NCBI RefSeq assembly: GCF_037154015.1
Contig: NZ_JBANRL010000001.1
Location: 1,302,001-1,366,000, forward strand
Source of the DNA: Altererythrobacter aquiaggeris
GTDB lineage: Bacteria; Pseudomonadota; Alphaproteobacteria; Sphingomonadales; Sphingomonadaceae
Length of the DNA: 64,000 nt
Reading direction: 5' to 3'
The translations under genes were made by a program, and so were the position numbers. Of this stretch, positions 1-64,000 are shown piece by piece. Every line of letters starts with the position of its first letter. Positions within the stretch are counted from its first letter, which is position 1. A model generated the notes under the pieces. That model ran no database searches. It had not been told where the DNA came from and worked only from the letters and a program-made list of their open reading frames with translations.

Positions 1-1
1 C

Positions 2-1135
2 CTGTTAGGGGCAAAGGGCGAAGTACGGTTTGAACCCAAGGGCGTTATCGGCATCCTGAGCCCGTGGAATTTTCCGATCAACCTGTCATTCGGTCCGCTG
101 ATGCAGATTTTTGCAGCGGGTAACCGTTCGATGATCAAGCCAAGCGAGTTCACCGAAGCCACAAGCGAACTGAGCAAAGAGCTGGTAGAAAAATACTTCG
201 CGCCGGAAGAGCTGATCGTGTTTACCGGCAGCCCCGAAGTGGCGCAGGAATTTTCCGGCCTTGCGTTTGACCATCTGGTGTTCACCGGATCAACCGCCAC
301 CGGCCGCAAGGTCATGGAAGCAGCGGCGAAGAATCTGGTCCCGGTGACGTTGGAACTGGGCGGAAAATCGCCCGTCGTCCTCGGGCGTAGCGCCGATCTC
401 AAAAAGGCTGGTGAGCGCATTGCGCTGGGCAAGATGCTCAATGCCGGGCAAATCTGTCTTGCTCCCGATTATATGCTTGTGCCCGAAGATCTCGAGGAGG
501 GCGCAATTGCCGCCGTCGAGTTGAGCGCCCGCGAGATGTATCCCACGCTGCTGGACAATGATGATTATGCTTCGATCGTGACGGATCGTCATTTTGACCG
601 GCTTCAGGATCTGGTGAAAGACGCGCGGCAAAAAGGCGCTGAAGTTATTGAGGTCAATCCGGCAGACGAAGATTTTTCAAACACCAATTCCCGCAAAATG
701 CCGCTGACCATTTTGCGAAACGTAACCGATGATATGCTGGCCATGGAGGAAGAGATTTTTGGGCCGGTCCTGCCGATAAAAACCTACAAAGCGGTCGATG
801 AGGCGGTTAATTACGTCAATCGGAATGACCGCCCGTTGGGGCTTTATTACTTCGGCACCGATGACAGTGAGCGGGAAAAGGTTTTGCAAGGCACTGCTTC
901 GGGCGGCGTCACGGTCAACGATGTGGTGTTTCATGTATCGATGGAAGATTTGCCGTTCGGCGGAGTTGGCCCCTCGGGTATGGGGTCTTATCACGGTCCC
1001 GAAGGGTTCAAGGAATTCAGCCACGCGCGTAGCGTCTATACCCAGTCAAAACTGGATATTGCCGGTATCGCGGGCCTGAAGCCGCCATATGGCGCGAAAA
1101 CCGACAAGGCGCTGGCGATGCAGATGAAGAAATAG
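2..1135 (+). CDS. coniferyl-aldehyde-type NAD(P) aldehyde dehydrogenase, 3' part
   Basis: This gene is cut by the left edge of the window; 377 residues remain of a family usually about 470 long. It belongs to the aldehyde dehydrogenase superfamily, which oxidises aldehydes to acids with NAD(P)+ in the cytoplasm. The remaining part shows the SPWNFP and VFTGSTATGRK cofactor-binding stretches, the general-base Glu in LELGGKSP (codon 353-355) and the nucleophilic Cys in NAGQICLAPDY (codon 455-457). GQICLAPDY with the C-terminal PPYGAKTDK resembles the coniferyl aldehyde dehydrogenase subgroup, so aromatic or long-chain aldehydes are the likely substrates. That subgroup call is inference. A strong terminator follows the stop codon, separating it from the nuo genes. 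Confidence 0.85.
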   Translation: MLGAKGEVRFEPKGVIGILSPWNFPINLSFGPLMQIFAAGNRSMIKPSEFTEATSELSKELVEKYFAPEELIVFTGSPEVAQEFSGLAFDHLVFTGSTATGRKVMEAAAKNLVPVTLELGGKSPVVLGRSADLKKAGERIALGKMLNAGQICLAPDYMLVPEDLEEGAIAAVELSAREMYPTLLDNDDYASIVTDRHFDRLQDLVKDARQKGAEVIEVNPADEDFSNTNSRKMPLTILRNVTDDMLAMEEEIFGPVLPIKTYKAVDEAVNYVNRNDRPLGLYYFGTDDSEREKVLQGTASGGVTVNDVVFHVSMEDLPFGGVGPSGMGSYHGPEGFKEFSHARSVYTQSKLDIAGIAGLKPPYGAKTDKALAMQMKK

Positions 1136-1145
1136 CGGGCGCACC

Positions 1146-1180
1146 GGCTCCGCTCTGGACCGCGGAGCCACCCCGTTTTT
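1146..1180 (+). terminator. Rho-independent terminator after the aldehyde dehydrogenase
   Basis: A perfect 8-bp stem (GGCTCCGC at 1146-1153 with GCGGAGCC at 1162-1169) and an 8-nt loop are followed by a run of five T at 1176-1180. It starts 10 nt after the dehydrogenase stop codon. Confidence 0.8.
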
Positions 1181-1280
1181 GTATGAGAAGCCGGACAGTT
1201 TATGTCCGGGGCGCAAAATACAGACACCCCTTGCCCTGATGAGTGCGCCGGACTAGTGCGCAGTCAATTCAATCTAGCGC
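1181..1280 (+). promoter_or_regulatory. nuoA: leader region of the nuo operon with a hairpin
   Basis: The stretch between the terminator and nuoA must hold the main nuo promoter. I could not pick a convincing -35/-10 pair. A 7-bp hairpin (CCGGACA at 1191-1197, TGTCCGG at 1203-1209, 5-nt loop) lies here without a T run, so it is more likely an untranslated-leader structure than a terminator. There is no good ribosome-binding site just before nuoA. Confidence 0.35.
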
Positions 1281-1670
1281 TTGCGAGTCAGCCCCTTGGA
1301 CTATCTAGCCCAGTATCTGCCTATTCTGATTTTCCTGTTTATTGCAGTCGGATTATCAGCATTGTTCGTGTTCCTCCCGATGGGTGTTTCGCGGCTTACC
1401 GGAACGCATTCGCCAGATGCTTCGAAGCTGAGCGAATATGAATGCGGTTTCCCCGCATTCGAAGATCCGCGCAGCCAGTTCGACGTCCGGTTTTATCTGG
1501 TCGCGATTTTGTTTATTATTTTCGATCTCGAGGCGGCATTTCTTTTCCCGTGGGCGGTCAGCCTTGATCTGACAGGATGGCCGGGCTGGATTACAATGAT
1601 GATTTTCCTGGGAGAGCTGGCAGTAGGGCTAGCTTACGCCTGGAAGAAAGGAGCGCTAGAATGGGAGTGA
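1281..1670 (+). CDS. nuoA: NADH-quinone oxidoreductase subunit A
   Basis: This is the ND3-type membrane subunit of complex I, at the junction between the proton-pumping arm and the quinone site. Three hydrophobic helices are visible (about residues 9-32, 66-88 and 97-119). The conserved loop has YECGFPAF with Cys55, and helix 2 carries [11 protein letters not shown] with Glu84. The start is uncertain: TTG at 1281 gives 129 residues, but a second TTG at 1296 would give the more usual [11 protein letters not shown] beginning, and neither has a clear Shine-Dalgarno sequence. The end overlaps nuoB by 10 nt. It is the first gene of the operon. Confidence 0.93.
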
Positions 1671-2230
1671 ACACCACCACCATCCGAGTGCCCGAAGCCA
1701 TGCCCACCGCTCAGCCGGGGCAGATGCTTCAGCCTGATGCGGAATATTTCAATGCGCTGCAAAACGAAGTCAACGACAAGGGCTTCCTCGTCGCCAGCAC
1801 CGAAGACCTGTTCCAATGGGCGCGTACCGGTTCGCTCTGGTGGATGACCTTCGGCCTCGCGTGCTGTGCGGTTGAAATGATCCATGTAAACATGCCGCGG
1901 TATGATATGGAACGGTTCGGCGTCGCGCCTCGCGCCAGCCCGCGCCAGTCCGATGTGATGATCGTGGCCGGAACGCTGTGCAACAAAATGGCCCCCGCGC
2001 TGCGCAAGGTTTACGATCAGATGTCCGAACCGAAATATGTTATTTCGATGGGCAGCTGTGCCAATGGCGGCGGTTATTACCATTACAGCTATTCGGTCGT
2101 GCGCGGCTGTGACCGCATCGTGCCGGTTGATATTTATGTGCCGGGCTGCCCGCCGACTGCCGAAGCGCTGCTTTACGGTGTGATGCAATTGCAGCGCAAA
2201 ATCCGGCGGTCCGGGACGGTCGAGCGCTAG
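1661..2230 (+). CDS. nuoB: NADH-quinone oxidoreductase subunit B
   Basis: This subunit (PSST type, 189 residues) carries cluster N2, the last iron-sulphur centre before quinone. The four expected ligands are present: the tandem Cys68-Cys69 in GLACCAVEM, Cys133 in MGSCANGGG and Cys163 in [13 protein letters not shown] at 1661 is chosen because AAGGAG lies at the right distance upstream and the homologous region starts soon after; a longer in-frame reading from further upstream would only extend into nuoA. It overlaps nuoA by 10 nt and ends 1 nt before nuoC. Confidence 0.96.
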
Positions 2231-2231
2231 G

Positions 2232-3113
2232 ATGGCTACGGTTCTGCATTCCGCTCCCAAATCGGCGCCGCACGATGGCGTGATCGAAACGCTGGGCAAC
2301 GCGCTGGGCGATATGATGGTTGGCGCGCGCGAGGAATATGGCGAGCTCACATTCACCGTTCGCCGCGACGATATCGAAGACGTGCTGCGCCTGCTGCGCG
2401 ACGATCACGAATATCAGCAACTCATGGAAATTGCGGGGGTCGATTATCCGGATCGCGGTGAGCGGTTCGAAGTTGTCTATATGCTGCTGTCGCTCACGAA
2501 GAACCATCGCCTGATGCTCAAGGTTTCGACCGATGAAGCCACTCCGGTTCCGACCGCCACCCGCCTGTGGCCAAACGCAGGCTGGCTGGAGCGTGAAGTA
2601 TTCGACATGTTCGGTGTGCTGTTCGACGGCAATACCGATCTGCGGCGTATTCTGACCGATTACGGGTTTGAAGGGCATCCCTTCCGCAAGGATTTCCCGC
2701 TGACCGGCTACACCGAATTGCGCTATTCCGAAGAAGATAAACGGGTGGTTTATGAACCGGTCGAACTGGCGCAGGACCTGCGCCAGTTTGACTTCATGAG
2801 CCCTTGGGAAGGCGCGGATTACATTCTTCCCGGCGATGAAAAAGCCGGTGGCCCGCCTCAAGTGGACGAGCCAAAGACGACCGACAGCCCCAAGCAGACA
2901 GGCGCGGGAAAGAAGACGGACAAAAAAGCTGCCGAGACCGTGAGCGCGGGCGCCCCGGCAGAAAAGGCTTCGACTACAAAAAAGACTGCGCCGGAGCCGA
3001 CCGAAAATCGCCAGGCGCGCAAGCCCGGCAAAGGTAAAGTCAAAGACACCAAAGCTGCGACCAAGCCGGTGAAAAAGCCGAAGACGACAGCCGGGAAGGG
3101 TGACAAGACATGA
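2232..3113 (+). CDS. nuoC: NADH-quinone oxidoreductase subunit C with a basic tail
   Basis: This is the 30-kDa peripheral-arm subunit of complex I. The core (about residues 1-200) contains the family signature, including [16 protein letters not shown] and [19 protein letters not shown], which contacts NuoB and NuoD. The rest of the 293 residues is a low-complexity tail rich in Lys, Ala, Pro and Thr with no predicted fold. Ordinary NuoC proteins end near residue 200, so the tail adds some 90 residues. It runs in frame to a normal stop that overlaps nuoD by 4 nt (ATGA), so it is not a frameshift product. Its role is unknown. Confidence 0.95.
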
Positions 3114-4321
3114 GCGTCCAGCTTGAACAGTCGCCTACCACCGGCGATCAGTTGATTTCCAACTACACGATCAATTTCGGTCCCCAGCACCCTGCCGCGC
3201 ACGGCGTTTTGCGCATGGTGATGGAACTGGATGGCGAGATTATCGAACGCATCGATCCGCATGTCGGCTTGCTGCACCGCGGTACCGAAAAGCTGATCGA
3301 GCATAAGACCTATCTGCAGGCGCTGCCCTATTTCGATCGGCTCGATTACTGTTCGCCGCTGTGTCAGGAACACAGTTATGTGCTCGCAATCGAGAAGCTG
3401 CTGAACGTCGAAGTGCCCATCCGCGCGCAATATCTGCGCGTGCTGTTTGCTGAATTGACGCGTATTTCCAACCATATGCTCAATATCGGCGCGCATGTGA
3501 TGGATGTCGGCGCGATGACGCCGAACCTGTGGGTGTTCGAACTGCGCGAAGACTGCATGAACTTCTTCGAACGCGCGTCGGGCGCGCGAATGCACAGCGC
3601 TTATTTCCGTCCCGGCGGCGTCCATCAGGATGTGCCGCTGAAATTGCTCACCGACATTGGCGACTGGGTCGATGGCCGTTTGCCCGAACTGTTCGGCGAT
3701 GCGATGAGCCTGGTGATCGACAACCGCATTTTCAAACAGCGCAATGTCGATATTGCCGTGGTCGAAAAAGACGATGCGATTGCGTGGGGTTTCTCCGGCC
3801 CGATGATCCGCGGCAGCGGCATCGCATGGGATCTGCGCAAGTCGCAGCCTTATGACGTCTATGACCGCATGGATTTCGAGGTACCTGTCGGCACCAATGG
3901 CGATTGCTACGACCGGTTCATGGTCCGCGTGGAAGAAGTGAAACAGTCGGCCCGCATCATCAAGCAGTGCCTCGCAGAGATGCCTGAAGGCCCGATTGCC
4001 AGCGACGATATGAAGGTTTCCCCGCCCAAACGCGGCGAGATGAAACAGTCGATGGAAGCGTTGATCCATCACTTCAAGCTTTATACCGAGGGATTTCATG
4101 TGCCCGCAGGCGAAGTATACGTCGCAACCGAAAGCCCGAAGGGCGAGTTTGGCGTCTATCTGGTTTCGGACGGCAGCAACAAACCCTATCGCTGCAAAAT
4201 CCGCCCGACCGCCTTCAGCCACTTGCAAGCCATGGACTTCATGTGCCGCGGCCACATGCTGCCCGACGCAACCGCTATCCTCGGCGCAATCGACGTGGTG
4301 TTCGGGGAGTGTGACCGGTGA
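3110..4321 (+). CDS. nuoD: NADH-quinone oxidoreductase subunit D
   Basis: This is the 49-kDa quinone-site subunit of complex I, 403 residues, normal for the family. The N-terminus has [14 protein letters not shown], the loop lining the quinone pocket, followed by [11 protein letters not shown] and [12 protein letters not shown]; the C-terminus ends [10 protein letters not shown]. The ATG overlaps the nuoC stop by 4 nt. The stop codon in turn overlaps, by 4 nt (GTGA), the start of a small membrane-protein gene that intervenes before nuoE. Confidence 0.97.
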
Positions 4322-4500
4322 TCCTGCGCGAGTTGTTCATATTTATCGCAGCGTTTGCAGCATTCGCATCGGGCGTTGCGGCCTATCTTGCGGGATTTCA
4401 TGGCGGGGCGGGTTTGAAGGATATTCTCTCCACTGCATCGGCCGCCGTCATAGGCTTGTATGCCGGACGATACATCGAACGAAGGCTTATCAATGGCTGA
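4318..4500 (+). CDS. small membrane protein between nuoD and nuoE
   Basis: This is a 60-residue protein I do not recognise. It has a hydrophobic helix at about residues 5-26 (Ala/Phe-rich), a Gly-containing turn (FHGGAGLK), a second moderately hydrophobic helix at about 34-52, and the basic end [10 protein letters not shown]. Two features argue for translation: its GTG start overlaps the nuoD stop (GTGA) and its stop overlaps the nuoE start by 8 nt, a layout of translational coupling on both sides. Its position suggests a complex I accessory or assembly protein, but that is inference from context alone. Confidence 0.75.
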
Positions 4501-5161
4501 TCGCCAACTCGCACCCGACACACCTGAAACGCGCAAGCGGTGGGGTGATTTCAAATGGTCCACGGCCAATGCGGCCAAGGCCAAGAAATTTGTCGCGTCC
4601 TATCCTGAAGGCCGCCAGAAATCGGCTGTGATGCCGTTCCTCGATCTGGCCCAGCGGCAGGTTGGTGAGGAAACGGGCACGCAGGGCTGGTTGCCGCTGC
4701 CAGTGATGGAATTCATCGCCCGCGAGCTCGACATGCCGGTCATCCGTGTGCTTGAAGTTGCGACGTTCTATTTCATGTATAACCTTGTTCCGGTCGGCAA
4801 ATTCCACGTGCAGGTTTGCGGCACCACGCCCTGTATGCTGCGCGGATCGGACGATATCATGTCCGCTTGCAAGAAACGCGGTATGGAAATCGGCCACACC
4901 ACAGATGACGGTATGTGGACGCTGACCGAAGTTGAATGCATGGGCAATTGCGCCACTGCACCGATGGTCCAGATCAACGACGGCAATTACGAGGATTTGA
5001 CGGTCGAACGCCTCGACGCCGTGCTCGATGCGCTGGCGGCAGGCAAGCAGCCGAAAGAAGGCACGCAGGAGCCGGGGCGCAAAACGTCCGAGCCCAGCGG
5101 CGGCCCGACCACGCTGAAAGAAATGGTCGATGCCAATCATGATTACCGGAAGGCCTGGTGA
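4493..5161 (+). CDS. nuoE: NADH-quinone oxidoreductase subunit E
   Basis: This is the 24-kDa subunit of the NADH dehydrogenase module, 222 residues, carrying the off-path [2Fe-2S] cluster N1a in a thioredoxin-like fold. The four ligands are Cys109 and Cys114 (VCGTTPC) and Cys149 and Cys153 (ECMGNC). ATG at 4493 is chosen because GAAGG lies just upstream and the family's start follows. The last 40 or so residues (after ALAAGKQPKE) form a polar linker ending in TTLKEMVDANHDYRKAW, a short tail often seen in alphaproteobacterial NuoE. It overlaps its upstream neighbour by 8 nt and the next small gene by 1 nt. Confidence 0.96.
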   Translation: MADRQLAPDTPETRKRWGDFKWSTANAAKAKKFVASYPEGRQKSAVMPFLDLAQRQVGEETGTQGWLPLPVMEFIARELDMPVIRVLEVATFYFMYNLVPVGKFHVQVCGTTPCMLRGSDDIMSACKKRGMEIGHTTDDGMWTLTEVECMGNCATAPMVQINDGNYEDLTVERLDAVLDALAAGKQPKEGTQEPGRKTSEPSGGPTTLKEMVDANHDYRKAW

Positions 5162-5331
5162 TGGATAATACAGCCAAAGTCGGTCTGCCAGTTATCGGCA
5201 TAATCTTCCTCGTTCTGGCGGTGTATAAACTTCTCAGCGGTGAACCGTCCGTCGTCTGGTTTCTTTTAAGCTTCCTGTTTGGCGGGTTCGGGATTTTCAA
5301 GGCCGTAACCTCGGGAGGGCGTGAATCGTGA
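5161..5331 (+). CDS. 56-residue membrane protein between nuoE and nuoF
   Basis: This short gene starts at ATG 5161 on the last base of the nuoE stop codon (TGATG) and ends at TGA 5329-5331. The product is 56 residues with two clear membrane helices (about residues 8-25, [16 protein letters not shown], and 31-49, [16 protein letters not shown]) and a short polar end. A GGAAGG sequence lies 8 nt or so before the start. The stop overlaps the next small gene by 4 nt. I do not recognise the family. Its coupling to nuo genes suggests a role in assembly, stability or membrane attachment of complex I. Confidence 0.7.
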
Positions 5332-5468
5332 GCATTGTCACTCTCATCATCGCGCTGGTCCTCGCGTTCATCGCGTTCAAGGTGCTCAGCGGTATCCTGA
5401 AAATCGGCGCCATTCTCGGGATAATCCTGATCGCGGGCTACCTTTACTCGCAGGGGTATCTGACATGA
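5328..5468 (+). CDS. 46-residue membrane protein before nuoF
   Basis: The gene runs from GTG 5328 to TGA 5466-5468. A strong Shine-Dalgarno sequence (GGGAGGG, 5313-5319) precedes the start, which overlaps the previous small gene by 4 nt; the stop overlaps the nuoF ATG by 4 nt. The product is 46 residues, almost entirely hydrophobic: [18 protein letters not shown], then a Gly-rich second helix ending [10 protein letters not shown]. It could span the membrane twice as a hairpin. I do not recognise it. Coupling on both sides and its ribosome-binding site make chance occurrence unlikely. Confidence 0.7.
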
Positions 5469-6760
5469 GCCTTCAGGATAAAGACCGGATTTTCACCAAT
5501 CTCTACGGCTTCCAGGACTGGGGCCTGAAAGCTGCGCAGAAGCGCGGTGATTGGGACAACACCAGGGATATTATCTCCAGAGGTCACGATTCCATCATCG
5601 ACGAGATGAAGGCATCCGGCCTGCGCGGGCGGGGCGGGGCTGGTTTCCCTACAGGTATGAAATGGTCCTTCATGCCCAAGGAAAGCAAGGATGGACGGCC
5701 AAGTTTCCTTGTCATAAATGCCGACGAATCCGAGCCTGGTTCGTGCAAAGACCGCGAGATTATCCGGCATGATCCGCACAAGCTGATCGAAGGCGCGCTG
5801 GTTGCCGGATATGCGATGCGCGCACGCGCGGCCTACATCTACATTCGCGGCGAATATATCCGCGAAGCCGAAACGCTGCAGGCGGCCATCGATGAAGCCT
5901 ATGCCGCAGGTTTGCTGGGCAAGAATGCGGCCAAGTCGGGCTATGACTTCGATGTCTATATGCACCGCGGCGCGGGCGCATATATTTGCGGTGAAGAAAC
6001 CGCGATGATCGAAAGCCTGGAAGGCAAGAAGGGGCAGCCCCGACTGAAACCGCCATTCCCCGCCGGTGCCGGTCTCTATGGCTGCCCGACCACGGTCAAT
6101 AATGTCGAAAGCATTGCGGTTGTCCCGACAATCCTGCGGCGCGGCGCAAGCTGGTTCGCCAGCTTCGGACGCGAGGGTAATCATGGCACGAAGCTGTTCC
6201 AGATCAGCGGCCACATCGACAAGCCATGCGTTGTCGAAGAAGAGATGGGCATTCCGTTCAAGGAACTGATCGAGAAGCATTGCGGCGGCATCACTGGCGG
6301 CTGGGATAATCTGCTTGCGGTGATTCCGGGCGGCTCGTCGGTTCCGCTTGTCCCGGCGGACGAGATCATGGACGCCCCGATGGATTTCGACGGTTTGAAA
6401 GAAGTCGGCTCCGGCCTTGGTACAGCTGCCGTCATCGTCATGGACAAGTCCACCGACATCGTCCGCGCGATCAGCCGCCTCAGCTATTTCTACAAGCATG
6501 AGAGCTGCGGCCAATGCACACCGTGCCGCGAAGGCACCGGGTGGATGTGGCGCGTGATGGAACGGCTGCGCGAAGGTGACGCCGATGTCAGCGAAATCGA
6601 TATGCTATACGACGTAACGAAGCAGGTCGAAGGGCACACAATCTGCGCGCTTGGCGATGCTGCCGCATGGCCAATTCAGGGTCTGTTAAAGCATTTCAGG
6701 CCAGAAATCGAACGACGGATTGAACTGCGAAATGCCCGATATGCCGAGGCTGCCGAGTAG
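5465..6760 (+). CDS. nuoF: NADH-quinone oxidoreductase subunit F
   Basis: This is the 51-kDa NADH- and FMN-binding subunit, 431 residues. [18 protein letters not shown] is the FMN/NADH loop and [20 protein letters not shown] the second flavin-binding segment. Cluster N3 is bound by [12 protein letters not shown] and the distant Cys in [14 protein letters not shown]. The start at 5465 follows an AGGGG ribosome site and overlaps the preceding small gene by 4 nt. Unlike many alphaproteobacterial operons, nuoG does not follow directly: about 1.25 kb of other sequence intervenes. Confidence 0.97.
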
Positions 6761-6837
6761 ATTTCTGAACGGGGTGCTTGAACTTGTGATCCGGGGGCCG
6801 CTGGATTATATTCGCGCATATTTTGGGGAGACATTCG

Positions 6838-7596
6838 ATGATCAAAGAATTTTCCAGCGTATTCGGTATGGCGGCGGCGCTAGCGGTATGCACGCCGGTT
6901 GTGGCTCAAAGCCAGCCTACGCCGACGCCGACCCCGACCCCAAACACTCCGCGCGTTGACACCAGCAATATCACGCCGCGGAATTACCAGATAGAGCGGT
7001 TGGAGTTTGCCAAAGACCTGAACATGGATGTGGCGTTGGACAAGCCCGAGGCGGCGGTTGAATCCTACAAACGCGGGCTGGCAATTTCGGACTGCGTCAC
7101 GAAATCCGGTGAAGCCGATCTTACGGCGATGGTCGACGGGGAATTCGCCAAGTTCGGCATTTTTACGCGCCTGATGACCGGGATGCGCAAGGGGCACAGC
7201 TTTTGCGTCAAGTCGGACAAGCCCGCAATCCCGTTCTTTGTGAATGCCGCCATGAGCGAGCGGTACCTGCAATCGCTCGAGGCGGGTGATCAGGCTGGCA
7301 TGGCTAAAGCGGAAAATATGGGACAGGCCCGCTATTTCTTCATGGGCGGGAAGGACGATGTTTCGGTTTTTACAATCGGGCGCTGTGTGGCGGCATTGTC
7401 GCCGCAACTTGCTATGGATGTGCTGAAAACCGAGGTCGGCTCGGAACAGGAGATTTCGGCGCTCGACCGGTTGTATTCGGAAACGCCGCTGTGCGGGGTA
7501 AAATCGACACCGGGGAAAATCCCGTCAGCATTCCAGCGCGCCACTATCTCAACCGCGCTGTATGAGTGGCACCGCATCGCCAATACCGACACATAG
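6838..7596 (+). CDS. secreted protein of unknown function between nuoF and nuoG
   Basis: This is a 252-residue protein I cannot assign. It has a signal peptide (MIKEFSSVFGMAAALAVCTPVVAQS) followed by a threonine-proline repeat (PTPTPTPTPNTP), and then a globular region with several Cys residues (in SDCVTK, HSFCVK, GRCVAA and PLCGVK) that could form disulphides in the periplasm. ATG 6838 is chosen because GGGGAG precedes it and it places the signal peptide at the start; an in-frame TTG 15 nt upstream is less likely. The C-terminal 70 residues are clearly related to the fragment encoded just downstream. The gene is transcribed with the nuo genes. Confidence 0.8.
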   Translation: MIKEFSSVFGMAAALAVCTPVVAQSQPTPTPTPTPNTPRVDTSNITPRNYQIERLEFAKDLNMDVALDKPEAAVESYKRGLAISDCVTKSGEADLTAMVDGEFAKFGIFTRLMTGMRKGHSFCVKSDKPAIPFFVNAAMSERYLQSLEAGDQAGMAKAENMGQARYFFMGGKDDVSVFTIGRCVAALSPQLAMDVLKTEVGSEQEISALDRLYSETPLCGVKSTPGKIPSAFQRATISTALYEWHRIANTDT

Positions 7597-7902
7597 TTGA
7601 TTTCTGGCGGTTTTTTCATTGAAGTAGCCAATTCCATCGGGCTCACAGACCTAAAAATCCTTAAACCTGATATCGCTGTTTGCGCCGCGGCGGTCGCGGC
7701 GACATTCGGCCTGGCGATGGAGTTGTCCACCAGCGACGTCGGATCCGAAGATGAAAAACGCCGTTTGTATCCAATGTATTCGCAAACTCCCGAATGCCGG
7801 AAATCTGCTTCACCCAAAGGCGTGACGGTTGCCCTGCAGCGGGCAGCGATCGATGATCGAGTGGCTGCCCGCGACCTGGCGGGCGGCCCCATTTTTGTGT
7901 GA
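7597..7902 (+). pseudogene. decayed partial copy of the upstream secreted-protein gene
   Basis: The open frame directly after the secreted protein (TTG 7597, stop at 7900-7902) encodes a stretch that lines up with that protein's C-terminus: LAMELSTSDVGSEDEKRRLY with LAMDVLKTEVGSEQEISALD, then PMYSQTPEC with RLYSETPLC, then VALQRAAIDD with SAFQRATIST. It lacks the signal peptide and the first two thirds, has no good ribosome site, and its last codons are part of a terminator-like hairpin. The simplest reading is the remnant of a tandem duplication that has lost its 5' part. Whether any of it is translated cannot be told from the sequence. Confidence 0.65.
7863..7896 (+). terminator. terminator-like hairpin between nuoF and nuoG
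   Basis: A 10-bp GC-rich stem (7863-7872 with 7879-7888, one G-T pair, 6-nt loop) is followed by CCA and five T (7892-7896). It has the form of a Rho-independent terminator and lies inside the nuo gene series, 120 nt before nuoG. Confidence 0.65.
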
Positions 7903-8015
7903 TTTAGCGGCCGAAACGGGTTGCAAGTCCGGGGACTCTTCTACAGAGACATCCGGCAAAGAAGGTCGCTTCCGTTTTCGCATCGGAGCGCCATGGCTAG
8001 CGTAACAGGAAGCCC
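7903..8015 (+). promoter_or_regulatory. nuoG: gap before nuoG, possible internal promoter
   Basis: If the hairpin at 7863-7896 stops transcription, nuoG-N need a start site here. TTGCAA at 7921-7926 and TACAGA at 7942-7947 are a loose match to a sigma-70 promoter with a short 15-bp spacer, so I give it low weight. The nuoG ribosome site AGGAAG is at 8007-8012. Confidence 0.25.
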
Positions 8016-10025
8016 ATGCCCAAAGTCACAGTAGACGGCCAGGAAATTGATGTGCCCGATGGCGCAACCGTGCTGCAGGCGGCGGAGCTGGCTGGCAAGG
8101 AGATCCCGCGCTTTTGTTATCACGAACGGCTGAGTATTGCCGGCAACTGCCGCATGTGTCTGGTCGAAGTGAAGCCCGGACCGCCCAAACCGCAGGCATC
8201 CTGCGCATTGCCTGCAACCGAAGGTCAGGAAATCCGCACCGATAGCGAGATGGTCAAGAGGGCGCGCGAAGGGGTGATGGAGCTGTTGCTCATCAACCAC
8301 CCGCTCGATTGCCCGATCTGTGACCAGGGCGGCGAATGTGACCTGCAGGATCAGGCCATGGCCTACGGCCGCGGTTCGTCGCGTTATGACGAGAACAAGC
8401 GCGCTGTGACTGAAAAGTATATGGGGCCGCTGATCAAAACGATCATGACCCGCTGCATCCATTGCACCCGCTGCGTCCGGTTTAGCGAGGAAGTGGCCGG
8501 AGTGGATGAAATCGGCGCGCTCTATCGCGGCGAAAACATGCAGATCACAACCTATCTGGAAAAGGCTGCCGAGCATGAGCTGAGCGCCAATGTGATCGAT
8601 CTCTGCCCGGTGGGCGCACTCACTTCGCGGCCTTACGCCTACGAAGCACGCCCGTGGGAATTGAAGAAAACGCTTGGCATCGATGTGTCCGATGCGGTTG
8701 GTGCGAATATCCGCATCGATAGCCGTTCGGGCGAAGTGCTGAGAATTCTGCCGCGCATCAATGACGATGTGAACGAGGAATGGATTTCGGACAAAGCGCG
8801 ATATCAGGCCGACGGGCTTGGTCGCCGCCGTCTCGACAAGGTGTTCATCCGTAAATCCGGCAAACTTGTCGAAGCGGGCTGGGGTGATGCGTTCAAAGCG
8901 ATTGCCAAGGTGAAAGCCGGTAAAAACGTCGCCGCAATTGCGGGTGATATGGTCGATTGCGAGACGATGTTTGCGGCCAAAACACTATTGGGCGCGGTGG
9001 GCTCGACACTTATCGAAAGCCGTCAAACCGGCATGAAATATGATGTGTCGAACCTGGCTGCTGTCAATTTCAACACCACTTTTTCGCAAATCGAAAATGC
9101 CGACGCGATACTGATTGTAGGCAGCCAGATCCGCATGGAAGCTCCGCTGGTCAATGTCCGCATCCGCAAGGCCGTAAAACGCGGGGCGAAGGTGTTTGTG
9201 GTGGGCCCCGAATGGGACACGACATATCCGGCGACTTTCCTCGGAGAAGAGATCGGGGTTCTGGGCAAATTGCCGAAAGCTGCGGCTGACGCCCTGAAAG
9301 ATGCGGAACGTCCGGCGATCATCATGGGCGGGGCCGCTCTTGCGAACGGCGCGCTGGCCCTTGGCCTCGCATTGGCGGAGAAGTTCAAGCTGGTTCGCGA
9401 TGGCTGGAACGGCTTCAACGTGCTGCATTTCTCGGCCGCCCGCATGGGCGCACTGATGCTGGGTTACGCGCAAGCAGGCGGTATGGCCGATATTGCGGCC
9501 CAAAAGCCCAAACTGGTCATTTCGCTCGGCGCGGATGAAATGGATTTCGCGCAGTTTGATGATGCCCTGAAGGTCTATATCGGCCACCACGGCGACAAGG
9601 GTGCCCATGCGGCCGACATCGTCCTGCCGGCGGCGGCATATACTGAAAAGGATGGAACTTACGTCAATACCGAAGGCCGCGTGCAATATGCCGAACAGGC
9701 AGTATTTCCTCCCGGTGATGCCCGCGAAGACTGGACGATCCTGCGCGCGCTTGCCGATGCACTGGGCGTTGATGTCGGATTCGACAGTTTTGCCGAATTG
9801 CGGCTGAAGATGATCGGGGCGGTGCCTGATCTTGGCGTAGAAGGGCTGGCCAATTACGGCGCACTCCCTGCTGCCGACAAGAAGGCAAAGGCTGAAGGTT
9901 CGATTGCGTCCTATCCGATTGCTGATTTTTATCTGACAAACCCGATCGCCCGCTCCAGCCCGACAATGCAACGTTGTTCTGCCGAACTTACACACGGGGA
10001 AGACTTTGCGGAGGCGGCCGAATGA
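8016..10025 (+). CDS. nuoG: NADH-quinone oxidoreductase subunit G
   Basis: This is the 75-kDa subunit, 669 residues, which holds the electron-transfer chain of the peripheral arm. The N-terminal ferredoxin domain binds [2Fe-2S] with Cys34, Cys45, Cys48 and Cys63. The His-ligated cluster N5 uses His95, Cys99, Cys102 and Cys108 ([17 protein letters not shown]). Cluster N4 uses Cys147, 150 and 153 (CIHCTRC) and Cys197 (DLCPVGAL). The rest is a molybdopterin-oxidoreductase-like domain without cofactor, as usual. Translation starts at ATG 8016 after AGGAAG. The stop overlaps nuoH by 4 nt. Confidence 0.97.
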
Positions 10026-11071
10026 CCGAATTCTTCGTCAACCTCGGTATGTCCTACGGGGCAGCATGGTTTACAGCGACCATCGCCGGCATTCTGTTGA
10101 TCGCACTGCCGCTGATGCTGTCGGTGGCGATGATCATTTATGTCGACCGTAAGGTCTGGGCAGCCATCAATTTGCGGCGCGGACCGAACGTTGTTGGCCC
10201 GTTTGGCGTGTTGCAGAGCTTTGCTGACGGGTTGAAGGTGTTCCTGCAGGAAACCATCGTCCCGAGCGCGGCAAACAAGGGCCTGTTCCTGATCGCGCCG
10301 ATCCTGACATTTTCTGTCGCCCTGCTTGCGTGGGCGGTGATACCATTCAGCGAAACTGCGGTGCTGGCTAATATCAATGTTGGCTTGCTCTATGTGCTCG
10401 CCATCAGTTCGCTGAGTGTTTACGGCGTGGTTATCGCGGGCTGGGCGTCAAACTCGAAATACCCGTTTTTCAGTGCCATGCGGGCTGCAGCTCAGATGAT
10501 TTCGTACGAAGTCTCGATCGGCTTCATTCTCGTTTGCGTGGTGCTGTTTGCCGGATCGTTCAACATGAACGAGATTGTGATGGCGCAGAAGGGGAACATG
10601 TTCGGCGTTCTCAACGGATTTGTGTTTCATCCGTTGTTGTTCCCGCTCTGGGTGATGTTCTTTATTTCGTCCCTGGCAGAAACCGCGCGTGTGCCATTCG
10701 ATCTGACCGAAGCGGAAAGCGAACTCGTCGCGGGATATCAGACCGAGTACAGTTCGATGAGCTTCGCGCTGTTCTGGCTGGGAGAATATGCCAACATCCT
10801 GCTGATGTGTGCGCTGAACGCCATCCTGTTCTTTGGCGGTTGGCTGCCTCCGATTGACTGGGCGCCGCTTTACGCCGTGCCCGGCATTATCTGGTTTCTG
10901 GGCAAGACTTTCTTTTTCTTCTTCATGTTCAGCTGGGTGATGGCGACTGTACCGCGTTACCGCTATGACCAGCTGATGCGACTTGGCTGGAAAGTATTTC
11001 TGCCGATGAGCCTGTTCTTCATCGTCGTGATCAGCGGCTTTCTGATGGCAACCGGACACTTCAATTCATGA
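10022..11071 (+). CDS. nuoH: NADH-quinone oxidoreductase subunit H
   Basis: This is the ND1-type membrane subunit that, with NuoB and NuoD, forms the quinone chamber. It has 349 residues and about eight membrane helices. Conserved cytoplasmic loops are visible: [31 protein letters not shown], and the Glu-rich [25 protein letters not shown], which lines the quinone path. ATG at 10022 overlaps the nuoG stop (ATGA); an upstream in-frame start would lie inside nuoG and adds no family sequence. It overlaps nuoI by 4 nt. Confidence 0.97.
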
Positions 11072-11556
11072 GCACGATCACACATCTCATCAAGAGTTTC
11101 ACCTTATGGGAATTCCTCAAGGCGCATGCGCTCACCTTGAAGTATTTCTTCAAGCCCAAGGTGACAATCAACTATCCGTTCGAGAAAAACCCGCTCAGCC
11201 CGCGTTTTCGCGGTGAGCATGTTCTACGCCGCTATCCCAACGGGGAAGAGCGGTGCATTGCCTGCAAGTTGTGCGAGGCGGTGTGCCCCGCGCAGGCGAT
11301 CACGATCGAGAGCGAACCGCGTGAAGACGGCAGCCGCCGTACGACGCGTTACGACATCGATATGACCAAATGCATTTATTGCGGTTTCTGTCAGGAAGCC
11401 TGCCCGGTGGATGCGGTGGTCGAAGGGCCCAACTTCGAATATGCGACCGAGACGCGGGAAGAATTGCTGTACGACAAAGCCAAGCTGCTAGCGAACGGGG
11501 ACAAGTGGGAGCGGGCAATCGCCGCAAACCTTGAAGCCGACGCTCCCTACCGCTAG
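11068..11556 (+). CDS. nuoI: NADH-quinone oxidoreductase subunit I
   Basis: This is the TYKY-type subunit, 162 residues, with the two [4Fe-4S] clusters N6a and N6b that pass electrons to N2. The two ferredoxin motifs are [12 protein letters not shown] (Cys63, 66, 69, 73) and [12 protein letters not shown] (Cys102, 105, 108, 112). The N-terminal amphipathic helix ([20 protein letters not shown]) anchors it on the membrane arm. The ATG overlaps the nuoH stop by 4 nt, and a 26-nt gap follows before nuoJ. Confidence 0.97.
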
Positions 11557-11582
11557 GCGCGGGCAACTTACGACGGGGCCTA

Positions 11583-12212
11583 ATGATACTGACCTTTGCC
11601 TTTTACCTGTTTGCCACGTTTGTGATCGGATCCGCCGTGATGACGATCATGGCGCGCAATCCTGTGCACAGCGTGCTCTGGCTGATCCTGGCATTTTTCA
11701 ATGCCGCGGGTCTGATGGTGCTGGTTGGCGCCGAATTCATCGCGATGCTGCTCATAATCGTTTACGTGGGCGCGGTGGCGGTGCTGTTCCTGTTTGTCGT
11801 CATGATGCTCGACATCGATTTTTCCGAATTGCGGGCAGGGTTTATCCGGAACTTCCCGCTGGGAATACTGATCGCTGCCATCCTGCTGGCCGAACTGGTG
11901 CTCGGTATCGGGGCCTATCAGGCTGGCGCGCTCGATCTTGGAAAGCCCGACGGCGCCTCGGCAGAACTGGTTGGCCGCAGCAATATCGAAAGCCTGGGTG
12001 CGCTGCTTTACGGCAAATATCTGTTCCTGTTCGAAACCGCCGGCATCATCCTGCTGGTCGCGATGATCGGCGCGATTGTCCTGACGCACCGCGAACGGAC
12101 CAGCAATGTGCCCAAACGGGCGCACCAGAACATCAGCAAACAGAACCAGCGCCGTCCTGAAGATGCGACTATCAATACCAGCCCCGAAGTCGGACAGGGG
12201 ATCAAATTGTGA
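11583..12212 (+). CDS. nuoJ: NADH-quinone oxidoreductase subunit J
   Basis: This is the ND6-type membrane subunit, 209 residues, with five hydrophobic helices. The third holds the conserved [20 protein letters not shown] stretch containing the pi-bulge important for coupling. The C-terminal 40 residues after VLTHRER are polar and point to the cytoplasm. The start codon follows GGGG at about the right distance. The stop overlaps the GTG start of nuoK by 4 nt. Confidence 0.95.
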
Positions 12213-12514
12213 TCGGCGTGGAACATTATGTCGTGGTCAGTTCGATCCTGTTCGTGATCGGCGTTCTGGGCATTTTCCTGAACCGCAAGAACGTGATTGT
12301 CATTCTGATGGCAATCGAGCTTATTTTGCTTGCGGTAAATATCAATCTGGTCGCTTTCAGTGCCTTCCTCGGAGATCTGACCGGTCAGGTTTTTGCCATG
12401 TTCGTGCTGACCGTTGCTGCGGGTGAAGCCGCCATCGGGCTCGCCATTCTCGTGATCTATTTCCGCGGTCGCGGCACTATTGCCGTTGACGATGTCAACC
12501 AGATGAAGGGCTGA
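12209..12514 (+). CDS. nuoK: NADH-quinone oxidoreductase subunit K
   Basis: This is the ND4L-type subunit, 101 residues and three helices. It carries the two buried glutamates needed for proton transfer, in [15 protein letters not shown] (helix 2) and [12 protein letters not shown] (helix 3). It starts with GTG, overlapping the nuoJ stop by 4 nt, and ends 4 nt before nuoL. Confidence 0.96.
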
Positions 12515-12518
12515 CCTT

Positions 12519-14513
12519 TTGTCCACTTCAATCCTGATCATCGTCTTCGCGCCGCTGCTGGCCGCCATCATCGGCGGGCTGGGCAATCGCGCGCTTGGCA
12601 ACACTATCGTCAAAACCATCACGACGGGCGCGTTGTTTCTTGCTGCCGCGCTTAGCTGGCCCATTTTTCTTGGCTTCATCACCGGCGCGAACACGGCGGA
12701 AGTTGTGCCCGTGTTGCAATGGGTCCGATCAGGCGACCTTGCGTTTGATTGGGCGCTGCGTGTCGATGCTTTGACCGCGGTAATGCTGGTTGTGGTGACG
12801 ACTGTTTCCGCACTCGTCCATCTGTACAGCTGGGGTTATATGGAAGAAGACCCGGATCAGCCGCGGTTCTTCGCTTATCTCAGCCTGTTTACATTTGCGA
12901 TGCTGATGCTCGTCACAGCCGACAATCTGGTCCAGATGTTCTTCGGGTGGGAAGGGGTTGGACTGGCGTCCTACCTTCTGATCGGTTTCTGGTTCAAAAA
13001 GCCCAGTGCCAATGCCGCTGCGATCAAGGCATTTGTGGTGAACCGCGTGGGCGACCTGGGCTTCATGCTCGGTATCTTCGGCACGTTTCTGGTCTTCGGA
13101 ACAACCTCGATCCCTGAAATTCTCGAAGCGGCTCCATCGATGAGCGGGGCAACCATCGGGTTCCTTGGATACCGTATGTACACGATGGATATCTTGTGCA
13201 TCCTGCTGTTTATCGGTGCGATGGGCAAGTCTGCGCAGCTCGGCCTGCACACGTGGCTGCCGGACGCGATGGAGGGTCCGACACCCGTTTCCGCACTGAT
13301 CCATGCCGCAACAATGGTCACGGCCGGCGTATTCATGGTGTGCCGCCTTTCGCCGATGTTCGAAACCGCCCCGATTGCATTGGGCGTGGTGACCTTCATC
13401 GGCGCGGCGACCTGCATATTCGCTGCGACGGTGGGTACCACGCAGTGGGATATCAAGCGGGTTATTGCCTATTCGACCTGCTCGCAGCTTGGCTATATGT
13501 TCTTTGCTGCGGGTGTCGGCGCGTATAATGTCGCCATGTTCCACCTGTTTACGCACGCGTTTTTCAAGGCGTTGCTGTTCCTCGGTGCAGGCTCTGTCAT
13601 CCACGCCATGCATCATGAACAGGATATGCGTTTTTACGGCGGGCTGCGTAAGAAAATACCCTTCACGTTCTGGGCCATGATGTTCGGCACACTCGCGATT
13701 ACGGGTGTCGGGGTCTATCATCTCGGCGCCGGCTTCGCAGGGTTCTGGTCCAAAGATGCCATCATCGAAGTGGCATATGCCCGCGGGACCGAACTCGGCA
13801 CATTCGCATTCTGGATGGGCGTTTTCGCAGCGCTGCTGACCAGTTTCTACAGCTGGCGGCTGATGTTCCTGACCTTCTGGGGCAAGCCGCGCTGGATCGA
13901 AAGCGAGCATATCCGGCATAGCGTCCATAAAACCGTGGCTGAAGCGGGCGAAGACGCGACCGGCGGATATCATCCGCATGAAAGCCCTGTGTCGATGCTG
14001 GTTCCGCTTGGCATCTTGTCACTCGGCGCGATTGCGGCCGGGCAAGTGTTTGCGCCGACCTTCCTCGACAATGCAGCATTCTGGAACAATTCGGTGTTTT
14101 ACAACGAAGCGCTGATGCACGCGATGCACGCCGTGCCATATTGGGTGAAATATTCAGCCCTCATTGTGATGTTGCTTGGCCTGCTCACCGCCTGGTACGG
14201 TTATATCCGCAACACATCGTTCCCCGACCAGGTTGCAGAACAGTTGGGGCCGATTTACAAATTTGTCGCCAACAAGTGGTATTTTGACGAGCTGTATAAT
14301 CTGGTGTTCGTGAAGCCGGCCTTTTGGCTGGGCCGGAAGTTCTGGATTATCGGCGATCAGGGTATCATCGACCGGTTCGGTCCAAATGGCGCGGCATGGG
14401 TTGTCGAACAGGGGGCAATCGGCGCCGGAAGGTTCCAGTCCGGCTTCCTCAATTCCTATGCGCTGGTGATGCTGCTCGGGCTTGTCGCAGCTGTTAGCTG
14501 GGTGCTTTTCTGA
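12519..14513 (+). CDS. nuoL: NADH-quinone oxidoreductase subunit L
   Basis: This is the ND5-type, most distal antiporter-like subunit, 664 residues with about 15 or 16 membrane helices and the long lateral helix near the C-terminus. The antiporter core is clear: [18 protein letters not shown] with its Glu, [20 protein letters not shown] with the Lys and His residues of the half-channel, and [17 protein letters not shown] with the central Lys. It starts with TTG 12519, 4 nt after nuoK; GAAGG lies upstream inside the nuoK end. Its stop overlaps the nuoM ATG by 1 nt. Confidence 0.97.
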
Positions 14514-16069
14514 TGGCCGGCATACCGATCCTGAGCATCATGCTGCTCGTCCTGCTCGTGGCGGCTGCGGCTTGTCTTTTTTCGGAGGCCAGGGCAGCGC
14601 GCATGATCGCGCTGGTGGCGACGCTGATCGATCTGGGGCTGGGCATTTTGCTGTGGCTCAATTATGACATCGGCGGCGCGCAATGGCAGTTTACGGAACG
14701 TGCGGAACTGTTCGCCGGATTCAGCTATGCGCTGGGCATTGACGGGATCGCGCTGATGCTGATCGTGCTGTCGGTATTCCTGATGCCGATTTGCATTCTC
14801 GCCAGTTGGGATGGCATCCAGAAACGCGTTGGCGAATATATGGCCGCGTTCCTGATTATGGAACTGCTGATGATCGGGGTGTTTGCGGCACAGGATATGT
14901 TCCTGTTCTACATCTTCTTCGAGGCTGGCCTGATTCCGATGTATTTGATTATCGGCGTCTGGGGCGGCGATAACCGGATATATGCCAGCTACAAGTTCTT
15001 CCTCTACACGCTGCTTGGATCAGTGCTCATGCTGGTGGCGATGCTGTGGATGGTGAACCATGCGGGAACCACCGATATTCCCACGCTGATGCAATTCGAT
15101 TTCCCGGCGGGCGCGCAAACCTGGCTGTGGTTGGCATTTTTCGCCAGCTTTGCGGTCAAGATGCCGATGTGGCCGGTGCATACCTGGCTGCCTGACGCGC
15201 ACGTTCAGGCGCCTACCGCGGGTTCGGTCATTCTGGCCGGCGTTCTGCTGAAAATGGGCGGCTACGGATTTATCCGGTTCAGCCTGCCGATGTTCCCCGA
15301 AGCATCCGCACAATTCGTGTGGCTGATTTTCGGTCTGTCGATGGTCGCAGTGGTTGTCACCAGTCTGATCGCGCTGGTCCAGCACGATATGAAAAAACTG
15401 ATCGCTTACAGTTCGGTTGCACACATGGCGATTGTCACCGCAGGGCTGTTCGCGTTCAACATCCAGGGCCTCGAAGGGGCCATGATCATGATGTTGAGCC
15501 ATGGCCTGGTATCGGGTGCATTGTTCTTGTGTGTCGGGGTAATTTACGACCGGTTGCATACCCGCGAAATCGACCGGTATGGCGGTCTTGCCATCAATAT
15601 GCCCAAATATGCGATCTTCTTCCTGCTGTTTACAATGGCAAGCATAGGTCTGCCGGGCACAAGCGGATTTGTGGCCGAGTTTCTAAGCCTCGCGGGTATT
15701 TATGAAGTGTCCAGTCTGGCAACATTTGTCCTGACGACAGGTATCATTCTGGGCGCGGGTTATATGCTTTATCTTTATCGCCGGGTTGCGTTTGGCGGGC
15801 AAAAAAATGCCGATGCGGCTGCGATGCCCGATTTGCATGCGCGCGAGTGGATCATGCTGTCACCCATCGCGGCAGCGGTGCTGTGGATGGGTGTCTATCC
15901 CGAGAGTTTTCTGGCCCCGATGCGGCAGGATATCGCCACGCTGGAAGCACGCTTGGCAGGCGCTGCCCCCCAGGGCGATGCGAAACTGGTGGTGGGCGAG
16001 CCAAAGGGCAAGGCTGCCAATTACATCGACGCAGAACATGCAGATAAAGCCGGCGAGGGCGCTCACTAA
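14513..16069 (+). CDS. nuoM: NADH-quinone oxidoreductase subunit M
   Basis: This is the ND4-type antiporter-like subunit, 518 residues, about 14 helices. Visible key regions are FYIFFEAGLIPMYLIIGVWG with the conserved Glu, VKMPMWPVHTWLPDAHVQAPT with the pumping-channel Lys, and QHDMKKLIAYSSVAHMAI. The last 40 residues are a cytoplasmic tail (KLVVGEPKGKAANYIDAEHA), somewhat longer than in enterobacteria. The start overlaps the nuoL stop (TGATG) and the stop overlaps nuoN by 1 nt (TAATG). Confidence 0.97.
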   Translation: MAGIPILSIMLLVLLVAAAACLFSEARAARMIALVATLIDLGLGILLWLNYDIGGAQWQFTERAELFAGFSYALGIDGIALMLIVLSVFLMPICILASWDGIQKRVGEYMAAFLIMELLMIGVFAAQDMFLFYIFFEAGLIPMYLIIGVWGGDNRIYASYKFFLYTLLGSVLMLVAMLWMVNHAGTTDIPTLMQFDFPAGAQTWLWLAFFASFAVKMPMWPVHTWLPDAHVQAPTAGSVILAGVLLKMGGYGFIRFSLPMFPEASAQFVWLIFGLSMVAVVVTSLIALVQHDMKKLIAYSSVAHMAIVTAGLFAFNIQGLEGAMIMMLSHGLVSGALFLCVGVIYDRLHTREIDRYGGLAINMPKYAIFFLLFTMASIGLPGTSGFVAEFLSLAGIYEVSSLATFVLTTGIILGAGYMLYLYRRVAFGGQKNADAAAMPDLHAREWIMLSPIAAAVLWMGVYPESFLAPMRQDIATLEARLAGAAPQGDAKLVVGEPKGKAANYIDAEHADKAGEGAH

Positions 16070-17532
16070 TGGAACTCCAGTCGTCCCTAGGACTGATCGC
16101 ACCTGAGCTTTTGCTGAGCATTTCGGGCCTTGCCCTGCTGCTTGCCGCGGCATGGCTGGGGAACGGGTACAGCAGGGCCATCAGCATTATTGCCGCCGCG
16201 GCACTCGTTGGCGCAGGTGCATTGGTTATCCCCGCACTGACGGGGGGCGTAATGGGTCTGGATGCAGCGGCATTTGGCGGACAGTTCCGCGCAGATGCTT
16301 TTGCAGCCTACGCCAAATTGTTGATTTACGCTTCGGCTATTGCCGGGCTGGTATTAGCGCCGAGCTTTTTCGAACGTTTTAAGGCGATGCAGGCCGAATA
16401 TCCCGTTCTGGTGCTGTTTGCCGCGCTTGGCATGAGCATCATGGTGTCGGCGACCGATTTGATGACGCTCTATATCGGTTTGGAACTCAACAGTCTGGCC
16501 GCATATGTGCTCGCCGCATTCCTGCGGGCAGACGACCGTTCAGCCGAAGCAGGCCTGAAGTATTTCGTTCTGGGTGCTTTGGCCAGCGGCATATTGCTCT
16601 TCGGCATGAGCCTGACTTACGGTTTTACCGGAACCACGGATTTTCAGGGCATCCGCGCAGCATTGTCAGGCGATATATCGACCGGTGCGCTGTTCGGGCT
16701 GATTTTCGTACTGGCGGGTCTGGCATTCAAGATCAGCGCCGTTCCGTTCCACATGTGGACGCCTGATGTTTACGAAGGTGCGCCTACACCCGTGACGGCG
16801 TTTTTCGCATCGGCTCCCAAAGTGGCCGCGATCGCGCTTACGGCACGCGTTGCGCTGGATGCTTTCGGCTTTCAAACAGATGCCTGGCGCCAAATCGTGA
16901 TATTTGCCGCGCTTGCCTCGATTGTCGTCGGGGCACTCGGAGCGATCGGACAGAGCAATCTGAAGCGGCTGCTGGCTTATTCCTCCATCAACAATGTCGG
17001 CTTTATCCTGATCGGTCTTGCTGCCGGCACGGTAGGCGGTCTCAGCGCGATGCTGGTGTATCTGTTCATCTATGCCGTCATGACTGTCGGGTCGTTCGCC
17101 GCGGTGCTGATGCTGCGTGACGGGGAGGGTAATCAGGTCGAAGGTATTGCCGATCTGGCCGGCTTGTCGCGCACCCGCCCGCTGATCGCGCTTTGCCTTG
17201 CGGCGCTGATGTTCAGCCTGGCCGGCATACCGCCGCTGTTCGGCTTTTGGGGCAAATTCGTAGTGTTCCAGGCGGCGGTCGAAGCGGACCTGATAATCCT
17301 TGCCGCAATCGGCATTGCAGCCAGCGTTATCGGCGCGTTCTATTACATCAAGATCGTCAAGATCATGTATTTTGACGAGCCTGCCGATGTAGTGACCGGA
17401 CAATCCGAAAAATCGCATTGGGCAATCCTGGGACTGTGCAGCCTGATCATCTCACCGCTCGGCTATCTGCTGACAATATGGCTGGGCAATCAGGCAGACA
17501 CCGCTGCGGCCGCATTATTCCTCGCCGGATAG
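16069..17532 (+). CDS. nuoN: NADH-quinone oxidoreductase subunit N
   Basis: This is the ND2-type antiporter-like subunit, 487 residues with about 14 helices. It shows IGLELNSLAAYVLAAF with the conserved Glu, KYFVLGALASGILLFG, FKISAVPFHMWTPDVYEGAP and the SNLKRLLAYSSINNVGFIL segment. It closes the complex I gene series; birA follows within about 25 nt on the same strand. Confidence 0.97.
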   Translation: MELQSSLGLIAPELLLSISGLALLLAAAWLGNGYSRAISIIAAAALVGAGALVIPALTGGVMGLDAAAFGGQFRADAFAAYAKLLIYASAIAGLVLAPSFFERFKAMQAEYPVLVLFAALGMSIMVSATDLMTLYIGLELNSLAAYVLAAFLRADDRSAEAGLKYFVLGALASGILLFGMSLTYGFTGTTDFQGIRAALSGDISTGALFGLIFVLAGLAFKISAVPFHMWTPDVYEGAPTPVTAFFASAPKVAAIALTARVALDAFGFQTDAWRQIVIFAALASIVVGALGAIGQSNLKRLLAYSSINNVGFILIGLAAGTVGGLSAMLVYLFIYAVMTVGSFAAVLMLRDGEGNQVEGIADLAGLSRTRPLIALCLAALMFSLAGIPPLFGFWGKFVVFQAAVEADLIILAAIGIAASVIGAFYYIKIVKIMYFDEPADVVTGQSEKSHWAILGLCSLIISPLGYLLTIWLGNQADTAAAALFLAG

Positions 17533-17557
17533 GGCGTATGTGCGATCGCGGTGCGGC

Positions 17558-18268
17558 ATGATCGAATTTGTCGCCGAAACGGGCTCAACCAACGCAGACC
17601 TTGTACAGCGTGTGCTGGACGGCGAGCCATTACCGGAAGGGCACTGGCTGGTTGCTGACCGCCAGACCGCAGGGCGCGGCAGGCAAGGGCGCAAATGGAC
17701 AGACGGCTGCGGAAACCTGATGGCGTCTTGCATCATCAATCCGGGCCCGCGCGATCCTGCCCCGTCCAGCTTGTCGTTTGTGGTTGCGCTTGCCTTGTAC
17801 GAAACCGTGCGGAACGTGTTGCCCGCGCCGGATGGACTGCTGCTCAAATGGCCTAACGATTTGCTGCTTTCGGGCGCGAAACTGGCGGGCATCCTGCTTG
17901 AGCGGGTAAATGACCGGGTCGTTGCAGGTATCGGGGTCAATCTCGTTTCTGCCCCCGAACTGGCAGACCGGGACACCGTATCGCTAAAGTCAGTTGGTGC
18001 GAGCGTTGACCGCGACGAATTTGCGCGCATTCTGACCGGTTCCCTTCAAACCGAGCTTGATCGGTGGCGGACCTACGGGCTGGGCGCGATCATGCGCCGG
18101 TGGGAGGCGGCGGCGCATCCCATCGGGACCGTGTTGACCATCCATGAGCCCGGCGGCGGGGCGTTTGACGGCAGATTCCATGGCTTAACTCCTGATGGCG
18201 CACTGCGGCTATGCTTGGCGGATGGCACCATCCGTGCCATCCACGCCGGCGATGTATTCTTAGGCTGA
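17558..18268 (+). CDS. birA: biotin--[acetyl-CoA-carboxylase] ligase
   Basis: This is biotin protein ligase, which activates biotin with ATP and attaches it to carboxylase carrier proteins. Diagnostic stretches are [23 protein letters not shown] (the biotinyl-AMP loop, normally GRGRRGR/K-W), [21 protein letters not shown] and VAGIGVNL. It has 236 residues and lacks the DNA-binding domain of the enterobacterial repressor form. The start is ambiguous: ATG 17558 matches the family's beginning, while GTG 17540 has an AGGG upstream and would add six residues. It is co-directional with nuoN and coaX. Confidence 0.92.
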
Positions 18269-18278
18269 AGGAAGACCC

Positions 18279-19070
18279 ATGCTGCTCGCCGCCGATGTCG
18301 GAAACACCAATGTCGTGTTCGCCCTGTTCGATGGAGAGCAGATTAAAACGCGTTGGCGGATTGCCACAGATCCGCGCCGCACGGGCGATGAATATGCAGT
18401 CTGGTTGCTCCAGCTGATGGAGATCGAAGGGTACACCCGCGACGACATTACGCAGATCATTTTCGCTTCGGTTGTGCCGCGGGCCGATCATAATCTGACT
18501 GTCCTGTCGCAGAAATATTTCAAGATCGATCCGCTGATCGCCGGGAAGGGTGATGCCGGCTGGGGTTTTGAAATCGATGTCGAACAACCCACGTCGCTCG
18601 GCGCTGACAGGGCGCTGAACTGTGTTGCTGCGCACAAGAAATATCCCGGCGACCTGATCGTGGTCGATTTCGGCACGGCAACCAAGTTCGAAGTCGTCGA
18701 TTTCAACGGCGCGTACAAGGGCGGTATCATCGCACCGGGGATCAATCTGTCGCTCGACGCATTGGTGGGTAAGACCGCAAAATTACCGCGCATAGCTATT
18801 CGTGCGCCAGAGACACGCAGCGTGATCGGGCGTAACACCGAAGACCAGATGCTGATCGGGGTATATTGGGGCTATGTGGCCATGATGGAAGGCCTGATCG
18901 GGCGGATGAAGAAGGAAATTGGCAGGCCTTCGCAAGTCGTCGCGACCGGCGGCCTTGCGATCCTGTTCGACAAACATACGGAGATTTTTGACGTGGTGGA
19001 TGCAGACCTGACATTGGAAGGCCTCGCTACGCTCGCGATGCGTGCCGGACACAAGAGCGAAAATACGTGA
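18279..19070 (+). CDS. coaX: type III pantothenate kinase
   Basis: This is the first enzyme of coenzyme A synthesis (pantothenate plus ATP to 4'-phosphopantothenate), type III of the ASKHA fold, 263 residues. Key motifs are [18 protein letters not shown] (phosphate-binding), [26 protein letters not shown] and [29 protein letters not shown] before the ATG overlaps the end of birA. It overlaps rnj by 4 nt. The coaX-rnj pair after nuo/birA is a common alphaproteobacterial order. Confidence 0.95.
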
Positions 19071-20713
19071 ACAAGAACTTCAAACCCGAAAAAGAACTGT
19101 TGTTTCTCGCGCTTGGCGGATCAGCCGAAATCGGCATGAATGTAAATTTGTACGGCTGCGACGGAAAGTGGCTGATGGTCGATCTGGGCATGACATTCAG
19201 CGGTAACGAATATCCCGGCGTGGACCTTGTATTTGCCGATCTGGAGTTTATCGAGGACCGGCTTGATGATCTGGTCGGGGTGGTGCTTACGCACGGTCAT
19301 GAGGATCACATCGGTGCCGTTCCCTATTTCGCTGCCGACCTGGGGGTGCCGCTGTACGCCACGCCGTTCACTGCCGAACTGGTGAAGCGCAAGCTACAGG
19401 AAGCGGGCCTGACCAACGATGTCGAACTGAACATTGTCAAGGATCTCGAACCGTTCGATGTCGGACCGTTTGAAGTGAGTTATTATCCGCTCGCGCACTC
19501 TATTGCCGAGGGCAATGCGCTGCTTATCGAAACCCCTTATGGCAAGATTTTCCATACGGGCGACTGGAAGCTGGATGAAGAACCGATCATTGGTGAGCCG
19601 ACTACGCAGGAAGAACTGACCGAACTCGGCGATGAAGGTATTCTCGCGATGGTTTGCGATTCGACCAATGTTTTCAACCCCAATCCAAGCGGATCGGAAG
19701 GTGCAGTGCACCGGGGGTTGATGGCGGAGGTCAAGAAGCACAAGGGCAAGCGGGTGATGGTGACCACATTTGCTTCCAATGTTGCGCGGCTGCAGACGCT
19801 GGGCGAAGTGGCCAGAGAGACCAACCGACAGCTTTGTGTGGCAGGAAGGTCGCTGGACCGGATGGTCGAAGTTTCCCAGGCCAATGGTTATTTGCAGGAC
19901 TTCCCGGCGACCGTCGATTTCAAGACTGCGATGAAACTTCCCCGCGGTGAAATCATGATCGTGGCAACCGGCGGACAGGGTGAGCCTCGCGCTGCCTTGT
20001 CACGAGTTGCCGAGGGCTCTCACAAAATTGCGCTCGACGCAGGAGACGTGGTGCTTTTTTCGAGCCGCCAGATACCCGGCAACGAGGTGAGCATCGGCAA
20101 GGTTCAGAACCGTCTCGCCGAACGCGGCATCGAGATGGTTACCGACAGGCAGAGCGAAATACATGTTTCGGGTCATCCGGGACGGCCAGAACTTGAAGCG
20201 CTTTACAGCTGGATCCGGCCGGAAATTCTGGTGCCGGTACACGGCGAAATCAGACATATGAAGGAACAGGTGCGGGTTGGCAAAGAGGCGGGTATTCCGC
20301 AATCCGTTTTCCAGCAGAACGGCGACATATTGCGCCTTGCTCCGGGTAAGCCGGAACGGCTTGCAAAAGTACGCACCGGCCGATTGGTGCTCGACGGTGA
20401 TGTGATCGTTCCCGCCGACGGTGAGGCTATCGTAGGCCGGCGCCGCCTGGCACTTGATGGCGTTCTGATCGTCGTCCTGTCGTCCGACGGCACAGCACAA
20501 ATTGACAGCATGGGTTTGCCGCTCGATGAAGATTACCCGGATTTCGTGGCAGAAGCTGAAGCTGATGTTGTGAAAGCCTTGAAGAAGCTCAAGGGTGCCG
20601 AGCGCAAGGATCGCGCTGCGGTAATCGAGGCGGCCAGGCTTGCTGCGCGCCGCGCCGCCAAGCGTTGGAGCGGCAAGAAACCGCAGGTAAAGGTTATCCT
20701 CGCCGGGGAATAG
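19067..20713 (+). CDS. rnj: ribonuclease J
   Basis: This is a metallo-beta-lactamase/beta-CASP ribonuclease with 5'-3' exonuclease and endonuclease activity in RNA maturation and decay. It has 548 residues. The zinc motif [10 protein letters not shown] lies at about residues 75-84, with further ligands in LAHSIAEGN and FHTGDWKLD. The beta-CASP motifs include [10 protein letters not shown] and [14 protein letters not shown], and [13 protein letters not shown] carries the last His. It begins with GTG, overlapping the coaX stop. The C-terminus is Arg/Lys-rich ([18 protein letters not shown] region), probably RNA-contacting. Confidence 0.95.
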
Positions 20714-20716
20714 GGC

Positions 20717-20998
20717 ATGTACTGGACATCGATCGTCGCAATTTATGTGCTCTTTTTCGTGATGAGCGCCTTCGTCCTGCTACCTTTCGGTATGAAAACG
20801 CACGACGAGATGGGGGTCGAAAAAGTGCCGGGGCAGGCAGACAGCGCTCCGGCAAACTTTTCGTTTCCCAAGCATATGTTGCGCGCCGCAATCATGAGCA
20901 CCATTCTTACCACGCTTTATGTACTGAACTATATCTACGGCTGGATAAGTGCCGAGGACATCAATGTTTTCGGTACACCGCCAGGGTTCGACGACTAG
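20717..20998 (+). CDS. DUF1467 family membrane protein
   Basis: This is a 93-residue protein matching the DUF1467 pattern found next to rnj in many alphaproteobacteria. It has an N-terminal membrane helix (IVAIYVLFFVMSAFVLLPFG), a polar loop with the recurrent GxADSAPxNF element (GQADSAPANF), and a second helix (AIMSTILTTLYVLNYIYGW). The function is not known. It starts 3 nt after rnj, closes the long rightward nuo-birA-coaX-rnj unit and meets the next, leftward gene tail to tail with a gap of one base. Confidence 0.85.
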   Translation: MYWTSIVAIYVLFFVMSAFVLLPFGMKTHDEMGVEKVPGQADSAPANFSFPKHMLRAAIMSTILTTLYVLNYIYGWISAEDINVFGTPPGFDD

Positions 20999-20999
20999 A

Positions 21000-23621
21000 T
21001 CATTCGCGTAATCTCTCGATCGCCTGTGCCAGCGCCACGTATAATTTGCCCATGTCCGAAGATAGCAGCGTCACCCCGAGCGCGTTACCGTCGCGCGTGC
21101 TGAGCAGACTGCGCAGCATTGCCTCGAAATCATGGATATAGCGGCTGACATGGTCATTGAAATCGCCGTCTTCTTCGTAAAGCAGAGCAATTTCGCGAGC
21201 TTCCTGATTGTCCAGAAGCCGCACCGCGCGCCTTGTGAATATGCCTCTGTCGCCGCGCAGGTAAGCTGCCCATGATGTGTCGGTGACATCGCTTGATAGT
21301 GATTTGGCGATGTCGATAGCGTTTGAATTCAGGCTTTCGGTTATCAGCGCAACGCGGCGCGCAAAATCGTTGTCCACCTGTTCCTGTGCCCGTTCACGCG
21401 CCCGCGTTACTCTGGTTTCAAGATTTCCTGTGAGTTCGTTCACCATTGCCAGCTGGTCACGCAGCTGGATTGCCGCTTCCCTTCCGGTGTTGGCAGCCCT
21501 GGTCGCAGCAATATCAAGCTCCGCCATGACTTCGCTTGTGCGGTGGCGGAGTGCTTCATCGATTGATCTGGCTGCCTGGTCACCGATGCTGTCAGCCAGC
21601 GCCCTTGTTTGCGCCGCTGATTGATTACCCAATGATGCGACAGCGGTGCTAGCGGCGTGTTCCAGAACAGCGATTGCGTCCCTCAGTTCACCTTGTGACG
21701 CTTCTGCGACGCGGACACTTTCGTCGTGCAATGCCGCCAATCCGGACTGAAGTTTGTCCAGATATGCGACATGCTGTTCATCGGCATCGCGGATTTTGCC
21801 GTGCAACGCGGCAATCTGATTTTCGGCCAGTTTGCCATGGTCTTGTGCAGTAATGACGTAGTCGGACAATCCGCGGCCCTTCTCGTCTGCCTCCGCAATG
21901 ATCGATCGGACGTTCCCGGCCTGCAACGTCAAGGCTCCCAGGCGCTCTTCAGCCATTCCTACCGACGCGGAAAGTTCTTCGCCCGAATGGCGGGCACTGG
22001 CCTGAATAAGCTCAAGCAATCTCACGCTGGCGTCGGTCAAAGCGGAGATTGCGGATCCGGTCGTGTCGAGCAATTCGCGGCTTTCGCCCAGCCTGGCGGC
22101 CAATTCGTCAGATCCGCCGGAAATGCGGCGCTCGGCATCCTCGCTCTGCGCTGTGATCGCCAACATGTGAGCCTCGAGTTCGGCCAACCTTGCCGCCAGC
22201 ATTTCGCCTTGGGCTTCCATATTGGCGGCATGGGAGGCATGTTCCGCTCTGCGTTCGGCAAGCGCCGCGTCAAACCTGGCCATTTGATCGGAGAGCGCAT
22301 GGCTTGCCGCCTGCTCATCTGCCGCAATATCGGCCCGGCGATTTTCCATTTGTTCGCCAAACAGCTGGTTTCTCTCCAACGCTTTTTCATCGACGGTTTG
22401 CGCGTTGGTGCGCAATGCATCCAGTCGCGCATTGGCCGAATCGATTGCCCGTTCATCAATTGTCTGCACTTCCAAGATTGTCTCGACCAATCTCACTCGC
22501 AAACTTTCGATCTGGTTTTGCCAGACCCCCAGCGCCGCGGATTGTCCGTCCTGCACGGATCGGGCGATTGTCGTGCTCTCGTCCTTGAGCCCTCCCAGAC
22601 GGGCACGCAATGACCGTAGCGCTTCTTCTTCCTGCTCTTCCAGAGTGCCGCGCGCAGCATCTATCTCGGCAGTCAAAGCATCCGCACGCCGGCGGATTGC
22701 CGCAAGCGCAGCGACTTCGCGGTTGTCCAGATCGGTCCTGAATTCCTCGCTGCTTTGGGTCAATGCGTCGAAACGGGCTCTGACGATGTCATCAAGCTGC
22801 TGCGTTTGCGCCTCGAACCTCGCCAAAGTGGCCCCTATATTTTCACCAAGCGCGATGACCTGCCGCTCGCTCGCCTGGCCGAAATCGTTCAACCGGTTAA
22901 ACCCGCTGACCAGTTCTTCGAGCTGCTGCTGCGCGTTCTGCCCCGCTGCGCCGATCTGGTTCGAAACATCGCGCGCCGAATTGGCTATCACAGGAAGATC
23001 GTCACGCAATTTGTCCATATTACCAAGCGCGGTGACGCTGACCTCTGCAATTGAATCGACTTGTGCACCATTCGTGATGACCAGCGTCTGAAGCCTGTCT
23101 GCATGTTCCGACAAACGCTCTGATGCTATCCGCCCAAGCGATTCCAGTTCGCGCGACTGGGCGGCAAGAAATTCGCGTGCGAGGCTGAGTTCACGGTTTA
23201 TCACCCCGAGCCGGGTTTCCAGACGCGCCGATTCCGCTGAAAGCGACTGCGCCGTGTCGGCAAACCGCGAAGCCTCTTTCCGGCTGTTTCGCATGACCAA
23301 CAGCCATACTGCCACGACCAGCAAAACCGGCACGGCCCAATCGCCAATCCAGTCCGACCACATCTGCGGAGTGGCTCCGGATGACATCCGGGACCAATTC
23401 AGCCATCCGAAAAATCCGCTCCATGCCGCGACAACCACGCCTGCAAATGCGGGAAGCGCCCATGCCAAATCGCGCGGAGGTTTGTCTTCATCTTCAGGCC
23501 AGTCTTCAGCCCAGCTTTCATCAAGCCGAAGCTCCTCGGTGTTTTCGGAAATTTCTTCGAACTCGGCCTCTTCAGGCTCGGGTCCGGCATCGATTGCGAC
23601 AAGGCGGCTGCGGTCAATCAT
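21000..23621 (-). CDS. large coiled-coil membrane protein, TipN-like architecture
   Basis: This 873-residue protein has an acidic N-terminus (about 50 residues rich in Glu and Asp), two membrane helices (about 54-75 and 94-110), and then some 650 residues of almost continuous coiled coil with heptad-like Ala/Leu/Glu/Gln patterning. It ends in a distinct C-terminal domain (about 780-873, DTSWAAYLRGDRGIFTRRAV onwards). Two N-terminal membrane helices plus a long coiled coil at this length match Caulobacter TipN, the new-pole marker that positions division and flagellum; that assignment is inference. Such proteins are often mislabelled ATPase, but no Walker motif is seen. It stands alone on this strand and is divergent from the HPt-like gene. 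Confidence 0.7.
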   Translation of the reverse strand: MIDRSRLVAIDAGPEPEEAEFEEISENTEELRLDESWAEDWPEDEDKPPRDLAWALPAFAGVVVAAWSGFFGWLNWSRMSSGATPQMWSDWIGDWAVPVLLVVAVWLLVMRNSRKEASRFADTAQSLSAESARLETRLGVINRELSLAREFLAAQSRELESLGRIASERLSEHADRLQTLVITNGAQVDSIAEVSVTALGNMDKLRDDLPVIANSARDVSNQIGAAGQNAQQQLEELVSGFNRLNDFGQASERQVIALGENIGATLARFEAQTQQLDDIVRARFDALTQSSEEFRTDLDNREVAALAAIRRRADALTAEIDAARGTLEEQEEEALRSLRARLGGLKDESTTIARSVQDGQSAALGVWQNQIESLRVRLVETILEVQTIDERAIDSANARLDALRTNAQTVDEKALERNQLFGEQMENRRADIAADEQAASHALSDQMARFDAALAERRAEHASHAANMEAQGEMLAARLAELEAHMLAITAQSEDAERRISGGSDELAARLGESRELLDTTGSAISALTDASVRLLELIQASARHSGEELSASVGMAEERLGALTLQAGNVRSIIAEADEKGRGLSDYVITAQDHGKLAENQIAALHGKIRDADEQHVAYLDKLQSGLAALHDESVRVAEASQGELRDAIAVLEHAASTAVASLGNQSAAQTRALADSIGDQAARSIDEALRHRTSEVMAELDIAATRAANTGREAAIQLRDQLAMVNELTGNLETRVTRARERAQEQVDNDFARRVALITESLNSNAIDIAKSLSSDVTDTSWAAYLRGDRGIFTRRAVRLLDNQEAREIALLYEEDGDFNDHVSRYIHDFEAMLRSLLSTRDGNALGVTLLSSDMGKLYVALAQAIERLRE

Positions 23622-23662
23622 CTGCGCAGCATATCATGATGTGCGAACGGATAAACCCTGCC

Positions 23663-23668
23663 TTAACC
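23663..23668 (+). promoter_or_regulatory. TTAACC motif in a divergent promoter region
   Basis: TTAACC, a CtrA half-site-like hexamer, lies in the 68-bp gap between the leftward coiled-coil gene and the rightward HPt-like gene. A hexamer occurs often by chance; no second half-site at the proper distance was found. Confidence 0.2.
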
Positions 23669-23689
23669 TTATTCCCCTAGCGCAGGGCA

Positions 23690-23998
23690 ATGGTATATGA
23701 AAACGGAGCGTTGGATGCGACATTGTCGGCGGCTGCAGGCGATGATGCCGCCTTGTTCGCCGAACTCCGCAAGGCGTTCACGGAAAGCCTGGAAAAGCAG
23801 ATTGATCTGCTGAAACGCGCCAGATGTGACGGCAACTGGAATGTTGCTGCCATGCGCCTGAAAGGGCTGGCAGCAAGTTTTCATGCCGGGGAATTGATCG
23901 TTCTCGCGGAAGAAGCTCTCGAATCGGCGCCTGGCGATCCCGCGATCGTGCGCCGGCTGGAAGCCTTTCAGGTCGAATTCGCAGCAGCATCGGACTGA
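23690..23998 (+). CDS. HPt-domain-like protein lacking the phosphorylated His
   Basis: This is a 102-residue, all-helical protein. The stretch NVAAMRLKGLAASFHAGEL (residues 51-69) followed by LAEEALESA matches the histidine phosphotransfer core, normally A-H-x-L-K-G-x-A-x-x-x-G-A. Met55 stands where the phosphorylated His belongs. The other core positions (Leu57, Lys58, Gly59, Ala61) are kept. It may therefore bind response regulators or kinases without passing phosphate. It is the first gene of a rightward set ending with a kinase-like protein that also lacks its His. The ribosome site is weak (AGGG close to the ATG). Confidence 0.65.
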   Translation: MVYENGALDATLSAAAGDDAALFAELRKAFTESLEKQIDLLKRARCDGNWNVAAMRLKGLAASFHAGELIVLAEEALESAPGDPAIVRRLEAFQVEFAAASD

Positions 23999-24065
23999 CA
24001 CGTCACGCTTGGCATGGTAGTGCATAGGACTTACATCCACCAGGACTGGATGGGAGCCCGGCAAT

Positions 24066-25250
24066 TTGCGTACCGCGATAATTTCAATCACCGGCGATCA
24101 CGCAGATCCGGATAAAACGACATCCTGCATGGAAATTGCCGGCCAGACTTTAGCCGGTCGGCAATTGGGGCAGACGCTGGCCTTGGGTGCCGAGCGGATC
24201 ATTTGCGAAATTGACAATATGTCGGAGCAGGTTTTCGCGCTTCAACATTCGGCCGAGAAGGCCGGTGCCAAATTCAACACCATCAAACACCTGCGCGACC
24301 TATCAGGGCTCGTCACCGCTGCGGACGAGGTGTTGGTGATGGAACGTGACGCCGTTTTTGACGATGACGCTTTGGCCAATTGGGCCGATATGGGTCCTTC
24401 GATCGCGGTATTCGGTTCGGATCCCGCTGTTGCTGCCGGTTTCGAACGCATCGATGCCGAGTTCGGATGGGCCGGCGTAATGCTTTTGCCGGGGCGACTG
24501 ATCGAAAAATTGTTCAGCCTGCCGGACGGCATGGATCCTGTTTCCGCACTGTTACGGATCGCGCTTCAAGGCGGCATGAAGCTTATGCCGCTTGATGCAG
24601 CACTTTTGTCCGATAGCAGGTGGGCGCTGCCGCAAACGCGGGAGCAGGCAACCCGGCTGGAAGAAACGATGCTTCGCAGGCGGCTTGTCCCGGCCAGCGT
24701 CTGGACACCGATCAGTGCCTTGTCCGACCGGATTATGCTGGCAACTGGCAGTAAATTGCTTGGCCGGAGTTTTGGTTCGGCGAGGATCGCTGCCGCATCG
24801 ATCTGTACCGGGTTGCTGTCGGCAATGGCAGGGTGGTTCTTCGCCCCGGCCATCGGGTTGGCGGGCCTTTCAGCCGCCTTCGTTCTGGCGGCCTTTTCGC
24901 GCAGTATTGCCGTTATGGAAGGCGGTCCGCCAAAATGCATTGATCTGCCGTCCGCCGCAGTTTGGGCCCTCGAAGCAATGCTCATCTGGCTTTGCGTTAT
25001 GGCGGTGGCGGAAGATCAGCGGCTCAACGTAGCCTTTTCAGCAATTGTGTTATTGGGCCTGCTGAAAATATCGGAAATGACAGGTATCGCTCCAATTTGG
25101 AAAACAGTCCGCGAAAGGGCACTGCTATCAATAATTCTCGCACTCGCGGTATTGTCAGAAGTTGGTGTCAACACTCTGCAAATATTAGGAATTATCACGC
25201 TGATATTGATTGGTGTGCGACTGAACAGGGCTGGGCTAACGCGCGCTTAA
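24066..25250 (+). CDS. nucleotidyltransferase-like membrane protein, unknown function
   Basis: This is a 394-residue protein in two parts. Residues 1-230 resemble a GT-A-like sugar or alcohol nucleotidyltransferase fold: an early beta strand, LAGRQLGQTLALGAERIICEID, then VTAADEVLVMERDAVFDDD, as in enzymes that activate alditol phosphates with CTP. The usual N-terminal glycine-rich loop is replaced by ITGDHADPDK, so nucleotide binding is doubtful. Residues 235-390 contain about five membrane helices. The start is TTG 24066, 8 nt after GGGAG. Its role in this cluster is unknown; it could make or sense a lipid-linked compound. Confidence 0.6.
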   Translation: MRTAIISITGDHADPDKTTSCMEIAGQTLAGRQLGQTLALGAERIICEIDNMSEQVFALQHSAEKAGAKFNTIKHLRDLSGLVTAADEVLVMERDAVFDDDALANWADMGPSIAVFGSDPAVAAGFERIDAEFGWAGVMLLPGRLIEKLFSLPDGMDPVSALLRIALQGGMKLMPLDAALLSDSRWALPQTREQATRLEETMLRRRLVPASVWTPISALSDRIMLATGSKLLGRSFGSARIAAASICTGLLSAMAGWFFAPAIGLAGLSAAFVLAAFSRSIAVMEGGPPKCIDLPSAAVWALEAMLIWLCVMAVAEDQRLNVAFSAIVLLGLLKISEMTGIAPIWKTVRERALLSIILALAVLSEVGVNTLQILGIITLILIGVRLNRAGLTRA

Positions 25251-25262
25251 CCAAAACCGGCT

Positions 25263-26237
25263 ATGCGGGTGCGCATGAGTGAACCGGCTTCGCCCCAAAA
25301 TGATGTGCAACCAATCGAGCGTGTGTTGCACGATGCGCTTGATCAGGGCGATATGGTGTTGAAAACCGCAGGGCCGATTCTGGGCCATTTGCTGGCGAAT
25401 GATGATCATTCGCTGTTCAGCGACGAAATCATCGCCCGGATCAGGGGTATGACCGGTGATTGCGCGCGCCAGTTTGTGATGGCGATTGCATCGGCCCAAA
25501 GCATTGCCGAACCTTATGAACTGCTCGACGAACTTGTACCCTCACTTACGAATGCCCTGATAGAAGAACCTGCCTTCGTGCACCATTGTCACGCGCTGGT
25601 TCTGGAGTGGCATTTTGCAGCGCGCCTTCAATCTCGCGGTGTCGTTGACGCTGTCCTTTCACCGTTACTCCAGACGCTTATAGCGTCAAATGATGTTGAT
25701 ATGGCGGCAGACGGAATGGCGTTGCTCGCGGCGCAGGCGCGGTTCATGCAACAAATCCGCAGGATGGAATTGCCACTGACCGAGTTGTCACAGGCTCATT
25801 TCAATCTGGCATTGCTCACTTTGGATTCGCACGCCGGAGATGCTGCCCCCGAAACGGTCAACCGGGCCACATCAAACCTCAGGGAAGAATTCGGCGAAGA
25901 TGCCAGCAGAACGGGAATCGCGCGGCGCCTGGTGCGAAACATGGCCAAGAATGCGGCTGATACTTTCGTGATTTCCCAGGCAGGACCGGCGTTGTATCTT
26001 AGCGGCCTGTCCGCCGCGACCGATCAACCGCGCGACCTGATTGCAATGGCCACAAATGATCGCCAACTGGCGCGGCTGGCACTCACATTACGCGCTGCGG
26101 GACTGTCACCCAAGGCGGTAACGGAACAATTTGCCCAGCTGCATCCGGAGATATCGCTTCCCGCGGATTTCGGGCTTCTGCGCGCAGATCGCGCGGCGGC
26201 AATGCTGGCACGATCAGGTCTGCGGCATTCAGATTGA
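25263..26237 (+). CDS. helical cytoplasmic protein of unknown function
   Basis: I do not recognise this protein of 324 residues (320 if translation begins at the second ATG, 25275). It appears entirely alpha-helical, with no signal peptide and no membrane segment; the pattern of repeated amphipathic helices (e.g. AVLSPLLQTLIASNDVDMAADGMALLA) recalls HEAT-like scaffolds. It starts 12 nt after the preceding gene and ends just before the kinase-like gene, so it probably belongs to the same transcript and may act as a partner of that protein. Confidence 0.65.
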   Translation: MRVRMSEPASPQNDVQPIERVLHDALDQGDMVLKTAGPILGHLLANDDHSLFSDEIIARIRGMTGDCARQFVMAIASAQSIAEPYELLDELVPSLTNALIEEPAFVHHCHALVLEWHFAARLQSRGVVDAVLSPLLQTLIASNDVDMAADGMALLAAQARFMQQIRRMELPLTELSQAHFNLALLTLDSHAGDAAPETVNRATSNLREEFGEDASRTGIARRLVRNMAKNAADTFVISQAGPALYLSGLSAATDQPRDLIAMATNDRQLARLALTLRAAGLSPKAVTEQFAQLHPEISLPADFGLLRADRAAAMLARSGLRHSD

Positions 26238-26239
26238 TT

Positions 26240-27613
26240 ATGTCGGAACGGGCAGACATTCTGGCGTACGGCGCCACCGATGCGGAAAATCTTCTGATTT
26301 CAGCAGACGAACCCCTTGCCAGTCTGCAGCGCCGGTGCGGCGGAGACATTCCCGGTAGGATCGCTATCCCCCAGCTTCGGGAAATGGTTGAAAAAGCCAC
26401 TGCGAATGGCCGCAAGATCGCCCGTACGATGGTGGCAAATGACGGCTCCGAACAAATTTCTGCCTGGATAGAAATTACACCCACAAACGCAGATGGCGCA
26501 GGCTGCAGCGTGGCTGTTGCTTCATGGCAAACGGCATCGGTAAACCAGCTGGACCCGGTTGCCGAGCACGACCGCGATTTCGCAATCATTCGCCATGCCG
26601 CCGAGATTGAACTGCGGACGGACATCGAACACCGACTGGTATCGGTAATCAGCCGTGCACCTGACGTGGTAGCGGCGACAAATATCATGCGGGCAAACCT
26701 GGGTAAGCGCTGGACAGATTTTGTCGAATTTGAAGGAAACACCCACCGCCAACCGATGCATTGGCGTCTGCTTGACGGCGCGGAATTGCGGCTCGAAGCA
26801 TCAGGACGCGTGTGGCGCGCCGCTATTGCGCCGTTAAAAGCGCCAGGGGCGACCGCTGACGCCGGTTTTGAAATCTATCTGCATTCCCATGATGTTCCGC
26901 CCGAAGGTTCACAATTCAAAGCTGACACGAAAAGCGCACCGTCACATCAGATCGGACGAGAGATCGCTCCGGTTTTACGTCAACCGATTGCACGAATTAT
27001 TGCAAATGCGGAAACCATCCGTAGCAGACTGGCCGGGCCCATATCCGACGAATACAGTGGTTATGCGGCTGACATTTCTGCCGCTGGCGAACATTTGCTG
27101 GCGTTAATCGACGATTTGGCCGATCTCGAAATTGTCGAAGGAGACAGCTTCTCCGTCGCTCCCGATATCATCGATCTTGGCGATGTCGCCCGGCGCGCTG
27201 CCGGAATTTTGGCTGTGCGTGCGCAGGGACGCAAGATTACGATTGCTGCCCCGCAAGAAAGCGAAAAACTGCCCGCGGTCGGCGAATTTCGCCGCGTCTT
27301 GCAAGTCCTGCTGAACCTCGTCGGCAACGCCATAAACTACTCGCCCGAAGGGTCACAAATATGGCTCCGCCTGGAAGATACAGGGACGATGGCGACATTG
27401 ACCGTTGCCGATCAGGGGCAGGGACTGTCGCCCGATCAGCAGCAGCGGGTTTTCGGAAAATTTGAACGCCTTGGCAGAAGCGGCGATGGAGGTTCCGGAT
27501 TGGGACTATTCATCTCTAAAACGCTGGCCAAAGCGATGCGCGGCGATTTGACTGTCAATAGCGCTCAGGGCCAGGGCGCCCGGTTTACACTGGCATTACC
27601 CAAGCCTGATTGA
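26240..27613 (+). CDS. histidine-kinase-like protein lacking the acceptor His
   Basis: This is a 457-residue cytoplasmic protein without membrane helices. The N-terminal 230 residues look like two PAS-type sensory domains. A dimerisation helix pair follows (REIAPVLRQPIARIIANAET), then a complete ATP-binding domain: N box NLVGNAINYS, G1 DQGQGLS, F box FGKFERL and G2 GGSGLGLFISK. In the H box, normally H-E-L-R-x-P, the sequence is P-V-L-R-Q-P, so Pro244 replaces the phosphorylated His while Leu, Arg and Pro are kept. ATG 26240 is used; a TTG at 26234 would overlap the previous stop by 4 nt. The protein may bind ATP and work as a regulator without autophosphorylation, as DivL does. Confidence 0.75.
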   Translation: MSERADILAYGATDAENLLISADEPLASLQRRCGGDIPGRIAIPQLREMVEKATANGRKIARTMVANDGSEQISAWIEITPTNADGAGCSVAVASWQTASVNQLDPVAEHDRDFAIIRHAAEIELRTDIEHRLVSVISRAPDVVAATNIMRANLGKRWTDFVEFEGNTHRQPMHWRLLDGAELRLEASGRVWRAAIAPLKAPGATADAGFEIYLHSHDVPPEGSQFKADTKSAPSHQIGREIAPVLRQPIARIIANAETIRSRLAGPISDEYSGYAADISAAGEHLLALIDDLADLEIVEGDSFSVAPDIIDLGDVARRAAGILAVRAQGRKITIAAPQESEKLPAVGEFRRVLQVLLNLVGNAINYSPEGSQIWLRLEDTGTMATLTVADQGQGLSPDQQQRVFGKFERLGRSGDGGSGLGLFISKTLAKAMRGDLTVNSAQGQGARFTLALPKPD

Positions 27614-27621
27614 CCATACGA

Positions 27622-27822
27622 TCAGGAGCCGCGGACCTTCGCGCTCCAGAGCAGTGCCACTCCGACTGCAACCGTGAGCGCGCCATAAATCGCCCAGCGG
27701 CCCTGATTGACCATAAAACTGTCCGCGGGCCAGTTTACGAGGCCCAAACCCTGAAAAGTCCAAAGGCCACCTGAAAGGACCAGCGCGACGCCGATTATCT
27801 GCAAGAAATATCGAAGCATCAT
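27622..27822 (-). CDS. small membrane protein downstream of gltA
   Basis: This is a 66-residue protein with two membrane helices (about residues 2-23, LRYFLQIIGVALVLSGGLWTF, and 43-60, WAIYGALTVAVGVALLW) joined by a short polar loop (GLVNWPADSFMVNQGR). The VNWP...SFM.....W..YG pattern recurs in small sphingomonad membrane proteins, as I recall, but no function is known to me. It lies 30 nt downstream of gltA on the same strand and ends 8 nt from the convergent kinase-like gene. Confidence 0.65.
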   Translation of the reverse strand: MMLRYFLQIIGVALVLSGGLWTFQGLGLVNWPADSFMVNQGRWAIYGALTVAVGVALLWSAKVRGS

Positions 27823-27852
27823 GCGCGGTCCCTTCAGCAGCAGCGACAGTCT

Positions 27853-29139
27853 TTATCGTTTATCCACCGGGACATAATCCCGCTGGGTCGGGCCGGTGTA
27901 AAGCTGCCGCGGTCGCCCGATCTTTTGGCCGGGATCGGAAATCATTTCGTTCCACTGCGCTACCCAGCCCACTGTCCGGGCCAATGCGAACAAGGCGGTA
28001 AACATTGTGGTCGGGAAACCGATCGCCGAAAGAATTACGCCCGAGTAGAAGTCCACATTCGGGAACAGCTTTTTCTCTTTGAAATAATCATCGTTAAGCG
28101 CCATCTCTTCCAGTTGCAGCGCAGTTTCGAACAGCGGATCATCCACTTTCAACGCATCGAATACCTCGCGCACAGTCTTCTGCATCACCATGGCGCGCGG
28201 ATCGTAATTTTTATAAACGCGGTGTCCGAAGCCCATCAGGCGGAACGGATCATTCTTGTCCTTTGCGCGCTCGATATAATGCGGGATCTTATCCGGCGTT
28301 CCGATCTCTCGCAGCATATTCAGAGCCGCTTCGTTGGCGCCGCCATGTGCCGGCCCCCACAGGCAAGCGATACCCGCAGCCACGCAGGCGAACGGGTTTG
28401 CACCTGACGAACCCGCAAGCCGGACTGTCGAGGTAGAAGCGTTTTGTTCGTGATCGGCGTGAAGGATGAAAATCCTGTCCATCGCCTTTTCAACAGCGGG
28501 AATAACTTCATATTCTTCAGCCGGCACGCCGAATGTCATCCGCAGGAAATTGCCCGTATAGCTGAGCGAATTGTCAGGCTGCAAAAATGGCTGGCCAAGC
28601 GAATATTTATACGCCCAGGCAGCAATTGTGGGCATTTTGGCGATCAGGCGATGGCTGCTGATCTTGCGGTGCTCCGGATCGGAAATATCGGTGCTGTCAT
28701 GGTAAAATGCCGACAATGCGCCAACCACTCCGCACATGATCGCCATCGGGTGCGCGTCGCGGCGAAACCCCTGGTAGAACTGGCGCAGCTGATCGTGCAG
28801 CATGGTGTGCCGCGTGATGGTGTAGGTAAAGTCGTCAAGCTCGTCCTTGCCGGGGAGCTCGCCGTTGAGCAGCAGGTGCGAAACTTCCATAAAGCTGGAA
28901 TGTTCGGCAAGCTGGCCGATCGGATAACCGCGATGGAGCAGAACGCCTTCTTCACCGTCAATGTAGGTGAGCGCACTTTCGCAGCTTGCCGTCGATGTGA
29001 AACCGGGATCGAACGTAAAGGCGCCAGTCTGGGCGTATAATTTGCGGATATCGACCACGTCCGGGCCGACACTTCCGTTCAGAACGGGATAATCGTAATT
29101 CTGGCCGCCCAGTGCCAGCGTCGCCTGTTTGTCCGCCAA
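27853..29139 (-). CDS. gltA: citrate synthase
   Basis: This is type II citrate synthase, which condenses oxaloacetate and acetyl-CoA at the entry of the citric acid cycle; 428 residues, normal length. The active-site segments are [29 protein letters not shown] and [16 protein letters not shown] with the substrate-binding His and Arg, followed by [16 protein letters not shown] with the catalytic Asp. It starts with TTG at 29139, well supported by AAGGAG 8 nt upstream. It lies downstream of gltX on the same strand with a 27-nt gap. Confidence 0.97.
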
Positions 29140-29166
29140 AATGCGTACTCCTTAACGTATAATCTA

Positions 29167-30588
29167 TCAGCTTGCTGACGCTGCTTGCGCGTCAATCCGC
29201 GCGAGGCTTTCTTCTCTGCCGAGTAGCACCAGCACATCGAAAATTCCGGGTGAAGTCGTTCGCCCGGTTAGCGCAGCCCGCAAAGGCTGCGCCAGCTTGC
29301 CGAGGCCCAGTTCCAGTTCCTCCGCAAGTGATTTCAGACTGGCCTCCAGCGCGTCCAAAGTCCAGTCCTTTTCCGCGCTCAAATGGCCATAAACCCGCGT
29401 TAAATAGCCCTTCGCATCATCATCAAGCAATCCCGCCGCTTTTTCGGTAATTTCAAGCGGTCGCTGCTCGAACAGAAACGCGCTGCCTTCGGCAAGTTCG
29501 TTAATGTCTTTCGCCCGGGTTTTGAGCACGGGCATGGCGCGTTGCAGCAGATTCAGGTCAAAATCGCCGGTAATCCGCTTACCCACCAGTCCGGCTAGCG
29601 TGCGGTCGTCGGTATCGCGGATGTAAAGACCGTTGAGGTTCTGGAGCTTCGCGATGTCAAACCGCGAGGGGCTTTTGCCCACGCCGCCCAGATCAAACAG
29701 GTCAATCGCTTCCTTTCGCGTGATAACCTCCTTGTCACCATAACCCCAGCCTAACCGCAGCAGGTAATTGAACAACGCGTCAGACAATATTCCCATTTCG
29801 TCGCGATATGCTTCGACGCCCAATGCTCCATGGCGTTTTGACAACTTGGCGCCGTCAGCACCGTGGATCAGCGGAATGTGCGCATAGACCGGGTCGCCCC
29901 ATCCGCCCTCGATTGTATCCATGGCGCGATAGATCGGCAGCTGCCGAAATGCGTTATTGAGATGGTCGTCACCGCGAATGATATGCGTACACCCCATGTC
30001 ATGATCATCCACGACCGCGGCGAGCATGTAGGTCGGCGTACCGTCAGCCCGCAGAATGATGTAATCGTCGATCTCTTCATTCTGGACCGTCACTTTGCCC
30101 TGAACGAGGTCATCGATCGAGGTCGCACCCTGTGTGGGCACTTTCAGCCTGACGGTAAATGGGACATCTGCCGGCGCGTCGCCGGGATCACGGTCGCGCC
30201 AGCGGCCATCGTAGCGCAGCTGTTGTTTGGCGGCGCGCTGGGCATCGCGCATTTCAGCCAGTTCGTCTGTCGTGGCATAACAGCGGTAGGCGTGCCCGGC
30301 GTCCAGCAGCGCGTTTGCGACTTCGGAATGCCTGCCAGCGCGGCTGGATTGAAAGACGGGTTCCGCATCATAGTCCAGACCGAGCCAGTCCAGACCATCG
30401 ATAATCGCATCTATAGCTTCCTGCGTGGAGCGGGCCTTGTCGGTATCTTCAATCCTGAGCAGCGCTTTTCCACCATGGTGCCGCGCGAACAGCCAGTTAA
30501 ACAAGGCGGTCCTTGCCCCGCCAATATGCAAAAACCCGGTTGGCGAGGGTGCAAAGCGGGTGACAATGTTCGCGTTATCGCTTGCCAT
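29167..30588 (-). CDS. gltX: glutamyl-tRNA synthetase
   Basis: This is a class I aminoacyl-tRNA synthetase charging tRNA-Glu, 473 residues. The HIGH-type motif is PSPTGFLHIGGART (residues 14-27) and the KMSKS-type motif GAKLSKRHGA. The anticodon-binding helical domain follows and is of normal length. ATG at 30588 (MASDNANIVTRFAPSP) is preferred over a TTG seven codons upstream. The gene is divergent from comEC with only 28 nt between the two starts. Confidence 0.96.
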   Translation of the reverse strand: MASDNANIVTRFAPSPTGFLHIGGARTALFNWLFARHHGGKALLRIEDTDKARSTQEAIDAIIDGLDWLGLDYDAEPVFQSSRAGRHSEVANALLDAGHAYRCYATTDELAEMRDAQRAAKQQLRYDGRWRDRDPGDAPADVPFTVRLKVPTQGATSIDDLVQGKVTVQNEEIDDYIILRADGTPTYMLAAVVDDHDMGCTHIIRGDDHLNNAFRQLPIYRAMDTIEGGWGDPVYAHIPLIHGADGAKLSKRHGALGVEAYRDEMGILSDALFNYLLRLGWGYGDKEVITRKEAIDLFDLGGVGKSPSRFDIAKLQNLNGLYIRDTDDRTLAGLVGKRITGDFDLNLLQRAMPVLKTRAKDINELAEGSAFLFEQRPLEITEKAAGLLDDDAKGYLTRVYGHLSAEKDWTLDALEASLKSLAEELELGLGKLAQPLRAALTGRTTSPGIFDVLVLLGREESLARIDAQAASAS

Positions 30589-30616
30589 GTGGTGTGTGTT
30601 ACTTTCCAATGGTTTA

Positions 30617-32803
30617 ATGGTGACCGGACCAGTTCAGGTACCCATAGAGGGGGCCGATCTGCAAACCGATGCTGCACTGCAGCGTCCTTGGCGCAGCGGC
30701 CTCAACTTGTCCAGTATCGGCGATGCGGCGGATGCGTGGTTATCAAATGCGGGGTTTGACCGCGGGCCATGGATCGCTGTCGCATTCGCATCAGGCATCG
30801 CGCTATGGTTTGTTCTGCACGAACCATGGCACTGGATAGCGACAATTACCGCTTGTGTGTTGGCTTCCATCGCGGCTGCATCGCTTTGGCGCGAGCGCGT
30901 ATTCCGGGTAAATCTGAGACTGGCCGTTGTGACGCTGGGCCTGGTCGTTGCAGCAGGGATTTCGGTCATCTGGGCGCGGTCCGAATTGGTCGGCGCCGAA
31001 CCGATCGACTATCCAAAAGTGGTGCGGTTCGACGCAAAGATACTTGAACGCGAAGAACAGCCCGCCCGCGGCAGGGTCAGGCTTGTTGTGGCGATGCGTG
31101 ATGCCGAAAGCGGATCTGCCCGGCGGCTACGCGTCAATCTACCGGCCGAACACGATGTTGATGGATTGGAAGAAGGCGCCGTCGTGCGGATGCGCGCACG
31201 GCTGATGCCGCCAGCGCCCCCGATGCTGCCGGGCGGCTATGATTTTGCGCGTACTGCCTGGTTTGCCGGGTTTGCCGCAACGGGAAGCGTTCTCGGAGAA
31301 GTCGAGGTCAGGCAAAGGGCGGACGAGAGCGGCCTTCTGGCCCCCCTTCAGCGGTTTCTGTCCGCGCATGTGCGGCGCAATCTGGATGGCTCGGCCGGGT
31401 CGATCGCTGCAGCTTTCGCGTCAGGTGACCGGGGAGCAATTTCAAATGCCGATGAAGAAGCCATGCGCGATGCCGGGCTTACACACCTGCTTTCCATCAG
31501 CGGTTTGCACGTCAGCGCCGTGATCGCCGGCGCATATTATGTGGCCATAACCCTGCTGGCGCTTTGGCCATGGTTGGCGCTGAGGGTGCGGTTGCCGCTT
31601 GCTGCGGCGGCCTTCGCGGCATTGGCCGGCATCGGGTACACGCTTCTGACTGGATCGGAGGTACCGACAATCAGAAGCTGCGTCGGAGCTGTCCTGATCC
31701 TCATCGCATTGGCGATGGGGCGTGAACCGCTTTCACTGCGAATGGTATCGGTTGCCGCACTGTTTGTGCTGCTTCTGTGGCCGGAAACGCTGGTGGGGCC
31801 GAGCTTTCAAATGAGCTTTTCAGCAGTCATCGCGATCATCGCACTTCACAATTCGGAACCTGTCAGGCAATTCCTTGCCCCTCGTGAGGAGCGTTGGATC
31901 TCGCGAACCGGGCGGCGGGCGTTTATGTTGCTTGTCACCGGGTTGGTGATCGAAATAGCGTTGATGCCAATCGTCATGTTCCATTTTCATCGGGCCGGGC
32001 TTTACGGCGCACTTGCCAACGTAATCGCTATTCCGCTGACAACCTTTGTCTCTATGCCGCTTATCGCGATTGCCCTCACTTTAGACATTGCAGGGATTGG
32101 CGCCCCGTTTTGGTGGCTAGCGGGTAAATCGCTCGATCTGATGCTGGCTATTGCCCACTTCACTTCCGCACAACCCGGCGCGGTTAAACTGGCGCCGCAT
32201 ATGGGCACGGGCCTATTTGCGCTGTTTTTGGCGGGATCGCTATGGCTTGCCCTGTGGAGGGGGAAGGGACGACTGTACGGGCTTTTCCCCGTTTTGGCGG
32301 GTGCAATCGGGGTATTCAACTTGTCGGCCCCGGATGTGCTGGTGTCGAGTGATGGGCGCCATGTCGGGATCGCAGGGGAAGGGGATATACTGCTGATGCT
32401 GCGCGATAGTCGAAGCAGTTATGCCAGCGATAACCTTCAGGAAATGGCAGGTCTTTCGGGCCAGATTATCGCTCTCGATCGCTGGCCTGGGGCGCGGTGC
32501 AGCAGAGATTTTTGCACGATCACCATCGTGAGAGAGGGTAAAGCGTGGTCAATTCTGATGGCCAGAAGCAAGGACCTAGTTGAAGAGAGCGCATTGGCCG
32601 CTGCTTGCGAGGCATCCGATATCGTGGTTGCAGACCGCTTTCTTCCCCGCAGTTGCCAGCCCAAATGGCTCAAGGCCGATCGCAGGACCCTGGCACAATC
32701 GGGCGGATTAGCCCTCTTTCTGGGAAAACAACGCATCGACCGGGTCAGCGACACGCAGGGCCGACACGGTTGGTGGCAACCCTGGGAACCGGGCAAACGC
32801 TAA
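30617..32803 (+). CDS. comEC: ComEC/Rec2-type DNA uptake channel protein
   Basis: This is a 728-residue inner-membrane protein. After N-terminal helices comes a soluble OB-like domain (FDAKILEREEQPARGRVRLV). The competence domain follows, with DAGLTHLLSISGLHVSAVIA, LTGSEVPTIRSCVGA and FQMSFSAVIAIIAL, the hallmarks of the channel that carries single-stranded DNA into the cytoplasm. The C-terminal region from about residue 560 resembles the metallo-beta-lactamase domain by position only: no HxHxDH motif is present. ATG 30617 is chosen because upstream in-frame codons run antisense through gltX. The promoter must lie inside the start of gltX. Confidence 0.88.
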   Translation: MVTGPVQVPIEGADLQTDAALQRPWRSGLNLSSIGDAADAWLSNAGFDRGPWIAVAFASGIALWFVLHEPWHWIATITACVLASIAAASLWRERVFRVNLRLAVVTLGLVVAAGISVIWARSELVGAEPIDYPKVVRFDAKILEREEQPARGRVRLVVAMRDAESGSARRLRVNLPAEHDVDGLEEGAVVRMRARLMPPAPPMLPGGYDFARTAWFAGFAATGSVLGEVEVRQRADESGLLAPLQRFLSAHVRRNLDGSAGSIAAAFASGDRGAISNADEEAMRDAGLTHLLSISGLHVSAVIAGAYYVAITLLALWPWLALRVRLPLAAAAFAALAGIGYTLLTGSEVPTIRSCVGAVLILIALAMGREPLSLRMVSVAALFVLLLWPETLVGPSFQMSFSAVIAIIALHNSEPVRQFLAPREERWISRTGRRAFMLLVTGLVIEIALMPIVMFHFHRAGLYGALANVIAIPLTTFVSMPLIAIALTLDIAGIGAPFWWLAGKSLDLMLAIAHFTSAQPGAVKLAPHMGTGLFALFLAGSLWLALWRGKGRLYGLFPVLAGAIGVFNLSAPDVLVSSDGRHVGIAGEGDILLMLRDSRSSYASDNLQEMAGLSGQIIALDRWPGARCSRDFCTITIVREGKAWSILMARSKDLVEESALAAACEASDIVVADRFLPRSCQPKWLKADRRTLAQSGGLALFLGKQRIDRVSDTQGRHGWWQPWEPGKR

Positions 32804-32862
32804 TCAAGCCAAAGACTGCCGGCCAGCAGGCCTGACGCGGCCACCGACACAAAACGGTACCT

Positions 32863-33555
32863 TTAGTGATAGCGGCGGAGCAATCCCGCCAGCTTGCCCT
32901 GAACTTCCACTTGCCCGGGTTCGTAAATTTGCGGCGAGTAGGAGGAGTTGGCCGGGTCAAGACAGATTTTGCCACCTTCCTTACGCAGATATTTCAACGT
33001 GGCTTCGGTGTTATCGACCAGAGCGACAACGATTTCGCCGTCGCGCGCTGTATCGGTGCGTTTCACCAGCGCGAAATCACCATCGAAAATACCCGCTTCG
33101 ATCATTGAATCGCCTGAAACTTCCAACGCATAATGCTCACCAGGGCCGAGCAGAGCAGCAGGAACAGGAAGGCTCGTATGATCTTCAAACGCTTCGATCG
33201 GGGCCCCCGCCGCAATCCGGCCATGGAGTGGTATCTCGATCACATCATTTGCAGGCTGCGGCCGATTGGCCAACGGCGGCACAATCTTGCGTCCGATCAC
33301 ATCATTTGCTGCAACCGATCCCGCTTGCCCCGCACTCGCATCCTCTGGCTGTTTCAAAACTTCCAGAGCGCGCGCACGGTTGGGTAGCCGCCGGATAAAG
33401 CCCCGTTCCTCGAGCGCCGAAATCAGACGGTGCACACCTGATTTTGACTTGAGATCCAGCGCATCCTTCATCTCCTCGAAAGATGGCGAAATGCCCGTTT
33501 CTTCAAGCCGTAACTGAATAAAACGGATTAATTCGTGCTGTTTGGCAGTCAGCAT
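32863..33555 (-). CDS. lexA: LexA repressor
   Basis: This is the SOS-response repressor, 230 residues. The N-terminal winged-helix domain ([20 protein letters not shown], then [20 protein letters not shown]) binds DNA. The C-terminal peptidase domain has the self-cleavage site Ala116-Gly117 (HGRIAAGAP), the nucleophile Ser150 (SGDSMIEAG) and the general base Lys188 (ATLKYL). Activated RecA triggers cleavage and derepression. A matching operator lies 64 bp upstream, so the gene is most likely autoregulated. It is convergent with comEC. Confidence 0.96.
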
Positions 33556-33619
33556 AATCGGGTCGCTCCCTGGTTGCCCGCATCAATATCCGCACCCTGA
33601 CGCAAACAGGTCAGCTAGT

Positions 33620-33634
33620 GAACGAATGAGGAAC
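33620..33634 (-). promoter_or_regulatory. lexA: LexA operator (SOS box) upstream of lexA
   Basis: The minus strand reads GTTC-CTCATTC-GTTC, an exact match to the alphaproteobacterial LexA site GTTC-N7-GTTC. It lies 64 bp before the lexA start codon, where an autoregulatory operator is expected. Confidence 0.85.
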
Positions 33635-33697
33635 AAGTAAGCAACATTTTGAAAAGTGTCAAGCGGACGGGGCACAATGCTGATTATTCTGAGCGAA

Positions 33698-34171
33698 CTA
33701 GCCGCTTCTGTGCCAGTCGCCCGATTTGCCGCCGGTTTTATCGCACAGCCGAAGGTTGCCGATCGTCATGGATTTATCGACCGCTTTCACCATGTCGTAA
33801 ATTGTGAGTAATGCGATCGATGTTGCTGTCAAAGCTTCCATTTCGACGCCTGTTTTGCCGGTCAGCTTCACGGTGGCCGCGACGATAATCCCGCGCTCGT
33901 CCGAACGGAAATCGATCACGACAGAATCCAGCGCGAGCGGATGGCACAGGGGTATGAGGCGAGCAGTATCTTTTGCAGCCATGATACCGGCGATACGGGC
34001 GGCTGCCAGCACGTCGCCCTTCGGCGCGTCGCCATCGGTAATTGCAGATAGTGCCTTATCGGACATATCGATCCTGCCTTCGGCAACAGCGCTCCGCAAT
34101 GTCTCGGCCTTGCCGCCGACATCGACCATGCGCGCATTGCCGGAGGCATCGAGGTGGGTGAGCCTGCTCAT
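33698..34171 (-). CDS. moaC: cyclic pyranopterin monophosphate synthase
   Basis: This is the second enzyme of molybdenum cofactor synthesis, forming cyclic pyranopterin monophosphate with MoaA's product. It has 157 residues. Family motifs are [31 protein letters not shown], and [20 protein letters not shown], ending in [22 protein letters not shown]. The ATG overlaps the trpC stop by 4 nt, so it is translated at the end of the trp operon. No other mo-cofactor gene is adjacent. A 142-bp gap with the LexA site separates it from lexA downstream. Confidence 0.96.
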
Positions 34172-34953
34172 GATGCCAGCAAAGCGCGGGTTGCGGTTTC
34201 GAGATCCTGATGCCGCATCAAACTTTCCCCAACAAGAAAACAGCGGACCCCGGATCCTGACAACCGAAGGAGATCCGCATTGTTCGATATCCCGCTCTCA
34301 CCGACCAGAATGGTGCCTTCAGGTGCCAGCGATGCAAGTTTTTCCGTAATCGTCAAATCAGTTTCGAATGTCTTCAAATTACGGTTGTTCACGCCGATCA
34401 AACGCGTTTCGAGCTTTGCAGCACGTTCCATTTCAGCCGCGTCGTGGACTTCGACAAGAACATCCATTCCAGCTTCTGTTGCAGCGCACTCAATCTCGCG
34501 CATTTGGTCATCGTCCAGCGCAGCGACGATAATCAGGATGGCATCCGCACCAATTGCCCTGGATTCGACAACTTGCCATGGGTCCACCATGAAATCTTTC
34601 CGCAGAACCGGAAGACTGCAAGCCTTGCGGGCTTCGATCAGATAATCTTCATGCCCTTGAAAGTATTGCGAATCCGTTAGAACCGACAGGCAGGCTGCAC
34701 CGCCACGCTCATAGCTTGCGGCGTGACCAGCGGGGTCGAAATCCTCCCGGATAAGGCCTTTGGAGGGTGACGCTTGCTTGATCTCGGCGATCAAACCGAA
34801 GCCGCTGCGGGATGCGGCGGCAAGCGCAGCGGTGAAGCCGCGCGGTTGCCCCTGCTCACCAGCTTGCTGTTCCAGACCGGCACGCGAAAGCAGCCGTTTC
34901 CTGATCGCTACTTCGGAGCGTTTGGTTGCGCAGATTTCTTCGAGTTTGTTCAT
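34168..34953 (-). CDS. trpC: indole-3-glycerol-phosphate synthase
   Basis: This enzyme catalyses the fourth specific step of tryptophan synthesis: ring closure of CdRP to indole-glycerol phosphate. It is a 261-residue (beta/alpha)8 barrel. Recognisable segments are [15 protein letters not shown] (catalytic Lys and phosphate site), [39 protein letters not shown] and [13 protein letters not shown] 34953 overlaps the trpD stop by 4 nt and begins [12 protein letters not shown]; a longer in-frame reading would extend into trpD. It is a single-function enzyme, not fused to TrpF as in enterobacteria. Confidence 0.97.
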
Positions 34954-35942
34954 TTGACCGACTTGATCCAGCAATCGAGAAGAGTGTTGGCGAGCCCCTT
35001 GTCCAGCGCTTCGGCAGCCTCTTCGACACCATCGGGCCAGCTTTGCACTTCGCCTGCCACCATCAATGCAGCGGCGGCGTTAAACAGAACGGCATCACGG
35101 TACGGACCCGGTGCACCCATGAGCAAAGCGCGCAGTGCGGCCGCATTATGGGCGGCATCGCCGCCACGGATCGCTTCGACCGGTGCGCGTTGCAGCCCGG
35201 CCTCAGCTGCATCCATGCGCTTCATTTCGAAATCGTTGCCACTGACGTCTGCCATTTCGTTTCCGCCGGCGAGACTAAGTTCGTCCAGACCTTCATCACC
35301 CGATACGATCAGGGTGTGTCCCGTGCCGAGCTGTGCCATTGCGCCGGCATATATGGGCACATAAGCTGGCCTCGCTATGCCGATCAGCTGGTTGCTGACA
35401 CGAGCCGGGTTCGAAAGTGGACCCATCAGATTGAAAATTGTCCGTTTGCCGATTTTTTGCCTGATCGGCTGGATCCTGCCCATTGCCGGATGGTGGTTTT
35501 TTGCAAACAGAAAACAAATGCCGAGATCACCCAACGTATCCTCCGCAGTTCGTCCTGCCGCATCCATATCCAGCCCGAGCGCCTCCAGCGTATCCGCCGC
35601 ACCCGCCTTCGATGATGCTGCACGATTGCCGTGTTTTGCCACGGGCACGCCGCAAGCCGCAACCACCAGACTTACCGCTGTCGAAACGTTTAGCGTGTGG
35701 TGCCCATCACCGCCCGTACCGCAAACATCAATGGCGTTGGCAGGCGCCTTGATTGGTATAAGCCGGGCGCGCAATGCCCGGGCGGCACCGGCAATTTCAT
35801 CGGCAGTTTCGCCGCGGGTAGATAGGTCGATGAGGAACCTTTCTATTTCGCTCTCGGTCGTTTCGCCGTCGAGCAGGCGTCCGAACGCTTCTTCCGCTTC
35901 GGCGGCGTTCAGATGTGCGTCAATCGGGGGGAGGGTGCTCAT
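34950..35942 (-). CDS. trpD: anthranilate phosphoribosyltransferase
   Basis: This enzyme transfers phosphoribose from PRPP to anthranilate. It has 330 residues, normal for the single-domain type. Motifs are [18 protein letters not shown] (PRPP loop), [40 protein letters not shown] and [16 protein letters not shown] 35942 ([11 protein letters not shown]) overlaps the trpG stop by 4 nt. Confidence 0.97.
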
Positions 35943-36523
35943 GGCTGTAATTCTACCTCGATACCGCAAATTGCCAGAAAATTAGCGAGCAGATCATGTC
36001 CGTGCTGTGTCGCAATGCTTTCGGGGTGAAACTGGACGCCGTGGATCGGCAAAGTCTTGTGCCGAAAGCCCATGATATGATCATCATCCGATCGCGCGTT
36101 CGGCACCAGTTGATCGCTGGCATTTTTCACGATCAGCGAATGATAACGGGTCGCCTGGAATGGTGACGGCAGACGGGCGAACACACCTGAACCATCATGC
36201 ATTATCGGCGACGTTTTACCATGCATGAGCCCGCCGCGCACGACTTCGCCCCCAAAGTACTGGCCGATCGCCTGGTGGCCCAGGCAAACCCCGAGCAGCG
36301 GCATTTCGGCATCCGCGCACGCGGCAACGATATCCAGCGACACACCCGCCAGATCCGGTGTGCAGGGGCCTGGCGAAATCAAGATACCCTTGGCTCCGGT
36401 CCGAAGCGCATCGGCAGCAGAGACGTCATCGTTACGTTCGACTTTGACCTCAGCACCCAGTTCCATCAGATAATGCACCAGATTGAACGTGAAACTGTCG
36501 TAATTGTCGATGACGAGGATCAT
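35939..36523 (-). CDS. trpG: anthranilate synthase component II (glutamine amidotransferase)
   Basis: This is the glutaminase subunit that feeds ammonia to TrpE, 194 residues. The class I amidotransferase triad is visible: Cys in LLGVCLGHQAIGQYFGG and His-x-Glu in VQFHPESIATQHG. The start MILVIDNYDSFTFNLVHYL at ATG 36523 is typical; a longer in-frame upstream extension lies inside the glycosidase gene and is rejected. It may also serve 4-amino-4-deoxychorismate synthesis, since no pabA is seen here. It overlaps both neighbours by 4 nt. Confidence 0.97.
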   Translation of the reverse strand: MILVIDNYDSFTFNLVHYLMELGAEVKVERNDDVSAADALRTGAKGILISPGPCTPDLAGVSLDIVAACADAEMPLLGVCLGHQAIGQYFGGEVVRGGLMHGKTSPIMHDGSGVFARLPSPFQATRYHSLIVKNASDQLVPNARSDDDHIMGFRHKTLPIHGVQFHPESIATQHGHDLLANFLAICGIEVELQP

Positions 36524-37338
36524 TGCCCGATTCCCCCCGGCGCTGGCTTCCCGCGCTTTTCCACGACGATCATCGGGCCAAGAGGGGGCCCCAGATCGAG
36601 CCGTCCCCTGGCAGGATCCCAAAGCGAAGACACTGTTCCGTCCAGAAAAAGTGCATTGGGAACATCCAGCCCGTCGCGATAAAATCGCGCAAGTTTGCCG
36701 AATGACACTTCGCCTTCGCTGATTACAAAGTGTGCGCGGCCAGCATTATCGACGCCTACGGCATTACGCAGCTTGAGCGAGTCCCCGTCTTCGGAAATTT
36801 GCGGGTGCAATTTCCCGCCGATTACAAGCATCGGTCCGGATTGAGTGCCAAATTGCGGCCGGTCCAGAACAGAGCTGTAGAAATCTTCGGACGTCCGCAC
36901 GTTCCATCTATCGCCTGTCCCATAAAACACACCATTGGGCAGCAGGTGAAAATTGCCGTCGCCATCCTTGCGGTTCAATTCTTTTAAACGGTCGCCGTTC
37001 TGGACGTAATAGCCGATCGGCATTCCCTGTTCGTCATACATTCCGCCGTTGACCGCAAATGCGACGGGCGCGGCATCGGCTGGCCGCCCACCCGCCAGAT
37101 TTGCCAGGCTACGATATGGCTTGCCGCCTTTTGGCCCCAGCGCCATTTTTACGCGGTGGATTGCCGGGTCGGCGATACAATGCGTAAGCTCGCTTCCCTC
37201 AAACTCGATGCGCTTGCAGTCCGAAACCACGGCAACATTGCCGGCCCTGCCGTATTCGATCCTTGAAACAGCCTCACCCGCTTCCTGCTCGCAGGAAGTC
37301 AGCAAAACCGCGCAGATAACAAGTAAGGCCAGTTTCAT
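36520..37338 (-). CDS. phosphodiester glycosidase (NAGPA/DUF2233) lipoprotein
   Basis: This is a 272-residue predicted lipoprotein: MKLALLVICAVLLTSC has a lipobox (LLTSC) with Cys16. The rest matches the NAGPA-like phosphodiester alpha-glycosidase family, with VAFAVNGGMYDEQGMPIGYY, LPNGVFYGTG, GTQSGPMLVIGGKLHP and NALFLDGTVSSLWDP. Family members hydrolyse sugar phosphodiesters, for instance on capsules, teichoic or lipid-linked glycans; the substrate here is unknown. It overlaps trpE by 4 nt upstream and trpG by 4 nt downstream. It is thus translated inside a biosynthetic operon with no obvious functional link. Confidence 0.85.
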   Translation of the reverse strand: MKLALLVICAVLLTSCEQEAGEAVSRIEYGRAGNVAVVSDCKRIEFEGSELTHCIADPAIHRVKMALGPKGGKPYRSLANLAGGRPADAAPVAFAVNGGMYDEQGMPIGYYVQNGDRLKELNRKDGDGNFHLLPNGVFYGTGDRWNVRTSEDFYSSVLDRPQFGTQSGPMLVIGGKLHPQISEDGDSLKLRNAVGVDNAGRAHFVISEGEVSFGKLARFYRDGLDVPNALFLDGTVSSLWDPARGRLDLGPPLGPMIVVEKRGKPAPGGIGQ

Positions 37339-38765
37339 TGGCTGAACCTTGGTTCACCCGCAATCGCGGCTGCTTCGCGGGCCGCCGCGATCAAGGCGCT
37401 GGCCTTGGCCTCGCATTCGCGCTGTTCATACACTGCGTCGCTGTCTGCGACGATACCTGCCCCGGCTGTCACGTTCATGATACCATCTTTTATGATTGCA
37501 GTTCGCAAGACAATACAGCTGTCAACCGAACCGTTTGGCGAAAAATAACCTACACCTCCGGCATAAATGCCGCGGGTTTCGCTCTCCAGTTGGGCAATAA
37601 TTTCGCAGGCGCGGATTTTAGGCGCGCCGCTGACTGTGCCGGCAGGAAATCCCGCGAACAAGGCATCCAAAGCATCTTTGGACGGATCAAGCTGTCCCAC
37701 CACGTTGCTGACGATGTGCATGACGTGGCTATAGCGTTCGACAGTGTAGCTATCCGTCACTTCCACGCTGTTGGCGCACGATACGCGGCCTACATCATTG
37801 CGTCCCAAATCCAGCAGCATCAAATGTTCGGCACGCTCCTTGGGATCATTCAGGAGGCTTTTCTCGTTTGCGTCATCTTCAGTTGGCGACGAGCCTCGCG
37901 GTCTGGTTCCCGCGATTGGTCTTATGGTTACTTCACCGTCGCGTACACGGACCAGGATCTCGGGACTTGATCCCACGACGGCAAAATCCGGCAGATCGAG
38001 AAAATACAGGAACGGCGAAGGATTTACACGCCTCAGCGCCCGATAAAGCGAAAGTGGCGGAAGCGGAAAGGGGCAGGTGTAACGCTGCGCCAAAACCACC
38101 TGAAAAATGTCACCTGCGGAAATATATTCCTTGGCCTTGCCGACCATCGCGGCATATTCGCCCTCGGCCAGGCGCGGCGTCAGTTCCATTGACGGGATAC
38201 CGGACACAGTGGGTTGAATGGCCGGAGCCTGCGCCAATTTCCGAAGCGCTTCATCGATCCGCTCGCTTGCACGCTCGATAAGGTCATCCGGCTCGCCGCT
38301 GCCGGGCCATAGCGGTGCGACGCAAAACAGATTGTCACTAAGCGAATCGAACACCAGCAACAGGGTGGGGCGCACAAACAGCATATCGGGCATATTCAAA
38401 TCGCCCTGCGCTGCGCGGGGAAGTTTCTCGACAAGACCAATCGTCTCATAACCGAAATAGCCGACAAGACAGGCAAGAGCGGGGGGCAATCCATCGGGAA
38501 CGTCCATTCTGCACTGCTGTACCAACTCGCGTAGTGCACCCATCGCGCCCGCATCGATCGCGGTGAAGGCTTCACGGTCAGACTGCCATTTCCGGTTTAT
38601 CTCGGCCGCGTTTGCCTGCGCGCGGAAGACCAGATCGGGATCAAGACCCAGCAGACTGTACCGCCCGCGGACTTCCCCGCCTTCCACCGATTCCAGCAGG
38701 AAATCGCCCCGCTCGGGTTCGATTAGTTTTAGCGCGGCACCCACAGGCGTCTCGGTGTCTGCCAC
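37335..38765 (-). CDS. trpE: anthranilate synthase component I
   Basis: This enzyme converts chorismate to anthranilate with ammonia from TrpG. The chorismate-binding domain is clear: VVLAQRYTCPFP, RVNPSPFLYFLDLPDFAVVG, TIRPIAGTRPRGSSP, ERAEHLMLLDLGRNDVGRV, VSGAPKIRACEIIA and GIYAGGVGYFSPNG. GTG 38765 gives 476 residues, but family-like sequence continues in frame upstream (GGAPGLVWRKLVADTET), so the true start is probably earlier. The only start-like codon there is CTG at 38849, giving 28 extra residues. The gene overlaps the glycosidase gene by 4 nt. Confidence 0.93.
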   Translation of the reverse strand: MADTETPVGAALKLIEPERGDFLLESVEGGEVRGRYSLLGLDPDLVFRAQANAAEINRKWQSDREAFTAIDAGAMGALRELVQQCRMDVPDGLPPALACLVGYFGYETIGLVEKLPRAAQGDLNMPDMLFVRPTLLLVFDSLSDNLFCVAPLWPGSGEPDDLIERASERIDEALRKLAQAPAIQPTVSGIPSMELTPRLAEGEYAAMVGKAKEYISAGDIFQVVLAQRYTCPFPLPPLSLYRALRRVNPSPFLYFLDLPDFAVVGSSPEILVRVRDGEVTIRPIAGTRPRGSSPTEDDANEKSLLNDPKERAEHLMLLDLGRNDVGRVSCANSVEVTDSYTVERYSHVMHIVSNVVGQLDPSKDALDALFAGFPAGTVSGAPKIRACEIIAQLESETRGIYAGGVGYFSPNGSVDSCIVLRTAIIKDGIMNVTAGAGIVADSDAVYEQRECEAKASALIAAAREAAAIAGEPRFSQ

Positions 38766-38859
38766 CAGCTTGCGCCAGACAAGACCGGGCGCTCCGCCCG
38801 CAAGAGCGGCGCGCGCGGATCCCGAGTTGATGAGGGTAGCAGCGCCCAGCGGACCGGAC

Positions 38860-40794
38860 CTATTGTGTGCCGGTTAACTGTTTGCGGACAGCTTCAATCG
38901 CAGGAGGATTGCGCTCGACACCCATTTCCTTGCGGATGGCGGACAGCATTTGCTCGCTATATTCGCGCCCTGAGAGACTGCCCAATTGCGCGCGTGTTTG
39001 CGCCAGAAGCGGGTTATCGTTGGCAATCGTGCCGGGTACGATGTCAACAAGCGAGACCACATACCATCCCCCGTTTGCCGGCGCCTCAAGCCGTTTGACA
39101 GTGCCTTCGGCCATGCTGAAAAGCAAAGCCATTGGCGGGGCAACCTGCTGCTGGTTGGCGACCAACTGCTGCCTCGTCATCGAAATGGCATCAGCAGCCG
39201 GAAGGGGCACCTTCTCGGCGCGAAGCGCGGCAGCCAGATCGCCGCCGGCACCAACCCGCTTCAAAATCCTGTCAGCCGCGGCCTTGGCTTTTTTCGAACC
39301 TTCGGAAAGCCGGTAGGCAGCTTCGATATCGCTTTTTATCTCGGCCAGAGGGGCAGCGGCAGATCCGGTAATGTCCGCGACATCAAACATCATAAATGTT
39401 TCATTGGGGACAATTTCTGCAAGTTGCGGTTCGCCTTCATCTTCCATCGAGAACGCTGTCGATAGCACGGGCGCCAGAATTTCAGGTGCGGTGCCGTCCG
39501 CACGATATATCCGCCCGTCGGCGGTAACCGGTGCAGTCGTTTTCACATCGATCTTCAATTCCTTCGCAAGTTCCACCAGGCTGCCACCGGAATCTATTTC
39601 GGATTCGATCCGGTCGGTAAGTTCCAGCAGCGCCTCTCGCCGGTTTTCGGCTGCCAGCGTTGCCAGGATTTCACCGCGAACCTGAGCGAGGCTGCGCCCA
39701 CCCTTGTTTTCGATATTATCGACACCGAACACATACCAGCCAAGGCTGCCCCGCGCAGGTTCGGACAATCCGCCCCGCTGCGCAGCAAATGCGGCTTGCG
39801 CCGCACCTGCCGATGCCTGCGATGCAAGCTGCGAACGTGTGACCGGGCCGACCGTTGTCGTGCTCAGACCGGCGCTGCGTGCGGCCGCGGCAAGCGTCCC
39901 GCCGGAAGCTACCGTCTGGCGAATGGCGTTGGCGGCCGCCTGGGTCGGAACCACGATCTGTGTCAGCGTACGGCTTTGCGAAGCGGCATATTGCGCCTTG
40001 TCCTGCGCGTACCTCGCCGCAATCTGCGCCTCGGAAGGCGCTGCCAGCGTGCCAAGCGCCTCGTCACCAAAAGTGGCATAGCGGATGGAACGGCGCTCAG
40101 GACGAATGTAATCCCCCTTGTTCGCCTGATAAAACGCGCTGATCTGCGCATCGGTGACTTTACCCTTGGGTGCGAATGCCGCGCTGGGCAGCAGGCCGAT
40201 CGCCCCCTTGCGGGTTTCCGCGAGCAGCGAGACGTACCGCTTTACCAGCGCATCAGGTGCGACCGCGCCCAGCGCAACCGGTACCAGCAGCTGGTTACGC
40301 AGCAGGTCAGCAGCAAGATCTTCGCGAACCATCGCATCGGATAATCCGTTCTGACGTAAAAAACCGCGATACGCTTCGTCACTGAACTCGCCGTTGGCTC
40401 CCTGAAATGCGGGAATGCCCAAAATCTCGCTATTTACCAGGTTTTCACCGGCGCGGATGCCGTACTTTTCTCCAAAGACAAACATTGCAGCGCGATTGAT
40501 CAGCTGATCGAGCACCTCGGCCAGAGCACCCTGTTCGAGAAATGCCGGCATGGAGATTGTCGGGTTTTGCTGGCGAACCTGATCCAGTGCGTCGGTCGCG
40601 GCACGGCTCAATTCGGCGGTACCAATCTTCCGGTCACCCACGACGGCAACCCTGTCACCCCCGGAAACGCCGCCAAACGCACCAGTATTTGCCACATCGC
40701 TGCTGGCAAATGCGAATGCGATCAGGGCCAGAAACGCAAGCGTGATCCCGATGCCGAACTTTGACTGGAAGAAACTGCGAAAGAAGGTGATCAT
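38860..40794 (-). CDS. periplasmic peptidyl-prolyl isomerase, PpiD/SurA type
   Basis: This is a 644-residue foldase anchored by one N-terminal helix (MITFFRSFFQSKFGIGITLAF onwards), with a long periplasmic part. A SurA-N-like chaperone region (VVGDRKIGTAELSRAATDAL, FLEQGALAEVLDQLINRAAM) is followed by a parvulin-type segment (about residues 250-380) and a helical C-terminus. In the parvulin part the sequence is divergent, so isomerase activity may be weak and chaperone function dominant. ATG 40794 is chosen because it places the membrane anchor at the start. It probably heads the leftward unit that continues with trpE, whose start lies within 11-95 nt. Confidence 0.88.
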   Translation of the reverse strand: MITFFRSFFQSKFGIGITLAFLALIAFAFASSDVANTGAFGGVSGGDRVAVVGDRKIGTAELSRAATDALDQVRQQNPTISMPAFLEQGALAEVLDQLINRAAMFVFGEKYGIRAGENLVNSEILGIPAFQGANGEFSDEAYRGFLRQNGLSDAMVREDLAADLLRNQLLVPVALGAVAPDALVKRYVSLLAETRKGAIGLLPSAAFAPKGKVTDAQISAFYQANKGDYIRPERRSIRYATFGDEALGTLAAPSEAQIAARYAQDKAQYAASQSRTLTQIVVPTQAAANAIRQTVASGGTLAAAARSAGLSTTTVGPVTRSQLASQASAGAAQAAFAAQRGGLSEPARGSLGWYVFGVDNIENKGGRSLAQVRGEILATLAAENRREALLELTDRIESEIDSGGSLVELAKELKIDVKTTAPVTADGRIYRADGTAPEILAPVLSTAFSMEDEGEPQLAEIVPNETFMMFDVADITGSAAAPLAEIKSDIEAAYRLSEGSKKAKAAADRILKRVGAGGDLAAALRAEKVPLPAADAISMTRQQLVANQQQVAPPMALLFSMAEGTVKRLEAPANGGWYVVSLVDIVPGTIANDNPLLAQTRAQLGSLSGREYSEQMLSAIRKEMGVERNPPAIEAVRKQLTGTQ

Positions 40795-40991
40795 GGCGGA
40801 GTATCCGGCTGTTGTTAATGTGTCGCACTGCAGTTCAGCACGAATATTCGATCCGCATCTATCGCCGCTGCGGCACTGCCGCAACAGGTCCTGTATCTTT
40901 TGTGGGTGTTTCTGCCGTTGCCGGTGGCGACTTCACGAACAGGCTCTATATAGCGGCCCTGTAAGACATTCGAGGAAACATTTTACCCCCC

Positions 40992-41765
40992 ATGCCACAA
41001 CGCAGTTACATTGTCGGAAACTGGAAGATGAATGGTACCCGCACGATGCTTTCCGAAGCGCGTGCAATGGACCGTGCTTCACAGCGCCTTATGAAGGCGG
41101 AAGTTGCGGTCGCGCCGCCGTTTACGCTGATCCATGCGACGCGCAATGAAGCCCAGCAAATGGGGGTCGGTGCGCAGGATTGCCATCCGGGGGCGGAAGG
41201 TGCGCACACGGGTGATGTTTCGGCAACGATGATTGCCGATGCCGGTGCAAGTTTTGTTATCCTTGGGCACAGCGAACGCCGGCAGGACCACGGCGAATCG
41301 GATGCATTGGTGCTGGCTAAAGCCGAATCTGCGCTGGAAGCCGGCTTGAAGCTGATTATTTGTTGCGGCGAAAGCGAGGCCGAAAGGGATGCGGGTAAGG
41401 CTGTAGAAGTTGTCACCGCACAGCTTCGCGCATCATTGCCCAAAGGTGACGATATCGCTTCGCGTTTGACGGTCGCCTACGAACCCGTCTGGGCAATCGG
41501 AACCGGAAAAGTTGCTTCGCCGGACGATATTGCCGAAATGCACGCGGCCATTCGCGCGTTGCTTATCGACATTTACGGCGAGCAGGAAGAGGAATCCGAA
41601 GTACGCATTCTTTATGGCGGCTCGGTCAAAGCTGGTAACGCTGCGGAAATTCTGGCTATTCCAGATGTCGGAGGCGCGCTTGTGGGCGGCGCGAGCCTGT
41701 CAGCCGAAGCGTTCCTCGGCATCGTAATGGCAGCGACCGAAGTGGAAGATTCGGCGGCCTCGTAA
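40992..41765 (+). CDS. tpiA: triose-phosphate isomerase
   Basis: This enzyme interconverts dihydroxyacetone phosphate and glyceraldehyde 3-phosphate. It has 257 residues. The catalytic residues are Lys12 (GNWKMNGT), His93 (ILGHSERR) and Glu164 (AYEPVWAIGTG); the phosphate-binding LYGGSVKAGNA and GGALVGGASL loops are intact. It is divergent from the PpiD-like gene, with a 197-bp gap that must contain both promoters. The nearest Shine-Dalgarno-like sequence (GAGGA) is unusually far from the ATG. Confidence 0.97.
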   Translation: MPQRSYIVGNWKMNGTRTMLSEARAMDRASQRLMKAEVAVAPPFTLIHATRNEAQQMGVGAQDCHPGAEGAHTGDVSATMIADAGASFVILGHSERRQDHGESDALVLAKAESALEAGLKLIICCGESEAERDAGKAVEVVTAQLRASLPKGDDIASRLTVAYEPVWAIGTGKVASPDDIAEMHAAIRALLIDIYGEQEEESEVRILYGGSVKAGNAAEILAIPDVGGALVGGASLSAEAFLGIVMAATEVEDSAAS

Positions 41766-41836
41766 GGTTGCAACGCTTGCCGAACTGCACCTGGGTGCCT
41801 AAATGGCGCGCAACTCAACAATAGATTGCAAATACC

Positions 41837-42262
41837 ATGTCACTGTTTCTCTTCCTGACCGTCGTCCAAACCATCGTGGCAGCAGCGCTGGTTGGCGTAA
41901 TTCTGATGCAACGGTCGGAAGGCGGCGGCCTCGGGATTGGCGGCAGCCCTAACGGAATGATGTCTGCACGCGGCGCGGCAGATTTTCTAACCCGCAGCAC
42001 CAAATTTCTGGCGATTGCATTTGTTACGCTTTCCATCGTGCTCGCGGCAGTGGCGGTCAAGGCAACGGGAAGCAGCGAGATTACCAGTACGGTCGATCGC
42101 GATGCCGGCCCCGCCGGCCAGGTTGATCCAATGGGAAATGTTGTCGGTGAAACACCGGTAACCGCTCCTGCACCCGGCGCCCCAACCACTGAGGTAACAA
42201 CTCCGGCACCCGGTCAGGCGCCGCCGCCCTCCGATGATCCCTTGGCTGGTGCAACCCAATAA
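41837..42262 (+). CDS. secG: preprotein translocase subunit SecG
   Basis: This is a small subunit of the SecYEG channel, 141 residues. Two membrane helices (about 2-24, LFLFLTVVQTIVAAALVGVI, and 55-75) flank the conserved loop LMQRSEGGGLGIGGSPNG...ARGAADFLTRSTKFLAI. The C-terminal 60 residues are a Pro/Thr/Ala-rich low-complexity tail, common in alphaproteobacterial SecG. It follows tpiA by 71 nt and precedes pyrG, a widespread alphaproteobacterial order. Confidence 0.93.
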   Translation: MSLFLFLTVVQTIVAAALVGVILMQRSEGGGLGIGGSPNGMMSARGAADFLTRSTKFLAIAFVTLSIVLAAVAVKATGSSEITSTVDRDAGPAGQVDPMGNVVGETPVTAPAPGAPTTEVTTPAPGQAPPPSDDPLAGATQ

Positions 42263-42354
42263 GCACCCGATTTCAATGATGACATGAATTGCGGTGATTG
42301 ACCGCACCATTCTGCTTGCGCCGACTCACTAACTGTCCTTAAGGCCCAACTCCC

Positions 42355-43992
<1,638 letters not shown>

Positions 43993-44007
43993 AAGGACTT
44001 GCGCGAT

Positions 44008-44064
44008 TTACTTACGTTTAGGCGGGTTTTTCTTGGAATTTTTAATCTTGCCAAACAGCATCAT
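44008..44064 (-). CDS. possible 18-residue basic peptide
   Basis: On the minus strand ATG-ATG at 44064-44059 opens a short frame ending at TAA 44010-44008. The peptide starts MMLFGKIK and is very basic (8 Lys or Arg in 18 residues, ending PPKRK). AGG lies about 6 nt upstream as a possible ribosome site. It lies in an AT-rich gap that has no other gene, and its stop is close to the pyrG end. Such a short frame can arise by chance; I report it only because of the charge pattern and tandem start codons. Confidence 0.25.
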   Translation of the reverse strand: MMLFGKIKNSKKNPPKRK

Positions 44065-44268
44065 GAAGGCCTAGCCATATCACCGGTGCTAATTTGAAAC
44101 TTACTATTGCGGGATTGCCAGATAGATTCCTGGCGAAATACGCGTAATTTCAGTCCAAATAGCTACGCTTCACACGCGGCACCACCAGGTTTAGGCCTTG
44201 TGCCGGATTTGATCGTCTTCTGCGACCCGGACGGTGAAATTCGGCCAAGTCGGCGCATTAGCGTCGAA

Positions 44269-44292
44269 GGGGCGGACTTTACGGTCCGCCCC
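44269..44292. terminator. strong hairpin between pyrG and hsp20
   Basis: A perfect 9-bp stem (GGGGCGGAC at 44269-44277, GTCCGCCCC at 44284-44292) with a 6-nt loop is followed by TAAATATTTAG, AT-rich but without a clean T run. It lies 39 nt beyond the hsp20 stop codon (read leftward) and downstream of pyrG (read rightward), so it could end either transcript. Confidence 0.55.
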
Positions 44293-44330
44293 TAAATATT
44301 TAGAAAGTAAATGAAAGTATTATCGCCACA

Positions 44331-44780
44331 TCAGGCTGATTTATTGCCTTCGATTACTGGATGCTGGTTCACTTTTATTTTCTTCGGCTTCATTGCATCG
44401 GGAACTTCGCGAACCAGATCCACGACCAGCAGACCGCTGGCCAGATCGGCATTTGCCACACTGACATAATCGGCCAGTTCGAAACGGCGTTCAAACCCGC
44501 GATTCGCGATTCCGACATGCAGCATTTCAGTTTCGGTTGGTTCGTCCTGTTTCTTGCCCTGAATAATCAGCAAGTTCTGCTGCGCCGTGATATCGAGGTC
44601 GGCCGGGGTAAAGCCGGCCACTGCGAGAGTGATACGGTACGTATCTTCATCACGCCGTTCGATATTGAAGGGGGGGTAATTGTCAGCGCCATTTTGGCGA
44701 GCCTGCGATTCCATCAGCTCGAACAGACGGTCAAAGCCAACAGTGCTGCGGCGGTACGGGGTGCAATCTAGACGGTTCAT
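44331..44780 (-). CDS. small heat-shock protein (Hsp20/IbpA type)
   Basis: This is a 149-residue holdase of the alpha-crystallin family, which binds unfolding proteins during heat stress. The alphaproteobacterial class A beginning is present (MNRLDCTPYRRSTVGFDRLF), then NYPPFNIERRDEDTYRITLA, the alpha-crystallin domain, and near its end GIANRGFERRFELADYV. The C-terminal tail PKKIKVNQ keeps an IxV-like motif (IKV) for oligomer contacts. ATG 44780 is supported by GGAGG 8-9 nt upstream; that ribosome site is buried in an RNA-thermometer hairpin. A heat-shock promoter lies further upstream. Confidence 0.95.
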   Translation of the reverse strand: MNRLDCTPYRRSTVGFDRLFELMESQARQNGADNYPPFNIERRDEDTYRITLAVAGFTPADLDITAQQNLLIIQGKKQDEPTETEMLHVGIANRGFERRFELADYVSVANADLASGLLVVDLVREVPDAMKPKKIKVNQHPVIEGNKSA

Positions 44781-44880
44781 CGGTAACAAATCCTCCATTG
44801 AGCAATTTGACAAAAGGGCGATCCGGCATTCCGGCATCGCTCCCGCGTTGTTCGAACGGCCCGGATGGCGCCGTTCGACT
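44781..44880 (-). promoter_or_regulatory. ROSE-type RNA thermometer in the hsp20 leader
   Basis: The leader RNA (minus strand) forms three hairpins. The 5' one has a perfect 9-bp stem (TCGAACGGC/GCCGTTCGA, 44852-44878). The second is GCGAT-CCGG/CCGG-ATCGC with a bulged G (44818-44840). The last (44787-44808) pairs UUGCU with the AGGAU of the ribosome site, leaving a bulged G, which is the signature of ROSE elements (repression of heat-shock gene expression). At low temperature the Shine-Dalgarno GGAGG would be masked; heat would open it. Confidence 0.8.
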
Positions 44881-44884
44881 TGTA

Positions 44885-44912
44885 AAATAGGTGCTGGCTA
44901 GGCGAATTCAAG
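44885..44912 (-). promoter_or_regulatory. heat-shock sigma factor (RpoH, sigma-32) promoter of hsp20
   Basis: The minus strand reads CTTG (44912-44909), 17 bp, then CCTATTT (44891-44885). This fits the alphaproteobacterial RpoH consensus CTTG-N17/18-CYTATNT exactly. Transcription from here would produce the leader with the ROSE-type hairpins. Confidence 0.75.
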
Positions 44913-44968
44913 AATTGCAGCTACAGTTTTGAATGGCCGCGAGAATTACACGAAACCAAGGACATAAA

Positions 44969-45232
44969 ATGAGCACACCGATTGTCGAGATGTATACCAA
45001 GTTTGGTTGCGGTTATTGCGCAAGGGCAAAACGGCTTCTCGAATCAAAAGGTGCCGAATACACCGAATATGACATCACGATGGGTGGTCCCAAACGTGAC
45101 GAAATGCAGAGCCGCGTTCCGGGCGCAAACACCGTCCCGCAGATAATCATAGGCGGCCAGACCGTTGGCGGGTCGGATGAGCTGGCCGCGCTCGAGCGTG
45201 CTGGCAAGCTGGACGCATTGCTGGGCTTGTAA
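44969..45232 (+). CDS. grxC: glutaredoxin 3 type
   Basis: This is an 87-residue dithiol glutaredoxin that reduces disulphides with glutathione. The active site is Cys14-Gly-Tyr-Cys17 in YTKFGCGYCARAKRLL, with the cis-Pro segment ANTVPQIIIGG and GGSDELAALERAGKLD for glutathione binding. ATG 44969 gives the usual start; an upstream in-frame ATG would add twelve odd residues. It overlaps the nitrilase gene by 1 nt, in a grx-nitrilase-DUF1178 order common in alphaproteobacteria. Confidence 0.95.
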   Translation: MSTPIVEMYTKFGCGYCARAKRLLESKGAEYTEYDITMGGPKRDEMQSRVPGANTVPQIIIGGQTVGGSDELAALERAGKLDALLGL

Positions 45233-46065
45233 TGCCGCGCATTGCGCTTCTCCAAATGACAAGCGGCATTGATCCGCTGGCAAACCGTGACAGCATCGTA
45301 AACGCCATTGGCGAGGCCGCGGCGGCCGGGGCAAGCATGCTGTTTACTCCGGAAATGTGCGGTATGCTCGATAAAGACCGGGGCAGGGCGGCAGCAAAGA
45401 TCGCCGCTGAAGAGGCTTGTCCAGTGCTCGCCGGAGTTCGCCGCGCAGCCGAGAGGTCCGGAATAACCGTGGCATTGGGCTCGCTGGCCGTTGAAACGCC
45501 GGATGGAATGTGGGCGAACAGATCAATTCTGGTCGGCCCGGACGGCGACATCAGCGCCCGGTATGACAAAATCCACATGTTCGATGTCGATTTGGCAAGC
45601 GGCGAAAGCTGGCGCGAATCCAGTGCCTATACTGCCGGATCGGAGGTTGTTACCGCGGACACGCCGCTGGGCAGGCTTGGGCTGTCGATTTGTTATGATA
45701 TCCGGTTTCCCGCACTGTACGATGAATTGGGCAAAAGAATGTGCGATGTTATCGCAATTCCGGCAGCATTTACCGTGCCAACAGGGGCAGCCCACTGGCA
45801 CGTTCTGCAAAGGGCGAGGGCGATTGAAGCAAGCGCATTTGTTGTCTCTGCGGCTCAGGTGGGACACCATGAGGATGGCCGGATGACATTCGGTCATTCT
45901 CTCGTCGTCGATCCGTGGGGCGACATAATTCTCGACATGGGCGGAGAAAGGGCTGGATTGGGCTTTGCCGAAATTGATCTGGAAAGCCTGGCGCGGGTCC
46001 GCCAGCAAGTGCCCAGTCTTGCCAATCGCCGGCCAATCGCCGGCCAGTTACCTGACAAATTATGA
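45232..46065 (+). CDS. nitrilase-family carbon-nitrogen hydrolase
   Basis: This is a 277-residue amidase of the nitrilase superfamily. The catalytic triad is Glu41 (FTPEMCGM), Lys113 (RYDKIHMFDV) and Cys154 (LSICYDIRFP), with RESSAYTAGSE and GAAHWHVLQRARAIEA typical of the Nit1/Nit2-like branch. In that branch enzymes remove deaminated glutathione or omega-amidate side products, which would suit its place after a glutaredoxin gene; the substrate here is inference. Near the 3' end an 11-nt unit (CCAATCGCCGG) is repeated in tandem. It overlaps DUF1178 by 4 nt. Confidence 0.9.
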   Translation: MPRIALLQMTSGIDPLANRDSIVNAIGEAAAAGASMLFTPEMCGMLDKDRGRAAAKIAAEEACPVLAGVRRAAERSGITVALGSLAVETPDGMWANRSILVGPDGDISARYDKIHMFDVDLASGESWRESSAYTAGSEVVTADTPLGRLGLSICYDIRFPALYDELGKRMCDVIAIPAAFTVPTGAAHWHVLQRARAIEASAFVVSAAQVGHHEDGRMTFGHSLVVDPWGDIILDMGGERAGLGFAEIDLESLARVRQQVPSLANRRPIAGQLPDKL

Positions 46066-46523
46066 TTGTGTTCGACCTTTGTTGTGCCAACGGCCATGTT
46101 TTCGAGGGGTGGTTCGCCTCGTCTTCCGAATATGACGGGCAGAACGAGCGGGGATTGATCATATGCCCCGATTGCGCGTCATCACACATATTCAAAGCGC
46201 CAATGACGCCCGCAGTACCCGCCAAGGGCAACCGGCAAAAAGCCGCTGCGCAGGCCGCGACAGATGTCAGTTCCGCCCGCATCCCTCCGGACGTGGCGAA
46301 GGCGATTGACGCGCTTGCCAAAGCGCAGGCGAAGGCTCTTCAGAATAGCACCTGGGTCGGCGACCGTTTTGCAGATACTTCGCGAGCGATCCATTACGGC
46401 GACAGGGAAGATGTGCCGATCCACGGCAAAGCGACGAAGGATGAGGCCAAAAGTCTGGCCGAAGAGGGCATCGAGGTGACGCCGCTTCCTTTCCCGATTG
46501 TGCCGCCCGATGATTTGAACTGA
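46062..46523 (+). CDS. DUF1178 family protein
   Basis: This is a 153-residue cytoplasmic protein of the DUF1178 family. It begins MIVFDLCCANGHVFEGWFAS with a Cys/His pair, and a second Cys pair lies in LIICPDCASSHIFKAPMTP. The CxxxH...CxxC arrangement suggests a zinc ribbon. The C-terminal region keeps the family's ARIPPDVAKAIDALAKAQ, FADTSRAIHYGD and ESLAEEGIEVTPLP-like sequences. Its function is not established. It overlaps the nitrilase gene by 4 nt (ATGA). Confidence 0.88.
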   Translation: MIVFDLCCANGHVFEGWFASSSEYDGQNERGLIICPDCASSHIFKAPMTPAVPAKGNRQKAAAQAATDVSSARIPPDVAKAIDALAKAQAKALQNSTWVGDRFADTSRAIHYGDREDVPIHGKATKDEAKSLAEEGIEVTPLPFPIVPPDDLN

Positions 46524-46561
46524 TTGCATGGCGCGACAGCCTTGCTAAACAACCCGTCGGC

Positions 46562-46638
46562 GCGCCCGTAGCTCAGTCGGATAGAGCATCAGATTCCTAA
46601 TCTGGAGGCCACAGGTTCGAATCCTGTCGGGCGCACCA
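46562..46638 (+). tRNA. tRNA-Arg (anticodon CCT)
   Basis: The cloverleaf is complete: acceptor GCGCCCG/CGGGCGC, D arm GCTC/GAGC, anticodon stem TCAGA/TCTGG with loop TTCCTAA (anticodon CCT, reading AGG), T arm ACAGG-TTCGAAT-CCTGT, then the encoded A-CCA end. Its length is 77 nt. Confidence 0.97.
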
Positions 46639-46672
46639 ATCGGTTTTCCGGTTTGGAGTTAGGTAAGCGTAT

Positions 46673-47587
46673 ATGGCAGGCAGCCAGGACTTCGAAGGCG
46701 ATCCGAGAAACGCTGACCTGCTCGTGCTTCTAAATCGCGAACTGGTCCCCGCAGCCGAAGCCAGAGTGTCGATATTCGATGCGGGATTCGGACTCGGCGA
46801 CGGCGTTTGGGAAGGGCTGCGGCTGCATAAGGGTGCGCTCCTGTTCCTTGATGCGCATCTCGAGCGGTTGTTTGCGGGCGCTGCAAAAATCAAACTGGAT
46901 ATCGGTTTGACGGCCAATGATCTGAAAGACGATCTCAAGCGCCTGATGGTCGCCAATCGAATGGAAGATGGCGGGCATGTGCGGCTGATGGTTACGCGCG
47001 GCGTGAAAAGTTCGATCAACCAGGACCCGCGATTTGCGCTTGGCAGACCGACCATTGCGTGCACAGCAGAATTCAAGGCACCGCCAAAACTTCCGAAACC
47101 CGGGCTTGATCTCAAGACCGTCAGTATCCGCACGAGCGGTACGGAAACCTTTGACATGCGGATCAACTCGCACAGCAGATTGAACTACATTATTGCGCTT
47201 TTGGAAGCCATCGGAAGTGGCGGCGATGAAGCGTTGATGCTGGATCCGCGAGGCAATATCGCGAGCTGCAACGCGACCAATTTCTTCTGGGTGAAGCGCG
47301 ATACAATCTACACATCCGGCGATGATTACTGCTTTAACGGCATTACCAGGGCCAATGTTATCGCAGCCTGCAGGGAAGGGGCTGCAAAACTGTCGCAAGG
47401 CGACTTCAGCCCTGAACACCTGCAGGACGCTGACGAGGCTTTTGTCACCGGCACAATGGGCGGCATTACACCGGTGCGGTCCATTGATGGAACAAAGCTA
47501 TGCGCGGGAGGCACAATGACGCGGCATATCGCCAGCACGTATGCGCGGATGAAGGACGAATATGCCAGGCAATTCCCGCTGATATGA
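46673..47587 (+). CDS. class-IV aminotransferase homologue without the expected Lys
   Basis: This is a 304-residue member of the fold-IV PLP family (branched-chain/D-amino-acid aminotransferase, aminodeoxychorismate lyase). Support comes from RVSIFDAGFGLGDGVWEGLR, HLERLFAGAAKI, DEALMLDPRGNIASCNATNF and the cofactor-phosphate loop GITRANVIAA. The segment that should hold the Schiff-base lysine, three or four residues before the conserved Asn, reads NSHSRLNYI (165-173). No Lys occurs between residues 148 and 208, and Arg169 (AGA, 47177-47179) sits where relatives, as I recall, have Lys. Normal transamination is therefore doubtful. It is coupled to the next gene by a 4-nt overlap. Confidence 0.8.
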   Translation: MAGSQDFEGDPRNADLLVLLNRELVPAAEARVSIFDAGFGLGDGVWEGLRLHKGALLFLDAHLERLFAGAAKIKLDIGLTANDLKDDLKRLMVANRMEDGGHVRLMVTRGVKSSINQDPRFALGRPTIACTAEFKAPPKLPKPGLDLKTVSIRTSGTETFDMRINSHSRLNYIIALLEAIGSGGDEALMLDPRGNIASCNATNFFWVKRDTIYTSGDDYCFNGITRANVIAACREGAAKLSQGDFSPEHLQDADEAFVTGTMGGITPVRSIDGTKLCAGGTMTRHIASTYARMKDEYARQFPLI

Positions 47588-48315
47588 CGATAAGAATTGC
47601 CATGTGGTCGGGGCCGCGGAATATTTCCACGGCCATGATGCGATCGTTCGAAAACCGAAGCGATTGCGAAGTCAGTGATGAACCATTTTATGCCGCATTT
47701 CTTGCAAAGACAGGCCTGCATCATCCGCTATACCGCGAGGTGTTGAAATCACAGCCTGCTGATTGGCGTGCAGTTGCCAAAACGATGTCGGGTTCAGGCC
47801 CTGACAATTGTGCCATCTGGTACCAGAAACACATGTGCCACCATATGCTCGGTGGCTTCGGTCTTGATTGGGCGGATCATTGCAGAAATGCGTTTTTGGT
47901 CAGGGACCCGCGCGACGTACTTGCATCCTATGTTCGCAAACACGATCATGTCGATCTGGATGCAATCGGCGTAAGGCGGCAGTCCGAAATTTTTGACCGG
48001 TTTGCACAGCGCACAGGCCGGGCGCCCAGCGTCGTGGATACCAGCGATGTGCTTGCCAACCCGCGCGGGCTTCTGTCTGCGCTTTGCCGTGCATTGGATA
48101 TTCCGTTCAGCGAACGAATGCTTGAGTGGGCGGCGGGCAAGCGGGACAGCGACGGGGTCTGGGCGCCCGCCTGGTATGACGTGGTCGAAAAATCCACAGG
48201 GTTTGCCGAAGCGAAGGAGCAAGTGCACAACCTTCCGGCAGACCTGCAAAGGTTCGCCGATCAAGCGCAACCGTTTTACGAGAGCATGGCGCAGTACCGG
48301 CTTGAACCGGTCTGA
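47584..48315 (+). CDS. sulfotransferase-like P-loop protein
   Basis: This is a 243-residue cytoplasmic protein with a sulfotransferase-type phosphate loop near the N-terminus (MWSGPRNISTAMMRSFENR) and the second nucleotide-binding element HCRNAFLVRDPRDVLASYVR, as in PAPS-dependent sulfotransferases. DEPFYAAFLAKTGLHHPLYR follows the first loop. Whether it transfers sulphate is unknown; some homologues are annotated only as sulfotransferase-like. The ATG overlaps the aminotransferase stop by 4 nt, so both proteins are likely made together. It is convergent with mscS, adjacent without a gap. Confidence 0.8.
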   Translation: MTIRIAMWSGPRNISTAMMRSFENRSDCEVSDEPFYAAFLAKTGLHHPLYREVLKSQPADWRAVAKTMSGSGPDNCAIWYQKHMCHHMLGGFGLDWADHCRNAFLVRDPRDVLASYVRKHDHVDLDAIGVRRQSEIFDRFAQRTGRAPSVVDTSDVLANPRGLLSALCRALDIPFSERMLEWAAGKRDSDGVWAPAWYDVVEKSTGFAEAKEQVHNLPADLQRFADQAQPFYESMAQYRLEPV

Positions 48316-49227
48316 TCAGCCCTCGCTTTTGCCCTTTATCGGAACGGGTTCCTTAAAAGTGTGCGTAACGTAGGGAAACGGTATTTCGATGCCGCCATCA
48401 TCAAGCGCGCGCTTGATGGCAAAGATTGCATCATTGCGGGTTTGCCACATGTCGCGAGGTTTGCTTCCCGCCCACCAGCGCACCGTGAAATCGACGGAAC
48501 TTGAATTGAACTCGCTCGCAAACAGGTCGATGCCCTTTTCCTGGTCGATGCCGTCAACGCCTTCCATGGCTTCGCGGATGACCTTGGCCGCTTCGTCCAG
48601 ATCAGTGTCATAAGACACGCCCACCACAACCTCGTGGCGGCGCTGGCTTTCGTCGGTCAGTATCTCTACCGGATTTTTGAACAGCATCGAGTTGGGCACA
48701 AGTGTCATTTCGCCGGACAGCTTGCGGACATACGTTTCGCGCAAGGTTATGTGTTCCACCTTTCCGCTGATGCCCTCACATTCGATCACGTCGCCTATGC
48801 GCATTTTCTCGCGGAGCATTATCAGTATCCCCGCAAAGAAATTCTCGAAAATGTCCTGGAATGCAAAACCGATTGCCACCGCGCCGACACCGAGACCGGC
48901 GACCAGCCCGGCTGGTGATAAGCCGGGGATCATCACCACCAGTGCAAGCATCAAGCCGACCACCCAAATGCCAAGTTTGACCAGAGTGTCGATCAGGTTT
49001 TTGAGGCTGGGGCGCAGTTCCGTCTTGCCGGTTAGCGCATCCGCGATCTTGACCGCAAATTTCGCCACCAGCCACGTGATCAGAATAATGACGACAGCGA
49101 TAGCCATGTTGGGAAGCGCCCTGACGAAACCTTCCGCCATGCTGACTATCTGATCCTGCAAGGTGCCAACGGCGTTCACCGTCTGGTCAAAATTTTCGGT
49201 CGTCTGCGTTGTCTGTCCGGCCTGCAT
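48316..49227 (-). CDS. mscS: small-conductance mechanosensitive channel
   Basis: This is a 303-residue MscS-type channel that opens on membrane tension to release solutes during hypo-osmotic shock. There are three membrane helices (about 35-60, 75-105 and 110-135); the pore-lining third helix carries the Gly/Ala pattern GLVAGLGVGAVAIGFAFQDI. The beta domain follows (FFAGILIMLREKMRIGDVIE, LRETYVRKLSGEMTLVPNSM), and then the alpha/beta C-terminal domain. Its length and helix number fit the E. coli MscS class. It stands as a single gene. Confidence 0.93.
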   Translation of the reverse strand: MQAGQTTQTTENFDQTVNAVGTLQDQIVSMAEGFVRALPNMAIAVVIILITWLVAKFAVKIADALTGKTELRPSLKNLIDTLVKLGIWVVGLMLALVVMIPGLSPAGLVAGLGVGAVAIGFAFQDIFENFFAGILIMLREKMRIGDVIECEGISGKVEHITLRETYVRKLSGEMTLVPNSMLFKNPVEILTDESQRRHEVVVGVSYDTDLDEAAKVIREAMEGVDGIDQEKGIDLFASEFNSSSVDFTVRWWAGSKPRDMWQTRNDAIFAIKRALDDGGIEIPFPYVTHTFKEPVPIKGKSEG

Positions 49228-49283
49228 GGTTTCCCCTGTTTACGTGCACAACGATGTCAGTGCAGGAAGGGTCCCGCAACGGC

Positions 49284-49844
49284 TTATGGCAGATCAGGTT
49301 CGGCATTTGCGGAATGCAGCCAGTCAGCATGGCGCGGCGCTTTTTTGGTCTGGCTCCATTCCTCCAGCATCGGCATCGCTACACGCTTGAGTTCGGCATA
49401 TTGGTCTTCTGTGCCGATATCTGCCGCAAGTTCGACACGGTGGCCGTTGGGGTCGAAAAAATAGATCGATTTGAAAATGCCGTGATGCGTCGGGCCAAGC
49501 ACATCGATGCCTTCGCTCTCGATGTGATTTTTCGCTTCCAGCAATTCATCCACAGACCCGACCCGAAATGCCAGATGTTGCACCCAGGCCGGCGTGTTTT
49601 CGTCGCGGCCCATTTCCTTTTGCGTCGGCAATTCAAAGAACGCGAGCACGTTATTGTTACCGGCGTCCAGAAAGACATGCATGTAGGGATCATGCTCACC
49701 AGTGGACGGCACAGTGTCTTCCGAAAACGCGGAAGTGTATTCCATGCCGAGAATTCTGCCGTACCATTCGACCGTTTCCCTGGCATCCTTGCAGCGATAT
49801 GCGGCGTGGTGGACACCATTGAGCCTGATGGGGTTCGGGGTCAT
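49284..49844 (-). CDS. VOC superfamily (glyoxalase-like) protein next to hppD
   Basis: This is a 186-residue metal-site protein of the vicinal-oxygen-chelate superfamily, with two beta-alpha-beta3 modules. The putative ligands include His in [12 protein letters not shown], Glu in [10 protein letters not shown], His in WVQHLAFRV and Glu in [28 protein letters not shown] is the family's typical end. It overlaps hppD by 4 nt (ATGA), so it may act on a product of tyrosine breakdown, but its substrate is not known. The C-terminal 30 residues are polar. Confidence 0.85.
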
Positions 49845-50938
49845 TGGGCTGGCTCCTGCGTTTTCAGCGCGCCGCGCTTCAACTGGTCGGCCTCGATGGA
49901 TTTGAACAATGCGGTAAAGTTTCCTTCACCAAAACCTTCGTCCTTTTTGCGCTGGATGAATTCGAAGAATACCGGCCCGATGGACGTCTGGCCAAAGATT
50001 TGCAGGAGCAGACGCGGGTCATTGTTTTCGGTTGAACCATCAAGCAGGATTCCGCGGCGCTTTAGTCCTGCCACATCTTCGCCGTGCCCGGGAAGCCGGT
50101 CCTCCAATTGTTCGTAATAGGTTGCCGGCGGCGCGCTGGCGAATGGAGTTCCGTATTCCTTCAACCGGTCCCACGACGTGTACAGATCATCACATGACAG
50201 TGCGATATGCTGGATGCCTTCGCCATTATATTCGCGCAGATATTCCTCGATCTGGCCACCGCCGTTGGCCCCTTCCTCGTTCAGCGGAATGCGGATTTTT
50301 CCATCCGGCGCAGTCATCGCTTTGGAAGTCAGGCCGGTATATTCACCCTTGATATCAAAATATCTGATTTCGCGGAAATTGAAGATCCGTTCGTAAAATT
50401 CGGCCCAGTGGGCCATCCTGCCCTGATAGACATTGTGAGTAAGGTGATCGATTACCTTCATACCGGCACCGACAGGATTCCGGTCCTGCGTTTCATATAC
50501 GAAGTCGATATCGTAGATGGAAAGATCGCCCATCGGTGCGCCATCATAGCGGTCAACCAGGTAGATGATCGAATTTCCAATTCCGCGAATGGCGGGAATA
50601 TTGATTTCCATAGGTCCGGTTGAAACTGCCACCGGCTCGGCCCCGCGCTCGATCGCTTCGGCATAAGCCTTGGCCGCATCCTTGACGCGGAAGCCCATGC
50701 CGCAGGCCGACGGGCCATGTTCTGCGGCGAAATATGACGCCGGGCTGCGCGCTTCATAATTCGCGATAAGATTGATCCCACCCTGTCGCCAAAGCTGGAC
50801 GTCCTTGGAGCGGTGCGCTGCAATCCGCGTGAATCCCATACTTTCGAACACAGGCTCGAGCTTGCCCTTCTCGGGAGCGCTGAATTCTACAAAGTCAAAA
50901 CCGTCTAGGCCGAGGGGGTTTTCAAACAGATCAGCCAT
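49841..50938 (-). CDS. hppD: 4-hydroxyphenylpyruvate dioxygenase
   Basis: This Fe(II) dioxygenase turns 4-hydroxyphenylpyruvate into homogentisate in tyrosine catabolism. It has 365 residues. The iron ligands are His165 ([11 protein letters not shown]), His244 ([10 protein letters not shown]) and Glu326 (FFEFIQRK). Other signatures are VIDHLTHNV and [12 protein letters not shown] 50938 ([19 protein letters not shown]) is chosen because AAAGGA stands 8-9 nt upstream; ATG 50947 directly abuts the AAAGG. No homogentisate dioxygenase gene lies next to it in the window. Confidence 0.95.
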
Positions 50939-51042
50939 CAGGGGCATCCTTTAATTAGTTACAAGCGAAACTATGTAACCTGTCATGCAGGTGTGTGTCA
51001 AAATCTAAGTCGCAACCGATAATAACGATTTGCACCGCAGTC

Positions 51043-51050
51043 TTAACCAT
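51043..51050 (+). promoter_or_regulatory. CtrA-like motif upstream of ftsB
   Basis: TTAACCAT, the preferred half-site of the cell-cycle regulator CtrA, lies 41 bp before the ftsB-like start codon. The second half is not clear, so this is only suggestive. Confidence 0.3.
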
Positions 51051-51090
51051 TATTCGCTTGAATAGATCGGCAAGATGTGATTCTTGGGAC

Positions 51091-51405
51091 ATGATGAAAC
51101 GCCACCGCACTTCAAACCGAATTTCGCGCGATAAAATTGTTCAGGCGGCGGCGCTGTCCGGATTATTATTAATTGCCGGACTTGCCTTCGCAGGCCCCAG
51201 CGGTGTTCTGGCCTGGGGCGAAAATGTCCGGCTTCTCGACCAGCGCAACAGCCAGATTGCAAAGCTCGAATTTGAAACTGCCGAACTGCGAAACCGCACC
51301 GATCTGCTGCATCCCGATCATGCAGACCCCGACCTTGTCGGAGAGCTTGTTCGCAGCAATCTGGGATTTGTCCATCCTGACGAGGTCGTGATCGAACTGG
51401 ATTGA
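51091..51405 (+). CDS. ftsB: FtsB/DivIC-like septum formation protein
   Basis: This is a 104-residue bitopic division protein. A short basic N-terminus is followed by one membrane helix (AAALSGLLLIAGLAFAGPSG) and a coiled coil (LAWGENVRLLDQRNSQIAKLEFETAELRNR, residues 50-79), ending in a small domain (LVGELVRSNLGFVHPDEVVIEL). This matches the septum-formation-initiator family, in which FtsB bridges FtsQ and FtsL. ATG 51091 and ATG 51094 are both possible. A location upstream of pdhA is common in alphaproteobacteria. Confidence 0.88.
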   Translation: MMKRHRTSNRISRDKIVQAAALSGLLLIAGLAFAGPSGVLAWGENVRLLDQRNSQIAKLEFETAELRNRTDLLHPDHADPDLVGELVRSNLGFVHPDEVVIELD

Positions 51406-51542
51406 GTGCGGCTAACTTCGTTTTTTACAATTGCAGAATTTCGTATGCAACGCTGCGCTCTGCGATTGCCTCGCGCCTGACATTCGCCCTATAGGTGATG
51501 CCGAAGCGTGTATGCCGTAGCGAAAATTCGAGGACGAACCAC

Positions 51543-52628
51543 TTGGCCAAGAAACCCAGCACCAGCAACCAGACATCAAAAAAGACCACGAAAAAGCCCG
51601 GCCAAAGCGAATTCAAACTCAGCAGTTTACAAACCGAGTTCGAGCAAGGCGGAAGTTTCAAGGCTGACGATGAACAGTTGCTGGAATTCTACGAACAGAT
51701 GCTGCTCATCCGCCGGTTCGAGGAAAAGGCCGGGCAACTCTACGGGCTGGGTCTGATCGGCGGTTTTTGCCATTTGTACATTGGCCAGGAAGCGGTTGCG
51801 GTGGGCCTTCAATCCGCACTTGAACCGGGTGAAGACAGCGTCATCACCGGATACCGCGATCACGGACATATGCTGGCTTATGGTCTTGATCCGAAAGTGA
51901 TCATGGCAGAGCTTACCGGCAGAGCGGCCGGGATTGCCGCTGGCAAGGGCGGATCTATGCACATGTTTTCGACCGAAAAGAAGTTTTATGGTGGACACGG
52001 CATCGTAGGTGCGCAGGTCCCGCTGGGAGCAGGGCTCGCCTTCGGCCACAAATATCGGGAAGATGGCGGTATTTGCATGGCATATTTCGGTGATGGTGCC
52101 GCCAATCAGGGTCAGGTTTATGAAACATTCAACATGGCCAGTCTGTGGAACTTGCCGATTATATTCGTGATCGAAAATAACGGCTACGCGATGGGCACCG
52201 CGGTGAAACGCAGTAGCGCCGAAACCGAATTCTACCGCAGGGGCACAGCGTTCCGCATTCCCGGAATGGATGTTGACGGAATGGACGTTCTGGCTGTTCG
52301 CGCGGCTGCAGAGATTGCAGTGGCGCACGTACGCAGCGGCAATGGTCCGGTTCTGATGGAGCTTAACACGTACAGGTATCGCGGGCATTCCATGTCTGAC
52401 CCTGCCAAATACCGGAGCCGGGACGAAGTGCAGGAACAGAGAACAAAGAACGATCCGATCGAACGGGCAAAAGCCGAACTCGTGAAGCGCGGCAAGTCGG
52501 AAGATGATCTGAAAGCCATCGACAAGCGCATTCGCGGCATCGTCGCAGAGGCGGCGGATTTTGCCGAAAATTCACCCGAGCCGGAACCAGCAGAGCTCTA
52601 TACCGATGTTCTGGTGGGAGAGTACTGA
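51543..52628 (+). CDS. pdhA: pyruvate dehydrogenase E1 component, alpha subunit
   Basis: This is the thiamine-diphosphate subunit of the pyruvate dehydrogenase complex. It has 361 residues from TTG 51543 ([10 protein letters not shown]), chosen because AGGA lies 9 nt upstream; GTG 51495 would give 377 but has no such site. The Lys-rich N-terminus is followed by [46 protein letters not shown], the ThDP motif [29 protein letters not shown] and the phosphorylation-loop-like [15 protein letters not shown]. It lies 1 nt before pdhB, together forming the E1 heterotetramer. Confidence 0.96.
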
Positions 52629-52629
52629 G

Positions 52630-54024
52630 ATGGCCGTTGAACTCAAGATGCCAGCCCTTTCACCTACAATGGAGGAAGGCACGCTGGCAAAATGGCTCGT
52701 CAAGGAAGGCGACGAAGTAGCGCCCGGTGATATTCTCGCAGAGATCGAAACCGACAAGGCAACGATGGAATTCGAAGCCATCGATGAAGGAATAGTGGGC
52801 AAGCTGCTGGTAGCAGCGGGTACCGAGAATGTCGCAGTGGGCACCGTGATCGCGACATTGTCGGGCGAGGGCGAGGACACGGACGAAACGGCGCGCGCGG
52901 CGCCATCTGCTACCCAAAGCAAAGCGGCGAGCGATGGGGAAGGGAAAGCCATCGGCCGCGAACCTTCGGAAGCTGATATTACCAAACCCGTGACAGCTCC
53001 AAAGCCCAAGTCCGATCCGGAAATACCCCGCGGTACGAATATGGCCAGCGTCACGGTTCGTGAGGCGTTACGCGATGCGATGGCGGAGGAGATGCGCCGT
53101 GACGACCGGGTGTTTGTCATGGGCGAGGAAGTTGCCGAATATCAGGGCGCTTACAAAGTAACCCAGGGCCTGCTGGAGGAATTTGGCCCGAAACGGGTGA
53201 TCGATACGCCCATAACCGAATATGGTTTTGCGGGAATTGGCGCCGGAGCCGCGATGGGCGGGCTGCGTCCGATCGTCGAGTTCATGACTTTCAATTTTGC
53301 GATGCAAGCGATCGATCACATTATCAATTCAGCTGCGAAAACAAATTACATGTCCGGCGGGCAAATGAGATGTCCGATCGTCTTTCGCGGACCGAATGGC
53401 GCGGCCAGCCGTGTAGCAGCGCAGCATAGTCAGAATTATGGCCCTTGGTATGCGAGTGTTCCCGGGCTGATAGTAATCGCACCATACGATTCGTCGGATG
53501 CGAAGGGCCTGTTGAAAGCTGCCATCCGCTGTGAGGATCCGGTTGTTTTCCTGGAGAACGAACTGGTTTACGGGCGCAATTTCGAATTGCCCGAACTGGA
53601 CGATCACGTGCTGCCAATCGGCAAGGCGCGGATAATGCGCGAAGGCAGCGATGTTACGATCGTATCGTATTCAATAGCGGTGGGCCTGTCGCTCGAAGCG
53701 GCAGAGGAACTGGCGGGGGAGGGCATTGATGCCGAGGTGATCGACTTGCGGACACTGCGCCCACTGGACACCGAAACCATCCTTGCCAGCCTCGCCAAAA
53801 CCAATCGACTGATTATTGCCGAGGAAGGCTGGCCGACCTGTTCGATTGCATCCGAGGTTGCGGCAGTGTGTATGGAGGATGGCTTCGATCATCTTGATGC
53901 CCCCGTACTGCGGGTAACCGATGAAGATGTTCCGCTGCCCTATGCTGCCAACCTCGAAAAACTGGCCCTTATCGACAAGGATCGGATCGTCGCTGCTGCC
54001 AAAAAGGTTTGTTACCGCGATTAG
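52630..54024 (+). CDS. pdhB: pyruvate dehydrogenase E1 component, beta subunit, with lipoyl domain
   Basis: This subunit has 464 residues with an extra N-terminal biotinyl-lipoyl domain (1-80) carrying the lipoate-accepting Lys43 in [13 protein letters not shown]. An Ala/Pro linker (about 85-140) follows, then the transketolase-like E1 beta core ([71 protein letters not shown]). A lipoyl domain on E1 beta is a known feature of alphaproteobacterial complexes. ATG 52630 is 1 nt after the pdhA stop. E2 and E3 genes are not in this window. Confidence 0.97.
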
Positions 54025-54048
54025 GTTGAGGCCGCTCGCGTTGTTTGA

Positions 54049-54732
54049 TCAGCTTGCCACGGCAAAGCCGTCAAACACGTCGCAACTTGCTATCGGGTCA
54101 GGGCTGCCGCTGTTACGCTGGTAAATCTGCGTGATGTCGCGTTTATCGCGAACGGTAAAGCTGGCTGACGCGCTGATGGTTTCCGCAAACGAGAAACTGC
54201 TCGAGACTACAGGCTGATAATCGTAACTGATTTCGACATAAATTACGGCTTCATCGTCGTAAGCCCGCACTTCTTCGCCCGACGGGCCGACGCCTTTAAA
54301 TCCGCCGCCAGCGCCAAATCCTTCAGCTCCGTATCTGGATGTATGGTTCTTGACGCCCTTGCAACGTTGCCAGTGAAAATACTGGTCGTCGTCCTGACCG
54401 GGTACAACCTCCAGACTGGAGACGATAACACGGCCGTTCTCAAAAATATCCAACGCGCTACCACCCAGGATATTTGCTCCGGTGAATACGTCGTTTATAT
54501 CGCTTTCGTAGATCTTTTTGGATGCCAGAAAGGACGTATCACCGATGCGGCTGGCGTTATCTGCCACCTGCACCGCAATCTGGTTGACCTTCATCTGGAT
54601 GATGGCCTGATTGGCAGCCTCCAGCCCCATCAAACCTGCGCCTAACAATACCGGAAGCACGAGCGCAAACTCGGTCATTGCTACACCCGATATCTCTTTA
54701 TTCAGAGTACGAAGGAAAGCAGGCCCGGTCAT
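54049..54732 (-). CDS. TadE-like pilus/secretion protein
   Basis: This is a 227-residue protein with a prepilin-like N-terminal segment: a short basic lead, then EISGVAMTEFALVLPVLLGAGLMGLEAAN, where Glu follows a Thr as in pseudopilins of the Tad system. The remainder is extracytoplasmic and polar with no recognised domain. It is the last of three leftward genes with 4-nt overlaps (start overlapping the previous stop by ATGA). Family members are minor pilins or envelope proteins of Tad (tight adherence) systems. It meets pdhB tail to tail with a 24-bp gap. Confidence 0.8.
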   Translation of the reverse strand: MTGPAFLRTLNKEISGVAMTEFALVLPVLLGAGLMGLEAANQAIIQMKVNQIAVQVADNASRIGDTSFLASKKIYESDINDVFTGANILGGSALDIFENGRVIVSSLEVVPGQDDDQYFHWQRCKGVKNHTSRYGAEGFGAGGGFKGVGPSGEEVRAYDDEAVIYVEISYDYQPVVSSSFSFAETISASASFTVRDKRDITQIYQRNSGSPDPIASCDVFDGFAVAS

Positions 54733-55322
54733 AAACAATTCCCGACCGCGTCAGAGACGCCCTGTGCGTTAAATGGCTGGTTTCGCAACACCGTCTGCGC
54801 GCGAGATTTGTGGCTATCGGGAAGCGGAACAAACCGGTGCAACGGGAACGCTCGCGGATAAGCCACATCTACCGTGTAAAGGACCGCGTCACGCGCACCG
54901 CCCGACCCTATTTTCCCGCGGTCCTGATCCCAAACGCCATTGCCGTTTGCGTCTTCGAAGGGTTCGCCATTGTCGCACAGCCCGCTATTGTCAGAGTCGG
55001 TGTAGTCTTCGGGCTGCGATACGTCGGAAAAATTCGTGTAGGATTTGCGCGCGAAGGCTATCGTCGCGCCCTGCACGATATCCCGAACTGCAGTTGTCAC
55101 CTTAGCGTCAATCTCGACATCGTTTGCGCCCTGGATCGAAGAATCGCGCGCAGCCTTCTGGATCGCACCCTGCAACTGGGCTTCGGTATAAATTGTATGC
55201 CCAAGGTCGAACAATCCAACCAGCGTGAGCAAAAGCACTGGCGCGACCATGGCAAATTCCACAACTGCCGCGCCCGTCGTGTCGCCGCGCAGGCGCAAGA
55301 CGGTGCACACAGCCCGGTTCAT
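54729..55322 (-). CDS. TadE-like protein with a Ca-binding-like insert
   Basis: This is a 197-residue protein with the TadE-type N-terminus (GDTTGAAVVEFAMVAPVLLL) and a single membrane helix. Residues about 107-131 hold an unusual acidic stretch, TDSDNSGLCDNGEPFEDANG, with repeated DxDxxG-type and DANGNG motifs, resembling EF-hand-like or dockerin-type calcium loops. The rest is predicted to be periplasmic or extracellular. It overlaps both neighbours (by 4 nt each), indicating one operon with the vWA protein. Confidence 0.8.
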   Translation of the reverse strand: MNRAVCTVLRLRGDTTGAAVVEFAMVAPVLLLTLVGLFDLGHTIYTEAQLQGAIQKAARDSSIQGANDVEIDAKVTTAVRDIVQGATIAFARKSYTNFSDVSQPEDYTDSDNSGLCDNGEPFEDANGNGVWDQDRGKIGSGGARDAVLYTVDVAYPRAFPLHRFVPLPDSHKSRAQTVLRNQPFNAQGVSDAVGNCL

Positions 55323-57241
55323 CGGGTAATCCTCAGGCTACCTAGCTGTGCGGCGATACTTGCAAAAGTCTCGTTCAACTGCGCCGCATCGTCAGCGACG
55401 AAATAATGTCCCTCGCCGGCGCACTGCGTCATCACCGGGTTCAGGCTCGTGCCGAACCCGATAACCCACACTGTGATGTTGCGCTTCTTGACCTCTTCGC
55501 AGGCTACCGCAAAACGTCTTTCGATTGTCTCGTCCAGCGACAGGCTCGAGCTTGGGTCCCAACGGCGTTCGTCCAGTGGCTCAAGCCCGTATGTCGAATA
55601 GCTGACATCGAGCGCATCTGTCTCGCCGTCTGTCAGAAAAATCATGTGTCTTTCTGTTTGCTTGGCCGCGCTGACATTGGCATTTTCAGCACTGAACAGT
55701 CCGGTGGGTGACAGCAGCCGCCCGCCCCAGATCATCCCGATGTCATGATAGGTGCTTCCTGCAGGCTGGATACCGGCAAGATAGCTGTCGAGCTGTCCGG
55801 ATGTGAGCGTCGCCAGTTTTCGTGCCGGGGCAGGGCAGGCCGCAAAACCGGCGCCCCCGGGTCTCAGATAATTTGCCGTCGTCGTTTTAGTGGGCTTGGT
55901 CCACGAACCTGTCGTGTCCCAATTGAGCGAGCGGGCATAGACGATGCCCGGGTACATCGGGCGCCACTGGGTGTCGGAATTGCCGGCTTCCGGCACCGCA
56001 TCAATATCAAGATCGCGAGCCTGGCTGAAATCTACCGAATTGTAATCGGTGATTTCGTAGGTGGACCGTTCCTCCATGCAGCCATTCGACGATGTCCGCC
56101 AATCACTTACGTCAAGGGTCAGTTGTTTGTATTGCCATTTGTAAAACGTGCGATTGTAAGGCTCGGTAACCTGGTCGTATTCCTGAACAAAATTGGAATA
56201 TGTGCGCATCCTGACGTGGCACGTTTCACCTGACCGGCTGATCCAGTAATCTGTGCCGTTGGTTGTCTTACGGTACCGTTTGGTGACCTCGGTCCCGTCC
56301 GGATCGCTTACTTCGACACTGCTTTCCGATAGCAGCACATAATCCGAACTGTGCGTATCCGATGGCGCACTTCCGCCGTTGCAATTGTACGAAGCAGAGC
56401 CGGTTTCACCTGTAGCCGGAACGTACGTTGCCGGAAAACTGTCATACGTCGTATCTGCGCTCTGGGTACCCGAGATATTGGTCCAGTTCCTGTATATGGT
56501 CCGGTAGTCCACTTGTTCCCGGTCGACGACCTGTTTGCGCGATTGATATTGCCACTCATCGACCACCCAGTCATCTTTGAGCAACGAGCCGACATTCACG
56601 TTCGTGGAGTAGGGTACGAAACCGTATCTGACTCTGGTCTGCGGCGAGGAAGCAGCTGCTATTTGCGCGTGGAATCCCTTAACGGTCGCTTTCAGGACTG
56701 CCAGCCGATTGTCCGGATCGCCGGGGTTGGTTTCGCTCATCGATCCTGTCACATCCATCACCATCATGATGTCCGTATTCGACATGGTGAGGTTGGACTG
56801 GCAGCTGACCGAGATCGGCACCTGCGTAAATCCGAAGATGGCCATGATTGTCGTGGGAACGACTACGGAAGCGGTCCCGGTTACGGCATAATCTTCTTCC
56901 AGCGTCATGACAAAGTCACGTTGCTCGGTCCCGTAGGCGCCTGCCCGAAAATTGAGGTTAAAAAATCTTTCGCCGGACTCCGCAGCCTCTGGCGGAACTT
57001 CACCTGTAATCGCTACCTCTGTACCAACCCGTTTTCTGGCCGCAAGGACGCCGGCGTCACACGCCTGTTGCAATCTGTTTTGCGCCAGATAGGAACGGCC
57101 CATATCGACACCGCCGCCGACCATCGCCATGAGCGGCGCGATCGCGGCTGCGGCCATTACCAGCGTATTGCCTGATCGGTCATGCGCTAGCCGGGTCAAA
57201 AGCCCCGATCGCACGGCTTGCTGTTTTGTTGCACGGTTCAT
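55319..57241 (-). CDS. TadG-like surface protein with von Willebrand factor A domain
   Basis: This is a 640-residue protein. After a TadE/TadG-type N-terminal segment (GNTLVMAAAAIAPLMAMVGG, residues about 24-45) comes a vWA domain with a metal-ion-dependent adhesion site: DVTGSM (about 163-168). The later MIDAS element HMIFLTDGETDALDVSYSTY and the closing strand NITVWVIGFGTSLNP lie some 370 residues away. The region in between is a large insertion rich in Tyr, Ser and Trp with paired Cys. Such proteins belong to Tad pilus loci and probably act in adhesion. It overlaps the next gene by 4 nt. Confidence 0.82.
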   Translation of the reverse strand: MNRATKQQAVRSGLLTRLAHDRSGNTLVMAAAAIAPLMAMVGGGVDMGRSYLAQNRLQQACDAGVLAARKRVGTEVAITGEVPPEAAESGERFFNLNFRAGAYGTEQRDFVMTLEEDYAVTGTASVVVPTTIMAIFGFTQVPISVSCQSNLTMSNTDIMMVMDVTGSMSETNPGDPDNRLAVLKATVKGFHAQIAAASSPQTRVRYGFVPYSTNVNVGSLLKDDWVVDEWQYQSRKQVVDREQVDYRTIYRNWTNISGTQSADTTYDSFPATYVPATGETGSASYNCNGGSAPSDTHSSDYVLLSESSVEVSDPDGTEVTKRYRKTTNGTDYWISRSGETCHVRMRTYSNFVQEYDQVTEPYNRTFYKWQYKQLTLDVSDWRTSSNGCMEERSTYEITDYNSVDFSQARDLDIDAVPEAGNSDTQWRPMYPGIVYARSLNWDTTGSWTKPTKTTTANYLRPGGAGFAACPAPARKLATLTSGQLDSYLAGIQPAGSTYHDIGMIWGGRLLSPTGLFSAENANVSAAKQTERHMIFLTDGETDALDVSYSTYGLEPLDERRWDPSSSLSLDETIERRFAVACEEVKKRNITVWVIGFGTSLNPVMTQCAGEGHYFVADDAAQLNETFASIAAQLGSLRITR

Positions 57242-57351
57242 CCCGCAATAACCCGTACACAGGGCGCGTAACCGCCTAGCAAACAGACAAGGTTAATTTG
57301 TTGAGAAATTGAAGCAACCATGGCGCGCAGCATCAGTCTGCGCTCGCGCCA

Positions 57352-57813
57352 TCAAGGTGCAGGCGGTGCAGCACCTGCCAGCAAGAACAGCGGGCGTTCA
57401 TACGTTAGCGTCAAACCGGACACCTCGGCAAATTCAAGAAAGTTCGGCGGCGCATAATTTACCGTCAATTCCATTTCTTTCACGCCGGCAATGCGACTGG
57501 TCTGATTTGTCACCATGACCACCAAACGATCCGGGTCGAGATTGTAGGCGTCACCAACACCCATGGCCATAATCTGCGTTTGCAATTGGCCAGGCGTAAG
57601 TCGCGACTCTTTTTGATATTGGACGAGCGCAAACCGGCTCGCATCACTGGCGAGATTTCGTACGGCGTTGTAATTCTGCGCGTATGCGCCGACCTGGATC
57701 ACCCCGAAAATCAGCAGCAGAAATGCCGGGCTGAGCAAGGCAAACTCTACCAGCGTGCTTCCGCGGCTGTCTTTCAGCAAACCGGATAATTGTTTTTTAG
57801 CAATCCTGGTCAT
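57352..57813 (-). CDS. TadE-like protein
   Basis: This is a 153-residue TadE family member: KDSRGSTLVEFALLSPAFLLLIFGVIQVG is the prepilin-like segment with the Glu-Phe-Ala signature and helix, followed by YNAVRNLASDASRFALVQYQ and an extracytoplasmic domain. It ends GAAPPAP. ATG 57813 stands 2 nt from the previous gene's stop. The start is placed there rather than at an upstream in-frame position inside that gene. A 110-bp gap separates it from the vWA gene downstream on the same strand. Confidence 0.85.
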   Translation of the reverse strand: MTRIAKKQLSGLLKDSRGSTLVEFALLSPAFLLLIFGVIQVGAYAQNYNAVRNLASDASRFALVQYQKESRLTPGQLQTQIMAMGVGDAYNLDPDRLVVMVTNQTSRIAGVKEMELTVNYAPPNFLEFAEVSGLTLTYERPLFLLAGAAPPAP

Positions 57814-57815
57814 TG

Positions 57816-58268
57816 TCAGCGCACCTGGACAGTTCGGACAACGGAGTAGTTGAATGCCGATCCGACCCCCATCTGGGTCCACAGCGGGGTATAACTGTCT
57901 GTCACGGTCAGTTCGACATATTGATAGATCGGTTGGGTCACGTTGCAGGATGTTGGATCTGCGATGATCGAGCTTGCAGTGTTGCAGCGAAATCGCTGGT
58001 TCAGCGTAACCTGGTCATCGTTCAGCCCCAGCGACGTTTCGATAATGTCGTCGATTGTCGCCGAATCTATTGTCGCCGAAGACGCAGCCGCCAGAATGAT
58101 GGCTTCCGCCTCGCCCGCAGCACTCTGCAATTCTTGCTGGCGCGAAACCATTGTGCCGACCTCGTATGTTCCGATCGACATGACAGCCAGCAGCGGAGCG
58201 ACGAGGGCGGTTTCAACCGCCATTGCCCCTTTGCTGTCTCGCAAGAACTGGATTGCCCCGGTAAACAT
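57816..58268 (-). CDS. TadE-like protein
   Basis: This is a 150-residue protein with the TadE-type start (KGAMAVETALVAPLLAVMSIG) and one membrane helix. The extracytoplasmic part includes ASSATIDSATIDDIIETS, where a 15-nt unit is duplicated in frame, and two Cys (RFRCNTA, TSCNVT). It overlaps the next upstream gene by 1 nt and is followed after 2 nt by another TadE gene, so three prepilin-like proteins would be made together. Confidence 0.83.
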   Translation of the reverse strand: MFTGAIQFLRDSKGAMAVETALVAPLLAVMSIGTYEVGTMVSRQQELQSAAGEAEAIILAAASSATIDSATIDDIIETSLGLNDDQVTLNQRFRCNTASSIIADPTSCNVTQPIYQYVELTVTDSYTPLWTQMGVGSAFNYSVVRTVQVR

Positions 58269-59560
58269 TACCCCACCAGCCTTACGCTGCTTGCTGTCGT
58301 GCCAAGCTTCGAAGAGCTGTCATAACTGCACAGCGTTTTAAGATTCGCATTACCTGAAATCGACAGAGTGTAGGCCGAAATCTGGAAGCAAAGATCTGTC
58401 GAAGTACCGGAGTTGCCGTTAATCTTGACCTTGCCATTCGGAAGATAGAGAACGCCCGAAATCTTGAATTTCGAATTGCCGTTTATCGTATGGTCAACCG
58501 GATCGGTTTCACCCGACTTGTCTTCGATGAAAAGCATCTGAGCCAGTTTCTCTTTATCATCCTCGTAATCGCCCCCGACGAAATCACTTTGGACCATCGG
58601 AGTAAGGTCGACGCTTCCGTCGGTTCCGCTGCCGCCCAGCTTCAGGCTTGCGCCGTCTTGCAGGATAAACATGACACCGTAACCGGTAACTTTGGCATTA
58701 TGGGTCAGATCAAGCGTGCCGCCTTTGATGAAATACATCCCTGGCTGAAAGGCGGTATCGCATTTGATGGTAATGCCGCCAACGTAATTACCGGGGTTGG
58801 GATACGCCGATTTGTTCGAGCCTTTACCACACGCATATACGCCCTTTGCGGTATTATCGGTCTGTTCGGGGATCGGCGTGCTCGCATACACGTCGCTCAG
58901 ATTCGTCACGCCTTCAGCAACCGCAGACTGGTTGGCAGCAGGTACGCTGGCAGTGCCGCAGGTGGCGATGGATGTCGTCGTAACTGTGGCGCTGCCGTCG
59001 ATTAAAATCGCATCGTCGTCGCAGGACAATGCGCCAAGTCCGCAGTTGGCATTGACGTTGGCGCTGCCGCCAACCTCGAATGAAGTACCGTCTTCCTTGA
59101 GCGTTATGAGGCAGGCGTTGTAAGAAGCGCCCTCCTTGAAGGATGCTTGCGCAGTCGCGCGGATCGTGGCCGCACCGCCCATGATGAAACTGGAGAACGG
59201 CAGACGTTTGCTGGCGGTGGCGGTAACGATGACACTGTTATCAGTCCCGCCGTCATAGCCGGCTTTTTCGATTATCGGCGCCGTATCGAAATCTTTCGTC
59301 AATTTCTGGTTGGCGTCGAATTCCTGCAGGGCGCGGCCGCTCCAGGTGGCTGTGTCTTCGTCATAAGCAAGCGCCCAGGCACCTGCGATAGCCGCCTGAT
59401 CGACCGAATGCTGAAGCTCGCGCTTCCACATATACCATTGCGCAGTATCAATGCCGTAACCTGCCGCGCCGATCAGCGCGGGCATTCCGACTGCCATGAT
59501 CATCACCGCGTTGCCGCTGGTGTTTTTGCGCAGATTTCTCAGGAGCCCCCTGAATTTCAT
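58268..59560 (-). CDS. TadG-like protein with a repetitive glycine/asparagine-rich ectodomain
   Basis: This is a 430-residue protein. The N-terminal 60 residues are the TadG-type anchor (NTSGNAVMIMAVGMPALIGA, GIDTAQWYMWKRELQHSVD). After it, ACLITLKEDGTSFEVGGSAN and many short Gly/Asn/Thr-rich repeats alternate with hydrophobic residues, as in a beta-helix (for example MYFIKGGTLDLTHNAKVTGY). It may be a long adhesive stalk or pilus-associated protein. GAGG precedes the ATG. It heads the leftward cluster and lies 152 bp from a divergent rightward gene. Confidence 0.75.
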   Translation of the reverse strand: MKFRGLLRNLRKNTSGNAVMIMAVGMPALIGAAGYGIDTAQWYMWKRELQHSVDQAAIAGAWALAYDEDTATWSGRALQEFDANQKLTKDFDTAPIIEKAGYDGGTDNSVIVTATASKRLPFSSFIMGGAATIRATAQASFKEGASYNACLITLKEDGTSFEVGGSANVNANCGLGALSCDDDAILIDGSATVTTTSIATCGTASVPAANQSAVAEGVTNLSDVYASTPIPEQTDNTAKGVYACGKGSNKSAYPNPGNYVGGITIKCDTAFQPGMYFIKGGTLDLTHNAKVTGYGVMFILQDGASLKLGGSGTDGSVDLTPMVQSDFVGGDYEDDKEKLAQMLFIEDKSGETDPVDHTINGNSKFKISGVLYLPNGKVKINGNSGTSTDLCFQISAYTLSISGNANLKTLCSYDSSSKLGTTASSVRLVG

Positions 59561-59712
59561 ATTAGTATCCTCGTCAAAGCTGACTATCGAATGCTGCCGC
59601 TTCTAGAGACTGTTGGTAATCGAGAAGCGAAAAGGGTTGGTTAATTCCGGGTTACGAAAGATTTGCGGCCAGCTTGCTTGACTTCACCGGCACAATCTAA
59701 CGAAGGCGCGAT

Positions 59713-60363
59713 ATGCAAAGTGACCGCCTCGATCTTCTGCCTCACGAACAGCGCCTGGCGCTCACATATGCTCCGCGTGAGGCCAGAACCTACTGCCACA
59801 CGCTTATGCAGTTTGATGCCCGGCTGGCGGACATCGTCAGGACCATTCGCGAACCGATCCTCGCGCAGATGCGTCTTGCCTGGTGGCGGGACAGGCTGAG
59901 GGATACACCCGAAAACTGGCCGGTCGGCGAACCCCTGCTCGCAGAACTCAAATCGTGGGGCAAAACTGCGCGCAAACTGGAGGCCGTTGTCGATGGCTGG
60001 GAATTGCTGATTGGCGAGGATCAGTTGACCGCGGATGATGTCACCAGCTTTGCGACAAGCCGGGGCGCGGGATGGGCAGCCTTGGCGGCCGTCATCGGCG
60101 AGGATCCCGATGCCGCCGCGACAGCCGGTGCTGACTGGGCGCTGGTTGATCTGGCATGTAATCTGTCGTCGCCCGAGGAACAGGACACTGTCGCTCAAAT
60201 CCTGCGTGAACGGATGATGCGCGCAGTCGCTTTACCGCGCTCACTGCGTAGTCTGGCTGTCTTGCACACCCTCGCGTTGCGCGCTGCCCACAAAAATCGC
60301 GGCCTGCTCGACGGACCGGGTGCGATGGGCCTGGCAATGCGGGTTGGCATCTTTGGCAGATGA
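59713..60363 (+). CDS. squalene/phytoene-synthase-like protein, NDUFAF6 relation possible
   Basis: This is a 216-residue protein with the alpha-helical prenyltransferase-like fold: ARTYCHTLMQFDARLADIVR and EPILAQMRLAWWRDRLRD are recognisable. It is much shorter than true synthases and lacks both aspartate-rich DxxxD metal-binding motifs. Short family members of this kind in proteobacteria resemble mitochondrial NDUFAF6, an assembly factor of complex I; that link is inference. The plus strand gene stands alone except for the EF-hand gene 32 nt downstream. There is an in-frame ATG at 59713 with GAAGG upstream. Confidence 0.75.
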   Translation: MQSDRLDLLPHEQRLALTYAPREARTYCHTLMQFDARLADIVRTIREPILAQMRLAWWRDRLRDTPENWPVGEPLLAELKSWGKTARKLEAVVDGWELLIGEDQLTADDVTSFATSRGAGWAALAAVIGEDPDAAATAGADWALVDLACNLSSPEEQDTVAQILRERMMRAVALPRSLRSLAVLHTLALRAAHKNRGLLDGPGAMGLAMRVGIFGR

Positions 60364-60395
60364 GCTAGACTGCCCTTCAGGGAAAGGGTCGCACC

Positions 60396-60866
60396 ATGAA
60401 CCGATTGATTTTAGGCGCCATACTGACTTTGGCAGCGATGGGTATCGGGCTGTTCTGGATGCAGGGCAGGGCGCAGACCGAAGAAGGCGCGCCGCCGCCA
60501 ATTCCGGCCGATGTGATCGCAGAAGATAAAACGCCCGGCGAACTGCCGGTTGCCGACGCGGCGGGCATGACCGGCCCAGCGCCTCCCGAAGCGACCGAGC
60601 TCAGCCGTGAACAGCGGCGTTTCTTTCGCTACGACCGCAATCGAAATCTGGCGATATCGCGCAATGAAATGCTGAGCACGCGCAGCAACGCATTCCGCAA
60701 GCTGGATGCAGATGGCAATAATCTGCTCGATTTCGAAGAATGGGCCGTGGCCACCGCAAACCGCTTCGACGCTGCAGACAGGAACGGCGACCGCGAACTT
60801 TCCCAGGTGGAATTCGCGACCACCCGTCCAAAACGTGCCAAGAAAAAACCGTCCTGCCGTTGCTAA
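60396..60866 (+). CDS. secreted EF-hand protein
   Basis: This is a 156-residue predicted periplasmic protein. An N-terminal membrane anchor or signal ([20 protein letters not shown]) is followed by a Pro/Ala-rich linker and then three EF-hand-type loops: [28 protein letters not shown] and [14 protein letters not shown]. The second and third have good calcium ligands. The Lys/Arg-rich C-terminus is [12 protein letters not shown]. It probably binds Ca2+; the role is unknown. Its stop overlaps the stop of the convergent trmFO gene by 4 nt. Confidence 0.8.
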
Positions 60867-62248
60867 TGCGCTGCCAGGAAATCGTCCTGGCCAAGCCATG
60901 AACCAAAATCAGCCTTGCCGCGTGATGTGTAGGCTTCTTTTCGCTGGTTCTTTTTTACATCATGCATCGGCGGGAACAGACCAAAATTCACATTCATCGG
61001 CTGATAGGTTTCTGCATCCGCATCGCCGGTAATGTGTGACAGCAGCGCACCCATTGCGCTGCTGGCAGGAGGCGGCGACCAGTGCTGACCAGTCAGTTCA
61101 GCGGCGGTCATGATGCCGACCAGCAAACCGATCGCACTGCTTTCGACATAGCCTTCGCATCCGGTAATCTGTCCGGCAAATCTGATGTGGGGGGCAGATT
61201 TCAGCCGCAGTTGCCGATCGAGCACCTTGGGCGAATTGAGGAAAGTGTTACGGTGCAACCCGCCAAGCCGGGCAAATTCGGCATTTTCCAACCCGGGGAT
61301 CGTGCGAAATAACTCGACCTGCGCCCCGTGCTTCATTTTAGTCTGGAACCCGACCATATTCCACAGCGTGCCCAGCTTGTTATCCTGCCTTAATTGCACG
61401 ACAGCATGCGCCCACCGGCCCATCGGAAATTCCTCGGTCGCGGTATGCGGGTTATCAAGTCCCACAGGTTTCATGGGCCCGTAGCGCAAAGTTTCCACCC
61501 CGCGCGCCGCCATTATTTCCACCGGCATACAGGCATCGAAGTATGGTGTGTTCGCCTCCCATTCCTTGAACTCGATTTTTTCCGCATCGAGCAAACCCTG
61601 ATGGAACGCGAGGTATTGGTCTTGGCTCATCGGGCAATTGATATAATCACCTTCCGGATTGGAAGCTGCGGTCGTCTTGTCCCACCGGCTTGCCATCCAG
61701 CAAATATCCATATCGATACTGTCGCGGTGGATAATGGGCGCGATGGCATCAAAGAAGGCAAGTGCATCCTGCCCGGTGGCGCCGCCAATACTTTCAGCGA
61801 GCGAGGCGGCAGTTAACGGACCTGTGGCCACGATGGTCAGACCAGCGGCCGGCAGACATTCAATCTGTTCACGCACAACCGTGATGTTCTCATGGTGCTC
61901 CAGTGCCTTCTGGACCTCTGCCGAAAACAGATCGCGATCAACCGCCATTGCCGATCCGGCGGGAACACGGGCAATTTCGCCCGCACGCATCACGATAGAA
62001 TCGAGGCGGCGCATTTCATGGTGCAGCAGTCCAACCGCGTTCTTCTGGTCATCATCGGATCTGAAACTGTTGGAACACACCAGTTCCGCCAGTCCCTCGG
62101 TCTGGTGGGCCGCAGTCATGTGACCCGCACCGCGCATTTCTGAAAGGCGCACTTTCACACCGCGGCGGGCCAGTTGCCAGGCCGCTTCCGAACCCGCCAG
62201 GCCGCCGCCAATTATGTGAACGTCATATCCGGATGTCTGGTCAGTCAT
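60863..62248 (-). CDS. trmFO: folate-dependent tRNA (uracil-54-C5) methyltransferase
   Basis: This FAD enzyme makes ribothymidine at position 54 of tRNA with methylene-tetrahydrofolate. It has 461 residues. The FAD-binding start is [61 protein letters not shown] and [18 protein letters not shown] are characteristic. ATG 62248 ([11 protein letters not shown]) gives the normal length. The upstream gene on the other strand starts 63 bp away. Its stop overlaps the EF-hand gene convergently. Confidence 0.95.
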
Positions 62249-62310
62249 GCCGCAATCGGATAGCAGCGAAAATCCGGCACACAAGCGATGTCGCAACACA
62301 AGGGTTCAAA

Positions 62311-62991
62311 ATGCCAGTTCGCACATTGGCCAGCAGGCGACCGTTACTGCTTGCTTCGCTCGCCTGCGCCGTCGCTTATTATTTTATTGCAGACAGCGGG
62401 GTTTTGCCCGGTGTGGCGGTCATTGTGTTGAAAGGTGCGGGTGTCGCACTGCTGGCTGCTTACGCGTGGCTCCGGCATTCAGGCCGTGACGCTCACCTTC
62501 TGGCGCTGGTCATGGGTCTTTCTGCCCTGGGCGATATGGCCATCGAATTGAGCGCTGCTGCGGGGGGCGGGATGTTCCTGTTGAGTCATCTGGCCGCGAT
62601 CTTACTATATTCGCGCAATCGCCGGGCCTCGACTACCCCAAGCCAGAAAGCCGCAGCGTTGGCCCTCCTGTTTCTCACACCGGTGATCGCCTGGATTTTG
62701 GTGTCGCAGACCGATGGCGCGATCGGTGTTGCGATTTACGCTTTGGTGCTGGGCGCAATGGCCGCTTCAGCCTGGACAAGCCGCTTCCCGCGCTATCAGG
62801 TTGGTATCGGAGCCGTTATGTTTGTCATATCGGATTTGCTGATATTCGCAGACATGGAATTGCTGTCACAAAGCCCGATACCCGGGTGGTTGATATGGCC
62901 GTTGTATTTTATCGGTCAATTCATGATCGCGACGGGTATAATTCAGACTTTGCGCGGAGAGCGGTCTGACTCAGCGGAGGAGATCGCTTGA
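62311..62991 (+). CDS. YhhN-family (lysoplasmalogenase-like) membrane protein
   Basis: This is a 226-residue protein with about eight membrane helices of the YhhN family. Its vertebrate relative TMEM86B hydrolyses lysoplasmalogens. Family residues include LGDMAIELSAAAGGGMFLLSHLAAILLY, VGAVMFVISDLLIFADME and PLYFIGQFMIATGI, which contain the conserved Asp and His. The activity in bacteria is not established. The ATG follows a purine-rich stretch (AAGGG about 10 nt upstream). It is followed by a terminator-like hairpin and is convergent with the dioxygenase gene. Confidence 0.85.
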   Translation: MPVRTLASRRPLLLASLACAVAYYFIADSGVLPGVAVIVLKGAGVALLAAYAWLRHSGRDAHLLALVMGLSALGDMAIELSAAAGGGMFLLSHLAAILLYSRNRRASTTPSQKAAALALLFLTPVIAWILVSQTDGAIGVAIYALVLGAMAASAWTSRFPRYQVGIGAVMFVISDLLIFADMELLSQSPIPGWLIWPLYFIGQFMIATGIIQTLRGERSDSAEEIA

Positions 62992-63000
62992 GGGGTTTTT
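62970..63000 (+). terminator. terminator-like hairpin after the YhhN-family gene
   Basis: CTCAGCG (62970-62976) pairs with CGCTTGAG (62985-62992) with one bulged T, and five T follow (62996-63000). It overlaps the stop codon and may also end the convergent dioxygenase transcript. Confidence 0.5.
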
Positions 63001-63001
63001 G

Positions 63002-63841
63002 CTAACCATCCCAGGCCGCGATCGTGGTTCGGTGCAATTTTCGCCTGAACCCCTCGTAACCGCCAGTGGCCTTGTGCAGGACCGACCGGTTGTCCCACAT
63101 CACCAACATCCCTTCCGACCAGCTATGGCGGTAGATAAATTGCTCGCGGCCTTGCCATTCGATCAGCTCTGCCAATAATTCGAATGCGTCAGCGTCTGGC
63201 AACCCCTTGATACCGATGATGTAACCCAGACAGCTGAAAATTGCTTCCTCGCCCGTTTCGGGATGCTTTTGTATCAAGCGGTGTTCCTGCGTGCCGAACG
63301 CGCTTTTGTCCGGACGGATTGCCATCGTGCGGCCTTCGTCCTTGTCGCCGTATGCTCCATCCGGTGCGTAGGCTCCGCGCGCACTATGAATTGCCGTAAG
63401 CGTTCGCAACGCGGACTTGCGAACTTCAGGCAGAGCGTGAAATGCGGCTATCTGATCCGAGAAAAGCGTATCACCGCCCTGTGGCGGTATCTCCAATGCA
63501 GTCAGACAGGTCCCGGCTGGGGGCCTGGCAAGAAAACTCCAGTCGCTGTGCCAATTCTCGGCAAATAACGGCGTTTTCTCGTCTGCTTCCCGCTTGATAG
63601 CGGCAATATGCCGGCGGCCCGGGATCGGATCAAAAAACGGATCCTTACCAAAACCGCCCATTGCGATTGTAAAACGTTCGAGCGCATCATTATCCAGATG
63701 CTGGTCCGGAAACGCCAGAACCCGGTGCTTTAGCCATGCGTTGCGTATCTCGCGGATTGTCATGGGGTCCAGCGGAGCCGACAGATCGGCTCCGCTAACG
63801 CTGGCACCGCACGACGCGCCAGACGGGTGGACAGTCAGCAT
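63002..63841 (-). CDS. TauD/TfdA-family 2-oxoglutarate dioxygenase
   Basis: This is a 279-residue Fe(II)/2-oxoglutarate oxygenase. The iron triad is His98 and Asp100 (ENWHSDWSF) and His256 (NRSVLHKATGGY), with the 2-oxoglutarate Arg in RRKLHRTTI. Family members hydroxylate taurine, phenoxyacids and other substrates; MAIRPDKSAFGTQEHRLIQK does not point to a specific one. ATG 63841 is chosen; a GTG one codon before it would also serve. The start overlaps the stop of the upstream gene by 1 nt, so the two are probably cotranscribed. Confidence 0.85.
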   Translation of the reverse strand: MLTVHPSGASCGASVSGADLSAPLDPMTIREIRNAWLKHRVLAFPDQHLDNDALERFTIAMGGFGKDPFFDPIPGRRHIAAIKREADEKTPLFAENWHSDWSFLARPPAGTCLTALEIPPQGGDTLFSDQIAAFHALPEVRKSALRTLTAIHSARGAYAPDGAYGDKDEGRTMAIRPDKSAFGTQEHRLIQKHPETGEEAIFSCLGYIIGIKGLPDADAFELLAELIEWQGREQFIYRHSWSEGMLVMWDNRSVLHKATGGYEGFRRKLHRTTIAAWDG

Positions 63842-64000
63842 CACTCAGGCGGATCTTTTCCGATATCCGCGTCGGACTGAGGCGTTGTAACCGGAGTGGT
63901 CACGTTCGCATCACGTCCCACGATCTCCTCGATGATTGCCTCCTCCGCCTCGTTTTCCGGTTCTTCCTGCTCGTCAAGCCGGACTGCCCCGACGACCGTT
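63841..64000 (-). CDS. C-terminal end of an acidic protein, cut by the window edge
   Basis: Only the last 52 codons (frame from 63999) are visible before the TGA at 63843-63841. The residues are strongly acidic (DEQEEPENEAEEAIIEEIVG) and then Thr/Pro/Asp-rich (TTPVTTPQSDADIGK). No domain can be named. Overlap of its stop with the start of the dioxygenase gene suggests one operon. Confidence 0.5.
   Translation of the reverse strand, partial: TVVGAVRLDEQEEPENEAEEAIIEEIVGRDANVTTPVTTPQSDADIGKDPPE

Follow-up and report, generated by a model that had tools for sequence, protein, structure and literature searches.

Introduction

ORFans, i.e., young or foreign small genes, occur inserted inside conserved operons, and the nuo/nqo operons of Paracoccus and Rhodobacter contain unidentified reading frames between the genes of complex I. 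Within the nuo operon, nuoE, nuoF and nuoG are the genes of the NADH-oxidising module.

Three described systems are the closest to the locus presented here. First, CydX is a tiny hydrophobic subunit of a respiratory enzyme; it is conserved in over 200 species, oxidase activity in E. coli and Shewanella depends on it, and yet its sequence is reported to tolerate a high degree of change (PMC6005532). Second, the complex I of Paracoccus comprises, beyond the core subunits, NDUFS4, NDUFS6, NDUFA12 and a methyltransferase (PMC11522691). Third, stop-start overlaps conferred strict translational coupling on 13 of 14 gene pairs tested in other organisms (PMC6728339).

The window analysed here, i.e., the whole 64,000-nucleotide stretch of Altererythrobacter aquiaggeris DNA, contains three small genes encoding hydrophobic proteins in the two junctions flanking nuoE. 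Unlike the extra reading frames of Paracoccus and Rhodobacter, the contents of these two slots differ between congeners, and the corresponding junctions are tight in 27 loci from other families. Unlike ORFans in general, they include recurrent slot-specific families, with a common hydrophobic pattern in the nuoE-nuoF slot. Like CydX, the proteins are tiny, hydrophobic and encoded within the operon of a respiratory complex; unlike CydX, their genes are patchy, exchangeable and often found in pairs or arrays. Like NDUFS4, NDUFS6 and NDUFA12, they are candidate additions to bacterial complex I beyond its 14 core subunits; unlike these three proteins, which were seen in a structure (PMC11522691), they are hydrophobic and putative. 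Like the coupled pairs of PMC6728339, their genes meet at ATGA/GTGA and TGATG junctions, the upstream gene containing a stretch that resembles a ribosome site; unlike in these pairs, the middle gene has been replaced repeatedly with the overlaps kept, and the coupling is a prediction from sequence. A literature search of partial coverage, with most subscription papers outside it, found no description of these genes or slots.

Organization of the nuoD-nuoF region

The gaps between nuoD (3110..4321, + strand; Pfam PF00346 Complex1_49kDa, E 3e-119) and nuoE (4493..5161, + strand; PF01257 2Fe-2S_thioredx, E 1.9e-51), and between nuoE and nuoF (5465..6760, + strand; PF01512 Complex1_51K, E 1.2e-48), are filled by three ORFs of 60, 56 and 46 codons, as announced in the preliminary description. 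All on the + strand, they are small gene 1 (4318-4500; GTG start; 60-aa protein P0001), which occupies the nuoD-nuoE (D-E) slot, and small genes 2 (5161-5331; ATG start; 56-aa protein P0002) and 3 (5328-5468; GTG start; 46-aa protein P0003), which occupy the first and second positions of the nuoE-nuoF (E-F) slot. The overlaps with the neighbours, described as 1-8 nt long, measure 4 nt for nuoD and the 60-codon gene (GTGA), 8 nt for the latter and nuoE (ATGGCTGA), 1 nt for nuoE and the 56-codon gene (TGATG), 4 nt for the 56- and 46-codon genes (GTGA), and 4 nt for the 46-codon gene and nuoF (ATGA).

The 3' end of nuoD bears a Shine-Dalgarno-like site together with the GTG(A) start of small gene 1 (junction GGGGAGTGTGACCGGTGA), the GGGGAG stretch (4304..4309, + strand) standing 8 nt before the GTG at 4318. 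The start of nuoE, preceded by a purine-rich GAAGG (4481-4485), is the source of the stop codon of small gene 1, and the GGTGATG end of nuoE offers the start codon of small gene 2. The GGAAGG and GGGAGGG stretches that had been noticed before small genes 2 and 3 were located at 5148..5153 and 5313..5319 (+ strand), respectively, and a purine-rich CAGGGG (5451-5456) precedes nuoF, the ATGA of which overlaps the stop codon of small gene 3. At each of the five junctions, a spacer of 7-8 nt separates the purine-rich site from the start codon. With stop-start overlaps and ribosome sites at all five junctions, the region has the predicted features of a coupled gene array. A Rfam scan of positions 4000-6000 yielded no RNA reaching the gathering score. 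The remaining junctions of the window nuo cluster, from nuoA to nuoN, leave little space between genes (−7 to +26 nt; position of the nuoB start approximate), except for the 1255-nt nuoF-nuoG (F-G) gap that contains further ORFs.

In this bacterial family, a purine-rich site followed by a start codon is usually present at the 3' ends of nuoD and nuoE, and a stop codon is supplied by the 5' end of nuoE (mostly ATGGCTGA), so that single overlaps are not independent surprises. The view that such repeated coupling is hard to explain by chance is nevertheless supported by the purifying selection, the rarity of spurious ORFs with two hydrophobic segments and the excess of bridging over shuffled sequences, all described below.

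Coding status and selection

The search for synonymous-biased substitution in relatives, proposed in the preliminary description, was carried out on 80 loci taken from genome contigs and 30 from relatives, and it pointed to mainly purifying selection on the related frames. In the P0001 family (23 sequences), pN/pS averages 0.36 across all pairs vs. 0.26 for nuoE; the eight closest pairs have dN/dS values of 0-0.27 (synonymous to nonsynonymous changes being, for example, 9 to 0, 9 to 2 and 10 to 3), and some distant pairs reach 0.7-0.8. For the P0002 family (13 sequences), pN/pS is 0.44 vs. 0.26 for nuoE, the pairs shown having dN/dS values of 0-0.60, mostly 0.23-0.40. For the P0003 family (49 sequences), the all-pair pN/pS of 0.63, with synonymous sites near saturation, is well above the nuoE value (0.27), and the 14 closest pairs range from 0 to 0.52 in dN/dS. 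The invariant residues of P0001 include R4, E5, H28, K34, R51 and R56, and in 39 aligned P0003 sequences K18 and G22 are invariant and K25 is nearly so. Because of this dN/dS pattern and these invariant residues, we conclude on sequence grounds that all three ORFs are protein-coding.

Occurrence of the three families and linkage to nuoE

The distribution was established by sampling 149 whole genomes of the GTDB family; each of the three small genes, where detected, had one match per genome. P0001 relatives occur in 16 of these genomes and always 5' of nuoE; fifteen were placed there directly, and the sixteenth, near a contig end, was found on reading to lie between nuoD and nuoE. P0003 relatives occur in 50 genomes, all just 3' of nuoE (50/50), and P0002 relatives in 14, also just 3' of nuoE in 13 of them, the exception lying about 1.9 Mb from nuoE (genome G081). 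With a fourth E-F family (6/6 matches at nuoE), 85 of 86 matches in whole genomes adjoin nuoE. In a class-wide sample of 289 genomes, the search with P0003 picked up the window genome plus weak, partial matches at two places. The families are thus bound to nuo and, within the genomes sampled, to a single bacterial family. This agrees with the earlier suggestion of lineage-specific genes: in the genomes searched, they have so far been found in a single bacterial family and almost never away from nuoE.

The absence of the three frames from close relatives had been named as the observation that would count against them, and here the outcome was mixed: the 56- and 46-codon genes are present in one of the two sampled congeners (G001), but none of the three was found in the other (G002), and the 60-codon gene was found in neither. 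In view of the detection of the 60-, 56- and 46-codon genes in only 16, 14 and 50 of the 149 family genomes, respectively, it is unlikely that they encode required subunits of complex I. Each small gene went undetected in the majority of family genomes, and empty gaps occur at some loci; complex I can evidently dispense with these proteins.

Proteins filling the slots

The ORFs used for clustering and hydropathy counts were obtained by a tiling whose cost favours short overlaps (the bridging test presented below is free of that cost), and "two hydrophobic segments" denotes a simple hydropathy count, not a topology prediction. Such segments are present in 116 of the 141 E-F ORFs, which have a median length of 57 aa, and in 69/93 once the P0003 family is removed. 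They are less common elsewhere (D-E, 31/110; F-G, 2/91; C-D, 0/19), and were counted in only one of 1354 spurious ORFs of 40-70 aa taken from other frames of the nuoD, nuoF and nuoG genes of the loci. The F-G occupants are signal-peptide-like or anchored (45/91) or have no hydrophobic segment (36/91).

P0002 has two hydrophobic segments by hydropathy. The AlphaFold2 model of P0001 is a helical hairpin (helices 2-27 and 33-59; mean pLDDT 91), and that of P0003 is a single long helix (3-41; mean pLDDT 96), so "hairpin" cannot be claimed for all three proteins. The one or two membrane helices ascribed to each protein are thus borne out as regards hydrophobicity and, for P0001 and P0003, the modelled helices; membrane insertion is the probable corollary.

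With Pfam and NCBIfam, no match above cut-off was obtained for the three proteins, the best being that of P0002 to DUF6442 (E 0.021). PDB sequence profile searches with the small proteins returned chance matches only, and the P0001 model, when searched with Foldseek, had no match reaching E 0.001. The Pfam and NCBIfam matches listed include neither a CydX family nor the mitochondrial-type supernumerary subunits NDUFS4, NDUFS6 and NDUFA12; the comparison with the supernumerary subunits of mitochondria drawn in the preliminary description consequently fails as regards membership of any such family. A search of PHROGs with 68 slot representatives matched five families, with one member each, and therefore gave no sign of a general phage origin of the slot ORFs. 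Single linkage joined 65 E-F ORFs into one cluster, which may reflect shared hydrophobic composition, and when the profiles of the P0002 set and of a second E-F set (both shallow alignments) were compared, no relation emerged.

A proposed role for the small proteins

From the protein-level conservation, the linkage to nuo and the hydrophobic pattern of the E-F slot, which together argue for a function beyond the sealing of gaps, we propose the following model. The three ORFs are true genes and encode hydrophobic microproteins. Ribosomes would probably translate them from the nuo mRNA by termination-reinitiation, tying their yield to that of NuoD, NuoE and NuoF. The junctions flanking nuoE operate, in this family, as exchangeable slots in which DNA is gained, swapped and lost, and most of the arrangements that persist would let the ribosome pass along overlapping ORFs without a break. 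The recurrent occupants, the three proteins of the window among them, are linked to nuo; most likely they would be inserted in the inner membrane and serve complex I as optional partners of the CydX type, either in an accessory role or in assembly and stability. Within the E-F slot, small membrane proteins with two segments seem to be interchangeable although they belong to different sequence families. We give about an even chance to this reading, in which the junctions are selected for unbroken translation and encode membrane proteins, optional and exchangeable, that would serve complex I as accessory or assembly factors. What the sequences show directly is the ORFs, their purifying selection and linkage to nuo, the variability and bridging of the slots and the hydrophobic pattern; coupling proper, insertion into the membrane and any contact or functional link with complex I are what we infer.

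Several observations speak against an accessory role. First, the same slots also hold proteins with no obvious respiratory role, namely a FkbM-like methyltransferase, SnoaL-like proteins, signal-peptide-like proteins and repeat-derived ORFs. Second, a coupled ORF is also present between atpG and atpD (see below). Third, one P0002 relative lies far from nuoE (G081). Fourth, P0003 is modelled as a single helix and has a pN/pS as high as 0.63. The patchiness of the genes, for its part, is an argument against a required subunit.

Complex I is among the most conserved enzymes, and yet its operon swaps small membrane genes between congeners with the overlaps kept. Should the microproteins touch complex I, the family would be a natural series in which to study the gain of supernumerary subunits; otherwise, it would be a clean case of new ORFs made by selection for uninterrupted translation alone. 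Either way, there are at least three small-protein families, as yet without a name, to be defined and tested.

Predicted continuity of translation across filled junctions

A gap was regarded as bridged when a chain of ORFs runs from the upstream stop codon to the downstream start codon with each step between −20 and +3 nt, and the expectation was computed from dinucleotide-shuffled inserts. The filled gaps are bridged in 78 of 82 cases in D-E (12.7 expected) and in 78 of 88 cases in E-F (23.5 expected). Furthermore, in filled D-E junctions nuoD mostly ends with CGGTGA, leading into the GTG start, whereas in empty ones it mostly ends with CGCTAA with an overlapping nuoE start; the GGGGAG before the nuoD end is kept in both. 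Judging from these counts and junction ends, a filled junction would nearly always keep the ribosome moving, which is the best-supported mechanistic statement that we can make.

These data are also what would be expected if sealing were everything, i.e., if selection acted for unbroken nuoD-nuoE-nuoF translation, inserts being kept mostly when they can be read as an overlapping ORF and the peptides being by-products. Gaps containing only rare families (size of at most two) are indeed bridged in 32/34 cases in D-E and 17/19 in E-F, vs. 5.8 and 6.3 in shuffles. Even palindromic or dispersed repeats are read by ORFs overlapping both neighbours: such repeat-derived inserts have further copies in their own locus (L037, L086 and L100) or contain stretches of 25-37 nt, partly palindromic, common to other loci (L069 and L079); in L100, the whole gap was not counted as bridged, because the ORF preceding the repeat begins at too great a distance from nuoE. 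However, sealing alone would explain neither the purifying selection and invariant residues of the recurrent families, nor the presence of the same families in the same slot across many genera, nor a hydrophobic pattern specific to the slot, and we regard it as rather unlikely to be the whole explanation.

Exchange of slot contents

The two slots are hypervariable. Among 97 non-duplicate loci of the family, we counted 56 different D-E contents and 42 E-F contents ("empty" being counted as one), with 18 and 13 loci, respectively, having no ORF. The full set of 108 loci, on which the bridging test and the order of families in the E-F slot are also based and which includes eight from other families of the order and three genomes present twice (L004/L051, L005/L050 and L007/L083), has 56 D-E and 43 E-F contents, corresponding to 68 and 57 changes on the NuoD + NuoF tree. 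L001 and L002 (the window; the L031 genome again) were left out of the counts, except for ORF clustering. The presence of P0001 requires 14 changes on the tree vs. a shuffled mean of 21.4 (minimum, 17), and that of P0003 14 changes vs. 35.9 (minimum, 29); these lower numbers indicate that both genes are partly inherited and often lost or transferred.

The window and its two congeners illustrate the exchange. Their NuoE proteins are 97% identical, and they agree in the last 30 nt of nuoD and at 29 or 30 of the 30 nt that begin nuoE; their D-E inserts of 60, 90 and 94 codons belong to three different clusters, and one of the two congeners has no E-F insert but a TAATG junction. A search of 397 family genomes with the 90-codon insert of G001 gave one clear match, to its own genome, and two weak ones (E about 1e-3). 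In the three congeners, the third-position identity tends to be higher at the slot edges (nuoD 3' and nuoE 5'), which conserved ribosome sites explain equally well. The 36 D-E singletons have a mean GC3 of 0.60 vs. 0.77 for nuoE, as expected if these were young or foreign genes.

Near-identical flanks with different inserts, the many distinct contents, the low GC3 of the singletons, the near-private G001 insert and the presence of FkbM-like and SnoaL-like proteins would all fit a permissive cargo slot, in which genes unrelated to complex I would travel with a well-expressed operon and replace one another through homologous recombination in the conserved nuo flanks. Such a slot predicts neither the confinement of the recurrent small families beside nuoE (85/86) instead of a spread over genomes, nor E-F contents that are mostly of one size and hydrophobic pattern and largely in one order, nor a GC3 of the recurrent families (P0001, 0.73; P0002, 0.76; P0003, 0.77) that falls less below that of nuoE (0.78-0.80) than the singletons' does, and we consider it unlikely. 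As to this order in the E-F slot, four small-protein families stand before P0003 in 25 pairs and after it in none; a fifth family stands on either side (2 to 2). Integron-like mobile cassettes moving between places were not encountered, all 23 multi-member ORF clusters staying in one slot.

A further reading concerns the origin of the slot contents. Selection for continuous translation may turn inserts, palindromic repeats included, into bridging ORFs, making the junctions flanking nuoE slots of gene birth and exchange, with E-F repeatedly refilled, within genera, by unrelated two-segment microproteins. We put this forward tentatively, as possible though somewhat doubtful; if true, these junctions would be a birthplace of new microproteins of a core respiratory enzyme. 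Lastly, that the ORFs are spurious or untranslated intergenic sequence, as their shortness, lack of a named family and two GTG starts might suggest, is very improbable given the purifying selection, the cross-genus conservation and a bridging well above that of shuffles.

Gaps at other junctions, in other operons and in other families

Gaps of at least 60 bp occur in 2/70 loci for A-B, 12/73 for B-C (the NuoB query used for these counts began at a non-start codon) and 19/84 for C-D; in 81/107 for D-E, 86/107 for E-F and 62/83 for F-G; and in 26/69 for G-H, 12/57 for H-I, 1/41 for I-J and 0/11 for J-K. Hence, insertion is concentrated around nuoE, nuoF and nuoG, and other junctions also take inserts. 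At a threshold of at least 150 bp, the D-E and E-F junctions retain 78/107 and 62/107 gaps, and the control operons of the family have fewer long gaps (atpA-atpG, 5/26; atpG-atpD, 8/25; rpsM-rpsK, 0/28; rpsK-rpoA, 0/28; rpoA-rplQ, 7/27). In the window genome, the atpG-atpD gap contains a lipoprotein-like ORF that overlaps atpG by 4 nt, indicating that coupled insertion is not unique to nuo.

At the class level, 86 genomes had NuoE, and the 30 best-scoring loci were the window, one further member of its family and 28 loci from elsewhere; 27 of the latter, representing 27 other families, were measurable, and their D-E gaps are at most −1 nt and their E-F gaps at most 48 nt. Among eight loci from other families of the same order, one (L026) has an E-F insert, so the filling of this slot extends beyond a single family.

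ORFs in the nuo junctions

In Aurantiacibacter luteus, the slot between nuoE and nuoF carries an FkbM-like methyltransferase gene (L081:6666-7526; NCBIfam E 2.8e-25), followed by an ORF similar to P0003, the 46-aa small gene of the window's own nuoE-nuoF gap. A relative of its 56-aa companion, P0002, was found far from nuo, on the minus strand (L116:4227-4520) of the family genome G081, the nuoE-nuoF gap of which harbors other small ORFs, among them a relative of P0003.

The 1255-nt nuoF-nuoG gap of the window (6761-8015) contains a 257-codon ORF (6823-7596), the start of which resembles a signal peptide. Its stop is immediately followed by a 101-codon ORF that, as judged by eye, is similar to the C-terminal part of the 257-codon ORF, and may perhaps be a decayed tandem copy of it. 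Among the nuoF-nuoG inserts of relatives, 45 of 91 are signal-peptide-like or anchored.

Palindromic or dispersed repeats also occur in nuo junctions (L086:6666-6788, L100:6820-6948, L069:6666-6860, L037:6666-6872 and L079:5880-6005), and in all five loci ORFs run through the repeat and overlap the neighbor on each side.

Other regions

The genome to which the window belongs also has a lipoprotein-like ORF of 110 aa (L120:2364-2696) that starts inside the final 4 nt of atpG, with atpD downstream. Similar proteins occupy the atpG-atpD gap of some relatives (L118, L135 and L136); that of L122 holds an ORF unlike the L120 one.

NuoC (window 2232-3113) ends in a long, low-complexity, Lys/Pro/Thr-rich C-terminal tail. 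Since the pairwise NuoC alignments among relatives span 209 to 294 positions, the length of this tail probably differs between them.
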